A stretch of 64,000 nucleotides of DNA from Thermococcus sp. MAR1. GTDB taxonomy: Archaea; Methanobacteriota_B; Thermococci; Thermococcales; Thermococcaceae. The stretch spans positions 1,054,001-1,118,000 of the forward strand of contig NZ_SNUF01000001.1 in the NCBI RefSeq assembly GCF_012027305.1. The letters are read 5' to 3'. Shown here in pieces: positions 1 to 64,000 of this stretch; positions within the stretch are counted from its first letter, which is position 1; each line of letters starts with the position of its first letter. The notes beneath the pieces are model-generated. The model had not been told where the DNA came from and searched no databases. It saw only the letters and a program-made list of their open reading frames with translations. A program made the position numbers and the translations under genes.

Positions 1-459
1 TTCCTCGAGGTCACCTTTGAAGGCACCGCCAAGAGAACCTTCAAGCTCCCGCTCATCGAGGTTGAGGAGCTCGAACTTGACCTTCCGGAGCTTCCGTTCA
101 CGGCCAAGGTCGTCATCCTCGGCGAGGTCCTCAAGGAGGCAGTTAAAGATGCTTCCCTCGTCAGCGACGCCATGAAGTTCATGGCAACGGAAAACGAGTT
201 TATAATGCGCGCCGAGGGCGAAACGAACGAGGTCGAGATAAAGCTCACCCTTGAGGATGAAGGCCTGCTTGACCTTGAGGTCGAGGAAGAAACGAAGAGT
301 GCCTACGGAATCAGCTACCTCGCGGACATGATAAAGGGCATCGGCAAGGCCGACGAAGTTATAATCCGCTTCGGCAACGAGATGCCCCTCCAGATGGAGT
401 ACCCGATAAGGGACGAGGGCAAGCTGATATTCCTCCTCGCTCCTCGCGTCGAGGACTGA
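1..459 (+). CDS. pcn: DNA polymerase sliding clamp PCNA, 3' part
   Basis: Sliding clamp that encircles DNA and tethers the replicative polymerase and other replication proteins. The reading frame is open from the first base of the window, so only the last 152 residues are present. The C-terminal domain is intact: the run ISYLADMIKGI, the acidic stretch before it, and the ending PIRDEGKLIFLLAPRVED (PCNA C-terminal strand motif). The linker region LELDLPELPF before it also fits PCNA. GINS51 follows in the same direction after a T-rich stretch, an order familiar from Thermococcales, where both act in the replisome. Confidence 0.95.
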   Translation, partial: FLEVTFEGTAKRTFKLPLIEVEELELDLPELPFTAKVVILGEVLKEAVKDASLVSDAMKFMATENEFIMRAEGETNEVEIKLTLEDEGLLDLEVEEETKSAYGISYLADMIKGIGKADEVIIRFGNEMPLQMEYPIRDEGKLIFLLAPRVED

Positions 460-475
460 TTTTTCTTTTCATTTC
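460..475 (+). terminator. T-rich probable terminator after PCNA
   Basis: The PCNA stop codon is followed directly by a pyrimidine stretch made mostly of T (TTTTTCTTTTCATTT). Archaeal intrinsic termination needs little more than such T-runs. The next gene starts about 17 nt further on, so termination may be partial. Confidence 0.4.
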
Positions 476-491
476 CTAGGCTGGTGGGAGC

Positions 492-1061
492 GTGGACATC
501 GTTAAGCTCAGGGAACTGCTTGAGGCGGAGCTTTCCTCCCAGGAACTGACGGAACTAGATGAAGAATTCTACGAGGAGTTCGACAGCCTCATCAAGGCCC
601 TAAAACTCAGTGCAGAGAGCTCCCGTGAGAGGGGTGAGGACGTTGAGGAGCGCCTTTACCTCGCCCAGCTGGGCATAGCAGAGAAGCTCATGCGCGAGAT
701 AATCAAAATCAGGCTTCATAAAATCGTTGACCTCGCCGTCGAGGGCGTCCCCTACGGTCTGACTTCGGAGGAAAGGCGAATTTTCACGATGCTCAGGGCG
801 TTCATAGAACGCGAGGAGATTCCGGTCGAGATTCCCGAGGAGACCGTTGAGGTGAGTGGGGAGGTTCCAGAGAGGGAGGCCTCAAAAAAGAGGGTTCCAA
901 GGGAAGCCTACATAATCAAGGTTGACCTGCCGAAGATACTCGACCCTGAGCTGAGGGAATACGGGCCGTTCAGGGCGGGCGACCTCGTTGTCATCCCCCG
1001 GGGCCTCGGGAAGGTTCTCGTCGAGAGGGACGCGGCCGAGAGAATAAAGATTACCCCGTGA
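492..1061 (+). CDS. gins51: GINS complex subunit GINS51 (Sld5/Psf1 type)
   Basis: Subunit of the archaeal GINS complex, which joins MCM helicase and GAN/RecJ nuclease in the replisome. The 189-residue protein shows the helical A-domain (LRELLEAELSSQELTELDEEFYEEF, then a central helix pair around residues 40-85), a charged linker, and a small C-terminal B-domain (about 135-189, GPFRAGDLVVIPRGLGKVLV), the A-then-B order of GINS51 rather than GINS23. The start is GTG, preceded by GGTGGGAG. The last four bases overlap the next gene, so the two are probably translated together. Confidence 0.88.
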   Translation: MDIVKLRELLEAELSSQELTELDEEFYEEFDSLIKALKLSAESSRERGEDVEERLYLAQLGIAEKLMREIIKIRLHKIVDLAVEGVPYGLTSEERRIFTMLRAFIEREEIPVEIPEETVEVSGEVPEREASKKRVPREAYIIKVDLPKILDPELREYGPFRAGDLVVIPRGLGKVLVERDAAERIKITP

Positions 1062-2977
1062 TGCCCATGCCTTTCTCAGTCTGCACCCGCGACTGCTACG
1101 ACACATGCTCGATGGTGGCCGAAGTCAAAAACGGAAGGCTCACGGTTAGGGGAAACCCCAAACACCCAATAACAGCAGGCTTTCTCTGCCCGAAGGGCGC
1201 GCTCCTCCCAAAATGGTTCCACGCTGAGGACAGGCTCAAAGCTCCGCTCATTCGAACCGGCGAACGCGGAAGCGGTGAGTTCAGGGAAGCCACCTGGAAC
1301 GAGGCAGTAAATCTTGTGGCCGGGAGGTTGAGGGAGACGATTGAAGAGCACGGAAGCGAGAGCGTTTTAGTTTACCAGTACGCCGGGGATAGGGGAGTTG
1401 TGAACTACGCCTTCCCGCTGAGGCTCTTCCACTACCTGAACACATCGATGCTCGACTACGGAATCTGCGACAGGGCAGGTCAGGAGGCTTTGAGAGACGT
1501 CTACGGGACGGCAGTTGGAATGGATCCGGAGGAGCTCAAAAACCAGCGGTTGATAGTTTACTGGGGTGTTAATGCGTTCTGGACGAACCTGCACGGGTTC
1601 ATGCTGGCAAGGAGATGCGGTCTCGAAATCTGGACGGTCGATGTCGTCAGAACCGAAACCGCCAAGCGCTCCGAGGGGTTCTTCCAGATAAAGCCGGACA
1701 CTGACGTTCTCTTTGCCCTTGGAGTTGCAAAGGTTATAATCGAAGAAGGACTCCATGATAAAGCCTTCGTCCGCGAGAACGTTTACGGCTTCGAAGAATT
1801 CAAGAATTATGTAAAAACATTATCGCTTGATTATGTAAGCATGGAGACCGGGATAAAGGTTGGTGAAATAGAGACCTTCGCGAGGGAGTTCGCCGAGAAG
1901 AGGGGAGTAATCCACATAGGCTACGGCTTTCAGCGCTCCTTAGCTGGAGGAGAGGCCGTAAGGGCAATAGCTATCCTTCCAGCCTTAATAGGCCATTCCT
2001 TCGGCTTCATCTATGACATGAAGACCATAGACAAAAGCTACGCCGAGGGAGCCTTCCTGCGAACTAGGCCGGCCAGGAGAATTCCCCAGATGAAGCTTGC
2101 TGAGTACATAGAACGGGGCAAGATAAAGTTCCTCTACGTCTACAACTCCAATCCCCTCGCGAGCCTGCCAAACCAGAACCGGCTGAGGAAAGCGCTGGTG
2201 GAAAACGACGTTTTCGTGGTCACACACGATATCTTTCTCACAGATACCGCCCTCTACTCCGACGTCGTCCTTCCGGCAAACACTTTTTTCGAGAGGCTTG
2301 ACATCCTCGATTCCTACTACCACCGCTACGTGGCTTTAAACGAGCCGGTAGCGAAACTCTACGGGAAGAGCAACAGCGAGGTGACGAGGCTTCTGGCGAA
2401 GGCGCTGGGCATTAAAAATCGCCACCTCTACGAGAGCGACGAGGAGGTCATAAAGAAGGTCATTGAGATGAACGGTTTAAACTGGGAAGAGCTGAGAAGT
2501 AAGGGTTTCGTTAAGGTTCAGGAAAAGCAGAGAACGTGGGGAACGCCGAGCGGGAAGATAGAGTTTTTCTCTCAGAGGGCTGTAAAGAGGGGCCTAAGTC
2601 CATTTCCCAAGTACAGAAGCTTCAAAGGTAAATACCCGCTTCGGCTGCTCACTCCGACCCACAGAATGACGATAACGAGCCAGTACCATAACACACACGG
2701 AATGATCGACCCGAACCTTTACGTCAATCCCTCTGATGCCAAAGAGAGGGGCCTTGAAGACAGAGATACCGTGGAGGTCTTCAACGACAACGGGAGCATC
2801 AGGACTGAGGTCAGGCTTACGGAGGACGTTCCGCCTGGAGTGGTTCTGCTTTACAAGGCTTTCTGGGCTAAACTTCTCGGCTGGAACGCGAACTTTCTGA
2901 CAGAGGATAAAACCGTCGAAAAGTACGGGAACGGCTCTGCATACCATTCAACATGGGTCGATGTCAGGAAGGTTTGA
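1061..2977 (+). CDS. Molybdopterin (bis-MGD) oxidoreductase, formate dehydrogenase/thiosulfate-reductase superfamily
   Basis: A 638-residue catalytic subunit of the DMSO-reductase superfamily. Cys8, Cys12, Cys16 and Cys43 (C-x3-C-x3-C...CPKG) form the N-terminal [4Fe-4S] motif. Then come molybdopterin domains (SVLVYQYAGDRG; VYWGVNAFWTNLHG; IHIGYGFQRS) and a C-terminal dinucleotide-binding domain from about residue 520 (LRLLTPTHRMT). Cys136 in GICDRAG is the best candidate Mo ligand. No Tat or Sec signal is visible, so it is likely cytoplasmic. No iron-sulfur or membrane partner subunit is adjacent and the substrate is unknown. GTG at 1058 and ATG at 1067 are alternative starts. It overlaps GINS51, an odd pairing of replication and redox genes. 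Confidence 0.8.
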   Translation: MPMPFSVCTRDCYDTCSMVAEVKNGRLTVRGNPKHPITAGFLCPKGALLPKWFHAEDRLKAPLIRTGERGSGEFREATWNEAVNLVAGRLRETIEEHGSESVLVYQYAGDRGVVNYAFPLRLFHYLNTSMLDYGICDRAGQEALRDVYGTAVGMDPEELKNQRLIVYWGVNAFWTNLHGFMLARRCGLEIWTVDVVRTETAKRSEGFFQIKPDTDVLFALGVAKVIIEEGLHDKAFVRENVYGFEEFKNYVKTLSLDYVSMETGIKVGEIETFAREFAEKRGVIHIGYGFQRSLAGGEAVRAIAILPALIGHSFGFIYDMKTIDKSYAEGAFLRTRPARRIPQMKLAEYIERGKIKFLYVYNSNPLASLPNQNRLRKALVENDVFVVTHDIFLTDTALYSDVVLPANTFFERLDILDSYYHRYVALNEPVAKLYGKSNSEVTRLLAKALGIKNRHLYESDEEVIKKVIEMNGLNWEELRSKGFVKVQEKQRTWGTPSGKIEFFSQRAVKRGLSPFPKYRSFKGKYPLRLLTPTHRMTITSQYHNTHGMIDPNLYVNPSDAKERGLEDRDTVEVFNDNGSIRTEVRLTEDVPPGVVLLYKAFWAKLLGWNANFLTEDKTVEKYGNGSAYHSTWVDVRKV

Positions 2978-2984
2978 GACAAAA

Positions 2985-3009
2985 AGGGACTTTTTCTTCA
3001 AGCTTTTTG
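2985..3009 (+). terminator. Paired T-runs after the molybdopterin oxidoreductase
   Basis: Two TTTTT runs (2991-2995 and 3004-3008) lie just after the stop codon. The rest of the 222-base gap is AT-rich and holds the promoter of the following peroxiredoxin. Confidence 0.4.
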
Positions 3010-3126
3010 ACAATGCCTTTCCATTCAATCTTCCACTATGACAATCAATCGTGGACATTCTTTGCACGGTTATCCTCAGATCCCTAAAAATTCTTGGATA
3101 TTCGACAAAGTTAATACTGTTAGACG

Positions 3127-3151
3127 AACCGAAAGGTTTATATATCCGAAC
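3127..3151 (+). promoter_or_regulatory. BRE/TATA promoter of peroxiredoxin with flanking CCGAA repeats
   Basis: The sequence AACCGAAAGG-TTTATATAT-CCGAAC contains a purine-rich BRE (CGAAAGG) followed by a TATA box, about 50 bases before the gene start. The TATA box is flanked on both sides by CCGAA. A near copy (22 of 25 bases identical) stands before the unknown gene at 24521, suggesting shared control. Confidence 0.7.
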
Positions 3152-3199
3152 CAGTGAGGTTTATAGTGAAGAAAACATAGAAAAATGAGGTGATGGAAG

Positions 3200-3850
3200 A
3201 TGGTAGTGATAGGAGAAAAGTTCCCTGAGGTTGAGGTCAACACCACCCACGGCAGGATAAAGCTGCCCGACTACTTCGCCGAGAAGGGCAAGTGGTTCGT
3301 TCTCTTCAGCCACCCCGCTGACTTCACCCCGGTCTGTACGACCGAGTTCTACGCGATGCAGAAGCGCGCCGAGGAGTTCAGGAAGCTTGGCGTCGAGCCG
3401 ATCGGACTGAGCGTTGATCAGGTCTTCAGCCACCTTAAGTGGATGGAGTGGATCAAGGAGAACCTCGGAGAGGAGATAACCTTCCCGGTCATAGCCGACG
3501 ACAGGGGCGACCTTGCAGAGGCCCTCGGCATGATCCCGAGTGGTGCAACGATAACCGCCAGGGCCGTTTTCATCGTCGATGACAAGGGCATCATTCGCGC
3601 GATAGTTTACTACCCGGCCGAAGTCGGCAGGGACTGGGACGAGATACTCCGCCTTGTCAAGGCTCTTAAGATAAGCACCGAGAAGGGCGTTGCCCTGCCG
3701 CACAAGTGGCCCAACAACGAGCTCATCGGCGATAGGGCAATAGTTCCGCCGGCAGGAACAGTCGACGCCATCAAGGAGCGCGAAGAGGCCAAGGCCAAGG
3801 GCGAGATCGAGTGCTACGACTGGTGGTTCTGCCACAAGAAGCTTGAGTGA
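3200..3850 (+). CDS. Peroxiredoxin, archaeal Prx6-type with C-terminal resolving cysteines
   Basis: Thiol peroxidase reducing H2O2 and organic peroxides in the cytoplasm. The catalytic motif [13 protein letters not shown] places the peroxidatic Cys at residue 46. The extended C-terminal arm ends [14 protein letters not shown], giving Cys205 and Cys211 as resolving cysteines as in the Aeropyrum/Pyrococcus decameric enzymes. The length of 216 residues matches that family. The start ATG follows a GAGGTGATGG ribosome site. The strong dedicated promoter suggests an abundant, stress-responsive protein. A thioredoxin-like gene on the other strand, 325 bases away, could supply reductant, but that is inference. 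Confidence 0.93.
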
Positions 3851-3899
3851 GCTTCTTCCCTTTCTTAGCTATTCTTTTCTGTTCTCAAAAGTAAAAGGG

Positions 3900-4146
3900 C
3901 TAAACCACCCTTCTCCTGAAGAGCACCACCAGCGGGACGAGCCAGGCTAAGTGAACAACCACCGCCACCGGAAAGTCTCCGCAATTGTTTAAAGCTATGC
4001 CCTCGAAGACCCGGTACGTCCAGTACGTCGGCAGGAAGGCTGTAAGCTTGCTCCAGTCCGTTGAGAGGCCCCTCCAGAGGACAACGAGCTTTATCGCAAC
4101 CGGGAGGACTAACAGCCAGCCGATGACCTTGGAGACCGTCTTAAAG
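3900..4146 (-). pseudogene. Remnant of an ABC-2 type permease (C-terminal end only)
   Basis: On the minus strand about 80 codons read as the end of a multispan permease: a hydrophobic helix (VIGWLLVLPVAIKLVVLW), then LPTYWTYRVFEGIAL and a last helix (VAVVVHLAWLVPLVVLF) followed by the basic tail RRRVV and a stop. The frame is closed upstream by TGA at about 4149, with no start codon and no N-terminal half, and no ATPase gene adjoins it. I read it as the leftover of a deleted ABC transporter operon. No other gene is visible between 3851 and 4175. Confidence 0.6.
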
Positions 4147-4175
4147 CAATTATAGTTAGCCCCTCACATGTGCGG

Positions 4176-4508
4176 TTATTTGAAGGTCTCATCAAGGAGT
4201 TTCTTCAGACCTTCAAACCTTATTAGAACCTCCTCCTTCCTCCGTATCAGGTTCTGCCTGGCCACCTCTTCCCCGTCCTTAAGGTAAATCAGTGTCGGAA
4301 CGTTGAGGATGTCAAAGTGGCTCGCGAGGTCGTTCCATTTCTCGGCGTTGATATGAACAACCTTTATCTCGGGAAACTCCCCGCTCAGCTCTTCCATGAA
4401 GCTTTCGACTATCCTGCACGGCGGACAGCCCGGAATGGAAAACCACAGCACAACTCTGCCAGAGTTCAGCTCGGTGTTTCCATTGTATTCGACTATCATC
4501 TCGGCCAC
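4176..4508 (-). CDS. Thioredoxin-like protein with CPPC active site
   Basis: A single thioredoxin fold of 110 residues. The active site is Cys28-Pro-Pro-Cys31 in WFSIPGCPPCRIVESF, followed by the KVVHINAEKW strand and the cis-proline segment NVPTLIYLKDGE. The CPPC redox centre is less reducing than CGPC and occurs in several archaeal thioredoxins. No signal peptide is visible, so it should act in the cytoplasm. It starts one base after the copA stop codon, so it is cotranscribed with the copper ATPase. It might keep CopA or other cysteine metal sites reduced, which is inference. Confidence 0.82.
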   Translation of the reverse strand: MAEMIVEYNGNTELNSGRVVLWFSIPGCPPCRIVESFMEELSGEFPEIKVVHINAEKWNDLASHFDILNVPTLIYLKDGEEVARQNLIRRKEEVLIRFEGLKKLLDETFK

Positions 4509-4509
4509 C

Positions 4510-6909
4510 TCACACCTTAGCCCTCTTCAGCAGGAGCGAGTTTGTGACGACGCTGACGCTGCTTATGCTCATCGCTCCCGCCGCCCACTCAGGCTGGAAC
4601 TCCACGCCGAAGAGGACGAATGCCAGACCAGCCGCGAAGGGAATCAGCATCGTGTTGTAGAACATCGCCCAGAAGATGTTCTGCTTTATCTTCGCCAGCG
4701 TCTTCTGGCTCAGCTTTATTGCCCTCACCACGTCCATTGGGTCGTTCTTTATGAGAACCATGTCCCCGCTCTCCATGGCTATGTCCGTCGCGTTGCCGAC
4801 GGCTATGCCTATATCCGCCCGGGCCAGGGCAGGGGCGTCGTTTATGCCGTCGCCGACGAAGATAACTGTCTCGCCTCTCTCCTGGAGCTTTTTGACCTCC
4901 ACCGCCTTGTCTCCGGGCAGAACCTCTGCGAGGACGTAGTCCACCCCAAGGGCTCTCCCTATCGCCTCGGCCGTTCTCCTGTTATCGCCGGTTATCATGC
5001 CGACCTTCTTGCCCATCCTGTGGAGCTCCTCAATGGCCTCCTTTGCCCCGTCCTTTATTGTGTCCGCTATGCCGATTACGCCCGCAACGTTACCGTCCAC
5101 AGCGACCACTATAGCAGTTTTTGCTTCGTTTTCAAGTCTAGTGAGGAAGTCCTCCATTCCGGTGATATCGATGCCGTTCTCAGCCATGAGCTTCCTGTTG
5201 CCTGCCAGTACCTCCTTCCCACCAACAACCGCCCTAACGCCCTTGCCGGTTATGGCCTCGAACTCCTCCGGTTCTTCAAGCTCAAGGCCGAGTTCCTGGG
5301 CCTTCCTCACGATGGCCTCTCCAAGCGGGTGTTCAGAGCGCTTCTCCGCCGAGGCAACGAGCCTTATGAGATCCTTCTCGTCCATGCCAAAGGTTATTAC
5401 GTCGGTCACTTCAGGCTTGCCCTTCGTGAGCGTTCCGGTCTTGTCGAAGAGCACGACGGTGGCTTTCCTCGCTATCTCAAGCACTTCCCCGTTCTTGATG
5501 AGTATTCCTATCTCGGCCCCTTTGCCCATTCCAACCGTCAAAGCGGTCGGCGTTGCAAGGCCGAAGGCGCAGGGGCAGGCTATTACCAGAACGCTGAGAA
5601 GGGTCGTAAAGGCGAAGAGCACGGGCTCACCGGCCACGAAGTACCAGTAGGCGAAGGAGAGTAGCGCGATTGTGAGGACGGCGGGTATGAAGTAGGCAAC
5701 TATCGCGTCGGCGAGCTTCTGTATCGGCGGCTTCGTGTTCTGGGCCTCCTCAACGAGCCTTATAATCTGTGCCAGAACGGTATCTCTGCCGACGCGCTTT
5801 GCCTCTACCCTGAGCACGGAGTTCCTGTTTACCGTCCCTCCTATAACCTCGTCCCCGGCCTTTTTGAGATTCGGAACCGGCTCTCCGGTTATCATGGACT
5901 CGTCCACGTAGCCTTCACCATCGAGCACGATACCATCAACGGGAACCCTCTCACCGGGCTTCACTATCACGACGTCCCCAACTTTGACGTCACTTATCGG
6001 AACCTCAATCTCCTCGCCGTTCCTTATCACTGTGGCCTTCTTCGCCTGAAGCCCCATGAGCTTCTTAATGGCCTCGCTCGTTCTCCCCTTGGCCCTCGTT
6101 TCGAGGTACCTGCCGAGGAGCAGGAAAGCCATGAGCAGGACGCTGGCCTCGTAGAAGTTGAAGTCCTTCGGAATGACACCAACCGTGGCCAGAACGCTCG
6201 CCAGGTAGGCCGAACCTATGCCCAGGGAGTACATGACCTCCATGCTGAGGGCTTTATGCTTGAGCGAGCCCCAGGCTTTGCCAAATATCTCCCTGCCGGC
6301 GTAGGCTATCGCAACGGTGGACAGGATGAACTGGATGGGCATGAGGTACGGGATTTCAAAGCCGAAGCGCCCAGCCTGCATGGAGGCGAAGAGGACTATC
6401 CCTATTCCCCACGCGACGCCGAGCTTCTTCTTCATGTTGCGGAGATGCCTCTCCCGCAGCTCCCTCTCAAGGTCGTGGGTTTCCTCGCCCTCAACGCCGA
6501 TGAACTGGTAGCCAACTTCTTCAATGGCTTTTTTTATGTCGTCAGTAGTTACGAGGCCAGGGTCGTAGCTCACCCTGGCACTTTCGGTTCCCAGGTTGAC
6601 GCTCACGTCCAGAATGCCGGGCACTTCCCCGAGCGCGGCCTCTATGGTCCTGGCACACATCGCGCACGTCATTCCACCTATCTTAATCACCGCTTCCCTC
6701 CGCTCTCTAACTACTTCATAGCCCAGCTCCTCGATGGTGGCTATAATTCTGTTCAACCCAACCCTGGATTCATCGAATTCAACGTGGACGTTCTCTGAGT
6801 TCAAATTAGCCCTGGCTTCCTTCACTCCAGGAAGTTCTTTCAGGGCCCTCTCTATGGTTTTAACACACATGGCACAGGTCATGCCGTTAACCTTCAACGT
6901 AAGCTCCAT
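4510..6909 (-). CDS. copA: Copper-exporting P1B-type ATPase CopA
   Basis: Integral membrane pump that exports Cu(I) using ATP. Two N-terminal heavy-metal domains carry GMTCAMC (Cys12/Cys15 and Cys82/Cys85). The transmembrane metal site is Cys445-Pro-Cys447 in IACPCAFGLATPTAL, the phosphorylated aspartate is Asp489 in DKTGTLTKG, and TGE, SEHPLG and GDGINDAPALA motifs are present. I chose ATG 6909, spaced correctly behind GGTGG, over GTG 6918. The gene is divergent from a TRASH-domain regulator and is followed by a thioredoxin-like gene in the same operon, the typical archaeal copper-efflux arrangement. Confidence 0.95.
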   Translation of the reverse strand: MELTLKVNGMTCAMCVKTIERALKELPGVKEARANLNSENVHVEFDESRVGLNRIIATIEELGYEVVRERREAVIKIGGMTCAMCARTIEAALGEVPGILDVSVNLGTESARVSYDPGLVTTDDIKKAIEEVGYQFIGVEGEETHDLERELRERHLRNMKKKLGVAWGIGIVLFASMQAGRFGFEIPYLMPIQFILSTVAIAYAGREIFGKAWGSLKHKALSMEVMYSLGIGSAYLASVLATVGVIPKDFNFYEASVLLMAFLLLGRYLETRAKGRTSEAIKKLMGLQAKKATVIRNGEEIEVPISDVKVGDVVIVKPGERVPVDGIVLDGEGYVDESMITGEPVPNLKKAGDEVIGGTVNRNSVLRVEAKRVGRDTVLAQIIRLVEEAQNTKPPIQKLADAIVAYFIPAVLTIALLSFAYWYFVAGEPVLFAFTTLLSVLVIACPCAFGLATPTALTVGMGKGAEIGILIKNGEVLEIARKATVVLFDKTGTLTKGKPEVTDVITFGMDEKDLIRLVASAEKRSEHPLGEAIVRKAQELGLELEEPEEFEAITGKGVRAVVGGKEVLAGNRKLMAENGIDITGMEDFLTRLENEAKTAIVVAVDGNVAGVIGIADTIKDGAKEAIEELHRMGKKVGMITGDNRRTAEAIGRALGVDYVLAEVLPGDKAVEVKKLQERGETVIFVGDGINDAPALARADIGIAVGNATDIAMESGDMVLIKNDPMDVVRAIKLSQKTLAKIKQNIFWAMFYNTMLIPFAAGLAFVLFGVEFQPEWAAGAMSISSVSVVTNSLLLKRAKV

Positions 6910-7027
6910 TTCCTCCACCGTTACTTACTATGCTTGAGGACTTATGGGGATTATTTTTTACAATCTGAAAAGCTCAACCAGAGAATTTTTATAGTTTGAA
7001 CGAGATACCTCAGCTCGGTGAAGTTGA
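6910..7027. promoter_or_regulatory. Divergent copA/copR control region
   Basis: About 118 bases between the starts of copA (minus) and copR (plus). An AT-rich element GAATTTTTATAGTTT, about 30-45 bases before copR, is a plausible TATA box. On the minus strand GTAAAAAATAATCC can serve copA. The region should contain the CopR-binding site, but I could not single it out. Confidence 0.55.
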
Positions 7028-7621
7028 ATGAAGATAGACGACCTGGACTTGAAGCTCATCTATCTGCTGATGGACGACTCCCGGCTGAGCATCTCAGAAC
7101 TTGCGGAAAGGCTCGGTGTCAGCAGGCCGACCGTCAAGTCCCGGCTTGAAAAGCTTGAAAGGGAAGGGATAATCAAGAAGTACACCGTAAAGCTCAATCC
7201 GCAGCTTCTCAGGGCGCACAACGTCGTTGCGCTGATAGTAAAGACGGACGAGCCAGATAAGATGAAGGAGTTCGAGGAGATCATCGAAATAAACCGCTTC
7301 ACGAGCAGGAAGTACCTCATAAAAATAGCCGTTGAGAACATGGAGGAGCTGAGAAAGGTCATAGAGGGTGCAGGGTTCGAGGTTATCGAGATAATGCCCA
7401 TTCTCGAAAGTATAGAGCGTCCCAGTCCCCCAAGGGTCAAGGTTCCCTTCAAGTGCGACTACTGCGGCAAGGAGATCGTCGGGGAGCCCATCGTGTATAA
7501 GTACCACAACAGGGTTTACTTCTTCTGTTGCCCGACCTGCCTGAGGGAGTTCAAGAAAACGAGGGAGAACATAGAAAAATTCAAGCTAAAAGAGGAGGTA
7601 AAAGGAAAAGCGGGAAGCTGA
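7028..7621 (+). CDS. copR: Copper-responsive regulator CopR (Lrp/AsnC HTH plus TRASH domain)
   Basis: An N-terminal winged helix (residues 5-55; SISELAERLGVSRPTVKSRL) is followed by an Lrp-like ligand domain (about 62-125) and a C-terminal TRASH metal-sensing domain. In the last, Cys143/Cys146 (CDYCGKEI) and Cys167/168/171 (YFFCCPTCLREF) are candidate copper ligands. CopR proteins of this architecture control copper ATPases in Archaeoglobus, Sulfolobus and Thermococcus. Its position head-to-head with copA makes that ATPase the likely main target, with the Met-rich and CopB genes downstream as possible further ones. Confidence 0.9.
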   Translation: MKIDDLDLKLIYLLMDDSRLSISELAERLGVSRPTVKSRLEKLEREGIIKKYTVKLNPQLLRAHNVVALIVKTDEPDKMKEFEEIIEINRFTSRKYLIKIAVENMEELRKVIEGAGFEVIEIMPILESIERPSPPRVKVPFKCDYCGKEIVGEPIVYKYHNRVYFFCCPTCLREFKKTRENIEKFKLKEEVKGKAGS

Positions 7622-7625
7622 GGAC

Positions 7626-7955
7626 TCACTCGTCCTCCTCGATTCCCATGGCTTCCTCACAGGCTTCGTGCCTCTCCTTCCAGCCGTCGCCCATGTACTT
7701 GGCCATGTAGTCTTCCATGGCAGACTCCATCTCATCGTGCATCTCAATGAGGTTGCCATCTCCCATGTGCTCCTCCATTTCCGCGTACATCTCATCATCC
7801 ATCATGCCGTGCATGCCGTAGCCGCCCATGGGGCCAAAGCCCCAGCGCGTGCCGGTTCTCTCGGTTGTCTCGAATCCCCCCGTGTGGGCCATTCCAAGCG
7901 GAAGGGCTATGAGCGCTCCGATGAGGAGCCCGATAAACAGGGACTTCCACTCCAT
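7626..7955 (-). CDS. Methionine- and acid-rich membrane-anchored protein, probable copper binder
   Basis: A 109-residue protein with a hydrophobic N-terminal segment (residues 4-22, LFIGLLIGALIALPLGMA) that is a signal anchor or cleavable signal. An external tail follows with 15 methionines in the whole protein, several histidines (MHGMMDDEMYAEM, EEHMGDG) and one cysteine (EACEEAMG). Such Met/His clusters bind Cu(I). I recognise no named family. Convergent with copR and beside copA, it probably binds or delivers copper at the cell surface. A TTTGAGGTGATGC ribosome site precedes the ATG. Confidence 0.75.
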   Translation of the reverse strand: MEWKSLFIGLLIGALIALPLGMAHTGGFETTERTGTRWGFGPMGGYGMHGMMDDEMYAEMEEHMGDGNLIEMHDEMESAMEDYMAKYMGDGWKERHEACEEAMGIEEDE

Positions 7956-8005
7956 TTTGCATCACCTCAAATTTTGTTTTCCATATACGCCTTCGCCCGG
8001 TGGGA

Positions 8006-8019
8006 TATAGGGCTTATTG
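8006..8019 (-). promoter_or_regulatory. 14-bp promoter element shared by two metal-island genes (copy 1)
   Basis: Read on the minus strand this is CAATAAGCCCTATA, about 50 bases upstream of the Met-rich gene. An identical 14-mer precedes the SHOCT gene (8428-8441), and related CCCTAT cores precede copB and the DUF302 gene. It may be a shared operator or core promoter. A perfect 14-bp palindrome, CCGAAAATTTTCGG, lies nearby at 8043-8056. Confidence 0.5.
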
Positions 8020-8101
8020 CTCACATTCTGGAAATTCAAACCCCGAAAATTTTCGGAAAGGAAACCATAATTATCAAGAAAGCTGAAAAAATGAAAGGTA
8101 C

Positions 8102-8410
8102 TCATCCCTCAAGGAGCTTTCTCCGTCGCTTCTCGTATTCCTCATCGTCTATTTCGCCCCGTGCGTACTTCTCATCGAGTATCCCCAGGGCGCTCTTCTT
8201 GTTTCCCCCAGAGCCCTGCTCAACCAGCCATTTAATGAACCAGACTATTCCAACGATTATCATCACCCAGAACAGGAGCATGAATATCGCCCCAAAGATT
8301 CCAAAGTAGCCGAATCCCATCATCTCATGCCACCCCCATTCTCCTTCTCCAACATGGGCCAAGAACTGGCCCCCTAAACTTTCGAACATCATTTTGATCT
8401 CCTCAAACAC
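8102..8410 (-). CDS. SHOCT-domain small membrane protein
   Basis: The 102-residue protein has one strong transmembrane helix (about residues 36-64, [20 protein letters not shown]) and ends in a SHOCT motif ([28 protein letters not shown]), a short C-terminal oligomerisation element seen in many small membrane proteins. Its biochemical function is unknown. It stands between the CopA/CopR genes and CopB and shares a 14-base promoter element with the Met-rich gene, so a role in the copper response is likely by context only. The start ATG follows GAGGAGATC. Confidence 0.8.
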
Positions 8411-8427
8411 TACTCAATGGTAAAGGC

Positions 8428-8441
8428 TATAGGGCTTATTG
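8428..8441 (-). promoter_or_regulatory. 14-bp promoter element shared by two metal-island genes (copy 2)
   Basis: CAATAAGCCCTATA on the minus strand, 18 bases upstream of the SHOCT gene start. It is identical to the copy at 8006-8019, while the surrounding sequences are not similar. Confidence 0.5.
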
Positions 8442-8643
8442 TTGGCAAAAGAGAAAGAAATACGGGAAGATTATCGCAAAAGATAAAGCAAAGAGGCCAT
8501 CAAACCTTCAAGAACTTCGCGCCGATATAATCATCCAACCTCCGTCAACCAATTTTAATCGCCGGATTATTCCATGGTAGAAGACAAAGTCGGCAACGCC
8601 TTCTGCCGAAAGGCTTAAATTTAATAACGTGATATTTAATATC

Positions 8644-10002
8644 ATGATACTAAAATTTATCGACCGTGAGTTCGAGCTGAATGCCCTCGAAGAACTATAC
8701 GCCCAGGACAGGGCACACCTCGTTCTCATCTACGGGAGAAGAAGGATTGGAAAGACCGAGCTTGTAAAGCAGTTCATAAAAAACAAACCCAGCTTCTACT
8801 TCCTGGCAAGAAAAGAACCGATGGAGCTTGAGATTGAGAGATTGGTCACGGGCTTCAACAGGAAGTTCAACGTTTTTATCGAGGCCAGGAATCTGGAAGA
8901 GTTCTTCGAGGAAGTTAGAAACTTTGGAAGGCTCGTCTTTGTAATCGACGAGTTCCCCTACTGGGTGGAGGAAGACAAATCCATTCTCTCGCTCTTCCAG
9001 TACATCTGGGACGAGATTCTCAGGGACTCCAGGATAATGCTTATTCTCCTCGGCTCGTCGATATCCACCATGGAGAGCCTCATGAGCTACAAAAACCCGC
9101 TCTACGGGAGGAGGACGGCCCAGATAAAGCTGTCAAGCCTCGGCTTTTTCCACCTTGGAGAGGCGTTTCCCCGCTACTCATGGGAGGAGCTTGTGAAGGT
9201 GTACGGCACCATAGACGGCATCCCCGCTTACCTCCGGTACTTCGACGACTCGCTGAGCGTCGAGGAGAACATCCAGCGGAATTTTTACAGCAAGGTGAGT
9301 GTACTCTACGAAGACGCCGAGAGGCTCCTGAAGGATGAGCTGAGGGAACCCGTGACCTATCTGAACATCCTGAGGGCGATAAACGAGGGGAAAACGAAGC
9401 TCACTGAGATCGCCAACGAGACGAAGGTGGCCGTGACGAACCTTCCGAAGTACCTGAAGACGCTCGAAACCCTTGATCTGGTTTACAGGGAGTTCCCCGT
9501 GACGGTGAGGGAGAGAAAGCGCTTTGGAATCTACCGCGTGAAGGATTTTTACTACCGCTTCTGGCTCCGCTTCGTTTACCCTTACAGGGATGACATTGAA
9601 ATTGGGGCCATAGGCTTCGATGACCTCAGAAAAGACTTCAATGTATACCTCGGCGAGGTCTTTGAGGAAATAGCGAAGCAGTTCCTGATAAGGCTGAACG
9701 CAAAGGGTAATCTTCCCTTCAGGTTCACGAAGATAGGCCGGTGGTGGGACAAGAAGGAGGAGATAGACCTCGTCGCTATCAACAGTCTAACTGATGAGGT
9801 TGCGTTTTTTGAGGTCAAGTGGAAGAACATCTCCTACCGTGACGCCCTAAGGGTCCTAAAGAAACTTGAGGAGAAGAGCGAGAAAGTGGGCATCGATGGA
9901 AAGGGAAAACGCTACGGGCTGGTTGCAAAGCACCTTGATGAAAAAGAGGAGCTGAGGGGAGAGGGTTACCTGGCCTTTGATATGGGGGACTTTCCGAGAT
10001 AA
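8644..10002 (+). CDS. Archaeal AAA ATPase (Arch_ATPase) with DUF234 C-terminal domain
   Basis: A STAND-like archaeal P-loop ATPase of 452 residues. The opening FIDREFELNALEELY is typical, Walker A is YGRRRIGKTEL and Walker B is LVFVIDEFPYW. A winged-helix segment follows (about 245-290, GKTKLTEIANETKVAV). The C-terminal DUF234 part contains a nuclease-like EIDLVAINSL...FFEVKWK pattern, a candidate PD-(D/E)XK core. The cellular role of this widespread family is unknown. A promoter GAAAGGCTTAAATTTA ends about 20 bases before ATG 8644, which suggests a leaderless transcript and favours this start over GTG 8629. Confidence 0.85.
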   Translation: MILKFIDREFELNALEELYAQDRAHLVLIYGRRRIGKTELVKQFIKNKPSFYFLARKEPMELEIERLVTGFNRKFNVFIEARNLEEFFEEVRNFGRLVFVIDEFPYWVEEDKSILSLFQYIWDEILRDSRIMLILLGSSISTMESLMSYKNPLYGRRTAQIKLSSLGFFHLGEAFPRYSWEELVKVYGTIDGIPAYLRYFDDSLSVEENIQRNFYSKVSVLYEDAERLLKDELREPVTYLNILRAINEGKTKLTEIANETKVAVTNLPKYLKTLETLDLVYREFPVTVRERKRFGIYRVKDFYYRFWLRFVYPYRDDIEIGAIGFDDLRKDFNVYLGEVFEEIAKQFLIRLNAKGNLPFRFTKIGRWWDKKEEIDLVAINSLTDEVAFFEVKWKNISYRDALRVLKKLEEKSEKVGIDGKGKRYGLVAKHLDEKEELRGEGYLAFDMGDFPR

Positions 10003-10059
10003 CGGATAAGTTGTCAAGGAAACAAGAAAAAGAATATAAAAAGGGCAAGATATTCGCCG

Positions 10060-12114
10060 TCAGACCTTCAAAAACCTCGCGTTGATGGCCACTATCACCG
10101 TGCTCATGCTCATCAGCAGGGCGCCAAGGGCAGGGCTGAGGAGGATTCCGTAGCTGTACATCACTCCCGCCGCCAAAGGAATGGCGAAGGTGTTGTATCC
10201 TGTTGCCCACGCCAAGTTCTGCACCATCTTCCTGTAGGTCGCCTTGGCAAGGTGTATCCCCGTTATGACGTCCCTCGGGTCGTTCTTGACGAGGATTATG
10301 TCGGCGCTCTCTATAGCCACGTCGGTTCCTGCTCCAATGGCTATGCCCACATCGGCCTGGATCAAAGCAGGGGCGTCGTTTATACCGTCACCCACCATCG
10401 CTACGGTGTAACCCTGCTCCTGGAGCTCCTTGACCTTCTCAGACTTCTGATGCGGCAGAACCTCGGCGAAGAAGCCATCCAGCCTGAGTTCCTCAGCAAC
10501 CCACTTCGCAACCTTGGCGTTGTCGCCGGTGAGCATGTAGGCCTTTATGCCCATCTCGTGGAGCTTTTCAACGGCCTCCCTCGATTCGGGTCTTATCTTA
10601 TCGGCTAGAGCTATAGCACCCACGAGCTTTCCATCAAGAACCAGGAAGACAACAGTCTTACCCTGCTCCAAGACTTTGTTGACGCGCTCGTCTTCTCCCC
10701 ACAGACCTTTTTCCTTCAAGAAGCCGGGGCTCACAACGAGGACCTCCTTTCCGTTGATGACGCCCTGGACACCTTTGCCCGGAAGAACCTTCGATTCGCT
10801 GACCTCGTAGGTCCCAAGGCCGAGTTCTTCAGCTTTTTCGACTATTCCCTGGGCTATCGGGTGACTTGACTGGGACTCAAGTGCCGCCGCATACTTCAGG
10901 ATCTCCTCCTCGCCGAGCTCGTCCAGCGCTATTATGTCGGTTACTTCGAACTTGCCTTCGGTCAGCGTCCCGGTCTTGTCAAAAACGACCACCTGAACGT
11001 CTTTCGCTCTTTCAAATGCCTCCCTGTTCCTTATGAGGATTCCCTTCTTGGCCGAGATTGACGTTGACACCGAAACGACCAGCGGGACGGCTAAGCCAAG
11101 CGCGTGCGGGCACGTTATGACCATCACGGTAACCATTCTCTCCAGGGCGAAGACGAAGGGTTTACCGAGGTAGAGCCATGTACCCAGGGTTATCGTTCCT
11201 GCCGTTATGGCTATCACTGTAAGGTAGAACGCCGCCCTGTTGGCCAGATCCTGAGTTTTTGACCTCGTTTCCTGCGCCTGCCTGACGAGTTCAACGACCT
11301 GCATCAGGTAGGTGTCCTTTCCTGTCTTTTCTATCCTGACCTTTATGGCCCCTTCGAGATTTATGGAACCGCCGATGACCCCATCGCCGGGCTTCTTATA
11401 GACCGGTTTCGACTCACCCGTTAGCATGGCCTCGTTTACACTCGTTTCACCCTCGACTATGGTGCCGTCGGAGGGTATCTTCTCGCCGGGTTTGACGAGG
11501 ACTATATCGCCCTTCTTCAGCTCGCTGACCGGAACGTCCTTTATTCCCTCGGGCGTTACGAGGTGAGCCTCCGTTGGCATGAGCTTTATGAGCTCCTCCA
11601 GGGCCCTTGAAGCCCCAAGGACTGAGCGCATCTCGATGTAGTGGCCGATGAGCATGATGTCAATAAGCGTCGCAAGCTCCCAGTAGAAAGTCTTCCCAGG
11701 AACGCCAAAGGTCACCGCCGCACTGTAGAAGAAGGCAACCGTGATCGCTAATGCTATTAAGGTCATCATGCCCGGCAGCTTTTTCTTCAGCTCGTCCACC
11801 ATGCCCTTAAGGAAGGGCCAGCCACCGTAGAAGTAGACCACAGCGGAGAGGCCAAAGAGAACGTAGTGATCGCCTGGAAAAGTCAGCTCAAAGCCCAGAA
11901 ACCTCTGTATCAGCGGCGACAGGATCAGGATTGGGACCGTCAGTATCACGGAGACTATAAAGCGCTTTTTGAAGTCCTCCATCATCATCCTGTGGTGCTC
12001 GGCGTGGGAGTGCTTGTGACCCTCGTGGCCCGTATCTTCAGCTTCATGGTCTCCCCCTTTCTCCATCTTCATCTCACCGTGCCCCTCTATGGGAGGGGCC
12101 TCCTTATCCACCAT
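10060..12114 (-). CDS. copB: P1B-type copper/silver ATPase CopB (CPH motif)
   Basis: Membrane pump of the CopB subgroup. The intramembrane motif is Cys335-Pro336-His337 (VITCPHALGLAVPLV) instead of CPC. The phosphorylation site is Asp379 (DKTGTLTEG), with TGES, SSHPIA and GDGINDAPALI motifs. In place of MXCXXC domains the N-terminus is His-rich (GHEGHKHSHAEHH), usual for CopB. It lacks a second-half fusion or degradation and is full length at 684 residues. ATG 12114 follows GGTGAT. It follows the DUF302 gene in the same direction. Cu(I), Cu(II) or Ag(I) as substrate cannot be told from sequence. Confidence 0.92.
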   Translation of the reverse strand: MVDKEAPPIEGHGEMKMEKGGDHEAEDTGHEGHKHSHAEHHRMMMEDFKKRFIVSVILTVPILILSPLIQRFLGFELTFPGDHYVLFGLSAVVYFYGGWPFLKGMVDELKKKLPGMMTLIALAITVAFFYSAAVTFGVPGKTFYWELATLIDIMLIGHYIEMRSVLGASRALEELIKLMPTEAHLVTPEGIKDVPVSELKKGDIVLVKPGEKIPSDGTIVEGETSVNEAMLTGESKPVYKKPGDGVIGGSINLEGAIKVRIEKTGKDTYLMQVVELVRQAQETRSKTQDLANRAAFYLTVIAITAGTITLGTWLYLGKPFVFALERMVTVMVITCPHALGLAVPLVVSVSTSISAKKGILIRNREAFERAKDVQVVVFDKTGTLTEGKFEVTDIIALDELGEEEILKYAAALESQSSHPIAQGIVEKAEELGLGTYEVSESKVLPGKGVQGVINGKEVLVVSPGFLKEKGLWGEDERVNKVLEQGKTVVFLVLDGKLVGAIALADKIRPESREAVEKLHEMGIKAYMLTGDNAKVAKWVAEELRLDGFFAEVLPHQKSEKVKELQEQGYTVAMVGDGINDAPALIQADVGIAIGAGTDVAIESADIILVKNDPRDVITGIHLAKATYRKMVQNLAWATGYNTFAIPLAAGVMYSYGILLSPALGALLMSMSTVIVAINARFLKV

Positions 12115-12184
12115 ATAAATCACCATTAAGTTTTCGTTTCGAACCCCTATAACCTTATCCTTTAAAGTTTCGAAAAACCGGGGC

Positions 12185-12745
12185 TCAGATTCTTTTCACA
12201 ATGTCGCCCAAAATCTCCTCGACCTTCGCCGCGACCTCAAGCAACTCGTCGTTCCCGGTTATGCTCATGGCCTTCGTCGGGAGCAGCAGGCTCACGTAGG
12301 TCTTTCCGTCCTTCACGTACACCACCAGGTTGCAGGGCAGGAAGGTACCGCTGTTGATGTCTATGCCTATGAGCTCGCTTGAGAACTTCGGGTTGCAGGC
12401 GCCGAGGATGACGTATGGCTCCATGTCAAGGTTGAGCTTCTCCTTGAAAAGCTGGTCAACCCTGACCTCACTGAGGACACCGAAGCCCTCCTTCTTAAGC
12501 TCCTCCTTGACCCTCGCCACGGTCTCATCGAAACCTGTTTCAACCTCTCTGACATAGGCGTACTCCTTCTTGGGTTCCTCCATTCCGTGCATTCCGTGGT
12601 GGCCCTTTCCCATACCTTCCATTCCCTTGCCGTGGCCCTTACAGCCACCCTTCATCTTTCCCTTACCTTTCATTCTCTTCATGCCACCCATTTTCCCGTG
12701 GCCCTTCATTCCGCCGTTTTCCATTTCATTCATTTCGCCTTTCAT
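12185..12745 (-). CDS. DUF302 protein with a Met/Gly/Lys/His-rich N-terminal tail
   Basis: Residues 1-60 are low-complexity, with 12 methionines, 5 histidines and one cysteine spaced by Gly and Lys (GHGKMGGMKRMKGKGKMKGG). Residues about 61-186 form a DUF302 domain (EVETGFDETVARVKEEL, GIDINSGTFLPCNLVVYV). DUF302 is a fold of unknown function often found near metal and sulfur genes. There is no signal peptide, so the tail would work in the cytoplasm. Lying directly upstream of copB with 70 bases between, it is a candidate copper buffer or chaperone that feeds the pump. The metal role is inference from composition and context. Confidence 0.8.
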   Translation of the reverse strand: MKGEMNEMENGGMKGHGKMGGMKRMKGKGKMKGGCKGHGKGMEGMGKGHHGMHGMEEPKKEYAYVREVETGFDETVARVKEELKKEGFGVLSEVRVDQLFKEKLNLDMEPYVILGACNPKFSSELIGIDINSGTFLPCNLVVYVKDGKTYVSLLLPTKAMSITGNDELLEVAAKVEEILGDIVKRI

Positions 12746-12855
12746 TTTGGATCACCTTTTTCTTCCCCAACGTCTTTTTAATTTGAAGCGTTAATAGGGT
12801 TACTACGAACAAAATGATAATTGGCCATTCCAAAAATTTCCAATATTGCAGGGGT

Positions 12856-13850
12856 TCATTTCAATGCCTTATAAATGGCCTTCAAAAACAGGGCAATGCC
12901 GAGCCCCGAGGTGACCAGCGCCGTCGGAACGTTGACCTCAAACCATACTTCCCTTGTGAGGGCATACACCAAGAGGGCAGAGGCGGGCATCAGGAGGAGC
13001 ATGGGGTATCTGCTTATCTCCACACCCCCCATAGTCGGAGAAAAAGCTCTTCCGCTTGAGCCTCCGCAGGGCATAGAGGGTAATACCTATGAGGGGCGGA
13101 AGGAGGAGAGCCGAGAACGAAACGGTCAGGAACGTAAAGAATGCAAAAAACAGCAGGACGGCCGTGAAGACACCGATTTCAGCCCTCGTAGGTTTAAATT
13201 CCTCCGAAGCCAGTTTGTGAAGGACGGCATAAGAGGGCAAAAGGGGAATGGTTGAGAAGAGCGCGTAGAGGGCGAAGTCTCCAAGGCCTACCGCATAGCC
13301 GTCCTCAAGCTTCCAGTAGGAGGCCCAGAAACCCCAGAAAGCCCCCAAAAGGACAAAGAAGAGAAGGGAGTTTCTGATCTTCCACTCGCTCAAAGCCTTT
13401 CCGGCCAGATATATACCGATAAGAACCGAGATGAGGGCATGCCAGGCCAGCGGCGTCCAGACTATGCCGAAGGGAAAATCCGTGTAAACGGTCTGGACAA
13501 CGACACCCTCAACGAGCCAGCCAAATACCGCACCAACGAGGAAGACGGAGTAAATATCTCCAGCTTTGAAGCGACTCGCCAGAACGGTGATGTTCTTCAA
13601 TATGCACGGCTCTTTCAGGTCTACGGCCCTCCCATCGCTCAGATACCATAGGTCTTCGTGGAAAGTATAAAAAGCTCCTCCGCCCCGGTGGTGTTCCCGA
13701 GGTAGTAGATCCTTCCGTCTTTGAAGTAGAAGTAGTACTATGTGCAGTGAGGGCAAGAACTGGATTGGGGCTGCAGAGGGATCTGGTGGCCGAGACGAAG
13801 TATAGGAACGAAAGCAACAATAGAAAAAGAACAAGCCCTACCTCCCACAT
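12856..13850 (-). pseudogene. Polytopic membrane protein gene broken by several frame disruptions
   Basis: Coding character runs over all three minus frames. A signal-like start (MWEVGLVLFLLLLSFLYFV) is in one frame. A second frame carries CPHCT, an in-frame TAG, then YYFYFKDGRIYYLGNTTGAEEL. The third frame holds HEDLWYLSDGRAVDL and a five-to-six-helix membrane part (IYSVFLVGAVFGWLVEG...). The last hydrophobic segment (ISRYPMLLLMPASALLVYAL) is again shifted. Adding one T at the T5 run near 13668 and removing one G at the G6 run at 13025-13030 would restore two of the joins. No family was recognised. It may originally have been two overlapping genes. Confidence 0.65.
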
Positions 13851-13898
13851 GCATTTACACATATGGAACCCTCCCTTTTCAATTCTGCTTAAATTGAT

Positions 13899-14862
13899 CT
13901 AGACATGCCTCCTAATCCCCCAGTAAACTAGTATAAACATTAGGATGGCCCCAGTAAGAATAATCAAGGGCTTAGGGAGGGTTAATCTTCGGGAAAAATT
14001 ACTCCTATCCCAACATCCTGGAGGCTCCTGTACACTACCCATATGCATTTTTAGGTGAATTAGCTTTTTCCCGTCATAAAAGAACAGAAGCGGTAACTCT
14101 GAAGCGGAGCCCCCCTCATTAACTTTAACATCTCCTGGGTAATAGATGAGAATTCCCTTACCGACAGGTAGTGCATGAAGGGTTGATTTTGTTCCTAAAG
14201 AAGCCTGATACATACCAGTCAAATTCAGTCACTGGAATCCCATAAGTTAAATTTGCAAGTTTAAAGACTATGAAACCGTTCTCAATGACTCCCTTGACAC
14301 CTGATGGACTTTTCTGTGGGGTGTTGGCGAAGTAGCTCAGAATCTCGGTTCTATTACATTTTGTGCGCTCTGTCCCGTTCTGAAATTCAAGTCTTGTGCA
14401 GTTCCATATGAGAGATGCACAACCATCGAAGCGATAAACTCTCATTTCGGTTTTTTTGGCGGTGAGTGTAAAGTTCTTTGCCTCCCCGTTGATCGTCATG
14501 GTGACGTTTTTGTAGGGAACTACCCTCTGCTCGCGCTGGAGAATGTAAAAGGTTCCGTTAATCTCGACCACTACTGATGGTTCGCCGAGTAGAGGATTAC
14601 TTCTTCCTAAAAACAGCAAGTCGCTTCCATTGAAAAGATAGTAAAGGTTGTACTCTCCATCGGGCATGTTACGCCTAAGTGTTCTTTCCCCCGCAATCAC
14701 CTCACATACCCACTCAGAATGGTGCACGATAATAAATGCATACCCATTGCTGGGTAGGATTGAGGTTATTGAATAGGTTTCATGGGGCTCACAAGTCTCA
14801 CCGGAAACTAACGGAAGAATAAGCAGCAAAACTAAAAACGAGATTTTAAAGGAGTTATACAT
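13899..14862 (-). pseudogene. Secreted, C-terminally anchored protein gene with a frameshift
   Basis: The first part (to about 14200) encodes a signal peptide (SFKISFLVLLLILPLVSG) and an Asn-rich, Cys-containing ectodomain with several N-glycosylation sequons. Near 14200-14222 the frame changes: one frame runs to a stop at 14158, while the continuing frame reads LTGMYQASLGTKSTLHALPVGKGILIYYPG and ends with a membrane helix (PLIILTGAILMFILVYWGI) and RRHV. Together this gives the layout signal-ectodomain-TM-basic tail, as in the intact genes at 39110 and 62519. Base composition is AT-richer than neighbours. Function unknown. Confidence 0.65.
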
Positions 14863-15095
14863 ACTCATCCCCCAGTCTTCCAGTATTGTCCCTTCCATTT
14901 ATCATCCTCGATTCATAACCCGAGCCGTTCCATCTAACCCACCATAGTCCAAAGTTCGCCATTAGGATTACCATTATACAATACTTTTAACGGCATAAAA
15001 ACATTTTTATACAAAAACGCGACAAAAATTTAAATGAAGCTAGTTAGAACATGCGAGTAAAAACAGCTTACTCTGGTTTAAATGGAAAAAGAGAC

Positions 15096-17171
15096 TCACC
15101 TCAGAATCCTCATGGCGTTGAAGACCGCTATGAGGGCAACGCCGACGTCCGCAAAGACCGCCTCCCACATGGTAGCTTCTCCAAGGATTCCAAGGCCTAT
15201 GAAGGACAGTTTGACCGCTAAGGCAAAGATTATGTTCTGCCATACTATCCTCCGCGTTTTCCTCGCTATCCTAATACCCTTTGCCAGCTTGGACGGCTTG
15301 TCGTCCATTATGACGACGTCGGCAGTCTCTATGGCCGCGTCACTACCCAAAGCACCCATTGCGACACCAACGTCCGCCCTGGCCAGGACGGGAGCATCGT
15401 TTATGCCGTCGCCCACGAAGACGACCTTTCCCTCTGCCTCTTTCTCAAGCTCCTCTATGACCCTCACCTTGTCCTCCGGCAACAGCTCCGCGTAGAAGCC
15501 GTCTAAGTTGAGATGCCTCGCTATCTCCCCAGCAACGTCTTTGTTGTCTCCCGTGACCATGACGACCTTCTTGATCCCGAGGTGCTTCAGCTCCTTCACA
15601 GCGAGCGGGGCGTCATCCTTTATCTCGTCTGAGATTATTATGTAGCCGGCGTACTTTCCGTTGATGACGACGTGGGCCACCGTCCCCTTAACCCTGCACG
15701 TGTCGTGCTCGACCTTGAACCTGTGGAGAAGCCTGTCGTTTCCGACAAGGACCTCCGTCCCGTCAATCCTCGCCCTGACGCCGTGTCCGGCTATCTCCTC
15801 GTACTCGACTATCTCCGCCTCGTTGATCTCCTCACCGTAAGCTTCACGTATCGCCTTGGCAATCGGGTGGTTTGAGTGGGCCTCAGCCAAGGCCGCGAAC
15901 CTTATTATCTCCTCCTCGCTGAAGCCGTTCCTCGTCTCCACTCGGGTAACCTTGAAGACTCCCTTGGTGAGCGTTCCAGTCTTGTCAAAGGCCACTATGC
16001 TCGCTTCCTTGAGTGCATCGAGGTAGTTGGAGCCCTTGACGAGGATTCCCTCCCTCGCTGCCCTACCTATGCCGCCGAAGTAGCCGAGCGGAATCGACAG
16101 GACAAGCGCACACGGGCACGAGATGACGAGTATCACCAGGGCTCTGTATATCCAGGGAGTGAAGGGGTCTCCCGTGAGGAGCGGGGGGACTATGGCTATA
16201 AGTGCAGCTATGCCGACGACGGCTGGGGTGTAGTAGTGGGCGAAGCGCGTTATGAACTTCTCGGTTTTAGCCTTCCTCGCGCTGGCGTTCTCGACGAGCT
16301 CAAGGATGCGGGAAATGGTTGATTCCTTCAGCCCCTTGGTCACCTGCACTTTGAGGACGCCCGATAGGTTGACCATGCCGGATAGGATTTCCTCCCCTTC
16401 CTTCACCGTCCTGGGAACGCTTTCCCCGGTTAAAGCGGAGGTGTCAACGGTCGACTCACCCTCGATGATAACTCCATCAACGGGAACCCTCTCACCGGGC
16501 TTGATGATGATAACGTCCCCAACCTTCAGCTCCTCGGGCTTTACCCGGACTACGTCCCCGTCTCTAAGCAGGTTCGCATACTCTGCCTTGAGCGCGAGCA
16601 GTGCCTTTATGGAGCGCCTTGACCTGTCCACTGCCAGGTCCTGGAAGAACTCTCCCACGACGTAGAAGAGCATTACCGCCACTCCTTCCGGATACTCCCT
16701 GATGAGGAAAGCTCCTATAGTGGCTATCGCGATAAGGAAGTTTTCGTCAAAGACGTTGCCGTGGATGGAGTTGACGACTGCACTCCTAAGAACCCTCCAG
16801 CCGGAGATGAGGTAGCTGGCGAGGAAGATGCCGAAGACAAAAGCGTCGTCTATGCCGTAGTAGTAGCGCATTACTATGCCTATTGCAAACAGGGCCAGAG
16901 AAACTCCGATCTGGTACACCGTTTTTCTGAAGTCCCCTCCTCCGTGTTCATGGCCGTGTCCATGGCCGTGCTCGTCAGATTCCATGACCTCAACGTCCGG
17001 CTCGACCTTCTTGATGATCTCTTTGGCCTTCTCAACGTCACCCTCTATGATGGCCTCCTTGGTGGTGAAGTTGACCAGCGCAAACTCAAAGCCCTCCTTC
17101 TTGAGGGCCTCCTCTATCTCGTATGCACAGCTAGCGCAGTCGAGCCCCTCAAGGACGAGCTTCTGCGGCAT
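15096..17171 (-). CDS. Heavy-metal P1B-type ATPase, probably Zn/Cd/Pb exporter
   Basis: A full-length metal pump of 691 residues. One N-terminal metal domain has Cys12/Cys15 (GLDCASC), followed by a His/Gly linker (DEHGHGHGHEHGGG). The membrane metal site is Cys352-Pro-Cys354 in ISCPCALVLSIPLG, the phosphorylated residue Asp396 in DKTGTLTKG, and GDGINDAPVLA is present. The CALVLSIPLG context and the DVGVALIAVFNAMR ending point to the ZntA/CadA (P1B-2) branch rather than copper pumps. It is translationally coupled (TGATG) to an ArsR-family repressor, the classic Zn/Cd efflux arrangement. Confidence 0.9.
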   Translation of the reverse strand: MPQKLVLEGLDCASCAYEIEEALKKEGFEFALVNFTTKEAIIEGDVEKAKEIIKKVEPDVEVMESDEHGHGHGHEHGGGDFRKTVYQIGVSLALFAIGIVMRYYYGIDDAFVFGIFLASYLISGWRVLRSAVVNSIHGNVFDENFLIAIATIGAFLIREYPEGVAVMLFYVVGEFFQDLAVDRSRRSIKALLALKAEYANLLRDGDVVRVKPEELKVGDVIIIKPGERVPVDGVIIEGESTVDTSALTGESVPRTVKEGEEILSGMVNLSGVLKVQVTKGLKESTISRILELVENASARKAKTEKFITRFAHYYTPAVVGIAALIAIVPPLLTGDPFTPWIYRALVILVISCPCALVLSIPLGYFGGIGRAAREGILVKGSNYLDALKEASIVAFDKTGTLTKGVFKVTRVETRNGFSEEEIIRFAALAEAHSNHPIAKAIREAYGEEINEAEIVEYEEIAGHGVRARIDGTEVLVGNDRLLHRFKVEHDTCRVKGTVAHVVINGKYAGYIIISDEIKDDAPLAVKELKHLGIKKVVMVTGDNKDVAGEIARHLNLDGFYAELLPEDKVRVIEELEKEAEGKVVFVGDGINDAPVLARADVGVAMGALGSDAAIETADVVIMDDKPSKLAKGIRIARKTRRIVWQNIIFALAVKLSFIGLGILGEATMWEAVFADVGVALIAVFNAMRILR

Positions 17172-17530
17172 CACTTCACCTCCGAGAGGTGCTCAAGCGC
17201 GGTTCTCAGTATATCCCTGATGTGCTCGTCGTCGAGACGGTAGAACACGTTCTTGCCGTCCTTGCGGTAAGTTACTATCTTTCTGTCCTTGAGGATGCGG
17301 AGCTGGTGAGAAATCGCCGAAACTGAAAGTTTCGTTATCGCAGAGAGGTCGCAGGTGCAGAGCTCTCCCGCTTCCATCAGCGCGAGCAGGATTTTGAGCC
17401 TCGTGGGGTTCCCGAGGGCGTCGAAAAAGTCCGCCGCTTCCAATACAGCCTCCTCCTCTGGAATTTTTGCCTGGGCTTCCAAGATTTTATCCAGGTGTTC
17501 CTCATACACCTTACACACTTCCGTCATCAT
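17171..17530 (-). CDS. ArsR/SmtB-family metal-sensing repressor
   Basis: A 119-residue winged-helix repressor. The recognition helix is LSVSAISHQLRILKDRKIV and the wing is TYRKDGKNVFYRL. The metal-site motif ELCTCDL (Cys58, Cys60) in helix 3, with an additional N-terminal Cys6, is of the CadC alpha3N type that binds Cd, Pb or Zn; alpha5 residues (DDEHIRDIL) may add a second site. It is the first gene of the operon with the ATPase, so metal binding should release the operator just upstream and induce both genes. Confidence 0.92.
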   Translation of the reverse strand: MMTEVCKVYEEHLDKILEAQAKIPEEEAVLEAADFFDALGNPTRLKILLALMEAGELCTCDLSAITKLSVSAISHQLRILKDRKIVTYRKDGKNVFYRLDDEHIRDILRTALEHLSEVK

Positions 17531-17542
17531 AAATCACCTCTA

Positions 17543-17564
17543 CATTTGAGCAATTGTGCAAATG
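17543..17564 (-). promoter_or_regulatory. Imperfect palindromic operator for the ArsR-family repressor
   Basis: CATTTGAGCAA-TTGTGCAAATG, two 11-base half sites that match at 9 of 11 positions, 12 bases upstream of the repressor start. It abuts the TATA box (AGTTTATAAAAC on the minus strand), so repressor binding would block transcription initiation. The half-site pattern resembles known ArsR/SmtB-family operators such as those of CzrA. Confidence 0.75.
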
Positions 17565-17601
17565 TTTTATAAACTTTGTCATTCCGAAACCCGTCGAAAA
17601 A

Positions 17602-18639
17602 TCAGAGCAGAAGTATCAAAATCGAAATCCCCAATGCGATCAGAAAATACGGAATCGAATACCTGTGGAAGTCCCTCATGCCAATCCCTGAGATACGGAG
17701 GGCTATGAGGTTTGCGAGGGAACCAATTATCATCCCGGTGCCGCCTAGGTTCACACCGAGTGCAAGGGGAAGCCACTCCGGTTTTGAGCCGAGGAAGAGG
17801 ACCGTCGCCGGAACGTTGCTGATTAACTGGCTCAGACCGGCCGAGGCGAGAAGAAGCTTAAAACCTTCCCCCGGAAACATCCTCGCCGATCCCGAAATCA
17901 GGTGGGATACCTCGTTGAAGTCCGCAAATATGAGGGCGAAGGTCAGAACCAGCGCCCAGTCGAAACTCCAGAGGATCCTCCTGTCAACTATAAGAAAGAT
18001 CATCAGTGTAATCACCAAAGAAGTTATGTCCCTCCCGGTTTCACCGAGGTAGATGTTCATGCCGAGTACGAGGGTGGAAGCTATGAGGAGATCCCATCTG
18101 GTAGAAATTGGGGGGAGGGGTTTTGGGGAGATGTTCTCATCCGGGAGGAATATGACCAACACGAAGAGGATTCCCATCCAAAGAAGCACAAAAGGCAGCA
18201 TATGAATGATAAAAGTGACAAATCCAATGCCATATTCTCTCCATATTATAACGTTCTGAGGGTTTCCTACCGGGGTTAGCGAGGAGCCGACGTTTGCGGC
18301 TATCGCCGACAGTGCAACCGCCCTTCCCCCATCAAGTTCCGAGAACTCGGATACTGCAACGACGAGGGGGATGAAAACGAGCATTGCCGTGTCATTCATT
18401 ATGACAGCCGAGGAAAAGGCTATCGAGGGCAGTAGAAAAAAGAACAGCCTCCTTCCCGAACCGCCTGATATTCTGACCAGGACGGGTGCGAGCCTGCTGA
18501 AAATCCCGGAAATCTCAAGGCCCTTTGAAGTTATAATCAGTGCAGTTATTAGGCTCAGACTCCCCCAATCAATCAGTACGGGAGTTCTCCCCGGGAGCGA
18601 ACGGTCGATTAGGGCCAGCACTAAGTATAATGCCATCAA
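17602..18639 (-). CDS. ArsB/CitMHS-superfamily ion permease
   Basis: A polytopic membrane protein of about 345 residues with roughly ten helices. The signature segments are AIIMNDTAML-like (SSAVIMNDTAMLVFIPL) in the first half and NVPATVLFL in the second. NVGSSLTPVGNPQNVIIW and GTGMIIGSLANLIALR are the paired re-entrant loops of the ArsB/NhaD/DASS group. The substrate could be arsenite, Na+ or an organic acid; no arsenate reductase or arsenite ATPase gene is near. The start is unclear: TTG 18639 or ATG 18636, without a good ribosome site. It is slightly shorter than bacterial ArsB. Confidence 0.78.
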   Translation of the reverse strand: MMALYLVLALIDRSLPGRTPVLIDWGSLSLITALIITSKGLEISGIFSRLAPVLVRISGGSGRRLFFFLLPSIAFSSAVIMNDTAMLVFIPLVVAVSEFSELDGGRAVALSAIAANVGSSLTPVGNPQNVIIWREYGIGFVTFIIHMLPFVLLWMGILFVLVIFLPDENISPKPLPPISTRWDLLIASTLVLGMNIYLGETGRDITSLVITLMIFLIVDRRILWSFDWALVLTFALIFADFNEVSHLISGSARMFPGEGFKLLLASAGLSQLISNVPATVLFLGSKPEWLPLALGVNLGGTGMIIGSLANLIALRISGIGMRDFHRYSIPYFLIALGISILILLL

Positions 18640-18679
18640 TATACTAAGGAACCATTCGTGCTTGATGAAGTCGGTGGCC

Positions 18680-19141
18680 CTACAGCCCGTGTCTCCTCAC
18701 CTCTTCCGTCAGGTGATAATCCGGAATCAACTCGTTCCCATCTGCAGAGACGCGGACGTGGAGGACTATAAAGCTTTTCCATGCAACCGGGACAACCCAG
18801 CAGTTCTCAGGTTCTCTGAACTCCGCAGCCCCAAGAACGCGGAGCTCTTTGAGGACATTCTCTATTCCCTCATTGATGTTGCCTGCCAAATCTTCGCACC
18901 GTATTGGGGCCCCTTTCGGAGAGGGATTGCCCGTCCGCGTGGTGTAGTGCATCACGTCTATCACGAAGTCGAGGTACATTACCGGGACATCCACGTGATC
19001 CCGGTGCTTTATAGGCTCTCCGGCCCTGAGAAACGGCAAGACCTGCTCGACAAGTTTCACCGCGTTCTCGGCATCTTCTACTCTCAAAACCCGATTTTCC
19101 CGGACAGGGGGTTGTCTAACGGGTGGGAATGGTGCGTTCAT
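18680..19141 (-). CDS. Conserved hypothetical protein, soluble
   Basis: A 153-residue protein I do not recognise. It is soluble, without signal or membrane segments, and begins with a proline-rich stretch (PFPPVRQPPVRENRV), followed by mixed alpha/beta sequence. The run HVDVPVMYLDFVIDVMHYTTRTG and a later CWVVPVAWKSFIVLHVRVSADG are its most distinctive parts. It overlaps the upstream DUF998 gene by four bases (ATGA type), so the two are probably translated as a pair. The long antisense frame over the same bases is treated as a shadow. Confidence 0.65.
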   Translation of the reverse strand: MNAPFPPVRQPPVRENRVLRVEDAENAVKLVEQVLPFLRAGEPIKHRDHVDVPVMYLDFVIDVMHYTTRTGNPSPKGAPIRCEDLAGNINEGIENVLKELRVLGAAEFREPENCWVVPVAWKSFIVLHVRVSADGNELIPDYHLTEEVRRHGL

Positions 19142-19674
19142 TCCCCATCACCTCCCCAAAGGGCAACGGCAAGAGTGAAAAGCGTGAGTAAGAGTATCTC
19201 GTAGGTCTCAAGGAGGGCCGTGGACGGCCATCTTATAAACGCCCCCACAACTGCGAGGGAAAAGAGAATAACAGCAATGCTTTTGAGGGACTTTTTTGAA
19301 CCGAGGCCATAGAAAAGGGCGCCAACAAAGAACTGGATGAAGAAGTAGGTTGAAACAAAAACATGGGGGCTCGTTCCCTCATGAAAAACCCCGATGAGCG
19401 CGAGGAATATTGCCGAGATACTGATGTAGGAACTCCCAACTGTCTGGAGCTTGTTCACTGCAGATAGGATTAGGTAAACCGAGAAGGCCAGGATTAAGGC
19501 GGCAGTCACTACGAGTCCGCAGTTATATATCCAGGGCGAGTTTGCCTCAGGTCCACCGAGGTCGCTGAGGGCGTTTTTCCAGAAAGAAAACCATGGGTTC
19601 CTGCTTATGCTCCACGCGACGAAGAGCCAGTACACCAGTCCACCAATTGGACCACTTATAATAAGCCTCCTCAT
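19138..19674 (-). CDS. DUF998-family membrane protein
   Basis: A 178-residue membrane protein with about six helices. The beginning (SGPIGGLVYWLFVAWSISRNPWFSFWKNALSDLGG) matches the DUF998 pattern, in which a conserved NxLSDLG follows the first helix. The function of the family is unknown. It is the first gene of a two-gene unit with the soluble protein downstream (four-base overlap). The start ATG lies behind TGGGAGC. Confidence 0.8.
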   Translation of the reverse strand: MRRLIISGPIGGLVYWLFVAWSISRNPWFSFWKNALSDLGGPEANSPWIYNCGLVVTAALILAFSVYLILSAVNKLQTVGSSYISISAIFLALIGVFHEGTSPHVFVSTYFFIQFFVGALFYGLGSKKSLKSIAVILFSLAVVGAFIRWPSTALLETYEILLLTLFTLAVALWGGDGE

Positions 19675-19714
19675 GCTCCCACCAAGTGAAAATAGGGGAA
19701 GGGGCGTAAAAACC

Positions 19715-20404
19715 TTAGTAAACCGGGTCCTGGTATATGGAACGGAGTAGAACCTCTTCGACCCTGACGTGGTGGGGGAGATTCAAGAGCGACACCAGGG
19801 CCTCCGCAACGTCTTCTGGCTTCATGAAGCCCTCTTCCCGGCTCCTTCCTGGTTTCCCGTAGAAATGAGTATCCACAGCCCCGGGCCTCAACTCAAGGAA
19901 TTTAACCGTCGGGTTCTCCAGTTGAAATGTCTTAACGAGGGCCCTTGCACCCCATTTGCTAACCACGTAAGCCCCGCTCCCGGGGAGGAGTCTTGTGGAC
20001 AGGTCGGAGGTAACAACCACAACCGTTCCTTTTGTCTCTTTGAGGGTCGGTAGGAATGCCTTTATTGTTCTCCAAACGCCGAGAAGGTTCACCTGTAGGC
20101 TGTGCATGAACGCTTCCTCGGTTATCTCGTCGAGCCTTCCGGGGACCCCGACTCCAGCGTTCGCCACAAGAATTTCAACGCTCCTGAACCGTTCAAGGGT
20201 CTTTTCAGCGAACTTCTCCACGCTGGCCTCACTTGAGACGTCGAGGTACGACCAGAGGACCTCTGTTTTCAGTTCATCCGCGAGGTTTTTCAGTAGGTCC
20301 ACGCTTCTCGCACCGAGGGAGAGCGAGTAGCCCTCACGGGCCAGGGCCTTTGCTATGGCACGGCCTATGCCCTTGGAGGCACCAGTGACAACGGCAACGC
20401 TCAT
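19715..20404 (-). CDS. Short-chain dehydrogenase/reductase
   Basis: A classical SDR of 229 residues. The nucleotide-binding motif is TGASKGIG near the N-terminus, NAGVG follows at about 85-89, the catalytic Ser lies in VVTSDLSTRLLPGSGAY, and the catalytic Tyr-Lys pair is in AYVVSKWG. The preference for NAD(H) or NADP(H) and the substrate cannot be deduced; the Arg/Ser pattern after the first strand is compatible with NADP(H). It stands alone and divergent from the 2-oxoacid oxidoreductase, with about 270 bases between the starts. Confidence 0.85.
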   Translation of the reverse strand: MSVAVVTGASKGIGRAIAKALAREGYSLSLGARSVDLLKNLADELKTEVLWSYLDVSSEASVEKFAEKTLERFRSVEILVANAGVGVPGRLDEITEEAFMHSLQVNLLGVWRTIKAFLPTLKETKGTVVVVTSDLSTRLLPGSGAYVVSKWGARALVKTFQLENPTVKFLELRPGAVDTHFYGKPGRSREEGFMKPEDVAEALVSLLNLPHHVRVEEVLLRSIYQDPVY

Positions 20405-20510
20405 GTGACCACCACGGGTGATACCTCGTTATCCTTAAAGAGGTTTTGGGAACCAGGCTTCATACCACTCACGCCCCCTGGTCAGTTTTATTTTCAAACT
20501 CCCCGGGTAC

Positions 20511-20673
20511 GGAAACCTTTATATATCATTACACATTACTACATCATGGTGAGTACAAATGGACATGTTTGTTCCAAAATTTATCCTGCGTGGTTTTCGT
20601 ATCGTTCGGGATATTACCTGGAGGGGAGACCAAAATCAAACCTCCAAAAAAGCTGCCCCCGGAGTGGTGCCCC
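20511..20673 (+). promoter_or_regulatory. Promoter and long leader of the 2-oxoacid oxidoreductase operon
   Basis: GGAAACCTTTATATATC (about 20512-20528) is a good BRE/TATA. Transcription would begin near 20550, leaving a leader of more than 120 bases before ATG 20674, unusual for Thermococcales. The leader contains an ATG-initiated 52-codon ORF (20545-20703) that overlaps the true start; I see no reason to call it a gene. Confidence 0.55.
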
Positions 20674-22386
20674 ATGTCCGAGTTCAGGAATGATGTTTCC
20701 ATAGTTCTTGGCGGTGCCGCCGGGCAGGGAATTCAGACCGTCGAGGGAATCCTAACCTACGCCCTTAAGAAGTCAGGTTACCACATCTATGCAAACAAGG
20801 AGTACATGTCCCGCGTGAGGGGCGGGATAAACACCACCGAGATACGCGTTTCTTCCAGACGCGTTAGAGCTTTCGTGAGGAGAATAGACATCCCCGTCCC
20901 CTTCAAGCAGGGCGTCCTGAGCTGGGTCGAGGACAGGCTATCAGATACTACCGTGGTCCTCGGAGAGAGGGAGAACGTCGAGGAGAGCTTTCTCGGAAAG
21001 GTGAACCTCGTGGAAGTGCCCCTCACGAAGCTCGCCCTCGAAACGGGAAGCCAGCTCTACATCAACACGACCGCTGCAGGCCTGATAGTCGGCCTCTTCC
21101 ACGGCGACTTTGGGGCGGTCGAGGAATACATAAGGAAGCGCTTCGGGAGCAAGGGGGAGAACGTTGTCGGGAAAAACATCGAGGCCGCTAAAAAAGGCTA
21201 CGAGCTGGGCGTTAAGCTCTGCGAGCAAGGGACGATAAAGGTGGAAGTCGGGAGAGACGAGAAGGTCAGGGAAGAAATCCTTCTCAGTGGGACCGAAGCT
21301 GTAGGGATAGGTGCCCTCGCCGGAGGCATGAACTTCCTGAGCTTCTACCCTATGAGCCCCTCAACGGGCGTCTCGACCTTCGCTGCACAGAAGGCGGAAG
21401 AGTTCGGGATAATAGTCGAGCAGGTCGAGGACGAGATTTCGGCGATAAACATGGCCCTCGGAGCGTGGTTCGCGGGAGCGAGGGCGATGGTGAGCACTTC
21501 CGGAGGGGGCTTCGCCCTGATGAGCGAGGCGTTGAGCTTGGCAGGAATGGCGGAGAACCCGATAGTCATACACCTCGCCCAGAGGCCCGGCCCTGCAACG
21601 GGCCTGCCGACGAGGACAATGCAGGGTGATTTAAACCTCGTCCTCTACGCAGGCCACGGCGACTTTCCGAGGATAATCCTCGCACCTGGAAGCATGGAGG
21701 AGGCGTTCTACCTAACTGCTGAGGCCTTCAATTTAGCTGACAAATACCAGGTTCCCGTAATAATTCTCACCGACCAGTACTTTGTCGATACTTACTACAA
21801 CCTGCCCAGGCCGGACTTGGACAAGGTAAAGTTTGAGAGGTACATCGTTGAGGCGAAGCCCGGTTATCGGAGGTACGAGCTCACCGAGGACGGAATCTCG
21901 CCGAGAGCTGTGCCTGGTTACGGGGAGGAAGTGGTCATAGCCAACGGCAACGAGCACGACGAGTGGGGCGACATAACCGAGGATGCCGAGCTTACAAGGA
22001 AAATGCAGGAGAAGAGGGCAGTTAAAAAGCTCGAAACGATAAGGAAGAACGCACCCCTGCCAAAGCTGGTTGGGGAGGAAAACGCTGACTATCTAGTGGT
22101 TTCCTGGGGCTCAACGCTCCACGCGGTTGAGGAGGCCCTTGAGGAGCTCGGGAGGGACGACGTTGCTTTGCTCCACTTCAGCTGGGTTTATCCACTCAAC
22201 CCCGAGACAAAGCGGTTCTTTAATGACAAGACGGTAATCGTTGTAGAAAACAACGTTACAGGACAGTTCGCGGACCTTCTGAAAAAAGAACTCGGCGTCG
22301 AAATCCATCACCGCGTTCTGAAGTACGACGGGAGGCCGTTCTCGGTGGAAGAGGTTTTTGATGCCCTGAAGGGGGTGGTAGAATGA
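20674..22386 (+). CDS. 2-oxoacid:ferredoxin oxidoreductase, fused gamma-alpha subunit
   Basis: Oxidises a 2-oxoacid plus CoA to acyl-CoA and CO2, reducing ferredoxin. Residues about 1-185 are the gamma domain (VLGGAAGQGIQTVEGIL, RVRGGINTTEIRV). From about 200 the alpha (pyrimidine-binding) domain follows (GTEAVGIGALAGGMNFLSFYPMSPSTG), with EQVEDEISAINMALGA and the CoA-loop/transketolase-like C-terminal domain. Its 570 residues match the two-subunit (gamma-alpha fused plus beta) class. The start ATG follows GGAGTGGT, in preference to an upstream in-frame extension. Substrate range (2-oxoglutarate, pyruvate or branched) is not evident from sequence. Confidence 0.88.
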   Translation: MSEFRNDVSIVLGGAAGQGIQTVEGILTYALKKSGYHIYANKEYMSRVRGGINTTEIRVSSRRVRAFVRRIDIPVPFKQGVLSWVEDRLSDTTVVLGERENVEESFLGKVNLVEVPLTKLALETGSQLYINTTAAGLIVGLFHGDFGAVEEYIRKRFGSKGENVVGKNIEAAKKGYELGVKLCEQGTIKVEVGRDEKVREEILLSGTEAVGIGALAGGMNFLSFYPMSPSTGVSTFAAQKAEEFGIIVEQVEDEISAINMALGAWFAGARAMVSTSGGGFALMSEALSLAGMAENPIVIHLAQRPGPATGLPTRTMQGDLNLVLYAGHGDFPRIILAPGSMEEAFYLTAEAFNLADKYQVPVIILTDQYFVDTYYNLPRPDLDKVKFERYIVEAKPGYRRYELTEDGISPRAVPGYGEEVVIANGNEHDEWGDITEDAELTRKMQEKRAVKKLETIRKNAPLPKLVGEENADYLVVSWGSTLHAVEEALEELGRDDVALLHFSWVYPLNPETKRFFNDKTVIVVENNVTGQFADLLKKELGVEIHHRVLKYDGRPFSVEEVFDALKGVVE

Positions 22387-23261
22387 ACCTTCCAACCGGC
22401 AGGGAGGCCTTTGAGCCCAGGAGGCCGGGGAGCAAGGATATAGCCTGGTGTCCCGGCTGTGGAAACTTCGGGATAAGGAACATCCTCATATCCGCTTTAG
22501 CTGAACTCGGCCTGAAGCCGAGCGAAGTGGCGATAATCAGCGGAATAGGACAGGCGGCCAAGATGCCCCACTACATCAACGCCAACGGCTACCACACGCT
22601 CCACGGCAGGGCGATACCGATAGCGACCGGTGTCAAGGCTTCTAATCCAGAGCTGACGGTCATAGCAGAGGGCGGGGACGGCGACATGTATGCAGAGGGA
22701 GGCAACCATCTGCTCCACGCGATAAGGAGGAACCCGGACATAACCGTCCTAATCCATGACAACCAGGTTTATGGCCTTACAAAGGGACAGGCGTCGCCGA
22801 CGACGATGGTCGGAATGAAGACACCTACCCAGCCCTGGGGAGTCTTTGAGGAGCCTTTCAACCCAATCGCGTTGGCCATAGCCATGAACGCCTCCTTTGT
22901 CGCCAGAACCTTCATGGGCTACTTCAGGGAGAGCGTGGAGATAATCAAGAAGGCAATCCAGCATAAGGGTTTGGCCATAGTTGACATCCTCCACCCGTGC
23001 GTCAGCTTCAACAAGGTGAACACCTACGCCTGGTACAGGGAGCACACCTACTGGATGGACGATCACGACCCGCACGACAGGGAGGCGGCATTCAAGAGGG
23101 CCCTGGAGGAGGATCCGCTCCCCCTGGGAATCTTTTACGTCAACGAGAAGCCGACCTTTGAGGAGAGCGTTCCGGCTTACAGGGTGGACAAGAGACCCCT
23201 CTGGAAGCGCGAGCCGAGACTCGACCTCGTTGGGAAGTTCTTCGAGGGCAAGAGGGCCTGA
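22383..23261 (+). CDS. 2-oxoacid:ferredoxin oxidoreductase, beta subunit
   Basis: The TPP- and [4Fe-4S]-binding partner of the preceding gene, overlapping it by four bases (ATGA). CPGCGNFGI near residue 22 provides cluster cysteines, with a further Cys in ILHPCVSFNKVN. The TPP/Mg motif is EGGDGDMYAEGGNHLLHAIRRN followed by NQVYGLTKGQASPTT, a sequence common to KGOR/KOR beta subunits. At 292 residues it is the normal length. No separate delta ferredoxin subunit is nearby, as expected for the two-subunit class. Confidence 0.9.
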   Translation: MNLPTGREAFEPRRPGSKDIAWCPGCGNFGIRNILISALAELGLKPSEVAIISGIGQAAKMPHYINANGYHTLHGRAIPIATGVKASNPELTVIAEGGDGDMYAEGGNHLLHAIRRNPDITVLIHDNQVYGLTKGQASPTTMVGMKTPTQPWGVFEEPFNPIALAIAMNASFVARTFMGYFRESVEIIKKAIQHKGLAIVDILHPCVSFNKVNTYAWYREHTYWMDDHDPHDREAAFKRALEEDPLPLGIFYVNEKPTFEESVPAYRVDKRPLWKREPRLDLVGKFFEGKRA

Positions 23262-23307
23262 GGAATCTTTCATTTTTCTAATTTGAGAGCACTGGAGGTG
23301 CACCATC

Positions 23308-23757
23308 ATGAAGATTGGAGAACATGCCCCGGATTTCGTTCTGAAAGACCAAGACGGTGAGGAATTCAGGCTGGGCGATTTCAGGGGAAAGAAGGTTCTG
23401 CTGTCCTTCCACCCGCTGGCGTGGACTGGGATATGTGAGAAGCAGATGAAGGCCCTGGAGGAGAACTACGAACGCTTTGAGAGTCTGAACGTTGTCCCCG
23501 TCGGGATAAGCGTTGATCCAGTGCCGAGCAAGAAGGCCTGGGCCGAACACATCGGTCTTAAAAAGCTCAGGATTCTGAGCGACTTCTGGCCACACGGTGA
23601 AGTGGCGAAGCTCTACGGCCTGTTCCGCGAAAAGGAGGGCTTCTCAGAGAGGGCAAACGTCCTCATAGACGAAGAAGGAAAGGTTGCGTTCTTCAAGGTC
23701 TACCCGATAAGGGAAGTGCCAGACTTAGGGGAGATCCTTGGACTTCTGAAGGCGTGA
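23308..23757 (+). CDS. 1-Cys peroxiredoxin (AhpC/TSA, Bcp-like)
   Basis: A small thiol peroxidase of 149 residues. The catalytic site is HPLAWTGICEKQ with peroxidatic Cys43; no other cysteine is present, so it must be regenerated by an external thiol. The opening MKIGEHAPDFVLKDQDGEEF and the later LSDFWPHGEVAKLYGLF are typical of the AhpC/TSA family. It follows the 2-oxoacid oxidoreductase beta gene after 46 bases with its own GGAGGTGC ribosome site and precedes ferritin on the other strand, at the edge of the oxidative-stress island. Confidence 0.9.
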   Translation: MKIGEHAPDFVLKDQDGEEFRLGDFRGKKVLLSFHPLAWTGICEKQMKALEENYERFESLNVVPVGISVDPVPSKKAWAEHIGLKKLRILSDFWPHGEVAKLYGLFREKEGFSERANVLIDEEGKVAFFKVYPIREVPDLGEILGLLKA

Positions 23758-23805
23758 ATTCCCTTATTTATATTTCTACCGCTGAAACAAATGGAAGAAA
23801 AGAAA

Positions 23806-24330
23806 TCACTGCCCCGACTGGACTAACAGGCTCCTGAGCCTCGCCTGCCTCTGGCCAAGCTCCCTGTCGAGCATGAAAAGGCCCTGAGGGTTGTCGCCGA
23901 TAATCTTCAGCTTGTCCACTATCGCCTTGGCCGTTGCCTCTTCCTCTACCTGCTCCTCGATGAACCACTGAAGGAACTGGTAGGTGGCACGGTCCTTTTC
24001 CTCCTCTGCTATCTCCACGAGCTTGTATATCGACTCGGTAACGCCGACCTCATGGAGGTAAACCGCTTCGAAGGCCTTCAGCGGGCTGGTGAAGTCCCCC
24101 TTGGGCTTTTCTATTCTCTCAAGCTCGACCTTTCCGCCGCGGTCGAAGATGTAGTCGTATATCCTCAGCGCGTGGCCGAGTTCCTCCTCGGCCTGAGCCT
24201 CCATCCAGTTCGCAAAGCCATCGAAGCCCTTGTCCTTGAAGTAGGCCGCTATGGCGAGGTAGAAGTAAGCGGAGAAGATTTCCTTCGTCACCTGCTCGTT
24301 GAGGGCCTTGAGCATTCTTTCGCTCAGCAT
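23806..24330 (-). CDS. ftn: Ferritin
   Basis: Iron-storage ferritin forming a 24-subunit shell with ferroxidase activity. The four-helix core is clear: [22 protein letters not shown] with the first metal-binding Glu, [18 protein letters not shown] with the E..EExxH ligands, and [17 protein letters not shown] in the last helices. I start at ATG 24330, where homologues begin with MLSERML and GGTGAT precedes it, rather than the three-residue longer form. The 174-residue length is normal. It is the first of nine ferritin-fold genes between here and 40.5 kb. Confidence 0.94.
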
Positions 24331-24443
24331 CTTCATCACCGATTTTATTTGGAAGCCAAACCTCTTAAGTTTATCCTTTAAACTTCAGCTTATCGCTGGG
24401 GTTTTAAGTTTGAATTTTTAGGGACACAAAAGTAAATTAGGGA

Positions 24444-24468
24444 AACCGAAAGAATTATATTTCCGAAC
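24444..24468 (+). promoter_or_regulatory. Promoter near-identical to that of the Prx6-type peroxiredoxin
   Basis: AACCGAAAG-AATTATATTT-CCGAAC, 22 of 25 bases identical to 3127-3151. It contains BRE and TATA flanked by CCGAA on both sides, about 53 bases upstream of the unknown gene at 24521, nearly the same distance as in the peroxiredoxin gene. Confidence 0.7.
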
Positions 24469-24520
24469 GTTCCTACTCAAAACCGAGAACAAACCCACAG
24501 AATTGGGTATGGAGGTGGTG

Positions 24521-25132
24521 ATGGCAAAGACGACCTTCGAGGAGGAAATCTATCTTAGAGCCCTGACCGGGAGGCTGGTCGGAAAGGCTTTAGCAGATCT
24601 CGGCCTCAACAAGGTGGCTGTGGTTGCCAGCAAGAACATCATCTGCTCCAGCATTGCAACGGCCACCGAGGCGACCTTCATAACCCTCAGCGGGGGCGTT
24701 ACCTACCACTTCTTAGCCGAGAAGGGCAAGGAGGCTGATATAGCGGAGCGCGTTAAAGCCTTTGCACCGCAGGTTACGGTTCTCCAGTTCGGCGGTGAGA
24801 CCCCAATAGAGGAGACCAAGGAGATATTCGTCGAAACTCTGAGGCAGTTCGCCGAGAAGGACGTTCCTGGAGCGTTCGTCGTCCACGTCAGGATTTTCGC
24901 AGCTGGAGGCCTCGCCAAAGCTTTAGAGGACGAGAAGATAAAGGAGTACCTGAGCAAGAAGGACCTCTTCGTCTATACAGTGGGCTTCAACGAGGGCAAG
25001 GTCTACGTCAACAGGATACTCCTCGACGGAAGCGACATCAAGCTCGAGAAGATAGCCGAGTACCAGGTTACTCTAGAGCACGCCGACCTGCTCAACCGCT
25101 CGCTGAAGGACAGGAGCATTACCTTCGCCTGA
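24521..25132 (+). CDS. Conserved protein of unknown function, probably stress-induced
   Basis: A 203-residue soluble protein that I do not recognise as a named family. It has an alternating alpha/beta pattern (LNKVAVVASKNIICSS, QVTVLQFGGETPIEETKEIF, GAFVVHVRIFAAGG, DLFVYTVGFNEGKVYVNRIL), suggesting a Rossmann-like or thiolase-like fold, with a single cysteine in KNIICSS. ATG 24521 is chosen because GGAGGTGGTG stands right before it. The strong promoter, almost the same as that of the peroxiredoxin at 3200, and the neighbours ferritin and FprA suggest a job in oxygen or peroxide defence. That is inference from context. Confidence 0.7.
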   Translation: MAKTTFEEEIYLRALTGRLVGKALADLGLNKVAVVASKNIICSSIATATEATFITLSGGVTYHFLAEKGKEADIAERVKAFAPQVTVLQFGGETPIEETKEIFVETLRQFAEKDVPGAFVVHVRIFAAGGLAKALEDEKIKEYLSKKDLFVYTVGFNEGKVYVNRILLDGSDIKLEKIAEYQVTLEHADLLNRSLKDRSITFA

Positions 25133-25226
25133 CCCCTTTAAATTTAATCCTACCCAATTCTGTCCTTAACTTTTTGGTCAAGAAAGACTTTTTATGTCCC
25201 CGCACCAAATAGGTTCGGTGATAGAA

Positions 25227-26456
25227 ATGCCCGATGTGAAAGTTGAGAGGATTCTTGACGATCCGGAGCTCTACATAATCCGGGTCGATGACGACAGGAT
25301 AAGGTACTTCGAGGCCACCTGGGACATTCCCGAGGGCATAACCTACAACGCTTACCTGATGAAGCTTGAGGGTGCGACGATTCTCTTCGACCTTAGCAAG
25401 GCCGAATACACCGACCTCTTCATGAAGGCCCTCAGAAAGCTGGTCGATCCAAAGGAGATAACCCACGTGGTTGTTCACCACACTGAACCCGACCATACCG
25501 GGGCCCTGCCTGCTTTCCTTGAAGCCAACGGCTATAAAGCCAAGCTCATAGGCACGAGCTTTGCAAAGCGCTTCTTAGAAGGCTTCTACGGCGAGAAAGT
25601 CGTTGAGAACTTCCACACAATCAAGGACGGGGAGGAGATGGAGATAGGTGGCAGGACGTTCCGCTTCATAACCGTCCCCTGGCTCCACTGGCCGGACACG
25701 ATGATAACATACGCCGTTGAGGACAGGCTCATATTCAGCTGCGACGCCGGCGGCGGCTATGGAATACCGAACGCCATAGACGACAGCGACGAAAAGGTTG
25801 TGGAGGAATACCTGCCCCACGTGACGAAATACATAGTGACCGTCATAGGCCACTACCACAAGTACATCGTCCAGAACATCAAGAAGCTCAAGGGGCTCGG
25901 GATAGTAGAGGAGGCGAGAATGATACTCCCCGGCCACGGGCTCATCTGGCGGAAGAACCCTGCCAGGATATTCGAGCACTACGAGGCCGTCGGAGCGGGG
26001 AAGGTCACGAAGGGCAAGGTTCTGGTGCTCTACGACTCCATGTACGGCTTTGTGGAGCGGAGGATGGAGATAGTCCTCGACGAGCTGAGGAAGCACGGGC
26101 TGAAGCCCGTCGTCTACCGGTTCACGGACAAGGAAGCCCCCGCGGTAAGCGACATTCTCGGCGAAGTCCCCGACAGTGAGGCGATAATCATCGGTGCCTC
26201 GACCTATGAGGCAGAGATACACCCACGCATACGCTATGCCCTCTACGAGATAGTGGACAAGGCCAACTACGAGAAGCCCGTGCTCATCGTCGGGGCCTTC
26301 GGCTGGGCCGGCGTTGCGGGTAAGAAGATAGAGACCCTGATAACCCGCAGCAAGTTCGACCACGTTGACACCGTCGAGAGCAGGGGGATGCCCAGGCCTG
26401 AGGACGAGGAGCGGCTCAGAGAGGGTGTCAGGAAGCTCGTGGCGTGGATCTCATGA
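25227..26456 (+). CDS. fprA: Flavodiiron protein (FprA / rubredoxin:oxygen oxidoreductase)
   Basis: Reduces O2 to water (or NO to N2O) with electrons from rubredoxin. The N-terminal metallo-beta-lactamase-like domain carries the diiron ligands: His85-x-Glu87-x-Asp89-His90 in VVHHTEPDHTGALP, then PWLHWPDT, DAGGGYG and ILPGHGLIW. From about residue 260 a flavodoxin domain binds FMN (VLVLYDSMYGFVERRM, IIIGASTYEAEIHP, VGAFGWAGVAGK). At 409 residues it is the standard two-domain form without a fused rubredoxin. NROR and rubredoxin are encoded just downstream. The start ATG follows GGTGATAG. Confidence 0.93.
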   Translation: MPDVKVERILDDPELYIIRVDDDRIRYFEATWDIPEGITYNAYLMKLEGATILFDLSKAEYTDLFMKALRKLVDPKEITHVVVHHTEPDHTGALPAFLEANGYKAKLIGTSFAKRFLEGFYGEKVVENFHTIKDGEEMEIGGRTFRFITVPWLHWPDTMITYAVEDRLIFSCDAGGGYGIPNAIDDSDEKVVEEYLPHVTKYIVTVIGHYHKYIVQNIKKLKGLGIVEEARMILPGHGLIWRKNPARIFEHYEAVGAGKVTKGKVLVLYDSMYGFVERRMEIVLDELRKHGLKPVVYRFTDKEAPAVSDILGEVPDSEAIIIGASTYEAEIHPRIRYALYEIVDKANYEKPVLIVGAFGWAGVAGKKIETLITRSKFDHVDTVESRGMPRPEDEERLREGVRKLVAWIS

Positions 26457-26459
26457 GGG

Positions 26460-26470
26460 TTTTTCTTTTT
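26460..26470 (+). terminator. T-rich terminator after fprA
   Basis: Eleven bases of TTTTTCTTTTT directly follow the fprA stop codon, before the promoter-like AAGTTTAAATACTT of the next gene. Confidence 0.45.
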
Positions 26471-26520
26471 CCCACACAAGTTTAAATACTTCAATGTGAA
26501 ACATGGAGATGGTGATGTAG

Positions 26521-27060
26521 ATGGAGGATGTTCTTGATAAACTTGCCCAGCTCTCCCCCAAGGAGATACTGGGCTACGCCATTGCCTCGGAGGAGGATGC
26601 AAAACGGTTCTACGAAACTCTTGCATCAACAAGCGGGGCCCTTCTGGGAGACTTCTTCAGGGAGCTGGCCAAGGCCGAAGAGGGCCATAGAGCAATATTG
26701 ATCAAACTCCACGAGACTCTGTTTGGGGACACTAGCTATGTTGTTCCGGAGGGAATACCCTTTGCCGAGACGTCAGTGAAAGTGGACACCGTTGCAAACC
26801 TCATCGAAGCGATGAGGGTGGCGCTCGTGAATGAAAAAACCGCCGAGAGGATATACCGCCACCTGGGTGAGGTACTACCCGAACACAGGGGCATATTCGG
26901 CTTCCTGGCCGCGCAGGAGCGGGCGCACTACGCATCTATAAGGAGCCACGTTGAGTACCTGGAAGATCTCACACAGGGACAGCCGGAATACGTGAACGCG
27001 CCGGTGGAGTTCTTCGGCGCCCAGCTGGAGCTATACCTCGGCCCACGCACCAGACGGTGA
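26521..27060 (+). CDS. Ferritin-like/rubrerythrin-related diiron protein
   Basis: A 179-residue four-helix protein. YAIASEEDAKRFYETLA and FFRELAKAEEGHRAILIKLHE give the first E...ExxH pair, and ALVNEKTAERIYRHLGE with AAQERAHYASIRSHVEYL the second, so both halves of a diiron site are present. There is no rubredoxin-like zinc/iron domain. It belongs to the broad rubrerythrin-related group of unknown physiological role. It follows fprA and precedes NROR with 9 bases between, so it probably receives electrons in the same system. Confidence 0.82.
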   Translation: MEDVLDKLAQLSPKEILGYAIASEEDAKRFYETLASTSGALLGDFFRELAKAEEGHRAILIKLHETLFGDTSYVVPEGIPFAETSVKVDTVANLIEAMRVALVNEKTAERIYRHLGEVLPEHRGIFGFLAAQERAHYASIRSHVEYLEDLTQGQPEYVNAPVEFFGAQLELYLGPRTRR

Positions 27061-27069
27061 GGTGAGGGT

Positions 27070-28155
27070 GTGAGACTCGTCATAGTTGGAAACGGACCCG
27101 GGGGCGTTGAGCTGGCCAAGAGCCTAGCGGGCGAATTCGATGTAACAGTGGTGGAAAAGGAAAACCTCCCACACTACTCCAAGCCCATGCTGAGCCACTA
27201 CATAGCGGGCTTTATTCCCGAGGAGAGGCTCTTTCCATATTCTCTTGACTGGTACGGAGGGAAGGGCATAAACCTGCTCCTTGGGACGGAGGCGAAGCTT
27301 ATCGACAGGTTCCGCAAGGTCCTCGTGACCGATAACGGCGAGGTACCCTACGACGTCCTCGTCATGGCAACCGGAGCGAGGGCCAGGGAACCGGCGATTC
27401 CGGGCAGAGAGCATATTTTAACGCTCAGAACCCTCAGAGATGCAAAGCTCATGAGGGAACGCCTCAGGGAGGAGGGCGAGGTGACGATCCTCGGCGGGGG
27501 ATTCATAGCGCTCGAACTGGCCGGAAACCTCTCCAAAGCAGGCTACACTGTTCGGCTCGTTCACAGGAGAAAGGGCCTCCTCGGCCTCGACGAAGAACTG
27601 AGCGGGATCATAAAAGAAAAACTTGAAGCCGTTGGGGTCGAGTTCCACCTTGAAGCGAGGGCCTTAGGGGCGGACGAAGATGGCCTGAAAACGGATAGGG
27701 GCTACATCAAAGGCAGACTGAAGGTCTGCGCCTTTGGGATAGTGCCTAACAAAGAGCTGGCCCTGAGGAGCGGTATCCACACCGGAAGGGGAATACTGGT
27801 GGACGACCACTTTAGGACCTCGGCCAGGAACGTTTACGCTATAGGGGACTGCGCGGAACTGGGAGGAGTCATTGGAGGAACCGCCAAAGCAGCTGTGGAG
27901 CAGGCGAAGGTTCTCGCCAACCTTCTAAGGGGAGTCGAGGATCGCTACGACTTCTCATTCCGCTCGGCATTCTTCAAGTTCGCCGACTTCAGCGTGGCCC
28001 TCATCGGACGGACGAAGGGAAAAGGCGAATGGCTCGATGAGAGTGCCAAGGTCTTCCGCGAGGGGGATAAAACCGTCGGTGCAGTTGTCATAGGTAACAT
28101 AAAGAAAGCGTTCCGGCTCGAAAAGGCCATTAAAGAGGGACTGCCTATTGACTGA
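27070..28155 (+). CDS. nror: NAD(P)H:rubredoxin oxidoreductase (NROR)
   Basis: An FAD enzyme that passes electrons from NAD(P)H to rubredoxin. Two dinucleotide-binding motifs are visible: [17 protein letters not shown] at the N-terminus for FAD and [17 protein letters not shown] near residue 141 for NAD(P)[10 protein letters not shown] and [12 protein letters not shown] complete the FAD site. The length of 361 is that of the Pyrococcus enzyme. The start is GTG right after GGTGAGG, nine bases behind the preceding ferritin-like gene. It is the electron entry point for rubredoxin, SOR, rubrerythrin and FprA encoded around it. Confidence 0.92.
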
Positions 28156-28247
28156 AGTGCGAGCTTCCCAAAACCTTTGGTTTGGAAAATCGTTATATAC
28201 TCTGAATCCGAAGATGTTAGTGCAGCACCGTTTGTTGGTGGTCCCGT

Positions 28248-28763
28248 ATGGTAGTGAAGAGAAAGATGACCCGAAAGTTTCTGGAGGATGCCTTCGCCGG
28301 CGAAAGCATGGCCCACATGAAGTACTTGATTTTCGCCGAGCAGGCTGAGAGGGAAGGATACCCGAATATAGCCAAGCTCTTCAGGGCAATAGCCCACGCT
28401 GAGTTTGTCCATGCCAAGAACCACTTCATAGCTCTCGGACACCTCGGCAAGACGCCGGAAAACCTTCAGACAGGTATAGACGGCGAGACCTACGAGGTCG
28501 AGGAGATGTATCCCGTCTTCAAAAACACCGCGGAATTCCAGGGTGAGAAAGACGCGGTGAGGACGACCCACTACGCCCTGGAAGCCGAGAAGATACACGC
28601 GGAGCTTTACGCCAAGGCTAAGGAGCTCGCCGAGAGCGGGAAGGACATTGAAATAAAGAAGGTCTACATCTGCCCTGTCTGCGGCTATACTGCCGTCGAT
28701 GAGGCTCCCGAGTACTGCCCGGTGTGTGGAGCCCCCAGGGAGAAGTTCGTGGTCTTTGAATGA
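28248..28763 (+). CDS. rbr: Rubrerythrin (peroxide reductase)
   Basis: Reduces hydrogen peroxide to water with electrons from rubredoxin. Residues 1-140 are the diiron four-helix domain (FAGESMAHMKYLIFAEQAE, FRAIAHAEFVHAKNHF, AEFQGEKDAVRTTHYALEAEKIHAELY). Residues 146-171 are a rubredoxin-like knuckle with two CPVCG motifs. The first residues MVVKRKMT match the Pyrococcus furiosus protein as I remember it, supporting ATG 28248. A TATA box (TCGTTATATACTC) lies about 60 bases upstream, so it has its own promoter between NROR and rubredoxin. Confidence 0.95.
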   Translation: MVVKRKMTRKFLEDAFAGESMAHMKYLIFAEQAEREGYPNIAKLFRAIAHAEFVHAKNHFIALGHLGKTPENLQTGIDGETYEVEEMYPVFKNTAEFQGEKDAVRTTHYALEAEKIHAELYAKAKELAESGKDIEIKKVYICPVCGYTAVDEAPEYCPVCGAPREKFVVFE

Positions 28764-28841
28764 GTTTTCGTTTTTCCATTTCCCAGGTTTGAACCACAAA
28801 CCTTATAAGGACGGACTAATAACATTAGGGTGGTGAAAGAA

Positions 28842-29003
28842 ATGGCCAAATGGAAGTGTATAGTATGCGGCTACATCTACGATGAGGACGAGGGCGACCC
28901 GGACAGCGGGGTTGAGCCGGGAACCAAGTTTGAGGACCTTCCGGAGGACTGGGTCTGCCCGCTCTGCGGCGCTCCAAAAGACATGTTTGAAAAGATAGAG
29001 TGA
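28842..29003 (+). CDS. rub: Rubredoxin
   Basis: A 53-residue one-iron electron carrier. The two iron-binding knuckles are [15 protein letters not shown] and [12 protein letters not shown], with the aromatic residues normal for the family ([22 protein letters not shown]). It is the redox shuttle between NROR and SOR, rubrerythrin or FprA. Its ATG follows GGTGAAAG, a TATA-like CCTTATAAGG stands about 40 bases upstream, and SOR starts 10 bases after the stop codon, so the two are cotranscribed. Confidence 0.96.
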
Positions 29004-29013
29004 GGTGGTCGAG

Positions 29014-29361
29014 ATGCTTAGCGGAACCATAAAGAGTGGAGACTGGAAGGGGGAGAAGCACGTCCCCGTTATAGAGTACGAGAAGGACGGCGACCTCGTG
29101 AAGGTCGAGGTCAGCGTCGGCAAGGAGATACCTCACCCGAACACCCCGGAGCACCACATAGCCTGGATCGAGCTCTACTTCCACCCAGAGGAAGAGAACT
29201 TCCCGATTCTCGTCGGCAGGGTTGCATTCACCAACCACAGTGATCCGCTCACCGAGCCGAGGGCAGTGTTCTTCTTTAAGACTCAGAAGAAAGGCAAGCT
29301 CTACGCCCTGAGCTACTGCAACATCCACGGCCTCTGGGAGAACGAGGTCACGCTCGAGTGA
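29014..29361 (+). CDS. sor: Superoxide reductase (neelaredoxin type)
   Basis: Reduces superoxide to peroxide without making oxygen, using rubredoxin. The 115-residue protein has the one-iron centre only, without the desulforedoxin domain. Catalytic and ligand residues are Glu14-Lys15-His16 (GEKH), His41 and His47 (IPHPNTPEHH), and Cys102 with His105 (YCNIHGLWENE), all at the places known in the Pyrococcus enzyme. The loop around residues 70-80 is several residues shorter than in P. furiosus. ATG 29014 is preferred over GTG 29005, which lies in the GAGGTGG ribosome site. Confidence 0.95.
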   Translation: MLSGTIKSGDWKGEKHVPVIEYEKDGDLVKVEVSVGKEIPHPNTPEHHIAWIELYFHPEEENFPILVGRVAFTNHSDPLTEPRAVFFFKTQKKGKLYALSYCNIHGLWENEVTLE

Positions 29362-29476
29362 ACCTTTCCCTTTTTTGCCCCAACCCCCTCTCTTTGGTAC
29401 CCGAGCAACGTCCGGAAGGTTTATCTACACTGCCGTAGAGGTATTCTAAGACGTATCGCGTGCGAGATGATAGAAG

Positions 29477-30082
29477 ATGCATCCATATCATGCCATCATG
29501 GGCACAGGAGGGATCCTGGTCCTCACCGGGATTTTTCTGACGTGGAACCTTTCAAGGAACATAGAAAAGTTCCGGCTTGGGACGGGCAGCATCTCAAAGT
29601 TTATGTTTCTCGGGGGCATCTTAACGGCCCTCGGATTCATAGAACTTATAGTGGGAATGGGAACGGAGGTCATGGCACTCCCTGCAATTCTTGGTCCGGC
29701 GCTGATAGTTTACGCCCTCTCAGAGAGCGGTCTCGTGAGGGCAAAGCCCGAGATGCTCCTTCAGGTGGCGGTGATAGTGGGATCGCTGGTTCTCAGCGGG
29801 GACAGGGTTCTCTACATAATCGAATCGTTCTCGGCGATAGCAGTTGTAATCCTCATGGACGCGGCAGCCTTTTACGTCCATACCCCCCTCCAGTACGGCA
29901 GGCTCGCAAGGCTTTCAGCGTGGATGTTCACCCTCTTTGTGCCGTTGAACGCCGCCAACCCAGGGAGCCCAGTTGCCGTGGGCCTGTACCTCCTGTCAAC
30001 CGCACTCTGGGTCGCAGTACTCCTCGCACTTCACGGTGTTCTCAGGGCGCGCTTCCCCAGAACTGCCCAGGAAGGCTTATAA
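29477..30082 (+). CDS. Polytopic membrane protein, unknown function
   Basis: A 201-residue hydrophobic protein with about seven helices: YHAIMGTGGILVLTGIFL, FMFLGGILTALGFIELIV, ALPAILGPALIVYAL, LLQVAVIVGSLVLSG, FSAIAVVILMDAAAF, SAWMFTLFVPLN and VGLYLLSTALWVAVLLAL. No conserved catalytic or metal motif is visible; His3/His5 at the N-terminus are the only notable potential ligands. I do not recognise the family. It follows SOR after 115 bases with a weak promoter-like AT-rich element and precedes DUF59 genes. Confidence 0.7.
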   Translation: MHPYHAIMGTGGILVLTGIFLTWNLSRNIEKFRLGTGSISKFMFLGGILTALGFIELIVGMGTEVMALPAILGPALIVYALSESGLVRAKPEMLLQVAVIVGSLVLSGDRVLYIIESFSAIAVVILMDAAAFYVHTPLQYGRLARLSAWMFTLFVPLNAANPGSPVAVGLYLLSTALWVAVLLALHGVLRARFPRTAQEGL

Positions 30083-30115
30083 CCGGACACTCCCAACACC
30101 CAGTAGGTGAGAAAA

Positions 30116-30475
30116 ATGAAGGTTTACATGCCTGGTAGGGACTGGCCGGAACACTACAGGGCGGTGCTTGAGGAGCTGGCGAACATAACCGACCCGGTCA
30201 CAGGAGGGGACATCCTGGACTCCGGTGTCGTGGCCGGTCTTGAGGTTAGCGAGGATACCCTCAAAGTCTGGCTCAACTTTGAGAGCCACGCCGAGTACAA
30301 CATAACCGGCGCGAGTGCGATAGCATACTCAAAGATAATCGGGGACATAATTGAGCGCTTTGCCCTGGTAAGGTTCCAGAACGTCTACGTCTACGACCTT
30401 AAGAACAACCCCGTGGGAGTTTTTGAGAACAGGAAGGGCTACACCATTGAGGACATCAGCACTGAGAGGGTCTGA
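30116..30475 (+). CDS. DUF59/MIP18-like protein, probable Fe-S assembly factor
   Basis: A 119-residue protein of the DUF59 (SufT/MIP18) group. The domain core LANITDPVTGGDILDSGVVAGLEV...LKVWLNFES is clear, while the sequence around GASAIAYSKIIGDIIERF replaces the CPxC found in Apd1/NBP35-linked members, so no metal-binding cysteine remains. DUF59 proteins act in iron-sulfur cluster maturation. A TATA box (AAGGCTTATAACC) about 40 bases upstream and TAGGTGA before the ATG mark the start. It forms an operon with the second DUF59 gene and a ferritin-like gene. Confidence 0.75.
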   Translation: MKVYMPGRDWPEHYRAVLEELANITDPVTGGDILDSGVVAGLEVSEDTLKVWLNFESHAEYNITGASAIAYSKIIGDIIERFALVRFQNVYVYDLKNNPVGVFENRKGYTIEDISTERV

Positions 30476-30478
30476 GAT

Positions 30479-30829
30479 TTGAGCCTCTTTAACTTTCTCA
30501 AACCTCGAAAAACACCAAAAAGACGCCCCCGGGAGGACCTCCCCCCAGAAGTCTTCGAGGTCGTCAGAATCCTGGAAAGGGTAAAAGACCCCGAGACCGA
30601 GTTGAACATCGTGGAGGAAGGCCTTCTCTACGGCCTGACTGTAAAGGAAGGGAACGTTGAGGTCTTTCTCCTGATGGCCAGATCAACGCCGGAGTGCCAC
30701 GCGTGTCAGATGCTAGCCGTGAACGTCCAAGGCAAGATTTTAAACGATATAGTTTCCGTTCTGAAGCAGGAAGGATTTAATAAGATAAAGGTTTACAATG
30801 AAATTGGACTGTTGCTAGCGGAGGGATGA
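30479..30829 (+). CDS. DUF59-domain protein with conserved cysteines
   Basis: A 116-residue second DUF59 protein. After a basic N-terminal tail (FLKPRKTPKRRPRED) comes VVRILERVKDPETELNIVEEGLLYGLTVKEGNVEVFLLM, the DUF59 core, and STPECHACQMLAVNV, whose CxxC is at the position of the catalytic cysteine in SufT-type proteins. It starts with TTG three bases after the previous stop codon and is followed three bases later by a ferritin-like gene, a tightly packed unit that joins Fe-S assembly and iron handling. Confidence 0.78.
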   Translation: MSLFNFLKPRKTPKRRPREDLPPEVFEVVRILERVKDPETELNIVEEGLLYGLTVKEGNVEVFLLMARSTPECHACQMLAVNVQGKILNDIVSVLKQEGFNKIKVYNEIGLLLAEG

Positions 30830-30832
30830 GTT

Positions 30833-31357
30833 ATGGTTCCACCAGAGTTGGACGAGGGGCTTCCCCTCGAAAGGATTAAGGACTTCTCCCTTGAGGAACT
30901 CCTTGGGATGGCCATAAAGGCCGAGATTGGGGCGAGGAAATTCTACCAGAGCCTCGCAGAGAGGATAGAGATAGAAACCCTGAAAGAGAAAATAGAGTGG
31001 CTCGCAGGAGAAGAGGGCAAGCACGAGGCCCTGCTCAGGAAGATGTACGGGGCAATGTTCCCCGGGAAGGAGGTCGTGTTCCCCAAGGAGCACATAGGCC
31101 CAGAACTGAAACCCGTTGCCAGGGAACTCCACGGCGCCCAAGATATAATAGACCTCATCAGATGGGCTATGCGAGCGGAGGAGATAGCGGCTCACTTCTA
31201 CGAGGAGGTCGAGAAGATAGTCGAGACCGAAGACAGAAAAAGGCTCATGCGCTACCTCAGCGACATGGAGAAGGGTCACTATTACACCCTACGCGCCGAA
31301 TACGAGCTCCTCCTCGACTGGGAGATGTACAGCCAGATGATGCACGTTGGCCCGTGA
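30833..31357 (+). CDS. Ferritin-like/rubrerythrin-related diiron protein
   Basis: A 174-residue two-repeat ferritin-fold protein. First half-site: AIKAEIGARKFYQSLAE and WLAGEEGKHEALLRKMYG. Second: AMRAEEIAAHFYEEVEK and YLSDMEKGHYYTLRAEYELLL. Each repeat supplies an E...ExxH, so a diiron centre is expected. There is no rubredoxin domain. It belongs to the same group as the genes at 26521, 34149 and 39997. It ends the DUF59 operon, three bases after the preceding stop. Confidence 0.82.
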   Translation: MVPPELDEGLPLERIKDFSLEELLGMAIKAEIGARKFYQSLAERIEIETLKEKIEWLAGEEGKHEALLRKMYGAMFPGKEVVFPKEHIGPELKPVARELHGAQDIIDLIRWAMRAEEIAAHFYEEVEKIVETEDRKRLMRYLSDMEKGHYYTLRAEYELLLDWEMYSQMMHVGP

Positions 31358-31398
31358 TTTCATGCACTCTTTAAAATTTTTAAAGAAAAGGCAGGGCT

Positions 31399-31842
31399 TC
31401 ACTCCTTGTATTTCGCTATGAGCTCTGCAAGGAGCCTGTGGTGCTCCTTCTCGTTTTCAATAAGTGCCTCGGCGAGACCTTTAAACAGGGGGTGGGTCAT
31501 CTTCTCGGCCATCCTCTGGTAGGTCTCTATCATGTCCTTTTCAATCTCCAGATGCATCTCGGCAAAGCGCTTGACCAGGGCCTTCTGCTCCGGTACAAGT
31601 TCGACCTCCTTGACCTCCTCTATGGGCCCTTCTCCCGCGAGCTTCTCCAGCTCCTTCTGGGCCTCCAGAATGGCCTTCATCAGGTGCTTGTGTATTATCG
31701 TGTCTATGGCTATCCTGCCGACGACTTCCTCAACCTTGGTGTACTTCAGACCCTGCCCCCTTATGAGGCCGAGACCGTCCGTGTAGCTCGCGGCGGCCTT
31801 CTTTTCGGTCTCGTAGGCCCTCTTAACGAGTGGTTCAACCAT
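31399..31842 (-). CDS. Ferritin-like four-helix protein, unknown function
   Basis: A 147-residue helical protein. Candidate ligands are in YETEKKAAASYTDGLGLI, RIAIDTIIHKHLMKAILEA, RFAEMHLEIEKDMIETYQRM and EALIENEKEHHRLLAELI; the last contains a clear ExExH-like motif (ENEKEHH). This spacing is that of a ferritin-like bundle, though more divergent than the neighbours. ATG 31842 follows GGTGAT. It is convergent with the gene ending at 31357 and is the second of three ferritin-fold genes read leftwards from the PerR region. Confidence 0.75.
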   Translation of the reverse strand: MVEPLVKRAYETEKKAAASYTDGLGLIRGQGLKYTKVEEVVGRIAIDTIIHKHLMKAILEAQKELEKLAGEGPIEEVKEVELVPEQKALVKRFAEMHLEIEKDMIETYQRMAEKMTHPLFKGLAEALIENEKEHHRLLAELIAKYKE

Positions 31843-31968
31843 GCACATCACCAGAACTATATGAACGTCGAACCTTAATAACGTTTTTCATTGAGCAAAA
31901 GGGTGCATCAACCCACTGCTTAGTGCACGAGAATCGAAAGGAAGCGAGGGAAAAGAGGAATGAAGAGG

Positions 31969-32271
31969 TCACAGTTCGACCTTTATGCCGGTCTCTTCCT
32001 CAACTTCCTCGAAGCCTTCCTTCATGTACTTTACGAGCTCCTCATCAACTTCAAGGAGCGCCGCTAGGAACTCCCCAACGTGCTCCTTCTCCTCGTTGGC
32101 GACGTCGTAGAAGATGTGCTTTATCCTCTCGTCCTCTATGAGCTCCGCCAGCTGTTCGTAGAAGCTTATAGCGTCGAGCTCGGCCTCGATGGCCCAGCGT
32201 AAGGCCTGGGCTATTTCCCTCTTTGAGAGGGGCTTCTCCCTCCCCAGGAGGTAGGGCTTTTCAGCGAGCAT
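31969..32271 (-). CDS. Stand-alone encapsulated-ferritin-like (EncFtn) protein
   Basis: A 100-residue two-helix ferritin-like protein. The pattern ALRWAIEAELDAISFYEQLAELI...YDVANEEKEHVGEFLAALL is that of EncFtn, which builds a diiron centre between two subunits (E...ExxH). From memory, the N-terminal cargo domain of Pyrococcus furiosus encapsulin is very similar, including the following LLxxDxE and GFEEVxEETGI. Here there is no fused or neighbouring shell protein: the gene ends shortly after this domain. ATG 32271 follows GGTGGTGAT. It may store or oxidise iron without a capsid, or be targeted to one encoded elsewhere. Confidence 0.78.
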   Translation of the reverse strand: MLAEKPYLLGREKPLSKREIAQALRWAIEAELDAISFYEQLAELIEDERIKHIFYDVANEEKEHVGEFLAALLEVDEELVKYMKEGFEEVEEETGIKVEL

Positions 32272-32313
32272 GGTATCACCACCACACAATACATTCGGAC
32301 GTTAATAACCCTT

Positions 32314-32865
32314 TCACCTCAGGAACTTCGAGACGAAGGGGCTCTCCCCGGGTTTTGTTCTCCTGAAGTGGCCGCTCGGCTTGCCGGTGAGGAGCTCCTC
32401 AAACCATGCCTCGTGCTCGATCTCCTCATGGAGTATGGCTAAAGCTAAGTCATACGTCCTCGGGTCTTTCCCAAAGGTGTACTTGCATATCTCGGTATAA
32501 ACGCCGACTGCACAGCGCTCTGCCTCAAGGAGGACCTTAAGGATGTTCTCAACGGTCGGCTCCTCTGGGAGGTAAGCGTCGCGGCACCAGGCCATCTTGG
32601 AGAAGTCAACGATGTCCCTCGGGAGCTCACCGCCAAGCTCGTAAATCCTTGGGACTAAGGCCTCGAAGTGGTTTCTATCTTCAAGGCGTGCATCTTCGAT
32701 TATCTCCTTTATCGTCTCGCCCTCCATGCCTGCCGCATGGTTTCTCAGAATCGTGTAGTAGTAATAGGTCGTAAACTCCGCGGCTGCGGCCCTTAGCAGC
32801 ATATCCAGAAGTTTTTCCACGTCTATTCCGGCCTTCTCAACAAGTCTTCGGTTGTGTTCAGACAT
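32314..32865 (-). CDS. dpsL: DPS-like protein (DPSL, thioferritin)
   Basis: A dodecameric iron-storage/DNA-protecting cage protein that uses peroxide to oxidise iron. The sequence [67 protein letters not shown] and [18 protein letters not shown] gives a bacterioferritin-like diiron site. The cysteine pair typical of thioferritins is present (Cys in AWCRDAYLP and AERCAVG, with another in TEICKY). ATG 32865 follows GGTGAAACC. It is divergent from PerR, the same arrangement as I recall in Pyrococcus. Confidence 0.9.
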
Positions 32866-32968
32866 AGGTTTCACCAGAAACCCTAGGTATTTCTTGTTAA
32901 TAAACCTTTCTATTTAGAAGTTAGTTTTGATTAGAAAGGCTTATAAGTCAGCTTACAAAGGCTGAACT
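32866..32968. promoter_or_regulatory. Divergent dpsL/perR promoter region
   Basis: About 100 AT-rich bases. On the plus strand AAAGGCTTATAAGTC, about 30 bases before perR, is a good BRE/TATA. On the minus strand GGTTTATTAAC can serve dpsL. The element GAAAGGCTTATAAGTCAGCTTACAAAGGC carries an imperfect palindrome (ATAAGTC-AGCTTA) that could be a PerR site. Confidence 0.5.
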
Positions 32969-33346
32969 ATGTGGAGAGAAAAGGCCCTACAAAGACTCAG
33001 GGAGAGCGGTTACAAACTCACGCCCCAGCGCCTCAAGCTTATCGAAGTCCTTGAGGAGCTTGGGCCGTCCCACCCTTCCCTGACTGAAGTGCTGGCTGAA
33101 ATAAGGGAGGATTTTCCAACGATGAGCTTTTCGACGCTTTACTCCAACCTGATAACGTTAAAGGAGCTCAAACTCGTGGAACTCTTCTCATTAGATGGGG
33201 AGACGAGGGTTGAGCTTAACACCGAACCCCATATAAACCTGATAAGCGGGGGCAAAGTCATTGACCTCAACGACCACGAGATAATTGAAAGGATAAGGGA
33301 GAAAACGGGCAGAAGGGTCAAGCTCGTCAATGTTTGGGTGGAATGA
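32969..33346 (+). CDS. perR: Fur-family regulator PerR, cysteine-free form
   Basis: A 125-residue Fur-superfamily repressor. The DNA-binding domain is LRESGYKLTPQRLKLIEVLEE...PTMSFSTLYSNLITLKELKLV. The dimerisation/metal domain begins GETRVELNTEPHINLISGGKVIDL. Where other Fur/PerR proteins have HxHHxxCxxCG, this has PHINLISGGK, and the protein contains no cysteine at all, so the structural zinc site is missing. A histidine/aspartate regulatory iron site may remain (His in EPHINL, NDHE). Divergent from dpsL, it probably controls the island's iron and peroxide genes. Confidence 0.85.
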   Translation: MWREKALQRLRESGYKLTPQRLKLIEVLEELGPSHPSLTEVLAEIREDFPTMSFSTLYSNLITLKELKLVELFSLDGETRVELNTEPHINLISGGKVIDLNDHEIIERIREKTGRRVKLVNVWVE

Positions 33347-33466
33347 AGTGCAAATACAGAAGGGCCGCGTATTAATTCTCTTTTTTCGTCTGGAAGCGTG
33401 GAAACAATTCTATGGCAAAGTCTTTTATAGTACATCTTCTCTAAACACTACAAAGGACGTGATATT

Positions 33467-34168
33467 ATGAAAGTTTTAGTTCTCTCTACCTTGCACCAGT
33501 TCCACGGCCACGTGGATTACTACACATACGAGCACCTTTCAAACATAATCGAGGCATTTTCACCGGACATCCTCGCCGTTGAGCTGAGGCCTTCAGACGT
33601 TGATGGCAGGGTGCCACAGACAATAAAGCAGGAGTACCAGAAAAGCGTTTATCCCCTGATTGATAAACTGAAGTGCGAGGTTATCCCCCTCGAACCGCCC
33701 GAGCCGAAGTATTCCGAACTCATAGGGATGGCAAAGAGATCAATGAAGAACCTGAAGGAGAGCAATCCCCAAGCACTGGAACACTTTAAACTCTACGTGG
33801 AAGCTCTATACGGCGTGCTTTTCAACTGGTGGGGTTCGGTTCTCGATGTCAACTCTCACGAGACGGACAGGCATTTCGAAATCAAAAGGAACTACCAGAA
33901 TTCGCTGTTCGGCAAAGATGAGAAAGCGGCATGGGAAAAGTGGAATGGATATTTTTTGGAACAGATCCTCAAGGCAAATGAGGGGAAGACGGACGGTAAG
34001 ATGCTGGTCCTGGTTGGAGTGGAGCATTCGTACTGGCTGCGCAGGGAGCTCCGTAAAAGGCACGACGTCCAGCTACTGGAAGCCCCTGAAGTTTTGCCAG
34101 ATATCATTGGAGTCCGAGGTTCACGCCCCGGCAGTGGAGAGCAGGAATTCAGTCCACCTCAAGGCTGA
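33467..34168 (+). CDS. Hypothetical protein, possibly TraB/DUF5694-like
   Basis: A 233-residue soluble protein. It starts VLVLSTLHQFHGH, continues FSPDILAVELRPSDVDG, and has LVLVGVEHSYWLRRELRK near the C-terminus. The pattern of an N-terminal strand with His, an ExR after DILAVE, and a C-terminal VGxEH resembles the TraB/ChaN/EreA-like fold with conserved Glu/His, but I am not sure. ATG follows GGACGTGAT; TCTTTTATAGTAC about 45 bases upstream is a TATA box. Its end overlaps the convergent ferritin-like gene by 20 bases. Confidence 0.6.
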   Translation: MKVLVLSTLHQFHGHVDYYTYEHLSNIIEAFSPDILAVELRPSDVDGRVPQTIKQEYQKSVYPLIDKLKCEVIPLEPPEPKYSELIGMAKRSMKNLKESNPQALEHFKLYVEALYGVLFNWWGSVLDVNSHETDRHFEIKRNYQNSLFGKDEKAAWEKWNGYFLEQILKANEGKTDGKMLVLVGVEHSYWLRRELRKRHDVQLLEAPEVLPDIIGVRGSRPGSGEQEFSPPQG

Positions 34169-34625
34169 AGTCCTGGTAGTCCATCCAGATGCCGGTCTTC
34201 ATGACCGAATCGTACTGGGCTTTCAGGAGTTCGTAGTGGGCCTTCTCAACCTTTGCCAGTTCCTCAAAGATTCTCCTCACCGCTTCGTGCTCCGCCTCTC
34301 TCGCGGCTTTCTCGTAGAATTCCCAGGTCAGCTTTTCCTGCTCCATACCGATTTTCACGGCATCAACTTCACTGTCAATGTTTTCGGCCTTAACGAGAAG
34401 CTTCTCAAGGAGTTCCTCGTTTATTGCCGGCAACTGACACTTCTCCACCACACTTTCAAGGAACTTCTCCTCGAAGACCTCCCAGTGTTCGGCCTCTTCC
34501 CCCGCTAAAAACAGGAACATTTTCTTTGCCTTCTCATCCTTGGTTTTCTTTGCCAGGTTTAGATAGAACTTTAGCTCAGCTTTCTCAACTTCAAGGGCTA
34601 AGGCCAGCGCTTCAAGCTCGTTCAT
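34149..34625 (-). CDS. Ferritin-like/rubrerythrin-related diiron protein
   Basis: A 158-residue two-repeat ferritin-fold protein with LALEVEKAELKFYLNLAKK and FLAGEEAEHWEVFEEKF as the first E...ExxH, and IGMEQEKLTWEFYEKAARE with LAKVEKAHYELLKAQYDSVM as the second. It ends in ...KTGIWMDYQDFSLEVD, an aromatic C-terminal tail shared in character with the relatives at 30833 and 39997 (…DWEMYSQMMH, …YKEEFYDQLM). No rubredoxin domain. Its 3' end overlaps the convergent gene at 33467. Confidence 0.82.
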   Translation of the reverse strand: MNELEALALALEVEKAELKFYLNLAKKTKDEKAKKMFLFLAGEEAEHWEVFEEKFLESVVEKCQLPAINEELLEKLLVKAENIDSEVDAVKIGMEQEKLTWEFYEKAAREAEHEAVRRIFEELAKVEKAHYELLKAQYDSVMKTGIWMDYQDFSLEVD

Positions 34626-34679
34626 GCTATCACCAAAACGTTTTAGGTCTCGGACCCTAATAACCTTTGGTGGACAGTT

Positions 34680-35207
34680 ATGAGGATTGAGAGGGTGGAT
34701 GAGCCGCTTAGCCTTAAGGACGAACTGGTTCGCTTCGTCTTCAGGGTCTATCAGGGGACCGGCGGGGCTTACCCTGCCCTGGAGTGGGTGGAGGACAAGC
34801 CATCAACGGACGACTTCGAGGGATTCAGAGAAGTTTACGAACCGTTCCTTGAGTTTAGGCTTAGAGATGAGCTCGACGAGCTCTACGTTCTAAGGGATGA
34901 CGAAGGAAAAATCGCCGGAACGGTTGCCCTCGTCTACAACCTCGAAGGCAAGGACGTCTGGTGGGTGCCGGACGAAATCAAAGACGAGAGGACGGGGCTC
35001 GTCGAGTTCTTCATGGTCGATCCGGCGTACAAGGGCAGGGGATACGGCTCCCGGCTGCTGGAATTTGCCATCCAGCGCCTCAGGGAGCTTGGAAAGGTTC
35101 CCTACGTGATAACCTTCCCGGAGCTTGAGGCTTATTCATATTATATAAGAAAGGGCTTCACCAAGGTGATGGATTACAAAGAATTTGTCGTGCTGAAAAA
35201 AGAATGA
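34680..35207 (+). CDS. GNAT-family N-acetyltransferase
   Basis: A 175-residue acetyltransferase of the GNAT fold. The acetyl-CoA binding motif A is FFMVDPAYKGRGYGSRLLEFA (R/Q-x-x-G-x-G/A as KGRGYGS), preceded by the strand GKIAGTVALVYN and followed by PYVITFPELEAYSYYIRKGFTKVMDY. The acceptor is not predictable. It starts with ATG just after the TAACCTTTGG region, divergent from the ferritin-like gene with 54 bases between, and is probably leaderless. Confidence 0.85.
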   Translation: MRIERVDEPLSLKDELVRFVFRVYQGTGGAYPALEWVEDKPSTDDFEGFREVYEPFLEFRLRDELDELYVLRDDEGKIAGTVALVYNLEGKDVWWVPDEIKDERTGLVEFFMVDPAYKGRGYGSRLLEFAIQRLRELGKVPYVITFPELEAYSYYIRKGFTKVMDYKEFVVLKKE

Positions 35208-35270
35208 GTGGGCAGGTCTGTCCAGGAATCCTTTTATATGTCCAAAAGAAAACCCTCATAGTGAAGCTTT

Positions 35271-35840
35271 ATGAGAAAAGAAATCTTTGGGTTTCTGGTT
35301 CTTCTCCTCCTGATTGCTGGCACGTACTTGCTGGCCAAGGGAGAAGAAAAGCAGGGGAGTGATTATATTCCCAGTACAGCCGGCGTCATCCAGGTCACGG
35401 GGCTCGTTGAAAGGCCCTACAACATCACCTACGACGAGCTCTCAAAGCTCCCCTCAAAGGAGGTGGAGGCGGCGCTCTACTGCGTCGGCGAACCGGGAAA
35501 AGTCAGGAAAAACGGGACGTGGAAGGGCGTTCCACTAAAGACAGTCCTTGAGCTGGCAAAGCCCACAGGCGGGACATACAAGGTGGCCCTCTACGCCAGC
35601 GACGGTTTTACGACGGACTTCTACCTTGATACAGTGATGAGGGACGAGGACATCATCATAGCCTACGAACTCAACGGCGAGTTGATAACCCCGAGAATAG
35701 TCGCTCCGGGCAGGTGGGGCTACAAGTGGATAAAGTACCTCACGAAAATCGAGCTCGTAAGCTACGACTTCAAGGGCACGTGGGAGAGCGCCGGCTATCC
35801 GGACGACGCTTATATCACGGATCAATCCCCCGGCGGGTGA
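35271..35840 (+). CDS. Membrane-anchored molybdopterin protein of the sulfite oxidase/MsrP fold
   Basis: A 189-residue protein with an N-terminal signal anchor (FGFLVLLLLIAGTYLLA) and one Oxidored_molyb domain. Cys71 in AALYCVGEPGKV is at the position of the Mo-binding cysteine; WKGVPLKTVLELA, YKVALYASDGFTTDFYLD, IAYELNGELITP and RIVAPGRWGYKWIKYLTKIEL are family signatures. It should act outside the membrane as an oxidoreductase. A TATA box (CCTTTTATATGTCC) lies about 40 bases before the ATG. A small helical membrane protein follows five bases later and is the probable electron partner. Confidence 0.85.
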   Translation: MRKEIFGFLVLLLLIAGTYLLAKGEEKQGSDYIPSTAGVIQVTGLVERPYNITYDELSKLPSKEVEAALYCVGEPGKVRKNGTWKGVPLKTVLELAKPTGGTYKVALYASDGFTTDFYLDTVMRDEDIIIAYELNGELITPRIVAPGRWGYKWIKYLTKIELVSYDFKGTWESAGYPDDAYITDQSPGG

Positions 35841-35844
35841 GGAC

Positions 35845-36189
35845 ATGAAGGCAAAAACGGCCATAGCGATTGTAGAGTGGACCTCTCTGCCCCTGCTCCT
35901 CTTTGCTGGGCTGCTCGTCATAAGCGGCTACGGGCTGACGAGTGAAGCTGCCAGAAACGCTTCGCTGGGGCTTTTGACCTTCTCCCGCTCCCAGGCGATT
36001 CACCTCAGCCGGCTGGTTAAGCTGGGCTTCGTTTCTCTCCTGCTCCTCCACACCTACGCGGGAACGGAGGTACTGGCAAAGAAGATGGAAAAGAACAACC
36101 GGAAGCTCGCGGCGCTTATGGAGTACTCCGTACTTGCGTTTCTAATCTACGTGGGCTGGATAGCGGTGAACGGGGAGTTCGGGGGATAA
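35845..36189 (+). CDS. Small four-helix membrane protein, putative heme partner of the molybdoprotein
   Basis: A 114-residue protein with three to four helices (IAIVEWTSLPLLLFAGLLVISG, AIHLSRLVKLGFVSLLLLHTYAG, LMEYSVLAFLIYVGWIAV). Two histidines in or next to the central helix region (SQAIHLSRL and LLLHTYAG) are about 18 residues apart, the sort of spacing used for heme b in small cytochrome b membrane subunits. Sequence family not recognised; DUF4405-like is possible. It starts five bases after the sulfite-oxidase-fold gene, suggesting an MsrPQ-like pair. Confidence 0.65.
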   Translation: MKAKTAIAIVEWTSLPLLLFAGLLVISGYGLTSEAARNASLGLLTFSRSQAIHLSRLVKLGFVSLLLLHTYAGTEVLAKKMEKNNRKLAALMEYSVLAFLIYVGWIAVNGEFGG

Positions 36190-36191
36190 CC

Positions 36192-36899
36192 TCAGCCGGG
36201 GTTGCCGTTCTTAATCTCCGACGGTCGGAACATTCCGGCTACGTCATCGGCTATATCCCTGAACTCTCCCTTAAGATAGACCTTTCCACCGCTGATGACC
36301 ACCCCGTAGTCGGCCAGCCCCTCAAAGGGCTCCCATATGTGGCTTATGAGGACGAAGCTCCTGCCCTTCCCCTTCCATTTGCCTATGACCCGCACGATTT
36401 CGGCGACGCTCTCGAAGTCCACGTTGGCCAGGGGCTCGTCGAGGAATATCACGTCGGGTTCTCCCACAAAGGCCTGGGCAAGGCTCAGCCTCTTCAGCAT
36501 TCCCGAGGAGTAGCCCTCTATGCGCCTGTCGAGGGCGTCTTCGATGCCGAAGAATCGGGCGGCCTTTTCCACATCGCTCCTATCTGCCCCTCGTGCCCTG
36601 GCTATGAACTCCAGCCACTCCCCTCCGGTAGTCAGCTTTGGAAACCTCCCTGGGTCGAAGGCCACCCCGATGCCCTTCCTCACATCCGGGTGTTTCCAGG
36701 GGTTCTTTCCGAGGAGCTTCACGGTTCCCTTGGTGGGCTTGTAGAGGCCCAGTGCGACCTTCATGAAGGTGCTCTTTCCACCACCATTGGGCCCGAGGAT
36801 CAGCGTCAGGCCCTCGGGTATATCGACGGTGACTCCCTGCAGGGCTTTTATCGGCCCAAAGTGCTTGTGAAGATCCCTTGCCTCGATTACCGCGCTCAT
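36192..36899 (-). CDS. ABC transporter ATP-binding protein
   Basis: A 235-residue nucleotide-binding subunit. Walker A is LGPNGGGKSTFM, the signature is YSSGMLKRLSLAQAF, and Walker B is PDVIFLDEPLANVDF, with the switch histidine in LISHIWEP. It belongs to the ABC-2 exporter group (CcmA-like). ATG 36899 overlaps the upstream stop codon (ATGA), and the longer in-frame extension is rejected because it lacks a ribosome site. Together with the next two genes it forms an exporter module. Confidence 0.9.
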   Translation of the reverse strand: MSAVIEARDLHKHFGPIKALQGVTVDIPEGLTLILGPNGGGKSTFMKVALGLYKPTKGTVKLLGKNPWKHPDVRKGIGVAFDPGRFPKLTTGGEWLEFIARARGADRSDVEKAARFFGIEDALDRRIEGYSSGMLKRLSLAQAFVGEPDVIFLDEPLANVDFESVAEIVRVIGKWKGKGRSFVLISHIWEPFEGLADYGVVISGGKVYLKGEFRDIADDVAGMFRPSEIKNGNPG

Positions 36900-37333
36900 C
36901 TCCTTCCACCTCCAAGCAGGGTAAGCGCTAAAAGCCCCCCGAATAAAGCCGAAGCCCACAGGTGTGCCGACTTCTGCTTCCCCGGAAAGCCCACGTCAAT
37001 CGGGGTTATCGTTATCGTGATGCCCCGGCTGGAGTTCCCGCTGAAGTCGTAGAAGCCCGGGTGGGGAAAGACCAGCGCGAAGGCCCCGTTGCCCGCCACT
37101 TCTCCGGTGAATATCGTCTCCCCCGTCTGAAGGTCCTTCACCTTGAACTCCCCGGTTCCAACGGCGTAGAGCTTCACCGACGCCATTGATGATATGTAGA
37201 CGGCGGTCGCTTCCCTCCCGGACACGAAGACCGTTTTGTAGTGGACATCGCTCGGTTTGAGGTTCGACTGAAGGACCAGGCTCACCAGCGAGACGAGCAT
37301 CAGGGTGAGGAGGAGAGCCTTGAAGAGCCTCAT
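36896..37333 (-). CDS. Small membrane-anchored protein of an ABC export module
   Basis: A 145-residue protein with an N-terminal signal (LFKALLLTLMLVSLVSLVL), a beta-rich extracytoplasmic domain (VFVSGREATAVYISSMASVKLYAVG; FTGEVAGNGAFALVFPHPGFYDF) and a C-terminal helix (SALFGGLLALTLLGG) followed by GRR. Family not recognised. It overlaps its neighbours on both sides by four bases, between the ATPase and the permease, so it is likely part of the transporter or its exported-substrate handling. Confidence 0.7.
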   Translation of the reverse strand: MRLFKALLLTLMLVSLVSLVLQSNLKPSDVHYKTVFVSGREATAVYISSMASVKLYAVGTGEFKVKDLQTGETIFTGEVAGNGAFALVFPHPGFYDFSGNSSRGITITITPIDVGFPGKQKSAHLWASALFGGLLALTLLGGGRR

Positions 37334-38082
37334 CTCACGTCCCTCCAGTTGCCGACAAGTATGTAAAGGACAAGGAACGCCAGCGCCGGGAGGAGGGTCA
37401 TCTTCACGAAGGCCCACGAGAACACCGGGTCAGACCACGCTGAAATCGTCGCGGATTTGTAGTCTATCAGGACATTCCTCCACGGCACCGGCCCGTACCA
37501 GTTCGTCCCCAGAAACTCCGGAAGGTAGAGCGCTATGAATCCACCGAAGATGGAGACGTAGGTGTTCGGTGATGCTATCGCTATCAGGGCCGCGACCGAG
37601 GTCATGAAAAGCAGGACGGAGAGGTAGAAGAACGCCATCTGGGCCACGTGGACTTTCAGAGCGCTGAGCACGGCATCGGGGGTTGCCGAGAAGTGCAGGG
37701 CAAAGACAAGGAGGTAAACCGCAAAGATGAAGATGAAGAGCACGAGAAAAGCCGCCAGGAACTTGGCGAGGAGGATTCTAACCCTCGAAACTGGGAGGGA
37801 ATACACCGAGAGGGCAACCCCCTCGTCCCTTTCGAGCCTCACCGCCAGGGTTATTATGAAGGGCACGAGTATAGCCAGGAGCAGGTAAACGTCGCCGGTG
37901 AAGGCCGTTCGGAAGACCAAACCAAGTATACCCACCCCGTGAGGCCCGCCATGGGAACTGGCGCTCCAGGTCAGGTAGTACCTCTTCATCACGGTTCCAA
38001 CGAGAACAGCCCCGACCGAGACCAGGGCCAGAGTTAAGGGGGAGCGGAGCTCCCAGCGGAGGACTTCCTTCACCGCCTCCAC
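37330..38082 (-). CDS. ABC-2 type permease
   Basis: A 250-residue permease with six helices (LALVSVGAVLVGTVM, VYLLLAILVPFIITLAV, FLAAFLVLFIFIFAVYLLVF, MAFFYLSVLLFMTSVAALIA, and two more), and the ABC-2 feature of a strongly conserved LERDEGVALSVYSLPVSRVRILLAKFL after helix two, typical of NosY-like permeases. It would form the membrane channel for the ATP-binding protein two genes downstream. It overlaps its upstream neighbour's end by 13 bases. Confidence 0.85.
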   Translation of the reverse strand: MEAVKEVLRWELRSPLTLALVSVGAVLVGTVMKRYYLTWSASSHGGPHGVGILGLVFRTAFTGDVYLLLAILVPFIITLAVRLERDEGVALSVYSLPVSRVRILLAKFLAAFLVLFIFIFAVYLLVFALHFSATPDAVLSALKVHVAQMAFFYLSVLLFMTSVAALIAIASPNTYVSIFGGFIALYLPEFLGTNWYGPVPWRNVLIDYKSATISAWSDPVFSWAFVKMTLLPALAFLVLYILVGNWRDVR

Positions 38083-39110
38083 CTCCAGAGGACGAGCACG
38101 CCAAGAACGATAGCTATACCAACGACGGCTACGATGGCGGTTCTGGATGGCCCCTCGTCGGGGAGCTCTGCTGGCTTAGTGAAGTCTATGTTGGTCTCGG
38201 CCAGGACGAGGCCGAAGGGCGGCATCTTGTTGCTCTCCTTGATCTCCTCCTCGTGCTCCCTCGCTAACTCAGTGTCCTGGATCATAGCCTCACTTATTCC
38301 AAGAACTTTCCACAGGGGACTGAACGGGGTGAAGAAAGCTATTGCCAGACCACTTGAGCCGTCGTAGAGGAGGACGCATTTTCCAAAGCCACTCTCTCCC
38401 TTCATCATGTTCGTGTGGGCCATGTAAACTGGAGCGTTGAACTCGCCGTAGTATGTCAAAGCAGTCGAGTTTATCATCTTGACGTTCTCAACCTTTAGCC
38501 CCGGCAGTATCTCAAGTCCCGTTATGTTGGCAGGGTTTTCGGCCCAGAGGAAGTTCTTTCCCACAGGACTCCCGTTGACGTAGATATCGCCCGTCTTCAG
38601 ATCGAGCTCAAAAGCATTTCCCCATGAGGGAGTCTCGGGTATAAGGGATTCGTTAAAGAGATGACCAACCCCTTCCTCAATTGTCAGTCCTATTCTCCCA
38701 CTGACCCCCACCTCGGAATAGCTGTTTTCGCAGATGGTCACGTTCCTTAACTGACTGCTAATTTTCAGACATTCTCCACCAGTGAAGTTGTACTTCTCCT
38801 GATACCTTCGGAGTATCTCCCTTGCCGTTTCCTCATCCAGGGTTTTCTGAACACTTTTCGTGCAGTTAAAACCTCGGAGAAGAACGGACATTTGGACTCG
38901 ATCCCCAGTAACTTTAAGGACGCGCCACGTAAGTTCAATCCCCTGACAAGCATATGTGATATATCCATCAGAAGTATTGGTCTCGATAGTAAGCATCTGA
39001 CCCCTGGAAATGTATTTCGCATAAATCCCTTCCTTGAACCAGTAGGGCGTTGCCGAGACGAGCGGTACCATCAAGACGAGGACTATTACCAACACTGCCA
39101 GACGCCTCAT
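38070..39110 (-). CDS. Secreted, C-terminally membrane-anchored protein of unknown function
   Basis: A 346-residue protein: signal peptide (LAVLVIVLVLMVPLVSATPY), a large ectodomain with many N-glycosylation sequons and a few cysteines (YACQGIEL, GFNCTKS, GGECLKIS, VTICEN), and a C-terminal membrane helix (TAIVAVVGIAIVLGVLVLW) followed by RWRR. No enzyme motif was recognised. ATG 39110 lies behind GGGGCGAT. It heads the ABC exporter operon and might be the receptor or substrate-facing component; similarly built proteins are encoded at 62519 and, broken, at 13899. Confidence 0.72.
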   Translation of the reverse strand: MRRLAVLVIVLVLMVPLVSATPYWFKEGIYAKYISRGQMLTIETNTSDGYITYACQGIELTWRVLKVTGDRVQMSVLLRGFNCTKSVQKTLDEETAREILRRYQEKYNFTGGECLKISSQLRNVTICENSYSEVGVSGRIGLTIEEGVGHLFNESLIPETPSWGNAFELDLKTGDIYVNGSPVGKNFLWAENPANITGLEILPGLKVENVKMINSTALTYYGEFNAPVYMAHTNMMKGESGFGKCVLLYDGSSGLAIAFFTPFSPLWKVLGISEAMIQDTELAREHEEEIKESNKMPPFGLVLAETNIDFTKPAELPDEGPSRTAIVAVVGIAIVLGVLVLWRWRR

Positions 39111-39324
39111 AGAATCGCCCCCTCGGACGCGAGAAGGGTCCAATCGGATTCTATTCCCCATCGCCCCCCCAAACAGGGTTTTGCACTCAATGTTACATCT
39201 TAATCGTTTATTAGCCTTTCGGTGTTAAGAAGTTTTAACAAGACAACTCAAGCAATTATAAAGACAAAACTCATCATGCAAATCAAGCTGAACACTGAAA
39301 AAAGTAAGTCCCAGCCAGAGTTCA

Positions 39325-39601
39325 TCAGCATTCGGCCTTGAGAACCTCATGATAGAACTCGATCGGCTTGAGTATCCTGACGACGTGGGTTCCAAGGCTT
39401 AGAGTTTTGTTGTCGCCCCCTCAACTCCAAGAGGTCCTTGTCCCACGTTAGGATGTATTCAGCCTTCGCTTTATAGGCTATACCCAGCCATTTATTATCG
39501 TCCGGATTTCTGGAGAAGTTAAACGTTTCAAAAGAGGGAATCACAACCGAGCCCTTCAGGTATCTCGCTAGGACGACGTTGGTGTCCATAACGACCCTCA
39601 T
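39325..39601 (-). pseudogene. vapC: Degraded VapC-like PIN-domain toxin
   Basis: The start MRVVMDTNVVLARYLKG keeps the first PIN aspartate, and NPDDNKWLGIAYKAKAEYILTWDKDLLEL keeps the later acidic residues, but about 60 residues normally between them are missing. After GRQQ the frame changes: taking one A out of the A4 run near 39412 continues the PIN ending (TLSLGTHVVRILKPIEFYHEVL) to a stop at 39325. So the gene has an internal deletion and a frameshift, and is probably inactive, while the antitoxin upstream looks intact. Confidence 0.7.
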
Positions 39602-39921
39602 TCCCCAGCACCTGTGAGCCTCCGAAATTCCCCTTCAACCTCTTTCAAAACCTTCTCCACTTCCGGCCATTCGTCATCGAATTCTCCCTTGGCCAGCCTC
39701 CTCCGAGCTTCTTCCACTTCGGCTTTAATATCATCTCGTGTGAGCCCTCTGGCCACTTCTCTGGCTTCTTCCAACATTATCTGGCCAAGAGTTACTGTAA
39801 CAGCAAATTTAATAAAATCGGAGCGGCTCCTGAACTCTTTTTTCATTACCAGCTCGTCTATTTTCTTGACCACATATCCCGGGAGTCTCACGGAAATCGG
39901 GTATTCCACCCTCTCCGCCAT
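39598..39921 (-). CDS. vapB: Ribbon-helix-helix antitoxin (VapB-like)
   Basis: A 107-residue protein with an N-terminal RHH DNA-binding domain (YPISVRLPGYVVKKIDELVMKKEFRSRSDFIKFAVTV) and a charged helical C-terminal part that would wrap the toxin (RDDIKAEVEEARRRLAKGEFDDEWPEVEKVL). It overlaps the broken PIN gene by four bases. A TATA-like TTTTAAATACTATT lies about 35 bases upstream. Such antitoxins repress their own promoter. Confidence 0.82.
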   Translation of the reverse strand: MAERVEYPISVRLPGYVVKKIDELVMKKEFRSRSDFIKFAVTVTLGQIMLEEAREVARGLTRDDIKAEVEEARRRLAKGEFDDEWPEVEKVLKEVEGEFRRLTGAGE

Positions 39922-39996
39922 TCACACCACCAATACAAATTCACTACAATAGTATTTAAAACTGATGGATGCCCCCAAGAAAAATGTAGGGGGCAA

Positions 39997-40521
39997 TCAG
40001 AAGTTGAAGTTTATGTCCTTCATCAGCTGGTCGTAGAACTCCTCCTTGTATATGTCCGGGTAGCGCGTTATGTAGTCGTACTGCTTGCGGAGGATGTTGT
40101 AGTGGTTCCTCTCCATGTCGGCGAGCATCTCAAGCATTAGCTTCGTCTTCTCTGTGGCGGCGTAGCCGGCGAGCTCTTTATAAAGCTTCTCGCTGACGAG
40201 CTCGGCCTGCATGGCTATCTCGTAGACCTCATCGATGTTAACGTCAGGCTTCTTGATCGCCTCGGCCATCTTCTCGGCTATGACCCGGAACTCCGCCATG
40301 ACGTCGATGTTTATCTTCTTCGGCTCGGTCCTCTCCCCCTCAAACTTCTCGGCCATCTTTTCTATTATCTCGCGGTGCTTATCTTCTTCCTTGGCTAAGA
40401 AGAGCAACTCATCCCTTATGATGTCGCTCTTGGTCAGGGAGGCGAGTTTTTCATAGGCCTCCTTGGCCCTTATCTCGGAGTTTATGGCAATCTCAAAAAC
40501 TTCCTTGTCCGTTATCTCCAT
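39997..40521 (-). CDS. Ferritin-like/rubrerythrin-related diiron protein
   Basis: A 174-residue two-repeat ferritin-fold protein: IAINSEIRAKEAYEKLASL with FLAKEEDKHREIIEKMAEKF, and IAMQAELVSEKLYKELAGY with MLADMERNHYNILRKQYDYI. Each repeat has E...ExxH. The C-terminal tail is aromatic and acidic. It is the ninth and last ferritin-fold gene of the island, separated from the others by the molybdoprotein, ABC and VapBC genes. ATG follows GAGGTGATTTTCG. Confidence 0.82.
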   Translation of the reverse strand: MEITDKEVFEIAINSEIRAKEAYEKLASLTKSDIIRDELLFLAKEEDKHREIIEKMAEKFEGERTEPKKINIDVMAEFRVIAEKMAEAIKKPDVNIDEVYEIAMQAELVSEKLYKELAGYAATEKTKLMLEMLADMERNHYNILRKQYDYITRYPDIYKEEFYDQLMKDINFNF

Positions 40522-40681
40522 CGAAAATCACCTCAGCATAGATTGGTGAAGGAGGATATTAACGTTATGGCGCAAATCTGGTTATCATTTCGTCGGGTGT
40601 GATGAGAGAAGTCGACACAGTTTTGACTAAATGCCCATAAAAGGTATTTTTTCTGACGTTTAAACAGTAGAACTCCGAATA

Positions 40682-40725
40682 AGATTATAAACCTCCAAAG
40701 GCAGGTTGGCATGTTGGTGGAGGTG
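40682..40725 (+). promoter_or_regulatory. Promoter and strong ribosome site at the head of the histidine operon
   Basis: AGATTATAAACC (about 40682-40693) is a TATA box. GGTGGAGGTG at 40716-40725 is a full-strength Shine-Dalgarno sequence, six bases before ATG 40732 and not before hisZ. So the first translated element of this transcript is the short ORF, with hisZ following. Confidence 0.65.
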
Positions 40726-40731
40726 TCAAAC

Positions 40732-40894
40732 ATGAGAGAATCTGAGAGAGCTGACCCCAAATACACCCTTGAGAACCAGATAATAGTCCCTTCTTCCGTA
40801 AGATACTGCCATCATTGACTCTTCTGGAACACCGTTAGACCCGGACAGTTGCACTGTTAATCTCGTGGATAAAGCCCAGGAGGGGTTAGTGTGA
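40732..40894 (+). other. Short leader ORF (28 codons, ending His-His-stop) with a +1-frame continuation to hisZ
   Basis: ATG 40732 opens a 28-codon ORF (MRESERADPKYTLENQIIVP, then SSVRYCHH) that stops at TGA 40816-40818. In the +1 frame the sequence stays open from CAT-CAT-(T)-GAC onwards (DSSGTPLDPDSCTVNLVDKA) and ends at TGA 40892-40894, overlapping the hisZ GTG start by four bases, exactly as neighbouring his genes overlap. Either this is a small gene of about 53 codons broken by one base, or a leader peptide with a regulatory frameshift at tandem histidine codons. I do not recognise the protein. Apart from this the 369-base gap before hisZ holds only promoters. Confidence 0.5.
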
Positions 40895-41781
40895 GAAAGG
40901 GCCTGCTCTTTGAATCCGGGAGACTATCAGAGGTTGGAAAATATCTGAGGAGAACCTTCGAGCTTTGGGGTTATCGGGAGATCTTCCTTCCCGCAATCGA
41001 GGAGTACAGTAAGAATCTGAGAAAGGGAACTAAGTTCGCCTACAACAACGGGTTCTACGTTATAAAACCCGACATAACGTCGCAGATACTGGAGAACATC
41101 AAGGAGCCGCCGGAAAGGCTTAAACTCTACTACATCAGCGAGGTTCTCGACGGTGGTGTAAGGGGGCAGTGGCAGGCGGGGGTGGAGTACATAGGCGGAG
41201 ACGTCACGAAAATGGCCGCCGAGGTGCTCCTCACGGTCATAACCGCCCTCGAAGCGGTGGGGATAGAGGAGTTCTACATAGACATCGGGAGCCTGAAGGT
41301 CTGGGAGGAAGCCACTGAGGAAATAGCAGAGTTCAGGGGAGAAGTCTACAGGGCACTCGTGAGGAGGAACTTCGAGATAATAGAGCGTCTCCCGATAAGT
41401 GGGGAGAAAAAGGAGGAGCTGTGGAGGCTTTTCAACTTCTGGGGAAAGGAGAGCGGTTATCAGAAGCTTGACAGAATAGTCGAGGCTGTCAACGACGAGA
41501 GGCTGTTCATAGACTTTGGCACCGTCAGGCCACTCCCATACTACCGCGACATACTCTTCGAGATTTATTCACCCGAGCTTGGAAAGCCCCTCGGGGGTGG
41601 AGGGGAGTACACCTTCAAAGGAAGGCCCGCCTTCGGCTTTGCCTTTGACATGGGAGCACTCTCGAAGCTCTTCAGAAAGAAAGGAGACCGGAACAGGAAG
41701 AGGCTGAGCGGAGAGCCCAGGGAAGTCTTCACCGAGGCCAAAAGGCTTGTGAGGATGGGCATTCCGGTGGAGGTGGAGTGA
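40891..41781 (+). CDS. hisZ: ATP phosphoribosyltransferase regulatory subunit HisZ
   Basis: A catalytically inactive histidyl-tRNA-synthetase paralogue that activates the short form of HisG and confers histidine feedback. Class II synthetase motifs remain: GYREIFLPAIEEYSK (motif 1 region), ITSQILENIKEPPERLKLYYISEVL (motif 2 region) and GGGGEYTFKGRPAFGFAFDM (motif 3-like). At 296 residues it lacks the anticodon-binding domain of HisS. It starts with GTG behind AGGAGGGGTT. The short HisG follows directly. Confidence 0.9.
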   Translation: MRKGLLFESGRLSEVGKYLRRTFELWGYREIFLPAIEEYSKNLRKGTKFAYNNGFYVIKPDITSQILENIKEPPERLKLYYISEVLDGGVRGQWQAGVEYIGGDVTKMAAEVLLTVITALEAVGIEEFYIDIGSLKVWEEATEEIAEFRGEVYRALVRRNFEIIERLPISGEKKEELWRLFNFWGKESGYQKLDRIVEAVNDERLFIDFGTVRPLPYYRDILFEIYSPELGKPLGGGGEYTFKGRPAFGFAFDMGALSKLFRKKGDRNRKRLSGEPREVFTEAKRLVRMGIPVEVE

Positions 41782-42423
41782 ATGAAGCGTTCCAACGGCT
41801 CTCCAATAAGGTTCGTCCTCCCCAAGGGCAGGCTCCTCCAGGGTTCGCTGGAAGTCCTGAGGAGAGCAGGAATCGAGCTGAGAGCCCCCGCGGAGAGGAG
41901 GCTCATTGAGAGGGTTGGCAGCTACGAGGTTCTCCTTGCGAGGGCATTCGACGTTCCGGTTTACGTTGAGTACGGAATCGATGTTGGCATATCCGGGAGC
42001 GATGTCGTGGAGGAGCGCGGGAGCGACGTCCTAATACCCCTCGAACTTCCCTTCGGGAAGTGCAGGCTCAGCATAGCCATGCCGGCTGATAAGGCCGTGG
42101 AACCAGAGGAGATGGACGGGTATCGGATAGCCACCAAGTATCCGAGGATAACGAGGCGCTTCTTCGAGGGACTCGACGTCGAGGTGGAAATCCTGAAGCT
42201 CCACGGGAGCATCGAGCTGGCGCCGAAGATAGGGATAGCCGACGCGATAGTGGACATCGTCGAGACCGGGAGCACGCTCCGCGCCAACGGCCTCGTCGAG
42301 GTGGAAAAGGTAATGGACGTCTCAGCTCTGCTCCTCGTGAATAGAATAGCCCAGAAGACCAAGTTTGAGGAGATAAACGAGCTCGTCTTTGCGGTAAAGG
42401 AGGTGATTAGGAATGGATTTTGA
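41782..42423 (+). CDS. hisG: ATP phosphoribosyltransferase HisG, short form
   Basis: Catalyses the first step of histidine synthesis, joining ATP and [46 protein letters not shown] and the PRPP loop [18 protein letters not shown] are signatures. The 213-residue length shows the short form without the C-terminal regulatory domain, which explains the HisZ gene immediately upstream. The start ATG touches the hisZ stop codon; the end overlaps hisD by 11 bases. Confidence 0.95.
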
Positions 42424-43546
42424 GCTTGAGAGCTACGTCGCCGGAATATTGAGGGATATACGCGAGCGTGGCATCGAAGCCGTGAGGGAGTACTCCAAGA
42501 AGTTCGACAACTACGATGGTCCCTTCCGCGTAACCGAAGAAGAGTTCAGGGAGGCAGTGGAGAGTATACCTGAGAGAGACAGAGAGACAATCCTCCGCAC
42601 AGTTGAACGCCTGTGGGAGTACCACGAGAGACAAAAGCCGAAAGAGGAACTTTTCGTTAAAAACGGCTCTCTCTACGGCCTCATCTACCGCCCGATAAGG
42701 AGGATAGGAATCTACGTTCCCGGCGGAAAGCCCCTGCCGTCAACCCTCATGATGGTTGCAGTTCCGGCAAAGATAGCGGGGGTGAAGGAGATAGCCGTAA
42801 CAATCCCGCCGAAGAACGGCAAAATCAACCCCTACGTGCTCTACGTCGCCAAACTGCTCGGCATAGACGAAGTCTACAAGCTGGGCGGTGTTCAGGCCAT
42901 AGGGGCGATGGCCTACGGGGTCGGCATGAAGAAGGTGGACAAGATATTCGGTCCGGGGAATAAGTTCGTGAACGAGGCCAAGAGGCAGGTCTTCGGTGTC
43001 GTCGGCATAGACAGCCTGGCCGGGCCCTCGGAGATAGCGGTGATAGCGGACGAAACCGCTGAGAGGGAGTACGTCCTGGCGGACCTCCTCAGCCAGCTTG
43101 AGCACGGGAAGGACAGCAGGGCGTGGCTTCTCACCACTTCAGGAGAGCTGGCCGAATACTGCTCGCGCGAGGGAATAGAGGTCATACTCTGCGAGAGCCT
43201 TGAGGAGTGCGCCGAGAAGGCCAACGAGATAGCGCCCGAGCACCTTGAGATAATAACCGCTCGACCTATGGAGCTCGTTGACCTCATCGAGAACGCCGGG
43301 GCGATTTACCTCGGCAGCTATACCCCCGTTCCGGCCGCCGACTACTTCCTCGGCGTCAACCACGTCCTCCCGACGGGAGGAGCGGCGAAGTTCAGCGGTG
43401 TGCTGACGGTCAGGGACTTCCTCAAGCCGATAAGCCTGGCCCAGGTGAGCAGGGAGGAGTTCCTTTCGGAGAGGGAGCTCGGACTGAGGCTGGCAGAGAT
43501 AGAGGGGATGGCCTTCCACAGGAGGAGCATGGAGGTGCGGAAATGA
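42413..43546 (+). CDS. hisD: Histidinol dehydrogenase HisD
   Basis: Zinc enzyme for the last two steps, histidinol to histidinal to histidine, with NAD+. The sequence shows [85 protein letters not shown], and [22 protein letters not shown], with catalytic Glu-His after APEHLEI. The length of 377 is somewhat below the bacterial 430 because N-terminal helices are trimmed. It overlaps both neighbours. Confidence 0.95.
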
Positions 43547-44079
43547 ACAGGAAGACGGGGGAAACCGACGTGACGGTGGAGCTCGACGTGGCGGGGGAGA
43601 TAAGGACGGGCGATGGAGTCCTCGACCACCTCCTCACCGCCCTCTTTTTCTACATGGGGCGGGAGGCGAAGGTCACCGCGAGCTACGACCTCAGGCACCA
43701 CCTGTGGGAGGACGTAGGGATAACACTCGGGGAGGAGCTCCGCTCCAAGCTCCCGGAGAGGTTCGCCCGCTTCGGGAACGCGGTGATGCCCATGGACGAC
43801 GCTTTACTCCTCGTCGCGGTGGACATATCGGGAAGGCCATACGTGAGCGCTGAACTGGACTTTAAGGAGAGGGAGGAGGGTTTTGAGGCCTCCCTCGTCA
43901 GGGAGTTCCTCTGGGGGCTGGCCCGCTCGCTGAGGGCAACGATCCACGTGAAAACGCTGAACGGGGTCAATGCGCACCACGTTATCGAGGCGGCATTTAA
44001 AGGCCTCGGCCTGGCCCTCGGGAAGGCAACTCAGGAGAGCGGAAAGCTGGAGAGCACGAAGGGCCTGCTGGAGGTGTGA
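43543..44079 (+). CDS. hisB: Imidazoleglycerol-phosphate dehydratase HisB (monofunctional)
   Basis: Dehydrates imidazole glycerol phosphate to imidazole acetol phosphate using manganese ions. Metal-binding motifs are [31 protein letters not shown] and [17 protein letters not shown]. It is the single-domain form of 178 residues with no histidinol-phosphatase half, so the phosphatase must be a separate protein. It overlaps hisD and hisH by four bases each. Confidence 0.94.
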
Positions 44080-44669
44080 GGGTGATAGCGATAGTTGATC
44101 TGGGGATAGGCAACCTCGCCAACGTGAGAAAAGCCCTGGGAGGAGTCATTACAGATGACCCCTACGAGATTGAAAAAGCTGACAAGCTCGTCCTCCCCGG
44201 CGTCGGCAACTTCGGGGCGGTGATGGAGAGGCTCGAATCGCTGAGAGGGGTCATACTCGACGCAATAAACGATGGAAAACCCTTCCTCGGGATATGCCTC
44301 GGCCTCCAGCTCCTCTTCGAGGGGAGCGAGGAGAGCCCCGGAAAGTCCGGCCTCGGGGTTTTCAGGGGAGAGGTGGTCAGGTTTCAGGGAGTCAGAACCC
44401 CACACATCGGCTGGAACCAGCTGTGGAAGAGGAAGGACTGCCCGCTCTTCGAGGGGATTAGAGATGGAGCGTACTTCTACTTCGTCCACTCCTACTACGC
44501 GGTTCCTGGAGAGGACATCGTTGCGGGCGTTACCGACTATGAGTCGAAGGGAAAAAAGGTGGTCTTCACCTCCGCCGTCTGCAGGGGGGACGTCTACGCC
44601 GTCCAGTTCCACCCGGAGAAGAGCGGGAGGAACGGTTTGAGGGTCATGAGGAACTTCAGGGGGCTTTAA
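44076..44669 (+). CDS. hisH: Imidazole glycerol phosphate synthase, glutaminase subunit HisH
   Basis: Class I glutamine amidotransferase that delivers ammonia to HisF. The catalytic Cys74 is in GICLGLQLLFEGSEE; the His-Glu pair is in VQFHPEKSG near the end. AIVDLGIGNLANVRKAL opens the protein and HIGWNQLW and YFVHSYYA are further signatures. The start is GTG within the hisB stop overlap. Confidence 0.95.
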   Translation: MRVIAIVDLGIGNLANVRKALGGVITDDPYEIEKADKLVLPGVGNFGAVMERLESLRGVILDAINDGKPFLGICLGLQLLFEGSEESPGKSGLGVFRGEVVRFQGVRTPHIGWNQLWKRKDCPLFEGIRDGAYFYFVHSYYAVPGEDIVAGVTDYESKGKKVVFTSAVCRGDVYAVQFHPEKSGRNGLRVMRNFRGL

Positions 44670-44670
44670 G

Positions 44671-45369
44671 ATGGAGGTTTATCCTGCCATAGACCTCATG
44701 AACGGAAAGGCCGTGAGGCTCTACAGGGGGAGAAGAGAGGACGTTAAAGTCTACGGCGAGCCGCTGGAGATAGCGGAGCGCTTCGCCGAGCTGGTGGACA
44801 AAGTCCACATCGTTGACCTCGACGGTGCATTCGAGGGCTTTCCGAGGAACCTCGATGTGGTCGGGAGAATAATCGAGGAGACAGGTCTCAGAGTCCAGCT
44901 CGGAGGCGGTTTAAGGAGCTACGAGGCCATAGAGAGAGCCTACGAAATCGGCGTCGAGAACGTGATAATCGGCACTAAGGCGTTTGACCTTGGGTTCCTT
45001 GAGAGGGTGACTGACGACTTTGACGGGATAACGGTGAGCCTCGACTCGAAGGGCGGAAGGGTTGCGGTGAAGGGCTGGCTTGAGAGCGGTATGCCGGTTG
45101 AGAGGGCCTACAAAGCCCTGAGGGACTACGTGAACAGGTTCGTTTACACCTCGGTCGAGAGAGACGGGACGCTGACAGGGATAGAGAAAATCGAGAGGTT
45201 CTGGGAAAGCGAGGAGTTCATCTACGCCGGGGGAGTTTCGAGCATCGAAGACCTGGGGAGGCTTGCCGAAACGGGCTTCTCCGGGGCCATAGTTGGGAAG
45301 GCGCTGTACGAAGGCCTTGTTACCCTTGAAGAGCTTCTGGAGGTGGCGGGATGCTCGCCAAAAGGGTAA
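44671..45369 (+). CDS. hisA: ProFAR isomerase HisA
   Basis: A (beta/alpha)8 barrel that isomerises the ribosyl-amino sugar ProFAR to PRFAR. The catalytic Asp8 is in [17 protein letters not shown], half-barrel phosphate motifs are [17 protein letters not shown] and [11 protein letters not shown], and the second half has [14 protein letters not shown] and [11 protein letters not shown]. The length of 232 residues is normal. It overlaps hisF by 19 bases. Confidence 0.95.
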
Positions 45370-46109
45370 TCGCGGCGCTGGACATAAAGGCCGGCCGGGT
45401 CGTCAAGGGGATAAAGTTTCAGAACATACGTGACGCCGGCGACCCCGTCGAGCTGGCGAAGCGCTACGAGGAAGAGGGGATAGATGAGATAGTCTTCCTC
45501 GACATCACCGCCTCCTACGAGAAGAGGGGAATCCTTCTCGACCTCGTGGAGAGAATCGCGGGGGAAATATACGTCCCCTTCACGGTGGGAGGGGGCATAA
45601 GGACGGTTGAAGAGGCGAGGGAGATAATCAAGCGCGGCGCCGACAAGGTCTTCATAAACACTTCAGCTGTTGAGAGGCCGGAACTGGTGAGGGAGATAGC
45701 GGAGATAGTCGGCAGTGCAAACCTCGTGGTGGCGATAGACGCCAAGTGGAACGGCTCCTTCCGGGAGGTCTACACCCACGGCGGAAGGAAAGCTAGGGGG
45801 ATTGACGCGGTCGAGTGGGCGAGAAAGGTGGAGGAACTTGGCGCCGGCGAGATACTGCTCACGAGCATGGACACCGACGGGACGAAGGAGGGGTTTGACA
45901 TATCCCTGACAAAGGCCGTTGCAGAGGCGGTAGATATTCCCGTCATAGCCTCTGGGGGGGCTGGAAAGCCCGAACACTTCTACGAGGCCTTCAAAGCCGG
46001 AGCCGAGGCGGCACTGGCGGCGTCAATCTTCCACTATGGGGAATATACCGTCGGAGAGCTGAAGGAGTATCTGGCCGGGAGGGGGATTCCGGTCAGACTC
46101 GACTACTGA
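45351..46109 (+). CDS. hisF: Imidazole glycerol phosphate synthase, cyclase subunit HisF
   Basis: The (beta/alpha)8-barrel partner of HisH, making IGP and AICAR. Asp11 in [13 protein letters not shown] is the first catalytic aspartate and [11 protein letters not shown] holds the second; phosphate motifs are [16 protein letters not shown] and [18 protein letters not shown], with [14 protein letters not shown]. The length of 252 is standard. The long overlap with hisA makes translational coupling certain. Confidence 0.96.
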
Positions 46110-46118
46110 GGTGGTAGA

Positions 46119-46748
46119 ATGAACGTGGGGGAACTCATCGAGAAGGTCAACTGGGAGGAGAACGGCGGGGTTGTTCCGGTCGTCGTTCAGGATACTAAGG
46201 GCGAGGTGCTGACGCTCGCCTACATGGACAGGGAAGCACTGAGGAGGACTCTCCAGACCGGCTACGCCCACTACTACTCCCGCTCCCAGAAAAGGGTCAG
46301 GATGAAGGGCGAGGTGAGCGGGAACCTTCAGCGCGTTAGGGAGATAAAGGTTGACTGCGACGACGATGCACTCCTCCTAATCGTCGAGCAGAAAGGAGCT
46401 GCCTGCCACACGGGGAACTACTCCTGCTTTTACAGGAAGCTCGGCGAGCCGGAGAGGGTTCTTCCGGTGGACTACTCGCTGACCATCCTGCGGGAGCTTG
46501 AGGAGCTTATACGGAAAAGGAAAGAAGAGCCCGTGGAAGGCTCCTACACCTCAAGGCTGTTCCGTGAAGGTAGGGAGAGGATATACAAGAAGTTCGGAGA
46601 AGAAGCGGTCGAGGTTCTCGTTGCAGAGACGCGGGAAGGCCTGATATACGAAACCGCCGACATGCTCTACCACCTGCTCGTCCTTCTCGCCTACAACGAC
46701 GTTTCCCTCGGCGAGGTGATGGCCGAGCTGAGGAGGCGGCGGGGATGA
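46119..46748 (+). CDS. hisIE: Bifunctional PR-AMP cyclohydrolase / PR-ATP pyrophosphohydrolase HisIE
   Basis: Catalyses steps two and three. Residues 1-110 are the HisI domain with [58 protein letters not shown] and SCFY providing Mg/Zn ligands. Residues 120-209 are the HisE domain of MazG type ([42 protein letters not shown]). The fusion order I-E is the usual one. It ends overlapping hisC by four bases. Confidence 0.95.
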
Positions 46749-47764
46749 GGATCCGGGAACTCGTTAGGTCGTTCGAGCCGTACCGCGTTGTGGAAGAAGA
46801 CTACCCGATAAGGCTCGATAAGAACGAGAGCCCCTACGATTTACCCGGCTGGGTGAAGGAGGAGATATTCGAGGAGCTGAGGGAGCTTTCCTTCAACCGC
46901 TACCCTCACATAACCTCGATGCCGGCCAGGGAGGCCGTAGCCAGCTTCTACGGCCTGTCTCCGGAGAACGTCGCCGTCGGGAACGGCGGTGACGAGCTGA
47001 TAGGCTACCTCGTCCGGCTCTTCGAGGGGGACTACGTAGTCACGACGCCGCCGACCTTCGGCATGTATTCGTTCTACGCGAAGCTGAACGGGGTTCCCCT
47101 CATTGAGGTGCCCCTGAGGGAGGACTTCACGATAGACGGCGACGCCATAGCGGAAAAGGCAGGGAACGCGAGGGTAGTCTTCATAGCCTCCCCCAACAAC
47201 CCGACTGGAAACCTCCAGCCGGAGGAGGAAATAGTCAGGGTTCTCGACACTGGGAAACCTGTTGTCCTCGACGAGGCCTACGCTGAATTCGCAGGAAAGA
47301 GCCTCTGGAGGCTCATCGAGGAGTACCCGAACCTCATAGTCCTGAGGACTTTCTCCAAGGCCTTCAGCCTGGCCGGGGTCAGGGCGGGCTACCTCCTTGC
47401 GAATGAGGAAGTTGTCGATGCCCTCTACCGGGTGAAGTCACCGTTCAGCGTTGGAGTCATGACAACGGCGGCCGTGAAGATTGTGCTCAGGCACTACGAC
47501 CTCGTGGAGAGGCGAGTGGCGAAGATAATTGAGGAAAGGGAAAGGATAAGAAAGAGCTTCCGGGAGTTCACCTATCCCAGCGACGCGAACTTCCTCCTGA
47601 TGAGGCTGGACGCCTACGAGTTCCTTCTGGGGAAGGGCATAGTCGTGAGAAAGCTATCGGGAAGGCTCGCCGGCCACATACGGGTCACCGTCGGGAGAAA
47701 GTGGGAGAACAGGGAGCTGATAGAGGCCCTCAGAGAATTCTTGGAGGTAAATGCATGTGGGTAG
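46745..47764 (+). CDS. hisC: Histidinol-phosphate aminotransferase HisC
   Basis: PLP-dependent aminotransferase converting imidazole acetol phosphate to histidinol phosphate. The signatures are [52 protein letters not shown] and the PLP lysine in [19 protein letters not shown]. At 339 residues it is full length. The last ten bases overlap the HAD phosphatase start. Confidence 0.95.
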
Positions 47765-48486
47765 TGTTCGACGTTGACGGAGTGCTCATAGACGTGAGCG
47801 AGAGCTACGATTTGGCAGTTAAGCTCACGATCGAGTACTTCCTCAGGCTCTTTGGAATCGAGAGGGAGATAAAGTCCGAGTGGGTCAGGGAGCTGAGGAG
47901 AAAGGGTTCCTTTGGCGATGATTTCAAAGTCAGCGAGGCGCTGATACTCTTTGCCCTCTCCGGAAGGGCAGGGGAGCTCGTTGATGAATTCCCGGAGGGT
48001 GGAACCATAGAGTGGGTTCGCGAGAAGTTCGGCTTTCAGGTCTTCGGCGGGAGTATCGAGAGGGTCTTCAACACGTTCTACCTGGGGATGGAGTACCCGG
48101 AGAGGCTCTTTGACTTCCCGGGACTGTGGAGAAAAGAGCGTCCCATCGTCAGGAAGGAACTCCTGGAGAGGGCCTCCGAGCGCTTCAAGCTGGGGGTGGT
48201 CACCGGGAGGAGCTCCCTTGAGATGGAGCTGGCGGAGAAGATAATCGGGTTCAGGTTCGAAAACGCCGTTACGAGGGAGGTCTATCTCAAACCAGACCCC
48301 AGGGCACTGTGGGAGCTAGTGAGGGGCGAGCCAGGGGTCTACATAGGCGACACGACAAACGACGGGCTCTTCGTGGAGAACTACCGGAGGAGGTACGGGA
48401 GAAAGTTCGACTTCGTCATGGTGGGGCGGGACGTGGGGGACGTCAACGAGTTCCTGACGGAACTGCTGACCGAGGAACAAACTTAA
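47755..48486 (+). CDS. HAD-superfamily phosphatase, probable histidinol-phosphatase
   Basis: A 243-residue HAD phosphatase. Motif I is [16 protein letters not shown], motif II VVTGRSS, the motif III lysine KPDPRALW and motif IV YIGDTTNDGLF. The cap is helical. Its place as the last gene of the operon, overlapping hisC, and the lack of any other phosphatase (HisB is single-domain) make it the candidate for histidinol phosphate dephosphorylation. From memory, a HAD-type (DDDD) histidinol phosphatase has been described in Thermococcus onnurineus. ATG 47755 lies behind GGAGG; a longer in-frame version inside hisC is rejected. Confidence 0.8.
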   Translation: MWVVFDVDGVLIDVSESYDLAVKLTIEYFLRLFGIEREIKSEWVRELRRKGSFGDDFKVSEALILFALSGRAGELVDEFPEGGTIEWVREKFGFQVFGGSIERVFNTFYLGMEYPERLFDFPGLWRKERPIVRKELLERASERFKLGVVTGRSSLEMELAEKIIGFRFENAVTREVYLKPDPRALWELVRGEPGVYIGDTTNDGLFVENYRRRYGRKFDFVMVGRDVGDVNEFLTELLTEEQT

Positions 48487-48510
48487 AAACCTCCCCGAAA
48501 AGCTCCAACC

Positions 48511-49503
48511 ATGCTCTACGTTGAGATACTCGGAAACCTGCCCGAGATGGCGAGGGACGAGGTAAAGGCCATGCTCGAACTGGCCGGAGGAGAGATAGCA
48601 GGCCAGGACTACCTTTTCCTCAAGGTGAATGCCGACGAGCGGGTCTTTCCGTTCCTTGATCGCCTTGGCCTGACCCACGAGTACGGCGAGCTTATTATTG
48701 AAGCCGAATCGGTGGAGGAGCTCTTAGAGAAGGCGAAAGAAGTCGAGTGGCCGATTGAAGGAGCATTCAAGGTTGACACAGAGACCATGGCCAACTGCAG
48801 GCACAACGTCCTTGACCTCCCAAGGAAGCTCGGCGCGGTTATACACGCCCAGGGCTTCCGCGTGAACCTCTCAAGGCCGGACACTCTGGTCAGGGTCTAC
48901 TGCGGCGAGAGACTCTACGCCGGGATACAGCTTAGGTTCTTCGACCCCAAGGACTTCGAGGGCAGAAAGGCCCACCACAGGCCGTTTTTCAGGCCGATTT
49001 CCCTCCACCCGAGGGTTTCAAGGGCTCTTGTGAACCTGACCGGGGCAAGGAAAGAACTCCTCGACCCCATGATGGGCGCCGGTGGCATTCTGATTGAGGC
49101 AGGCCTTCTCGGACTGAAGGTTTACGGGGTGGACATAAGGCCGGAGATGGTCGAAGGCGCCGAAATGAACCTCAGACACTACGGAATAAAGAACTACGAG
49201 CTGAAGCTCGGCGACGCAACTAAGCTGGAGGAGCTGTTTGATAAAAAGTTCGAGGCCGTAGCCACAGACCCGCCCTACGGGACCTCGGCGACCCTCGCTG
49301 GAAGAAAAAGGGAGGAGCTGTACAGGAAGGTATTGGAGAGCATTTACGGGGTTCTTGAACCCGGTGGAAGGCTGGCGATAGCCTTTCCGGCGAGCTTTGA
49401 CGGGAAAAAGGAGGCTGAAAAGGTCGGCTTCAAACTGGTCGGGAGATACTACCAGAGGGTTCACAAGAGCCTGGAGAGGTACTTCTACGTGTTTGAGAAG
49501 TGA
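48511..49503 (+). CDS. trmG10: tRNA (guanine10-N2)-dimethyltransferase
   Basis: Modifies G10 of tRNA to N2,N2-dimethylguanosine with S-adenosylmethionine. Residues 1-150 hold the N-terminal ferredoxin-like part and THUMP domain ([12 protein letters not shown]-like [33 protein letters not shown]). The methyltransferase domain follows ([25 protein letters not shown], and the catalytic [14 protein letters not shown]). The length of 330 matches Pyrococcus PAB1283-type enzymes. It follows the histidine operon after 24 bases and may have its own promoter in the end of the HAD gene. Confidence 0.92.
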
Positions 49504-49638
49504 GAGTCGGAATGTCCCAGAGTAGCACCACAGAGAAATACTGAAGATTCCAGGACCTTAAATTCTGCAAACGGGCTTGGTCTACCCGGAATCCACGATT
49601 ACATTGATTTCCATACCCTATATGCAATTTGCTGTCCC
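49504..49638. other. Non-coding stretch before the orphan CRISPR remnant
   Basis: No gene, RNA or clear promoter was found here. The sequence is moderately AT-rich and may contain a worn leader for the following two repeats, although it does not visibly match the leader at 56940-57112. Confidence 0.4.
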
Positions 49639-49736
49639 GTTTCCGTAGAACGTAGTCATGTGGAAAGTGGATTAGGGTAGCGCTCCCGCATCGCGGACAT
49701 TTAACTTGTTTCCGTAGGACGTAGTCGTGTGGAAAG
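49639..49736 (+). CRISPR. Orphan mini-CRISPR: two variant repeats and one 40-bp spacer
   Basis: Repeats at 49639-49667 and 49708-49736 are 29 bases each and share the ends GTTTCCGTAG and GTGGAAAG with the main array, but their middle reads ACGTAGTC instead of ACGGTATCG. The two copies differ from each other at two positions (A/G). The 40-base spacer is the same size as those of the main array, 7.4 kb away. No cas gene is next to it. After it, to 49871, I see no gene; a TGATGA...CTGA arrangement at 49800-49821 is noted below. Confidence 0.88.
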
Positions 49737-49871
49737 AAGCCATAGCGGCTTGGAACCTGTGAGAGCCGTGAAAGTCGGCGGGACTCAAGGCAGGGGCACT
49801 GATGATTTCAGACAATACTGACCTTCCCTCTGCCCTTAAAGGAGTCTTGAAAAAGTCATGAAAGCCAAGCG

Positions 49872-50351
49872 TCATCTCAAAACTTCTCTCACGAATTCCC
49901 CGGCCCCCAAAATTTTGACATTTCTACCGTCAAAACGATAAGTTTTAGTTGTTTCATCACGCATTTGGAGGATGTGTTTCGTGTTTTCCGAGATAATGTA
50001 GTCCACCTTCTTGGCATAAGCAACGTCGAAGAACTTGGCGTCGTTTGGGTCTTTCAGTTTCTTAATGAAATCAATGTCGTGAGAGAGCTTTTTCCGTGGA
50101 CGGACCGTGATACTGTTCTTGAGAACTATCGTCAGAATTCGCAACGCACGTCTCGTGAGTCCAGTTTCAAGCCCAATTCCCAGAACCTGGGTCTGCATCT
50201 CCTCGATAATCTCATTCGAGACGAAGTTTACAATTTCTCCCTCCTGCAACGCCTTTATGATTTTCCATGCAGGAGACTTGGAAAGGTCCTTGGACTTCAG
50301 TGCGCTTATGAGGACTGAAGTATCCAGAACAACCTTAATCCTCTGTGCCAT
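49872..50351 (-). CDS. PIN-domain ribonuclease toxin
   Basis: A 159-residue PIN domain. Conserved acidic residues: Asp in KVVLDTSVLISAL, Glu in SNEIIEEMQ, Asp in LKDPNDAKFFDVAYAKKVDYIIS with ENTKHIL after it. The order fits the VapC/PIN_4 nuclease fold and the protein looks intact. It starts one base after the stop codon of the gene upstream, ATG 50351, so the pair is coupled as in toxin-antitoxin systems. The toxin label is inference from fold and arrangement. Confidence 0.78.
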   Translation of the reverse strand: MAQRIKVVLDTSVLISALKSKDLSKSPAWKIIKALQEGEIVNFVSNEIIEEMQTQVLGIGLETGLTRRALRILTIVLKNSITVRPRKKLSHDIDFIKKLKDPNDAKFFDVAYAKKVDYIISENTKHILQMRDETTKTYRFDGRNVKILGAGEFVREVLR

Positions 50352-50352
50352 G

Positions 50353-50685
50353 CTAAACGACCCCAAGTTCCCTTAGCTTCACTTCTATCCGCTTGAACTT
50401 CTTAAAGCTCCTCCTACCCATCTCTAAAAGCTCCTCAATGGGACGGTCTATCCCACTCTGTTCTGCCTCCAGTTCCCTCTCCCACTCCTTGAGTTCCTCA
50501 TCAGTGGCAGTCTCTGCAAGCCTTTCAACCTCGTCAATGAGCTGTCTCATCTCAAAAAACCACACTACATCCTCTGGCTTCTCGTGAATCTTTTTAGCAA
50601 GCTGGACAATCCACGCACTAATAGAACGCCTGGCCTTCTCATCGGTTTTCAGCATCATCTCAATGGCTCTCACATCAGACGCCAT
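50353..50685 (-). CDS. Helical partner of the PIN protein, putative antitoxin
   Basis: A 110-residue, charged and almost fully helical protein (RAIEMMLKTDEKARRSISAW, FFEMRQLIDEVERLAETATDEELKEWERELE). No DNA-binding motif of the RHH, AbrB or HTH type is seen, so it would be an atypical antitoxin. ATG 50685 follows GGGAGTGGT. It lies immediately before the PIN gene with a one-base gap. I do not recognise its family. Confidence 0.6.
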   Translation of the reverse strand: MASDVRAIEMMLKTDEKARRSISAWIVQLAKKIHEKPEDVVWFFEMRQLIDEVERLAETATDEELKEWERELEAEQSGIDRPIEELLEMGRRSFKKFKRIEVKLRELGVV

Positions 50686-50902
50686 ACCACTCCCCATTTC
50701 TGAATTTTACGGCGGATTATAAAACCCTAACGCAATCCAGACTGAGACCTCCAGCGGCAGTTAGCCGCTGGGAAACCCAACCACCTCGTCCACAGTCGGG
50801 GTGGGGCTGTTTCATAAATGGTAATAATCGTAACTCTTGTTGGTTTTTGTTAGCACAAGGTTTAAATACTCCAACTTAGTATTCCTTTGATGGTGGTTAG
50901 TA

Positions 50903-51067
50903 ATGCCTAAGGCGACTTTCGTCATCAGTAAGGAAACCCTCGAAGAGTTCAAAAAACTCGCTAAAAAACGTTATGGAGACAAGAGGGGAGTCCTAAGCGT
51001 TGCAATCGAAGAAGCAATCAAGGATTGGATTAAGAAAACAAAAAAGGAGCTGGAAAATGCCGAGTGA
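50903..51067 (+). CDS. Small ribbon-helix-helix-like protein coupled to TnpB
   Basis: A 54-residue protein (MPKATFVISKETLEEFKKLA, then KKRYGDKRGVLSVAIEEAIK). An N-terminal strand followed by two helices and a lysine-rich tail fits a ribbon-helix-helix DNA-binding fold. A TATA-like AAGGTTTAAATACTCC (about 50860-50875) and GGTGGTTAGTA stand before it. It overlaps tnpB by 11 bases, so it is translated first and tnpB by coupling. It may repress its own promoter and thereby TnpB and its guide RNA, which is inference. Confidence 0.65.
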   Translation: MPKATFVISKETLEEFKKLAKKRYGDKRGVLSVAIEEAIKDWIKKTKKELENAE

Positions 51068-52238
51068 AACAATCAAACTAACTGCAAAATTCAAGCTCAA
51101 AACAATTCCAGATGGATTAGATAAGCTTTTCTCCACTTACCGAGGAATCGTGAACTTTCTGATTACTTACGCCTTCGAGAACAACGTTACCAGCTTTTAC
51201 CGGCTGAAGAAGGAGACTTACAAAGGCTTACGCAAGGAGTATCCAGAACTCCCGAGTCATTACCTTTACACGGCCTGCCAGATGGCGACGGCAATATTCA
51301 AGGGTTACAGGAAGAGGAAGCGGAAGGGAAAAGCTAAGGGGAAGCCAGTATTCAAAAAAGAAGTCATAATGCTCGACGACCACTTGTTCAAACTTGACTC
51401 GGAGAATAAAACCATAAAACTCTCCACTCCGAACGGGAGAATTTCCTTAGAGTTTTGTCCTGCAAAGTATCACGAGAAGTTCAAGGACTGGAAGGTCGGT
51501 CAAGCCTGGCTCGTTAGAACGCCTAAGGGTGTTTTCGTGAATGTAGTCTTCTCTAAGGAGGTTAAGGTTAGAGAACCTTCAGCCTTTGTTGGCGTGGACT
51601 TGAACGAGAATAACGTAACCCTCTCCCTCCCAAACGGTGAATTCGTTCAAATCATTACTCATGAAAGGGAAATTAGGACGGGCTACTATGTGAAGAGGCG
51701 GAGAATTCAAAGAAAGTTGAGAACCGGCAGGAAAAGGAAAGAGCTTCTTGAAAAATACGGGGAGAGAGAAAGGAACAGGCTTAACGACTTGTATCACAAG
51801 TTAGCGAATAAAATCGTTAAGCTGGCGGAGAAGTATGGTGGTATTGCTCTGGAAGACTTGACGGAAATCAGGGACTCAATTAAATATTCCGCCGAGATGA
51901 ATGGGAGACTTCACAGGTGGAGTTTTCGCAAACTTCAATCAATCATTGAATACAAGGCTAAACTAAGGGGAGTTAGGGTTGTTTTCGTGAATCCGGCTCA
52001 TACTTCTTCCCTGTGCCCGGTATGTGGGGGGAAATTAAGCCCGAATGGACACAGGATTTTGAAGTGTTTAAACTGTAGGTTTGAGGCCGACCGTGATGTT
52101 GTTGGGAGTTGGAATATCCGTTTAAGAGCCCTGAGGATGTGGGGAGTCCCCGTTCCCCCCGAAGGCCAGCCGATGAAGATGGGAGGCTGGAAGGTCAGCC
52201 GTAACGACGTTTACGGACTTTACACAAGTTACGGCTGA
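51057..52238 (+). CDS. tnpB: RNA-guided nuclease TnpB (IS200/IS605 family)
   Basis: A 393-residue Cas12 ancestor that cuts DNA under guidance of an omega RNA made from the element's right end. The split RuvC nuclease is complete: Asp181 (FVGVDLNENNVTLSL), Glu266 (IALEDLTEIRDS) and Asp347 (EADRDVVGSWNI). The zinc finger has Cys320/Cys323 (CPVCGGKL) and Cys337/Cys340 (CLNC). N-terminal REC/wedge sequence is ordinary. ATG 51057 is inside the end of the RHH ORF; the longer form in the same frame is rejected because it overlaps that ORF almost fully. Confidence 0.93.
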   Translation: MPSETIKLTAKFKLKTIPDGLDKLFSTYRGIVNFLITYAFENNVTSFYRLKKETYKGLRKEYPELPSHYLYTACQMATAIFKGYRKRKRKGKAKGKPVFKKEVIMLDDHLFKLDSENKTIKLSTPNGRISLEFCPAKYHEKFKDWKVGQAWLVRTPKGVFVNVVFSKEVKVREPSAFVGVDLNENNVTLSLPNGEFVQIITHEREIRTGYYVKRRRIQRKLRTGRKRKELLEKYGERERNRLNDLYHKLANKIVKLAEKYGGIALEDLTEIRDSIKYSAEMNGRLHRWSFRKLQSIIEYKAKLRGVRVVFVNPAHTSSLCPVCGGKLSPNGHRILKCLNCRFEADRDVVGSWNIRLRALRMWGVPVPPEGQPMKMGGWKVSRNDVYGLYTSYG

Positions 52239-52345
52239 CCAGAACGGTATTAGTCAATCTTCCAGGAGCCGGAACAGAACGGACGGCGGTTTGGATCGTT
52301 CCAGTTCCCGGAAGCTTAATGAAGAACGTCTCCTTGGGCCAGGAG
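52180..52345 (+). ncRNA. Candidate omega RNA (reRNA) at the TnpB right end
   Basis: TnpB guide RNAs cover the end of the gene and the transposon right end. Here the stretch after the stop codon is GC-rich with pairing pieces (TTCCAGGAGCCGGAA, GTTCCAG-TTCCCGGAAGC), and then turns into AT-rich flank near 52345. The guide would be copied from the flank just beyond the element end. Boundaries are inferred, not seen. Confidence 0.5.
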
Positions 52346-52742
52346 ACCCGAAATTTGTGCGGAAATTTGATCACAAAATACTCTTATGGACCAGCATGAA
52401 ATATTGACGCTGATGCTTCGATGTTATTTAAGGTGTTATGCAGTATCTCAACGAAACTCCAAACTTACGGACGAATTTCGGGACGAATTTCGGGATCGGT
52501 ACCGACTTTTGTGACATTATCCTCCGAAAACTTTCACCTGCTGGAAATCGAATTGAATCAAATGCTTTCAGGAAGTGGAAATAAGCTAAGCCTTCACGGG
52601 TGATTTTAACGGAGAAAAGTTTCCATTGTCCGAAAGCTAATGGTCACGTGATATAACCCCAAGTGGCTTTTGTCCCATCAGCATGCGGGGAGTAGCAACA
52701 TTTATTAAGGAAGAATGCATACTATGTTAAGCAGTATTTACA
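52346..52742. other. Non-coding stretch between the IS element and the cas operon
   Basis: No gene was recognised. It contains a perfect 12-bp tandem duplication GGACGAATTTCG at 52469-52492 and a TATA-like ACATTTATTAAGG at about 52696-52708, which probably drives cas6. Confidence 0.55.
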
Positions 52743-52754
52743 ATGGTGCCCATT

Positions 52755-53465
52755 ATGAGGCTAAAACTGTCGTTCGAGGTTAACGAAGGTACGTTTGAGA
52801 GGCCCAACAAGCACTCGGTGCAGGGCTTCATATACAACATGCTGAAAGGTACTGAATACGGTGCCAAACACGACCAGCCACGCTTCAAGTTCTTCACGTT
52901 CTCCGACTTCTTCAGGGAAAACAGCCACTGGACGTTTTTTATAGCCTCCCCCGATCCGGGGTTCATAAAGACGCTGTATTCAGGGATCAGGGGCAGGGAG
53001 ACGGTTTACATCGGCAGGCACGAGCTCCGTGTGGCCGAGTTGAAAAAGTTCAAGCTTCCGCTCAGAAGGGCCTTCCAGACCGGTTCCCCCGTGGTTCTCT
53101 ACAAAAACGCCGAGTCCAACGAGTACTTTAAACTGCATCAGCACCGCGACCTGAGGTTCTTCCTCCAGAGGCTTAAAGAGAACGCCGAGAGGAAGTACGA
53201 GGCCTTCTACGGCGAACCCTTTGAGCTCGATGGACCAATTTTCGACAGGCTGATACCGAAGCTCAGGAGCAACGGCAAGCTCGACGTTTACGTCAAGGTC
53301 GTCAAGAACGGGGTTCCTTTCCCTGTAATCGGCTCCAACTGGGAGCTCCTTGAGAGGGAGCACATAGCACCGCACGAGAGGCGTTTCTACCGCTTCATAA
53401 TGGACGCTGGTCTGGGTGAAAAGAACAGCCTTGGCTTTGGGTTTATCAACCCGCTCAGGAGGTGA
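52755..53465 (+). CDS. cas6: CRISPR repeat endoribonuclease Cas6
   Basis: Cuts the pre-crRNA within the repeats. The 236-residue protein starts with the first ferredoxin strand (MRLKLSFEVNEGTFERPNKHSVQGFIYNML) and ends with the glycine-rich loop GLGEKNSLGFGFINPL typical of Cas6. His in the HSVQGFIY helix is a catalytic candidate. Cleavage eight bases before the repeat end would leave GUGGAAAG as 5' tag. ATG 52755 (behind GGTG) is preferred over ATG 52743, because it fits the family N-terminus. It is the first gene of the effector operon. Confidence 0.9.
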   Translation: MRLKLSFEVNEGTFERPNKHSVQGFIYNMLKGTEYGAKHDQPRFKFFTFSDFFRENSHWTFFIASPDPGFIKTLYSGIRGRETVYIGRHELRVAELKKFKLPLRRAFQTGSPVVLYKNAESNEYFKLHQHRDLRFFLQRLKENAERKYEAFYGEPFELDGPIFDRLIPKLRSNGKLDVYVKVVKNGVPFPVIGSNWELLEREHIAPHERRFYRFIMDAGLGEKNSLGFGFINPLRR

Positions 53466-53469
53466 TTCC

Positions 53470-53610
53470 TTGGATCTGTCTCAACTCGTCGCCCTCGGGG
53501 GTTTAATCCACGACATTGGAAAGCCGGTCCAGGTTGATGGAGCCCTAGTGGATTATCGAGAAGATAACGGCAAGGAGCCTGGGTGGTTGAGGTGCTCGAC
53601 GCGTACCTGA
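53470..53610 (+). pseudogene. cas8: 5' fragment of the large-subunit gene cas8, with an HD-like motif, out of frame with the rest
   Basis: TTG 53470, behind AGGAGGTGATT, opens a 46-codon frame LDLSQLVALGGLIHDIGKPV...REDNGKEPGWLRCSTRT that ends at TGA 53608. The main part begins in another frame at 53568. One extra G in the GGG run at 53581-53583 would join them as ...GKEPGVVEVLDAYLRNGELF. So the large subunit probably begins here and is split by one base. The sequence LGGLIHDIGKP resembles the HD nuclease motif of Cas10 and Cas3''. Confidence 0.65.
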
Positions 53611-54947
53611 GAAACGGCGAACTGTTCCTGGAAGAGACCGGAATTGACAGGATAACCGAGGAAACCATAACGGAAAACTACCTCCTGCCCCTCCGGGAAA
53701 TGGTCGCGAACCTCGTTCCAGTCGGGTCGGAGAGCGACGCCATAGCCGTCCTCCGCGCCTTCGGGTTCAGCCTCCCAAAGAGCGACAGCAAGGTGAAAAT
53801 CCTTGAGAGCCTAACCGGAACCAAGGCGTCCAAGGGGACCTGCTCCATCTGCGGGGAAGAGACCAGGGTCGTCAGGAACAAATCCTACATCTTTCCCTTC
53901 GAGCGAAAGATTGACTCGGTTGTGAACGACAACAACCGGCTCCACTTCTGCGTGGAGCACGCCTTCAAGCTCTACTCGGCAATGGCCAATCTGTACACAG
54001 TGCCGATACGAAGGCTCTCCAATGGGGAAGTGCTCACCCTGAGGTTCTTCTTTGACTCAACCCACGACAACCTCGCTGACATGAACACCCTCTTCAGACA
54101 CGGGTTCTGGAGCGAGAGGATTGAGGTGGAGCGGGAGGAGAACAAAAGGGTCAGGTACTCCCTCCGCGTCAGGCTTGAGATGAGCAAGTACCACCCGAGC
54201 GAGGCGTTCTTCGCGATCATCCACAGCTTCGTGAAGTACCTGAAGAACGCTGACCTTCTGGCCGATGCTGAGAACCTTTCGGAAAGTGTTGACGTTCATC
54301 TCATATACGGGGCAGGACAGTTCTACGACCACCGCCTGATCCAAGGTTCAACGTTCGAGAGGCTCCTGCGCTTCATAGACAAACTCCAGAACACCGGAAA
54401 GGAGATGAACTGGGGGCAGAGACACCTATCAAGCGCAGACTCGGCGGTGATAACGTTCTACGAGTCACTCGAAATTCCAAGGGGAAAGAAGGACAGGTCA
54501 AAGAACTTCCTGGAGAGGGAGCGGTTCTTTGGAAAACTGCTGTCCGGCAGTTTCGATTTCGTGCTCCTCAACGGCATCTTTATGGAGCGGCTCAAGCACA
54601 AACTGCCGCTTCCGCCCTATTACTACACCTGGGCACGTTCCTACCTTGAGATTTTTGGGGGTGATAAATTGGATCTGAAGGCCTTTGAAAGGATAAACGG
54701 CCTTGGCTACTCCCTGGGGAGGGCCATGAAGGGAACCAACCTTGAGCGGTACCAGTGGGAGCTATTCCGCGCAAGGGGCTTTGAGGAGTTCCTGAACAAG
54801 CTGGTCGAGCTTCAGGCAAAGCTTGAGCTGAGCCTCGATCTGAGGCCGGTTTACGAGAACGAAAGGGCGTGGAAGGTCGTGAAGGCCGTTCTCCTGAACG
54901 GCATGCTGAACGCTCTCCACGGAAAAGAGAAGGAGGTATCGGAATGA
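53583..54947 (+). CDS. cas8: CRISPR large subunit Cas8 (Cst1-like), main part
   Basis: The 454-residue main part of the Cascade large subunit. A zinc-binding region CSICGEETRVVRNKSYIFPF...LHFCVEHAFKLYSAMANLY (CxxC...CxxH) is typical for Cas8a/b proteins. The rest is helical, with no GGDD motif, so it is not Cas10. The current start (GTG 53583) cuts off the N-terminal piece encoded in another frame from 53470. It overlaps cas7 by four bases. Subtype assignment as Cst/Tneap-like is based on the neighbouring Cas7 and Cas5 types and is not certain. Confidence 0.72.
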   Translation: MVEVLDAYLRNGELFLEETGIDRITEETITENYLLPLREMVANLVPVGSESDAIAVLRAFGFSLPKSDSKVKILESLTGTKASKGTCSICGEETRVVRNKSYIFPFERKIDSVVNDNNRLHFCVEHAFKLYSAMANLYTVPIRRLSNGEVLTLRFFFDSTHDNLADMNTLFRHGFWSERIEVEREENKRVRYSLRVRLEMSKYHPSEAFFAIIHSFVKYLKNADLLADAENLSESVDVHLIYGAGQFYDHRLIQGSTFERLLRFIDKLQNTGKEMNWGQRHLSSADSAVITFYESLEIPRGKKDRSKNFLERERFFGKLLSGSFDFVLLNGIFMERLKHKLPLPPYYYTWARSYLEIFGGDKLDLKAFERINGLGYSLGRAMKGTNLERYQWELFRARGFEEFLNKLVELQAKLELSLDLRPVYENERAWKVVKAVLLNGMLNALHGKEKEVSE

Positions 54948-55930
54948 AGGCCATAGAAGTCGTTACCCTCACCAAGGTTGAGGGTGCAAACCTGAACTCG
55001 AACGGAACTGAAGGAGTTATAGCCGTCCTCAAAAAGGTACGCGACCCTGTTGATGGGAGGGAATACGTTCGTGTCTCCGGCCAGAGCGTCAAGTACCATC
55101 TGAGGCAGCTCCTGAAGGAACTCGGCTGGGAGCTCAGCCCGGTCGTTCCTAAGCCCGGGGAGAAGAGCAAGGAGGTCATAGTGTCGGCCGGCGAGCCACA
55201 CAAATACATAGACGATGACCTCTTCGGCTACATGCTGGCGGGCAAAACAGTCGGGGGTGTCAAAGACCCCAAAAGAACCGCAGTTGTGAGAACCAACGGC
55301 ATGATATCCCTTTTCCCCTACATGGAGGACAGGGACTTTGGAGTTCGCTATGACCCGAGCGGGGACAACCACAACATCTACGAGACGGAGATAACGACAA
55401 ACGTCATGCGCGGCAACTTCTTCATCGAGCTGGACAGGCTGGGTGCCTTCAAGGAGGGCCTCGAGGTCCCCAAGCTTGAAGGCCTTGAGGTCGTAAAGGA
55501 AAAAGATGCTACGGGAAGGGAAGTTACATTCTACGTCCTGCCAAAGGAGGAGCGCGAGAAGAGGCTGAGGGCAATCCTTGAGGCCATAATGAACTACCAC
55601 GGCGGTGCAAAGCTCAGCAACTTCTTCACCAAGACCTACCCAGAGGTCATGGTCGTGGCTCTGCTGAAGAGGAAGGTTCCCGTTATAGGGGACGCCCTCG
55701 CAGTGAAGCCCGGCTACGTTGACGGAAAACTCGTCCTCGACGTTGATAGGCTGAAAGAGACCGTCGAGACCTTTGAGGACAACATCGGGAGACTCTACAT
55801 CGGCATCTTCGAGAGTCGCTTTGCCAACGTTGATGAGCTGAAGAAGGCCTTTGAAGGAAAGGATAACGTCGAAATCATGAGTATGAGGGAGCTGAGGAAG
55901 AGGATAGACAAACTTGAACTCGGTGAGTGA
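54944..55930 (+). CDS. cas7: Cascade backbone protein Cas7 (DevR/Cst2 type)
   Basis: The repeated backbone subunit of the type I effector, binding the crRNA spacer. Its start EVVTLTKVEGANLNSNGTEG and YVRVSGQSVKYHLRQLL, followed by an inserted domain with TAVVRTNGMISLFPYM, IYETEITTNVMRGNFFIELDRLG and the ending NIGRLYIGIFESRF, are features of the DevR/Cst2 family with an RRM-like fold. 328 residues. The ATG overlaps the cas8 stop; the longer in-frame extension is rejected. Confidence 0.9.
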   Translation: MKAIEVVTLTKVEGANLNSNGTEGVIAVLKKVRDPVDGREYVRVSGQSVKYHLRQLLKELGWELSPVVPKPGEKSKEVIVSAGEPHKYIDDDLFGYMLAGKTVGGVKDPKRTAVVRTNGMISLFPYMEDRDFGVRYDPSGDNHNIYETEITTNVMRGNFFIELDRLGAFKEGLEVPKLEGLEVVKEKDATGREVTFYVLPKEEREKRLRAILEAIMNYHGGAKLSNFFTKTYPEVMVVALLKRKVPVIGDALAVKPGYVDGKLVLDVDRLKETVETFEDNIGRLYIGIFESRFANVDELKKAFEGKDNVEIMSMRELRKRIDKLELGE

Positions 55931-56651
55931 GTTGCTGGGCCTCGTCCTTGAGGTTAAGCCCCTGCAGGCCCATTTCAGGATACCATACAACTCCCTCCTC
56001 CTCGACAGCTACCCCTTTCCGCCGAGGACGACCGCGATAGGGCTAATCGCCGGAGCTATGGGCCTGCCGGAGAGCGGTTACAGGGAACTCCTGGGGAAGC
56101 TGAGGTACGGGGTGATAATAGAGGACCCCGGAGCAAGGGTTGAGGAGACTGCGGCGATCAGAAAGCTCACACATATCCAGAGGAAGGACTACGATAAAAA
56201 CAGAGGAGAGTGGCCAATATACCCAATAAAAAAGATTCTGTTCCACGGGCCGCACTACAGGCTCTTCTTCGCCGGGGACGAAAGGACAATAGAACGGGCA
56301 TACGAGGCACTCCTTGATCCGGTCTTTACACCATACCTTGGGGACAGTGAAAGTTTGATGTACCCTGCAAAGAGAGAATACGCCAGGATCGTTAGTGTCG
56401 AGGCTGGGAAAGAGACAACGCTGAGGAGCCTGATCCCTGCAAAGGAATGGGGCAGGGGTGGGAGGTTCCTCGTGATGAGGCGAAACAACCTGACGCCGAG
56501 GGAGTACAGGATGCCGGTCGGGTTCACCTACCAGAGAACGAGCAGAAGGGCGGTTTACAAGAGGATCATAGCATTCGCCGGTGGCTTCGTGGAGATGGCA
56601 AATGAGATAGACGTGCTACTCTTCGATGGGGAACCGGTTTTTGTGTTTTGA
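55923..56651 (+). CDS. cas5: Cascade subunit Cas5 (Cas5t type)
   Basis: Binds the crRNA 5' handle. The N-terminus LGLVLEVKPLQAHFRIPYNSLLLDSYPFPPRTTAIGLIAGAMG is the Cas5 RAMP signature (first strand, then PxRTxxxGLIAxxxG). The protein lacks Cas6-like catalytic histidines. It ends with VLLFDGEPVFVF. About 242 residues. Likely start GTG 55923, overlapping the cas7 stop; TTG 55914 is possible. It is the last gene of the effector operon; a T-rich stretch follows. Confidence 0.88.
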   Translation: MSELLGLVLEVKPLQAHFRIPYNSLLLDSYPFPPRTTAIGLIAGAMGLPESGYRELLGKLRYGVIIEDPGARVEETAAIRKLTHIQRKDYDKNRGEWPIYPIKKILFHGPHYRLFFAGDERTIERAYEALLDPVFTPYLGDSESLMYPAKREYARIVSVEAGKETTLRSLIPAKEWGRGGRFLVMRRNNLTPREYRMPVGFTYQRTSRRAVYKRIIAFAGGFVEMANEIDVLLFDGEPVFVF

Positions 56652-56669
56652 TTTTTTCTTTCTCGTTTC
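56652..56669 (+). terminator. T-rich terminator after the cas6-8-7-5 operon
   Basis: TTTTTTCTTTCTCGTTTC directly after the cas5 stop codon. Confidence 0.5.
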
Positions 56670-56775
56670 TGTCTCTCCACTTTTAGGAATTCGAGCAGGT
56701 ATAACTTTTCTTTTCCCCGAGTTTCTATTCTGCGGCGCATTCTCTCCCGGTTTACCTATTCAATGGTAATTTTCC

Positions 56776-56795
56776 GTCAAATGTGTTCATTTGAC
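56776..56795. promoter_or_regulatory. Perfect 8-bp inverted repeat between cas5 and the CRISPR leader
   Basis: GTCAAATG-TGTT-CATTTGAC. It lies 15 bases before a strong ribosome site (GGAGGTG) and 27 before the small ORF at 56823, so it could be an operator or an RNA hairpin that controls this ORF. Confidence 0.55.
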
Positions 56796-56822
56796 AAATA
56801 AGGGCTGTGAGGAGGTGCCGAG

Positions 56823-56939
56823 GTGGAAAACGAAATAAGGGACATGATAGAATGGTCGAGGGACATTCACAGTAGTTCGCCATTGATTTTAGGTTATTTT
56901 ATCGAGCCGCTGGTAAAAAGCCAGGTTTCGAACCCCTAG
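56823..56939 (+). CDS. Small ORF (38 codons) with strong ribosome site, unknown
   Basis: GTG 56823 is six bases after GGAGGTG. The peptide is MENEIRDMIEWSRDIHSSSP followed by LILGYFIEPLVKSQVSNP. No family was recognised. It could be a real small protein of the CRISPR locus or the beginning of a truncated gene; the sequence after its stop is AT-rich leader. The rest of the gap 56670-56822 holds only the inverted repeat. Confidence 0.4.
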   Translation: MENEIRDMIEWSRDIHSSSPLILGYFIEPLVKSQVSNP

Positions 56940-57112
56940 ATTTTTCCGGGAAGTGAAACCCTGTAATTTTGAAGCAATTGAGGTCTAACAGATTCTTTTT
57001 AGAGAATGGGTTGGTGTTTTAACAGGACTGCATTGATACAGATTCCCTGGAAAAGACTTAAATACCAGTTTTGACAGTACAGTAATTGCAAAAAGAAGGA
57101 AAAATTAGCAGG
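56940..57112 (+). promoter_or_regulatory. CRISPR leader
   Basis: AT-rich sequence directly before the first perfect repeat. AAAAGACTTAAATACC (about 57051-57066) is a good BRE/TATA whose start point would be close to 57090, just before the array. The degenerate repeat is at the other end of the array, which confirms that this side is the leader and that the array is read rightwards. Confidence 0.8.
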
Positions 57113-58544
57113 GTTTCCGTAGAACGGTATCGTGTGGAAAGACACGGTATGCGTCGTATCGTCAGGCAGGTTGAGCACGTTGTTTCCGTAGAACGGTATC
57201 GTGTGGAAAGGTAAAAAGCATAGAAAACACAGGGTATGAAACATTGGTTTCCGTAGAACGGTATCGTGTGGAAAGTACTTCGCTATCTCCTTGCTAACGT
57301 CCCAGCGAACCTTAGTTTCCGTAGAACGGTATCGTGTGGAAAGAGCACCTCCGCAATCGCCGCCGCGAGCTCCTTCATCGTGTTTCCGTAGAACGGTATC
57401 GTGTGGAAAGAACTTCGCGTCTTCCCCTGTTATCTCCGCTACGTAGGTTTCCGTAGAACGGTATCGTGTGGAAAGAAGTAACCGGAAGTGGTTCAGTTAG
57501 GTCAACGCATTTAGGTTTCCGTAGAACGGTATCGTGTGGAAAGTTTTTTCTAAGCATTCTCACCGTTCCATTCACAAAAGTTTCCGTAGAACGGTATCGT
57601 GTGGAAAGGAAGAAACCGCCGCCGCTATCGGTATCCTTGGTAATGCAGGTTTCCGTAGAACGGTATCGTGTGGAAAGAGGAATTTTTGAAATCAAATGAT
57701 AAGGTGGTATACTATGTTTCCGTAGAACGGTATCGTGTGGAAAGAGAGGGACGGGACGGTTCAGGGGTTCACAGATGATGTGTTTCCGTAGAACGGTATC
57801 GTGTGGAAAGATCAGCTCCTGAGCATTCATCACCTCAAGGTTCTCCGTTTCCGTAGAACGGTATCGTGTGGAAAGCCAAATTCACTATCGATGTCGTCAG
57901 TAGAAATATATCTGTTTCCGTAGAACGGTATCGTGTGGAAAGTGGTGGGGTAGTTTCAAATCAGTAAACCGCTCCGGTTTCCGTAGAACGGTATCGTGTG
58001 GAAAGTCGGTTAGTTCTATGGCCTCCGCATGTTCATAGTCTTGTTTCCGTAGAACGGTATCGTGTGGAAAGTACCGCCGATGACTTGTTAAGCCCGACAG
58101 GAAAGAAGCTGTTTCCGTAGAACGGTATCGTGTGGAAAGGGGGTTGGGTATCGGGAAAGGCCAAGGTATTGACCAAGGGTTTCCGTAGAACGGTATCGTG
58201 TGGAAAGTGGAACGAGGCAAGGTGTGGCGGAGTGCTCGGAGTGCAGTTTCCGTAGAACGGTATCGTGTGGAAAGACAGCAATTGGGCGGACGTAGTAAAT
58301 TCGTCAGAAGATGTTTCCGTAGAACGGTATCGTGTGGAAAGTTGTTATCTCCCGGTCAGGAGACATGTCACCTATTATTGCGTTTCCGTAGAACGGTATC
58401 GTGTGGAAAGAACTTCGACGGCAAAGTTCCGACGGCTCCGCCCAGCTCGTTTCCGTAGAACGGTATCGTGTGGAAAGGGATACTACTGTAAAGCATAAAC
58501 TGGACATTGATATAAGTTTCCGTAGAACGGTATCGTGTCTCAAA
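57113..58544 (+). CRISPR. CRISPR array, 22 repeats and 21 spacers
   Basis: The 29-base repeat runs GTTTCCGTAGAACG-GTATCGTGTGGAAAG. By my count 21 copies are exact, starting at 57113, 57182, 57247, 57315, 57382, 57447 and so on to 58449. The 22nd (58516-58544) loses the last bases (GTGT then CTCAAA), the typical leader-distal end. Spacers are 34 to 40 bases and all differ. The ends TTTCC and GGAAA can pair into a short stem for Cas6. The array lies between the effector genes and cas1. Confidence 0.98.
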
Positions 58545-58578
58545 TAAGTGGTAAAGCAACACTCAGGGAGGTTTTCCC

Positions 58579-59532
58579 TTGAAGAAGCCCTATTACATCA
58601 CCCAGATGGGGATCCTTGAGAGGAGGGGTAACACGCTGTTCTTCGAGAACGAGAACCTGAAGAGGGCCATACCAATCAACTCCACCAGCGAAATCCACTG
58701 CTTCAAGCCGGTGACGCTGACAAGCGGGGCCATAAAAATACTCTCAGAAAAGAACGTCCCGGTTCATTTCTACAACAAGCATAGCTACTACCGCGGCTCC
58801 TATATGCCTGTAGAAGGGCAGGTGAGTGGAACGGTGGTAATAAAGCAGGCCGAGCACTACCTCGACCCGGAGAAGAGGTTATATGTGGCGAAACAGTTCG
58901 TGGAAGGAATAAAGGCCTCGATGGTTGCCCTCCTCAAGGCCCACAAGGCTAACTACAAGGTGATTTCAGAGGTTGAGATTGAAGGCAATAGTCCGGCCGA
59001 GCTGATGGGCCTTGAAAGCCAGCTCTGGAAGGAGTTCTATGGGCTATTTGCTTCCCTGCTCAGGCACTTTGAATTCAATGAGCGGAACAGGAATCCGCCC
59101 CGGGACGAGGTGAACGCGCTCATAAGTCTTGGAAACTCAGTCCTCTACACCGTCGCCCTCTCGGAAATCCGGAAGACCTATCTTCACCCGGCTATAAGCT
59201 TCCTTCACGAGCCACTCGAGAGGCGCTACTCCCTGTCCCTTGACTTGGCCGATATCTTCAAGCCAGTAACCGTCTTCCGCGTAATTCTCCGCCTGGTGAA
59301 CAGGAGGCAAATTAGAGAGGAGCACTTCAGAAAGGAAATTGGAGTGATGCTCAACGATGATGGCCTGAGGCTGTTTCTGTCCGAGCTTAACTCCGAGTTT
59401 TCCCGGAAGGTTCTCCACCCGAGGTTCAGAAGGAACGTCTCAATTCGCTATCTAATCCGGCTGGAGGGCTACTCCCTCGTCAAGCACTTTCTCGGTGACT
59501 TCACTTACAGGTCCCTGCGGGTGTGGTGGTGA
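58579..59532 (+). CDS. cas1: CRISPR integrase Cas1
   Basis: Metal-dependent integrase that inserts new spacers with Cas2. N-terminal beta domain (ITQMGILERRGNTLFFENENL, INSTSEIHCFKPVTLTSGAIKIL). The C-terminal helical domain has the catalytic Glu in AELMGLESQLWKEFYG, His in ISFLHEPLERRYSL and Asp in LDLADIFKP. Length 317. The start is TTG behind GGGAGGTTTT, only 34 bases after the array end. Confidence 0.95.
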   Translation: MKKPYYITQMGILERRGNTLFFENENLKRAIPINSTSEIHCFKPVTLTSGAIKILSEKNVPVHFYNKHSYYRGSYMPVEGQVSGTVVIKQAEHYLDPEKRLYVAKQFVEGIKASMVALLKAHKANYKVISEVEIEGNSPAELMGLESQLWKEFYGLFASLLRHFEFNERNRNPPRDEVNALISLGNSVLYTVALSEIRKTYLHPAISFLHEPLERRYSLSLDLADIFKPVTVFRVILRLVNRRQIREEHFRKEIGVMLNDDGLRLFLSELNSEFSRKVLHPRFRRNVSIRYLIRLEGYSLVKHFLGDFTYRSLRVWW

Positions 59533-59789
59533 TGTACGTGATAGTTGTTTACGATGTGGACGTAAAGCGAGTCACGAAAGTTCACCGCTTCCTCAGGACT
59601 CACCTCCACTGGAGGCAGAACAGCGTTTTTGAGGGAGAAGTTAGCAGGGCCCAGCTCTACGAGATAAAGCGGACGCTGGAGGGACTAATTGACGGCGACG
59701 ATTCGGTCCTGATCTACGAGCTTCCGCGGGGGAACTTCAACCTCCACATCATCGGGACCGACAAGAACCCGGCGGGGGAGATAATTTGA
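59532..59789 (+). CDS. cas2: CRISPR adaptation protein Cas2
   Basis: An 85-residue ferredoxin-like dimer that bridges two Cas1 dimers. MYVIVVYDVDVKRVTKVHRF carries the conserved Asp8, and HLHWRQNSVFEGEVSRAQLYEI and the C-terminal strand LHIIGTDKN complete the fold. The start is ATG 59532 overlapping the cas1 stop by one base (TGATG), with GGTGGT before it. The three residues longer form is rejected. Confidence 0.94.
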   Translation: MYVIVVYDVDVKRVTKVHRFLRTHLHWRQNSVFEGEVSRAQLYEIKRTLEGLIDGDDSVLIYELPRGNFNLHIIGTDKNPAGEII

Positions 59790-60274
59790 GGATAACCGGC
59801 GTAATGGTGCAGTACTACTTTGCCTGCCCGAGGGAACTGTGGTTCTTTTCCAGGGGTCTTCAGTTCGACTTTGAAAACGAAGACATACTAATCGGTCGGC
59901 TCATTCACAGGGAGAGCTTTGAGCGCGGCTGGAAGGAAGTTCTGCTGGAGGGCGCAAAGCTCGACGTTGTTTTCCTCGATGACGGGGTCAGGGTGGTAGA
60001 GATTAAAAAGAGCTCCAAGCTTGAGGAACCGGCGAAATGGCAGCTGAAGTACTATCTCTACCTCCTCCGGAAGGCCGGCGTCGAGGCCGAAGGAATCATC
60101 TCCTATCCAAGGGAAGGGACGCGGGAGGAGGTCAAACTTACGGAGGAGGACATGGAAACACTTGAGAACGTCCTGAAGGAGATAGAAAGGGTTATATCCC
60201 TTGAAAACCCACCTCCAGCTGAGAAAAAGCCCTACTGCCGGCGCTGTGCCTACAGGGACTTTTGCTGGGTGTGA
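59786..60274 (+). CDS. cas4: Cas4 exonuclease (Fe-S, DUF83)
   Basis: Trims pre-spacer ends and checks the PAM. Cys14 (YYFACPRELW) and the C-terminal Cys151/Cys154/Cys160 (YCRRCAYRDFC) bind a [4Fe-4S] cluster. The RecB-like nuclease residues are in GRLIHRESF, LDVVFLDDGVRVVEIKKSSK (D...ExK) and QLKYYLYLL. Length 162, the short form. Start TTG 59786 overlaps the cas2 stop codon; ATG 59804 is an alternative, but would bring the start close to Cys14. Confidence 0.93.
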   Translation: MRITGVMVQYYFACPRELWFFSRGLQFDFENEDILIGRLIHRESFERGWKEVLLEGAKLDVVFLDDGVRVVEIKKSSKLEEPAKWQLKYYLYLLRKAGVEAEGIISYPREGTREEVKLTEEDMETLENVLKEIERVISLENPPPAEKKPYCRRCAYRDFCWV

Positions 60275-60277
60275 GGT

Positions 60278-62377
60278 ATGGAACCGGGCGAAATTGAAAG
60301 GCTGATAAAGGAGAGAAAGGCCAAGCCCGATAAGAGCATCTACGAGCATTCCCTTGGTGCCATGAACATAGCAAGGAAACTGCTCAAAAGAATCCCCCAC
60401 GATGCGGAGCTAGACGAATGCCTGCTCAGACACGTTTTCCTCCACGACATAGGCAAGCTCGATGACCGGTTCCAGGAAAGGCTCAAGGGCAATAGAAAGA
60501 AGGCCCCCCCACACGCCTACCTCGGCCTTGAACTCGCTTCGCGCCTCCTCGACTGCCCGGAGCCTTACAGAACGCTGGCCCTGGCTTCAATACTCACCCA
60601 CCACTCCGACCTCCACCCCACGCTGTACAGCGAGGAAATAAACAGGGGGGAGAGCCTTATAATCAACGGCATCGCGGTGTCCAATCCAGCCGAGACGGCT
60701 AAACACGTCCGTAACCGACTGGCCACAGGCAGGCTCGCGAGGGAACACGGCTTCACAGGGCCGGAAGGAAAGGTAAGGTTCAGAGCGCTCTACACACTCT
60801 TCAACGGCCTCCTCAGGGTTTCTGACTGGCTTGAGAGCGCCGGGTTGGGAGCCGACTTTTACCATCTCAACAGTGGGGCTGTGGTCAGGGGGGCGGTTCT
60901 CAACTACCTGTCCTCAAAGGGCTTTTCCCCCAGGGACTACCAGCTCGCGGTCACTGGAAAGGGGGGCGGCTACTTCCGCCTTCCAACCGGAGACGGGAAG
61001 ACGGAGACAAGCCTGCTCGTTACCTCGGATGACGCCTCCAAGGTAATTTACTCCCTCCCAACGATAACCACCACCGAGGCCATGAGGAAGCGCTTCGAAT
61101 CGATTTTCGGCCCGGACAGGGTCTCCTTCTCCCATGGGATGCTCTTCCTGAGTTTATACCTTAGCGGGAAGCTCGATGAAAAGTTAATCCACAGATACGC
61201 GATGAAGCCCATCTTTGTATCAACCGTGGACCAGGTTCTTCTCGCCTTTTTGGGCTATCCTCGCTTTCCGGTTAGGGAGTTTGCGTTGAGAGGGGCGCAC
61301 TGGATAATAGACGAGATTCACGCCTACACCCCCTTTACGCTCTCCTTAATCCTCGATGGGATTGAGTACGCCCTGAAGTACCTCGGCACTAAGGTTACCG
61401 TCATGTCTGCCACACTCCCGGCACCTCTGGCCGAAGAACTTGGAAGGCGCGGTTTGAAGGAACTTCTTCCGGACAAGGGAGTGGCCTCCAGGTACCATTC
61501 GCGGAGGAGAGTTAAGATTAGGATTGGGAACGGGAACCTTTTCGATGCCGTTGATGAAATCGCCCGACAGAGGGGAAAGGTTCTGGTAGTTGCCAACACC
61601 GTCGGCAGGGCGAGGAGAGTTTACGAGGAGATAAAAGCTAAGAGGGACGATGTTTACCTCTTCCACTCCCGCTTCATAAACAGGGATAAGAGAGAAAAGA
61701 TGGAACTCGTCGAGAAAATCAAGAGCGGAATCCTCGTGGCGACGCAGGTGGTGGAGGTTTCCCTCGACATAGACTACGACGTCATGTACACAGAGGTTGC
61801 ACCGGTAGATGCATTGATCCAGCGCTTTGGCAGGGTGAACAGGAGGGGAAAGAAAAGGGGAATTGCCTACATCTTCGAGCCAGAGGGGAACAAAAAACAC
61901 CTTCCCTACGACAGGGACGCCTTCGAAGAGACCCTTAATCTTCTGGGAGAGCTTGAAGGAGTGGAAAACGAGCTTGAGCTTTTAAGGCTGAACGACCGCT
62001 TTTACACCGCAATCTGGAATAAGTACGAGAGGGAGCTGAAGAAGGGGTTCCTCTGGAAGAGCAGGGACGGGCTGGGCAGGATAACGAAGTGGTCCAGGGG
62101 CGAGAAACTGCTCTCAACGAGGGACACCTTCATGAGCCTTCCCGCTGTCCCAAGGCCCTTCCTCGAAAAGGCCATAGACTACGCGAGCAGGTGGGAGGAG
62201 AGGAGCCATGAGAAGAGGCTCGATGCGACGGTCTACGTTATCGAGCACACCGTCAACGTTCCAATATGGACGCTGAAGGAGAACCTCCACGACAACGATG
62301 ACCTCAGGGAGCACTTCGGAGTCTTTGGAGTTGAGCTTGAGTACAGTAGGGAAACTGGATTAACAGAAGAACTTTGA
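60278..62377 (+). CDS. cas3: CRISPR helicase-nuclease Cas3 (HD plus DExH)
   Basis: Degrades target DNA recruited by Cascade. The N-terminal HD nuclease is complete with His24 (IYEHSLGAMN), His56-Asp57 (FLHDIGKLDDRF) and LTHHSDLHP. The SF2 helicase follows: Walker A RLPTGDGKTETSLL (about 235), DEIH box WIIDEIHAYTP, motif III VMSATLP and motif VI DALIQRFGRVNRRGK. 699 residues. It starts three bases after the cas4 stop codon behind GTGAGGT. It makes an HD domain in the large subunit redundant. Confidence 0.95.
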   Translation: MEPGEIERLIKERKAKPDKSIYEHSLGAMNIARKLLKRIPHDAELDECLLRHVFLHDIGKLDDRFQERLKGNRKKAPPHAYLGLELASRLLDCPEPYRTLALASILTHHSDLHPTLYSEEINRGESLIINGIAVSNPAETAKHVRNRLATGRLAREHGFTGPEGKVRFRALYTLFNGLLRVSDWLESAGLGADFYHLNSGAVVRGAVLNYLSSKGFSPRDYQLAVTGKGGGYFRLPTGDGKTETSLLVTSDDASKVIYSLPTITTTEAMRKRFESIFGPDRVSFSHGMLFLSLYLSGKLDEKLIHRYAMKPIFVSTVDQVLLAFLGYPRFPVREFALRGAHWIIDEIHAYTPFTLSLILDGIEYALKYLGTKVTVMSATLPAPLAEELGRRGLKELLPDKGVASRYHSRRRVKIRIGNGNLFDAVDEIARQRGKVLVVANTVGRARRVYEEIKAKRDDVYLFHSRFINRDKREKMELVEKIKSGILVATQVVEVSLDIDYDVMYTEVAPVDALIQRFGRVNRRGKKRGIAYIFEPEGNKKHLPYDRDAFEETLNLLGELEGVENELELLRLNDRFYTAIWNKYERELKKGFLWKSRDGLGRITKWSRGEKLLSTRDTFMSLPAVPRPFLEKAIDYASRWEERSHEKRLDATVYVIEHTVNVPIWTLKENLHDNDDLREHFGVFGVELEYSRETGLTEEL

Positions 62378-62518
62378 CGCGCGTACTTCCGGAAAACCTG
62401 CTTCTCCGCCTTCTGCGGGACGACTGCGGGAGCGGGGAGTGTTTGCTATGGTGTCCGGAGTTTGGGCAACTGGTTACTAACGCGAAAAGTTTTTATCTGG
62501 AACTCTATAGATGTAACC

Positions 62519-63691
62519 ATGAGAGCGGCTGTCCCAATCCTGATAATCCTTCTCCTTCTTCCAGCCGTCTCGGCGTGGAACACCACGATAAAAGTTCATG
62601 AGAGATCATATTACCTCATAAACGACCTCAACATCAACGTTAGCTCTCCATGCCAGCAGTGGATTTTTCTAACACTCATTGGGCCGGAGGAGAGCAGAAC
62701 TGCCTCATTCCTCACAGGTGGGAAAGAGGAAATCTCCCTGGAGAACCTGTCGCCCGAGATACTCGTGCTCGGATGGAAGAACGTCACCGTGATCGTCGAG
62801 GCGCGCTGTCCCCTCAACGTCTCAATCCAGCCGATTTACTACCCCGACGTCTGCGGTGAGGAGTACTACCTCCCCAGCTGGAGATACAGGATAGTGAGAA
62901 TGCCCCTTAAGTGGGAAGGGATCGCCTACGAAATCCAAAGTCCTCTAGAGATCGAGGCCATCTATTTTGGCTCTAACAGGGTGTACGTCAACGGGACTGA
63001 GGTTACCGAACTCCCTCTGAGGGCGATTATGACAACAGAGAATGGAAGTATGGCAGTTGAACCGCTCCCCCTCTACGGTGGCCTCTGGTGGTACCCTCTG
63101 GCCGGGCTTCTCACGACAAGAAACCTTACAGTAAAGCTCGAGGGAGAGGCGGCAGAATACATCGATGAGGTTTACGCGCTCGCCATCCTCCCCCAGAAGG
63201 ACATTCCGAGTATACCCAGCTACGGAGAGGGCTACCACCCACCGAGTTGCGGGCCAGTGAGCTACCTGAGGATGAACGGAGAGGCACTCTGGGAAGGCGA
63301 GAACTTCACGCTCCTCGAGTACAAGACCGACGAAGGAAAGGAAGGAAAGATCTACGTCAAGGATGGATTCGTTTGCACCAATGTGAACGGCGGAGAGGCC
63401 TGCAGCGGGCCGCTGATACCCGGGCCGTCACATTTTGAAGTTATATTCTCGGGGGGCACGTTGTACGTGACACAGTGGGACAAGAACCTTTTAACCCTCG
63501 AGCTTGGCGCGAAAGGGTTACATCCCAAACTCTTCCTGGGACTCCCAAGCGAAAAACTCTACGGGATGGAAATCTACGCCCGAGAACCCGTCCCATGGAA
63601 AGAAGAGAATAAACCTCCCGGCCTCCTTATAGGGGTTCTCATAATTATCGGCGGGATTGCTGCGATTGTAAAGATGTTAGAGAGGCGCTAA
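62519..63691 (+). CDS. Secreted, C-terminally membrane-anchored protein of unknown function
   Basis: A 390-residue protein: signal peptide (AAVPILIILLLLPAVSAW), a beta-rich ectodomain with many N-glycosylation sequons and cysteines (SSPCQQW, EARCPLN, DVCGEEY, PSCGPVS, FVCTNVNGGEACSG), and a C-terminal helix (GLLIGVLIIIGGIAAIVKML) followed by ERR. No family recognised. A TATA box (AAAAGTTTTTATCTGG) about 27 bases upstream suggests a nearly leaderless transcript with ATG 62519. Layout is like that of 38070-39110. Confidence 0.72.
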   Translation: MRAAVPILIILLLLPAVSAWNTTIKVHERSYYLINDLNINVSSPCQQWIFLTLIGPEESRTASFLTGGKEEISLENLSPEILVLGWKNVTVIVEARCPLNVSIQPIYYPDVCGEEYYLPSWRYRIVRMPLKWEGIAYEIQSPLEIEAIYFGSNRVYVNGTEVTELPLRAIMTTENGSMAVEPLPLYGGLWWYPLAGLLTTRNLTVKLEGEAAEYIDEVYALAILPQKDIPSIPSYGEGYHPPSCGPVSYLRMNGEALWEGENFTLLEYKTDEGKEGKIYVKDGFVCTNVNGGEACSGPLIPGPSHFEVIFSGGTLYVTQWDKNLLTLELGAKGLHPKLFLGLPSEKLYGMEIYAREPVPWKEENKPPGLLIGVLIIIGGIAAIVKMLERR

Positions 63692-64000
63692 TCCTCAAGC
63701 CAAATCTCCAGCCTCTGCTTTCCCCTTCCGAGGCTGGAGCGCTTGAACTTCTTCAGGTGGCCTATCTCCTTTATGTCCCTCACGTGCGTCCCGCCGCAGG
63801 GAATTATTTCAAAGTCCCTTATCCGGGTGTAGCGCGTTTCGCCTTCCCACCATATCCTCATCTCGCCGCCCTCATCGACGAGCCGGTTGAAGGTCTCGAT
63901 TATCTCGTTTTTCCACTTATTCACGTTCTCCGGATAGAGTATGTCGTATCTGCCCTTCTCGACGCTCATTCCACTGCCGTAGAGCTCCCACTCACCGGGC
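63688..64000 (-). CDS. AlaX-type alanyl-tRNA editing protein, C-terminal part
   Basis: Hydrolyses mischarged Ser- or Gly-tRNA(Ala). The visible 104 residues carry the end of the SAD-like editing domain: IIPCGGTHVRDIKEIGHLKKF, with the Cys and His of CGGTH as zinc ligands, and a basic ending RSSLGRGKQRLEIWL. The frame stays open to the window edge (PGEWELYGSG before the internal ATG), so the N-terminal HxxxH half lies outside. It overlaps the end of the convergent gene by four bases. Confidence 0.85.
   Translation of the reverse strand, partial: PGEWELYGSGMSVEKGRYDILYPENVNKWKNEIIETFNRLVDEGGEMRIWWEGETRYTRIRDFEIIPCGGTHVRDIKEIGHLKKFKRSSLGRGKQRLEIWLED

Follow-up and report, generated by a model that had tools for sequence, protein, structure and literature searches.

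The histidine operon of Thermococcus sp. MAR1 lies on the forward strand of the window, i.e. the whole 64,000-nucleotide stretch of genomic DNA analysed here, and comprises nine genes there. The first of them, hisZ (40891..41781), codes for the ATP phosphoribosyltransferase regulatory subunit and begins with a GTG start codon; hisG follows directly, from position 41782. Upstream of hisZ, on the same strand, a leader ORF1 of 28 codons (MRESERADPKYTLENQIIVPSSVRYCHH, 40732..40818) starts at the ATG at 40732, is served by a strong ribosome-binding site (GGTGGAGGTG, 40716..40725) and ends in CAT CAT TGA, exactly as described in the original prediction. The tandem His codons (40810..40815), which are the proposed sensor and shift region, directly adjoin the frame-0 stop TGA (40816..40818). 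It had also been predicted that skipping one base at this stop opens a frame ending in a four-base overlap with hisZ, and this is confirmed: the +1-frame ORF2 (DSSGTPLDPDSCTVNLVDKAQEGLV, 40817..40894) runs from the GAC at 40817 through 25 codons to a TGA (40892-40894) that overlaps the hisZ GTG start (40891) by 4 nt, as GTGA. In the +1 frame, a further stop codon, TAA (40799..40801), is located 11 nt 5' of the first His codon and is called the guard stop below. On the other side of the leader stop, the heptamer CTCTTCT (40819..40825), an instance of CTNTTCT, lies in phase with the His codons, and a segment at the stop itself (40813..40827) could base-pair with the ribosome site of hisZ (about 40873-40891), a feature of the window's clade only. 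Judging from its sequence, the leader transcript has a TATA-like element, TTATAAAC (40685..40692), and its start is expected about 23-25 bp 3' of this element. A second copy of the leader was sought in the genome of the window and none was found, so that the element occurs there once.

Two other features of the window were noted by the way. On the minus strand, at 39347-39921, two small ORFs resemble, by eye, an antitoxin of the VapB type and a PIN-domain toxin of the VapC type, shortened to 84 aa; they are possibly a decayed toxin-antitoxin pair. CRISPR repeats of the Rfam CRISPR-DR41 type are present on the minus strand as a two-repeat remnant (49639-49736) and as a 21-repeat array (57113-58477).

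The hisZ upstream region was compared with that of 46 relatives in which it is readable, drawn from six genera of Thermococcaceae, giving 47 loci with the window. HisG is present in essentially the same genomes as hisZ; in the one genome with hisG only, the gene is cut by a contig end. A leader ORF with a start codon and two to four tandem His codons at or near its end precedes hisZ at all 47 loci, and an SD-like sequence precedes most of the leader starts. A short ORF before the operon that is rich in codons for the operon's amino acid, as is typical of bacterial attenuators, is thus found at 47/47 loci (here with two to four tandem His codons). A TATA-like element is located 31-55 nt 5' of the leader start at each locus, though weak in a few, so leader and hisZ should share one transcript. 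The leader bodies have unrelated sequences between clades, and neither the leader body nor the ORF2 sequence is conserved, unlike the His codons, the stop, the +1 frame and the overlap. Nearly all leader His codons are CAT (115 of 119, with CAC in the other 4), and the His codons of the nine his genes in the window are all CAC (25, with no CAT). For instance, the locus taken to be that of T. kodakarensis KOD1 (L056) has the leader MVERSIKSRVLSMGASLLFKVTYCHHLF and a TTGA overlap. No leaders of this type were seen before trpC, ilvC and homoserine dehydrogenase genes in a limited sample of relatives, and a tandem His leader was not recognised at distant hisZ-like matches in other archaea (L041-L045). 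Collectively, the comparison of sequences identifies the locus, almost certainly, as a conserved histidine leader.

The frame-0 stop directly follows the His run at 34 of the 47 loci and comes one to six codons later at the other 13, the additional codons reading LF, RLF, PF or I, or CRLFYN in one draft genome. It lies no more than 27 nt from the first His codon at every locus, and 24-80 nt separate it from hisZ. In that draft genome (L047, G082) the leader TGA reads TGC, which extends frame 0 to CRLFYN, and the next stop comes soon after; L047 is also one of six loci, with L025, L029, L030, L046 and L048, that carry an extra codon behind the position of the stop (TGA AGG/CAA/CGG CTY TTC). The original prediction had offered a small gene broken by one base as one of its two readings. 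That the locus is the relic of a 53-codon gene, a sequence error or a product of chance is favoured by nothing beyond the view of a single genome. The interruption recurs in 47/47 genomes, an uninterrupted ORF occurs in none of the 46 relatives and all of them keep the frame-0 stop; this reading is already refuted and retains a negligible probability.

At 47/47 loci no stop interrupts the +1 frame between the His codons and the start of hisZ, whereas the same spacer is open in frame 0 at only 8 of 46 loci and in frame +2 likewise at 8 of 46. A conserved open downstream frame therefore continues past a conserved upstream-frame stop, which is the arrangement expected of programmed +1 frameshifting. 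When the spacers were shuffled with dinucleotides preserved, 6.9 of the 13 sequence clusters were expected to be open in +1, as against 13 of 13 observed (product of probabilities 10^-4.2). Neutral evolution was also simulated along the hisZ tree, starting from an ancestor already open in +1. At the hisZ rate, none of 5000 runs left all 46 tips open, the mean being 26.5 of 46, and at half this rate all tips stayed open in 24 of 3000 runs. The simulation is a conservative test, since the real spacer region changes at two to three times the rate of hisZ. On the other hand, purifying selection on ORF2 was not found, the synonymous share of +1-frame substitutions being 0.27 as against 0.24 expected. 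A functional peptide made from ORF2 or from the leader was rejected on this ground, and the lack of amino-acid constraint in ORF2 is what would be expected if only its openness counts. One feature counts against the frameshift reading, namely that the C-terminal block is conserved at the nucleotide rather than the amino-acid level. In ORF2, then, the frame is kept and the peptide is not; it seems to be the frame that matters, rather than a product or a hairpin. Very probably, the +1 frame is translated and matters.

The end of the +1 frame is tied to hisZ in most genomes. When hisZ starts are assigned from their distance to the ribosome site, 33 of the 47 loci show an overlap of exactly 4 nt between the +1 stop and the hisZ start (NTGA, as ATGA, GTGA or TTGA). 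At these 33 loci ten distances from the His codons to hisZ occur, each divisible by three: 51, 60, 66, 72, 75, 81, 84, 87, 90 and 93 nt. At the remaining 14 loci, the +1 frame abuts the hisZ start (0 nt, two loci), enters hisZ by 11-71 nt (eleven loci) or, at L008, is in frame with hisZ; the overlap lengths seen among these loci are 0, 11, 17, 19, 32 and 71 nt. A stop that overlaps or abuts the next start, as it does here by 4 nt at 33 loci and by 0 nt at two of 47, is characteristic of termination-reinitiation. A 4-nt NTGA overlap is the commonest spacing of adjacent genes, and coupling between genes is little or none above 30 nt in both E. coli and H. volcanii (PMC12548453). Because 14 loci are without the 4-nt overlap, precise reinitiation cannot be universal. 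At L008 a 2-nt difference places the +1 frame in frame with hisZ, and a shift there would yield a leader-HisZ fusion instead of reinitiation.

The region around the His codons carries further conserved elements. A +1-frame guard stop is found 8-14 nt 5' of the first His codon at 43 of the 47 loci, and it has been kept through TGA/TAA exchanges and through a move by one codon between clades. Since it would end translation by ribosomes already in the +1 frame, ORF2 could be reached only by a shift within the roughly 20 nt that separate the guard stop from the frame-0 stop and have the His codons at their centre. The conserved CAT CAT is the candidate shift site; a GGTGA-like sequence lies upstream of it at most loci and is absent from the window. 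CAU is not known as one of the classic P-site codons prone to shifting, which counts against such a site. On the 3' side of the His codons, CTNTTCT retains TTCT at 46/46 loci and its first-position C at 45/46, always at a distance that is a multiple of three. The N of this motif is the third position of a frame-0 Leu codon, though the stop precedes it at most loci. A consistent match of CTNTTCT to 16S rRNA was not found in a search for pairing. Two other ways into the spacer were considered. Initiation of ORF2 at a non-AUG codon (ATC or ATT after GGTGAG) is unlikely, since the window and several relatives lack the SD-like sequence, and it is disfavoured also because it would not sense histidine. 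Reinitiation at a TTG overlapping the leader stop (TTGA) was rejected because it would lead into the +2 frame, which is closed at most loci.

RNA structure was examined in the window and across the family. In the window, the pairing of 40813-40827 with the hisZ ribosome site has a predicted energy of -19.0 kcal/mol and ranks first of 166; equivalent pairings of -16.3 to -19.3 kcal/mol are present at L004-L008 and L010-L012, and the pairing is not conserved family-wide. Over the 47 loci, shuffled sequences match the real ones both in how accessible the hisZ ribosome site is and in folding energy (mean percentile 0.51, mean z 0.05), which leaves a conserved RNA structure or a sequestered hisZ ribosome site unsupported as a general mechanism. 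An Rfam search of the window returned no leader family and no His_leader match, and the mutually exclusive hairpins of an attenuator, with a terminator or ribosome-site sequestration, were not found. The second reading of the original prediction, a tandem-His leader that controls hisZ by frameshift or attenuation, is supported by the conservation of the His codons, the frame-0 stop, the +1 frame and the 4-nt overlap, and the alignment of hisZ upstream regions that it had proposed does show two to four tandem His codons and an open +1 frame at 47/47 loci. Of its two variants, frameshifting fits better than hairpin attenuation, since a conserved structure was not found.

The comparison shows the leader, its His codons, the frame-0 stop, the open +1 frame, the guard stop and the 4-nt overlap to be the conserved parts of what is probably a cis-acting histidine sensor working through the reading frame. 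The operon would be transcribed from a promoter about 40-50 bp 5' of the leader ORF. With ample histidyl-tRNA, ribosomes would read the two to four CAT codons, end at the frame-0 stop and leave 24-80 nt before hisZ. When histidyl-tRNA is scarce, they would pause while a CAT codon occupies the A site, and a fraction of the paused ribosomes would slip by +1 onto AUC/AUU codons, thus bypassing the frame-0 stop. That starvation makes ribosomes shift at slow A-site codons is established biochemically. A slow A-site codon matters more for +1 than for -1 frameshifting (PMC5009743). The shifted ribosomes would then translate ORF2, terminate at the TGA overlapping the hisZ start and reinitiate; in the window's clade, translation of ORF2 could also open the pairing over the ribosome site of hisZ. 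The shift itself we infer from the comparison, and starvation at the His codons as the trigger, together with coupling to hisZ as the output, is a reasonably likely extension of it. Further observations count against the scheme. It gives the invariant CTNTTCT no part to play. Initiation at hisZ could take place without coupling, since its ribosome site is strong, and at five loci (L028, L031, L050, L051 and L060) the frame-0 stop lies only about 24-33 nt 5' of hisZ, so that some coupling could occur there without any shift.

The main rival keeps the +1 shift but moves it from a starved His codon to the stop codon, where prfB of bacteria and pheL of E. coli shift; a set fraction of ribosomes would then reach hisZ, and the His codons would act via peptidyl-tRNA or the peptide. 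UGA is a weak stop when C follows, and the junction CAT TGA C occurs at most loci. Moreover, pheL shifts by +1 at CCC_UGA (PMC5009743). However, 13 of the 47 loci have no stop adjoining the His run and yet keep the His codons, and with a shift at the stop, histidine starvation would lower shifting, which is the wrong sign for a biosynthetic operon; we regard this alternative as unlikely. The two remaining explanations dispense with the shift, and both leave the open +1 frame unexplained. In one of them, a ribosome stalled at the His codons exposes the ribosome site of hisZ, as in translational attenuation, or alters folding. Indeed, in the window's clade the leader-stop segment that pairs with this site (-16 to -19 kcal/mol) would be covered by such a ribosome, but the pairing is not conserved elsewhere and accessibility and folding energy at the 47 loci do not differ from shuffles, which makes stalling by itself rather improbable. 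The other invokes transcription attenuation through factor-dependent termination by FttA (aCPSF1), the position of the ribosome at the His codons deciding whether cutting takes place near CTNTTCT. Polarity does exist in Thermococcus and has been attributed to FttA (PMC12548453), and the invariance and pyrimidine richness of CTNTTCT speak for this reading; given a short untranslated gap (24-80 nt) and no conserved structure, termination of this kind appears more doubtful still.

Control through the shifted frame has partial counterparts elsewhere. The bacterial his leader (Rfam His_leader) is likewise a short ORF with a His run directly before the his operon, in which the ribosome is the sensor. 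In bacterial his leaders the His runs are longer and there are alternative hairpins and a terminator, whereas the Thermococcaceae leader has two to four His codons, no Rfam match in the window and no conserved structure; its likely readout is the open +1 frame. The genes prfB (release factor 2) and E. coli pheL share with the proposed mechanism a +1 shift at or beside the UGA that ends a short ORF; prfB serves release factor autoregulation and pheL shifting is regarded as incidental (PMC5009743), while in Thermococcaceae selection keeps the +1 frame open as far as the next gene. Also related is the hungry-codon frameshifting of Gallant, in which a scarce aminoacyl-tRNA at the A site provokes the shift, a phenomenon known from starvation experiments. 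A 2016 review knew of no hungry-codon trans-frame proteins with a starvation-specific function (PMC5009743), and according to a 2014 transcriptome paper on T. kodakarensis, direct experimental support for attenuators or riboswitches at work in vivo in archaea was lacking (PMC4247193). Judged against the open-licence literature, an earlier description elsewhere being possible, the leader may well be, on balance, the first natural regulatory hungry-codon frameshift, an archaeal sensor in which the shifted frame, and not a hairpin or a protein, carries the signal. The comparison of 47 genomes would then point at once to attenuator-like control in archaea and to a use of hungry-codon frameshifting; if true, amino acids would be sensed here in a way not seen before, and archaea would gain one of their few examples of control by a leader peptide, in a family that includes the genetically tractable T. 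kodakarensis. The nearest precedent is the drug-induced frameshifting at the ermC leader, where, under telithromycin, frame-shifted ribosomes translate into the spacer and permit initiation at the next gene (PMC5009743). There the trigger is a drug, the effect is largely independent of the peptide sequence and it acts by unfolding the RNA, whereas the Thermococcaceae leader has tandem His codons, an overlap with the next start codon and an archaeal host.
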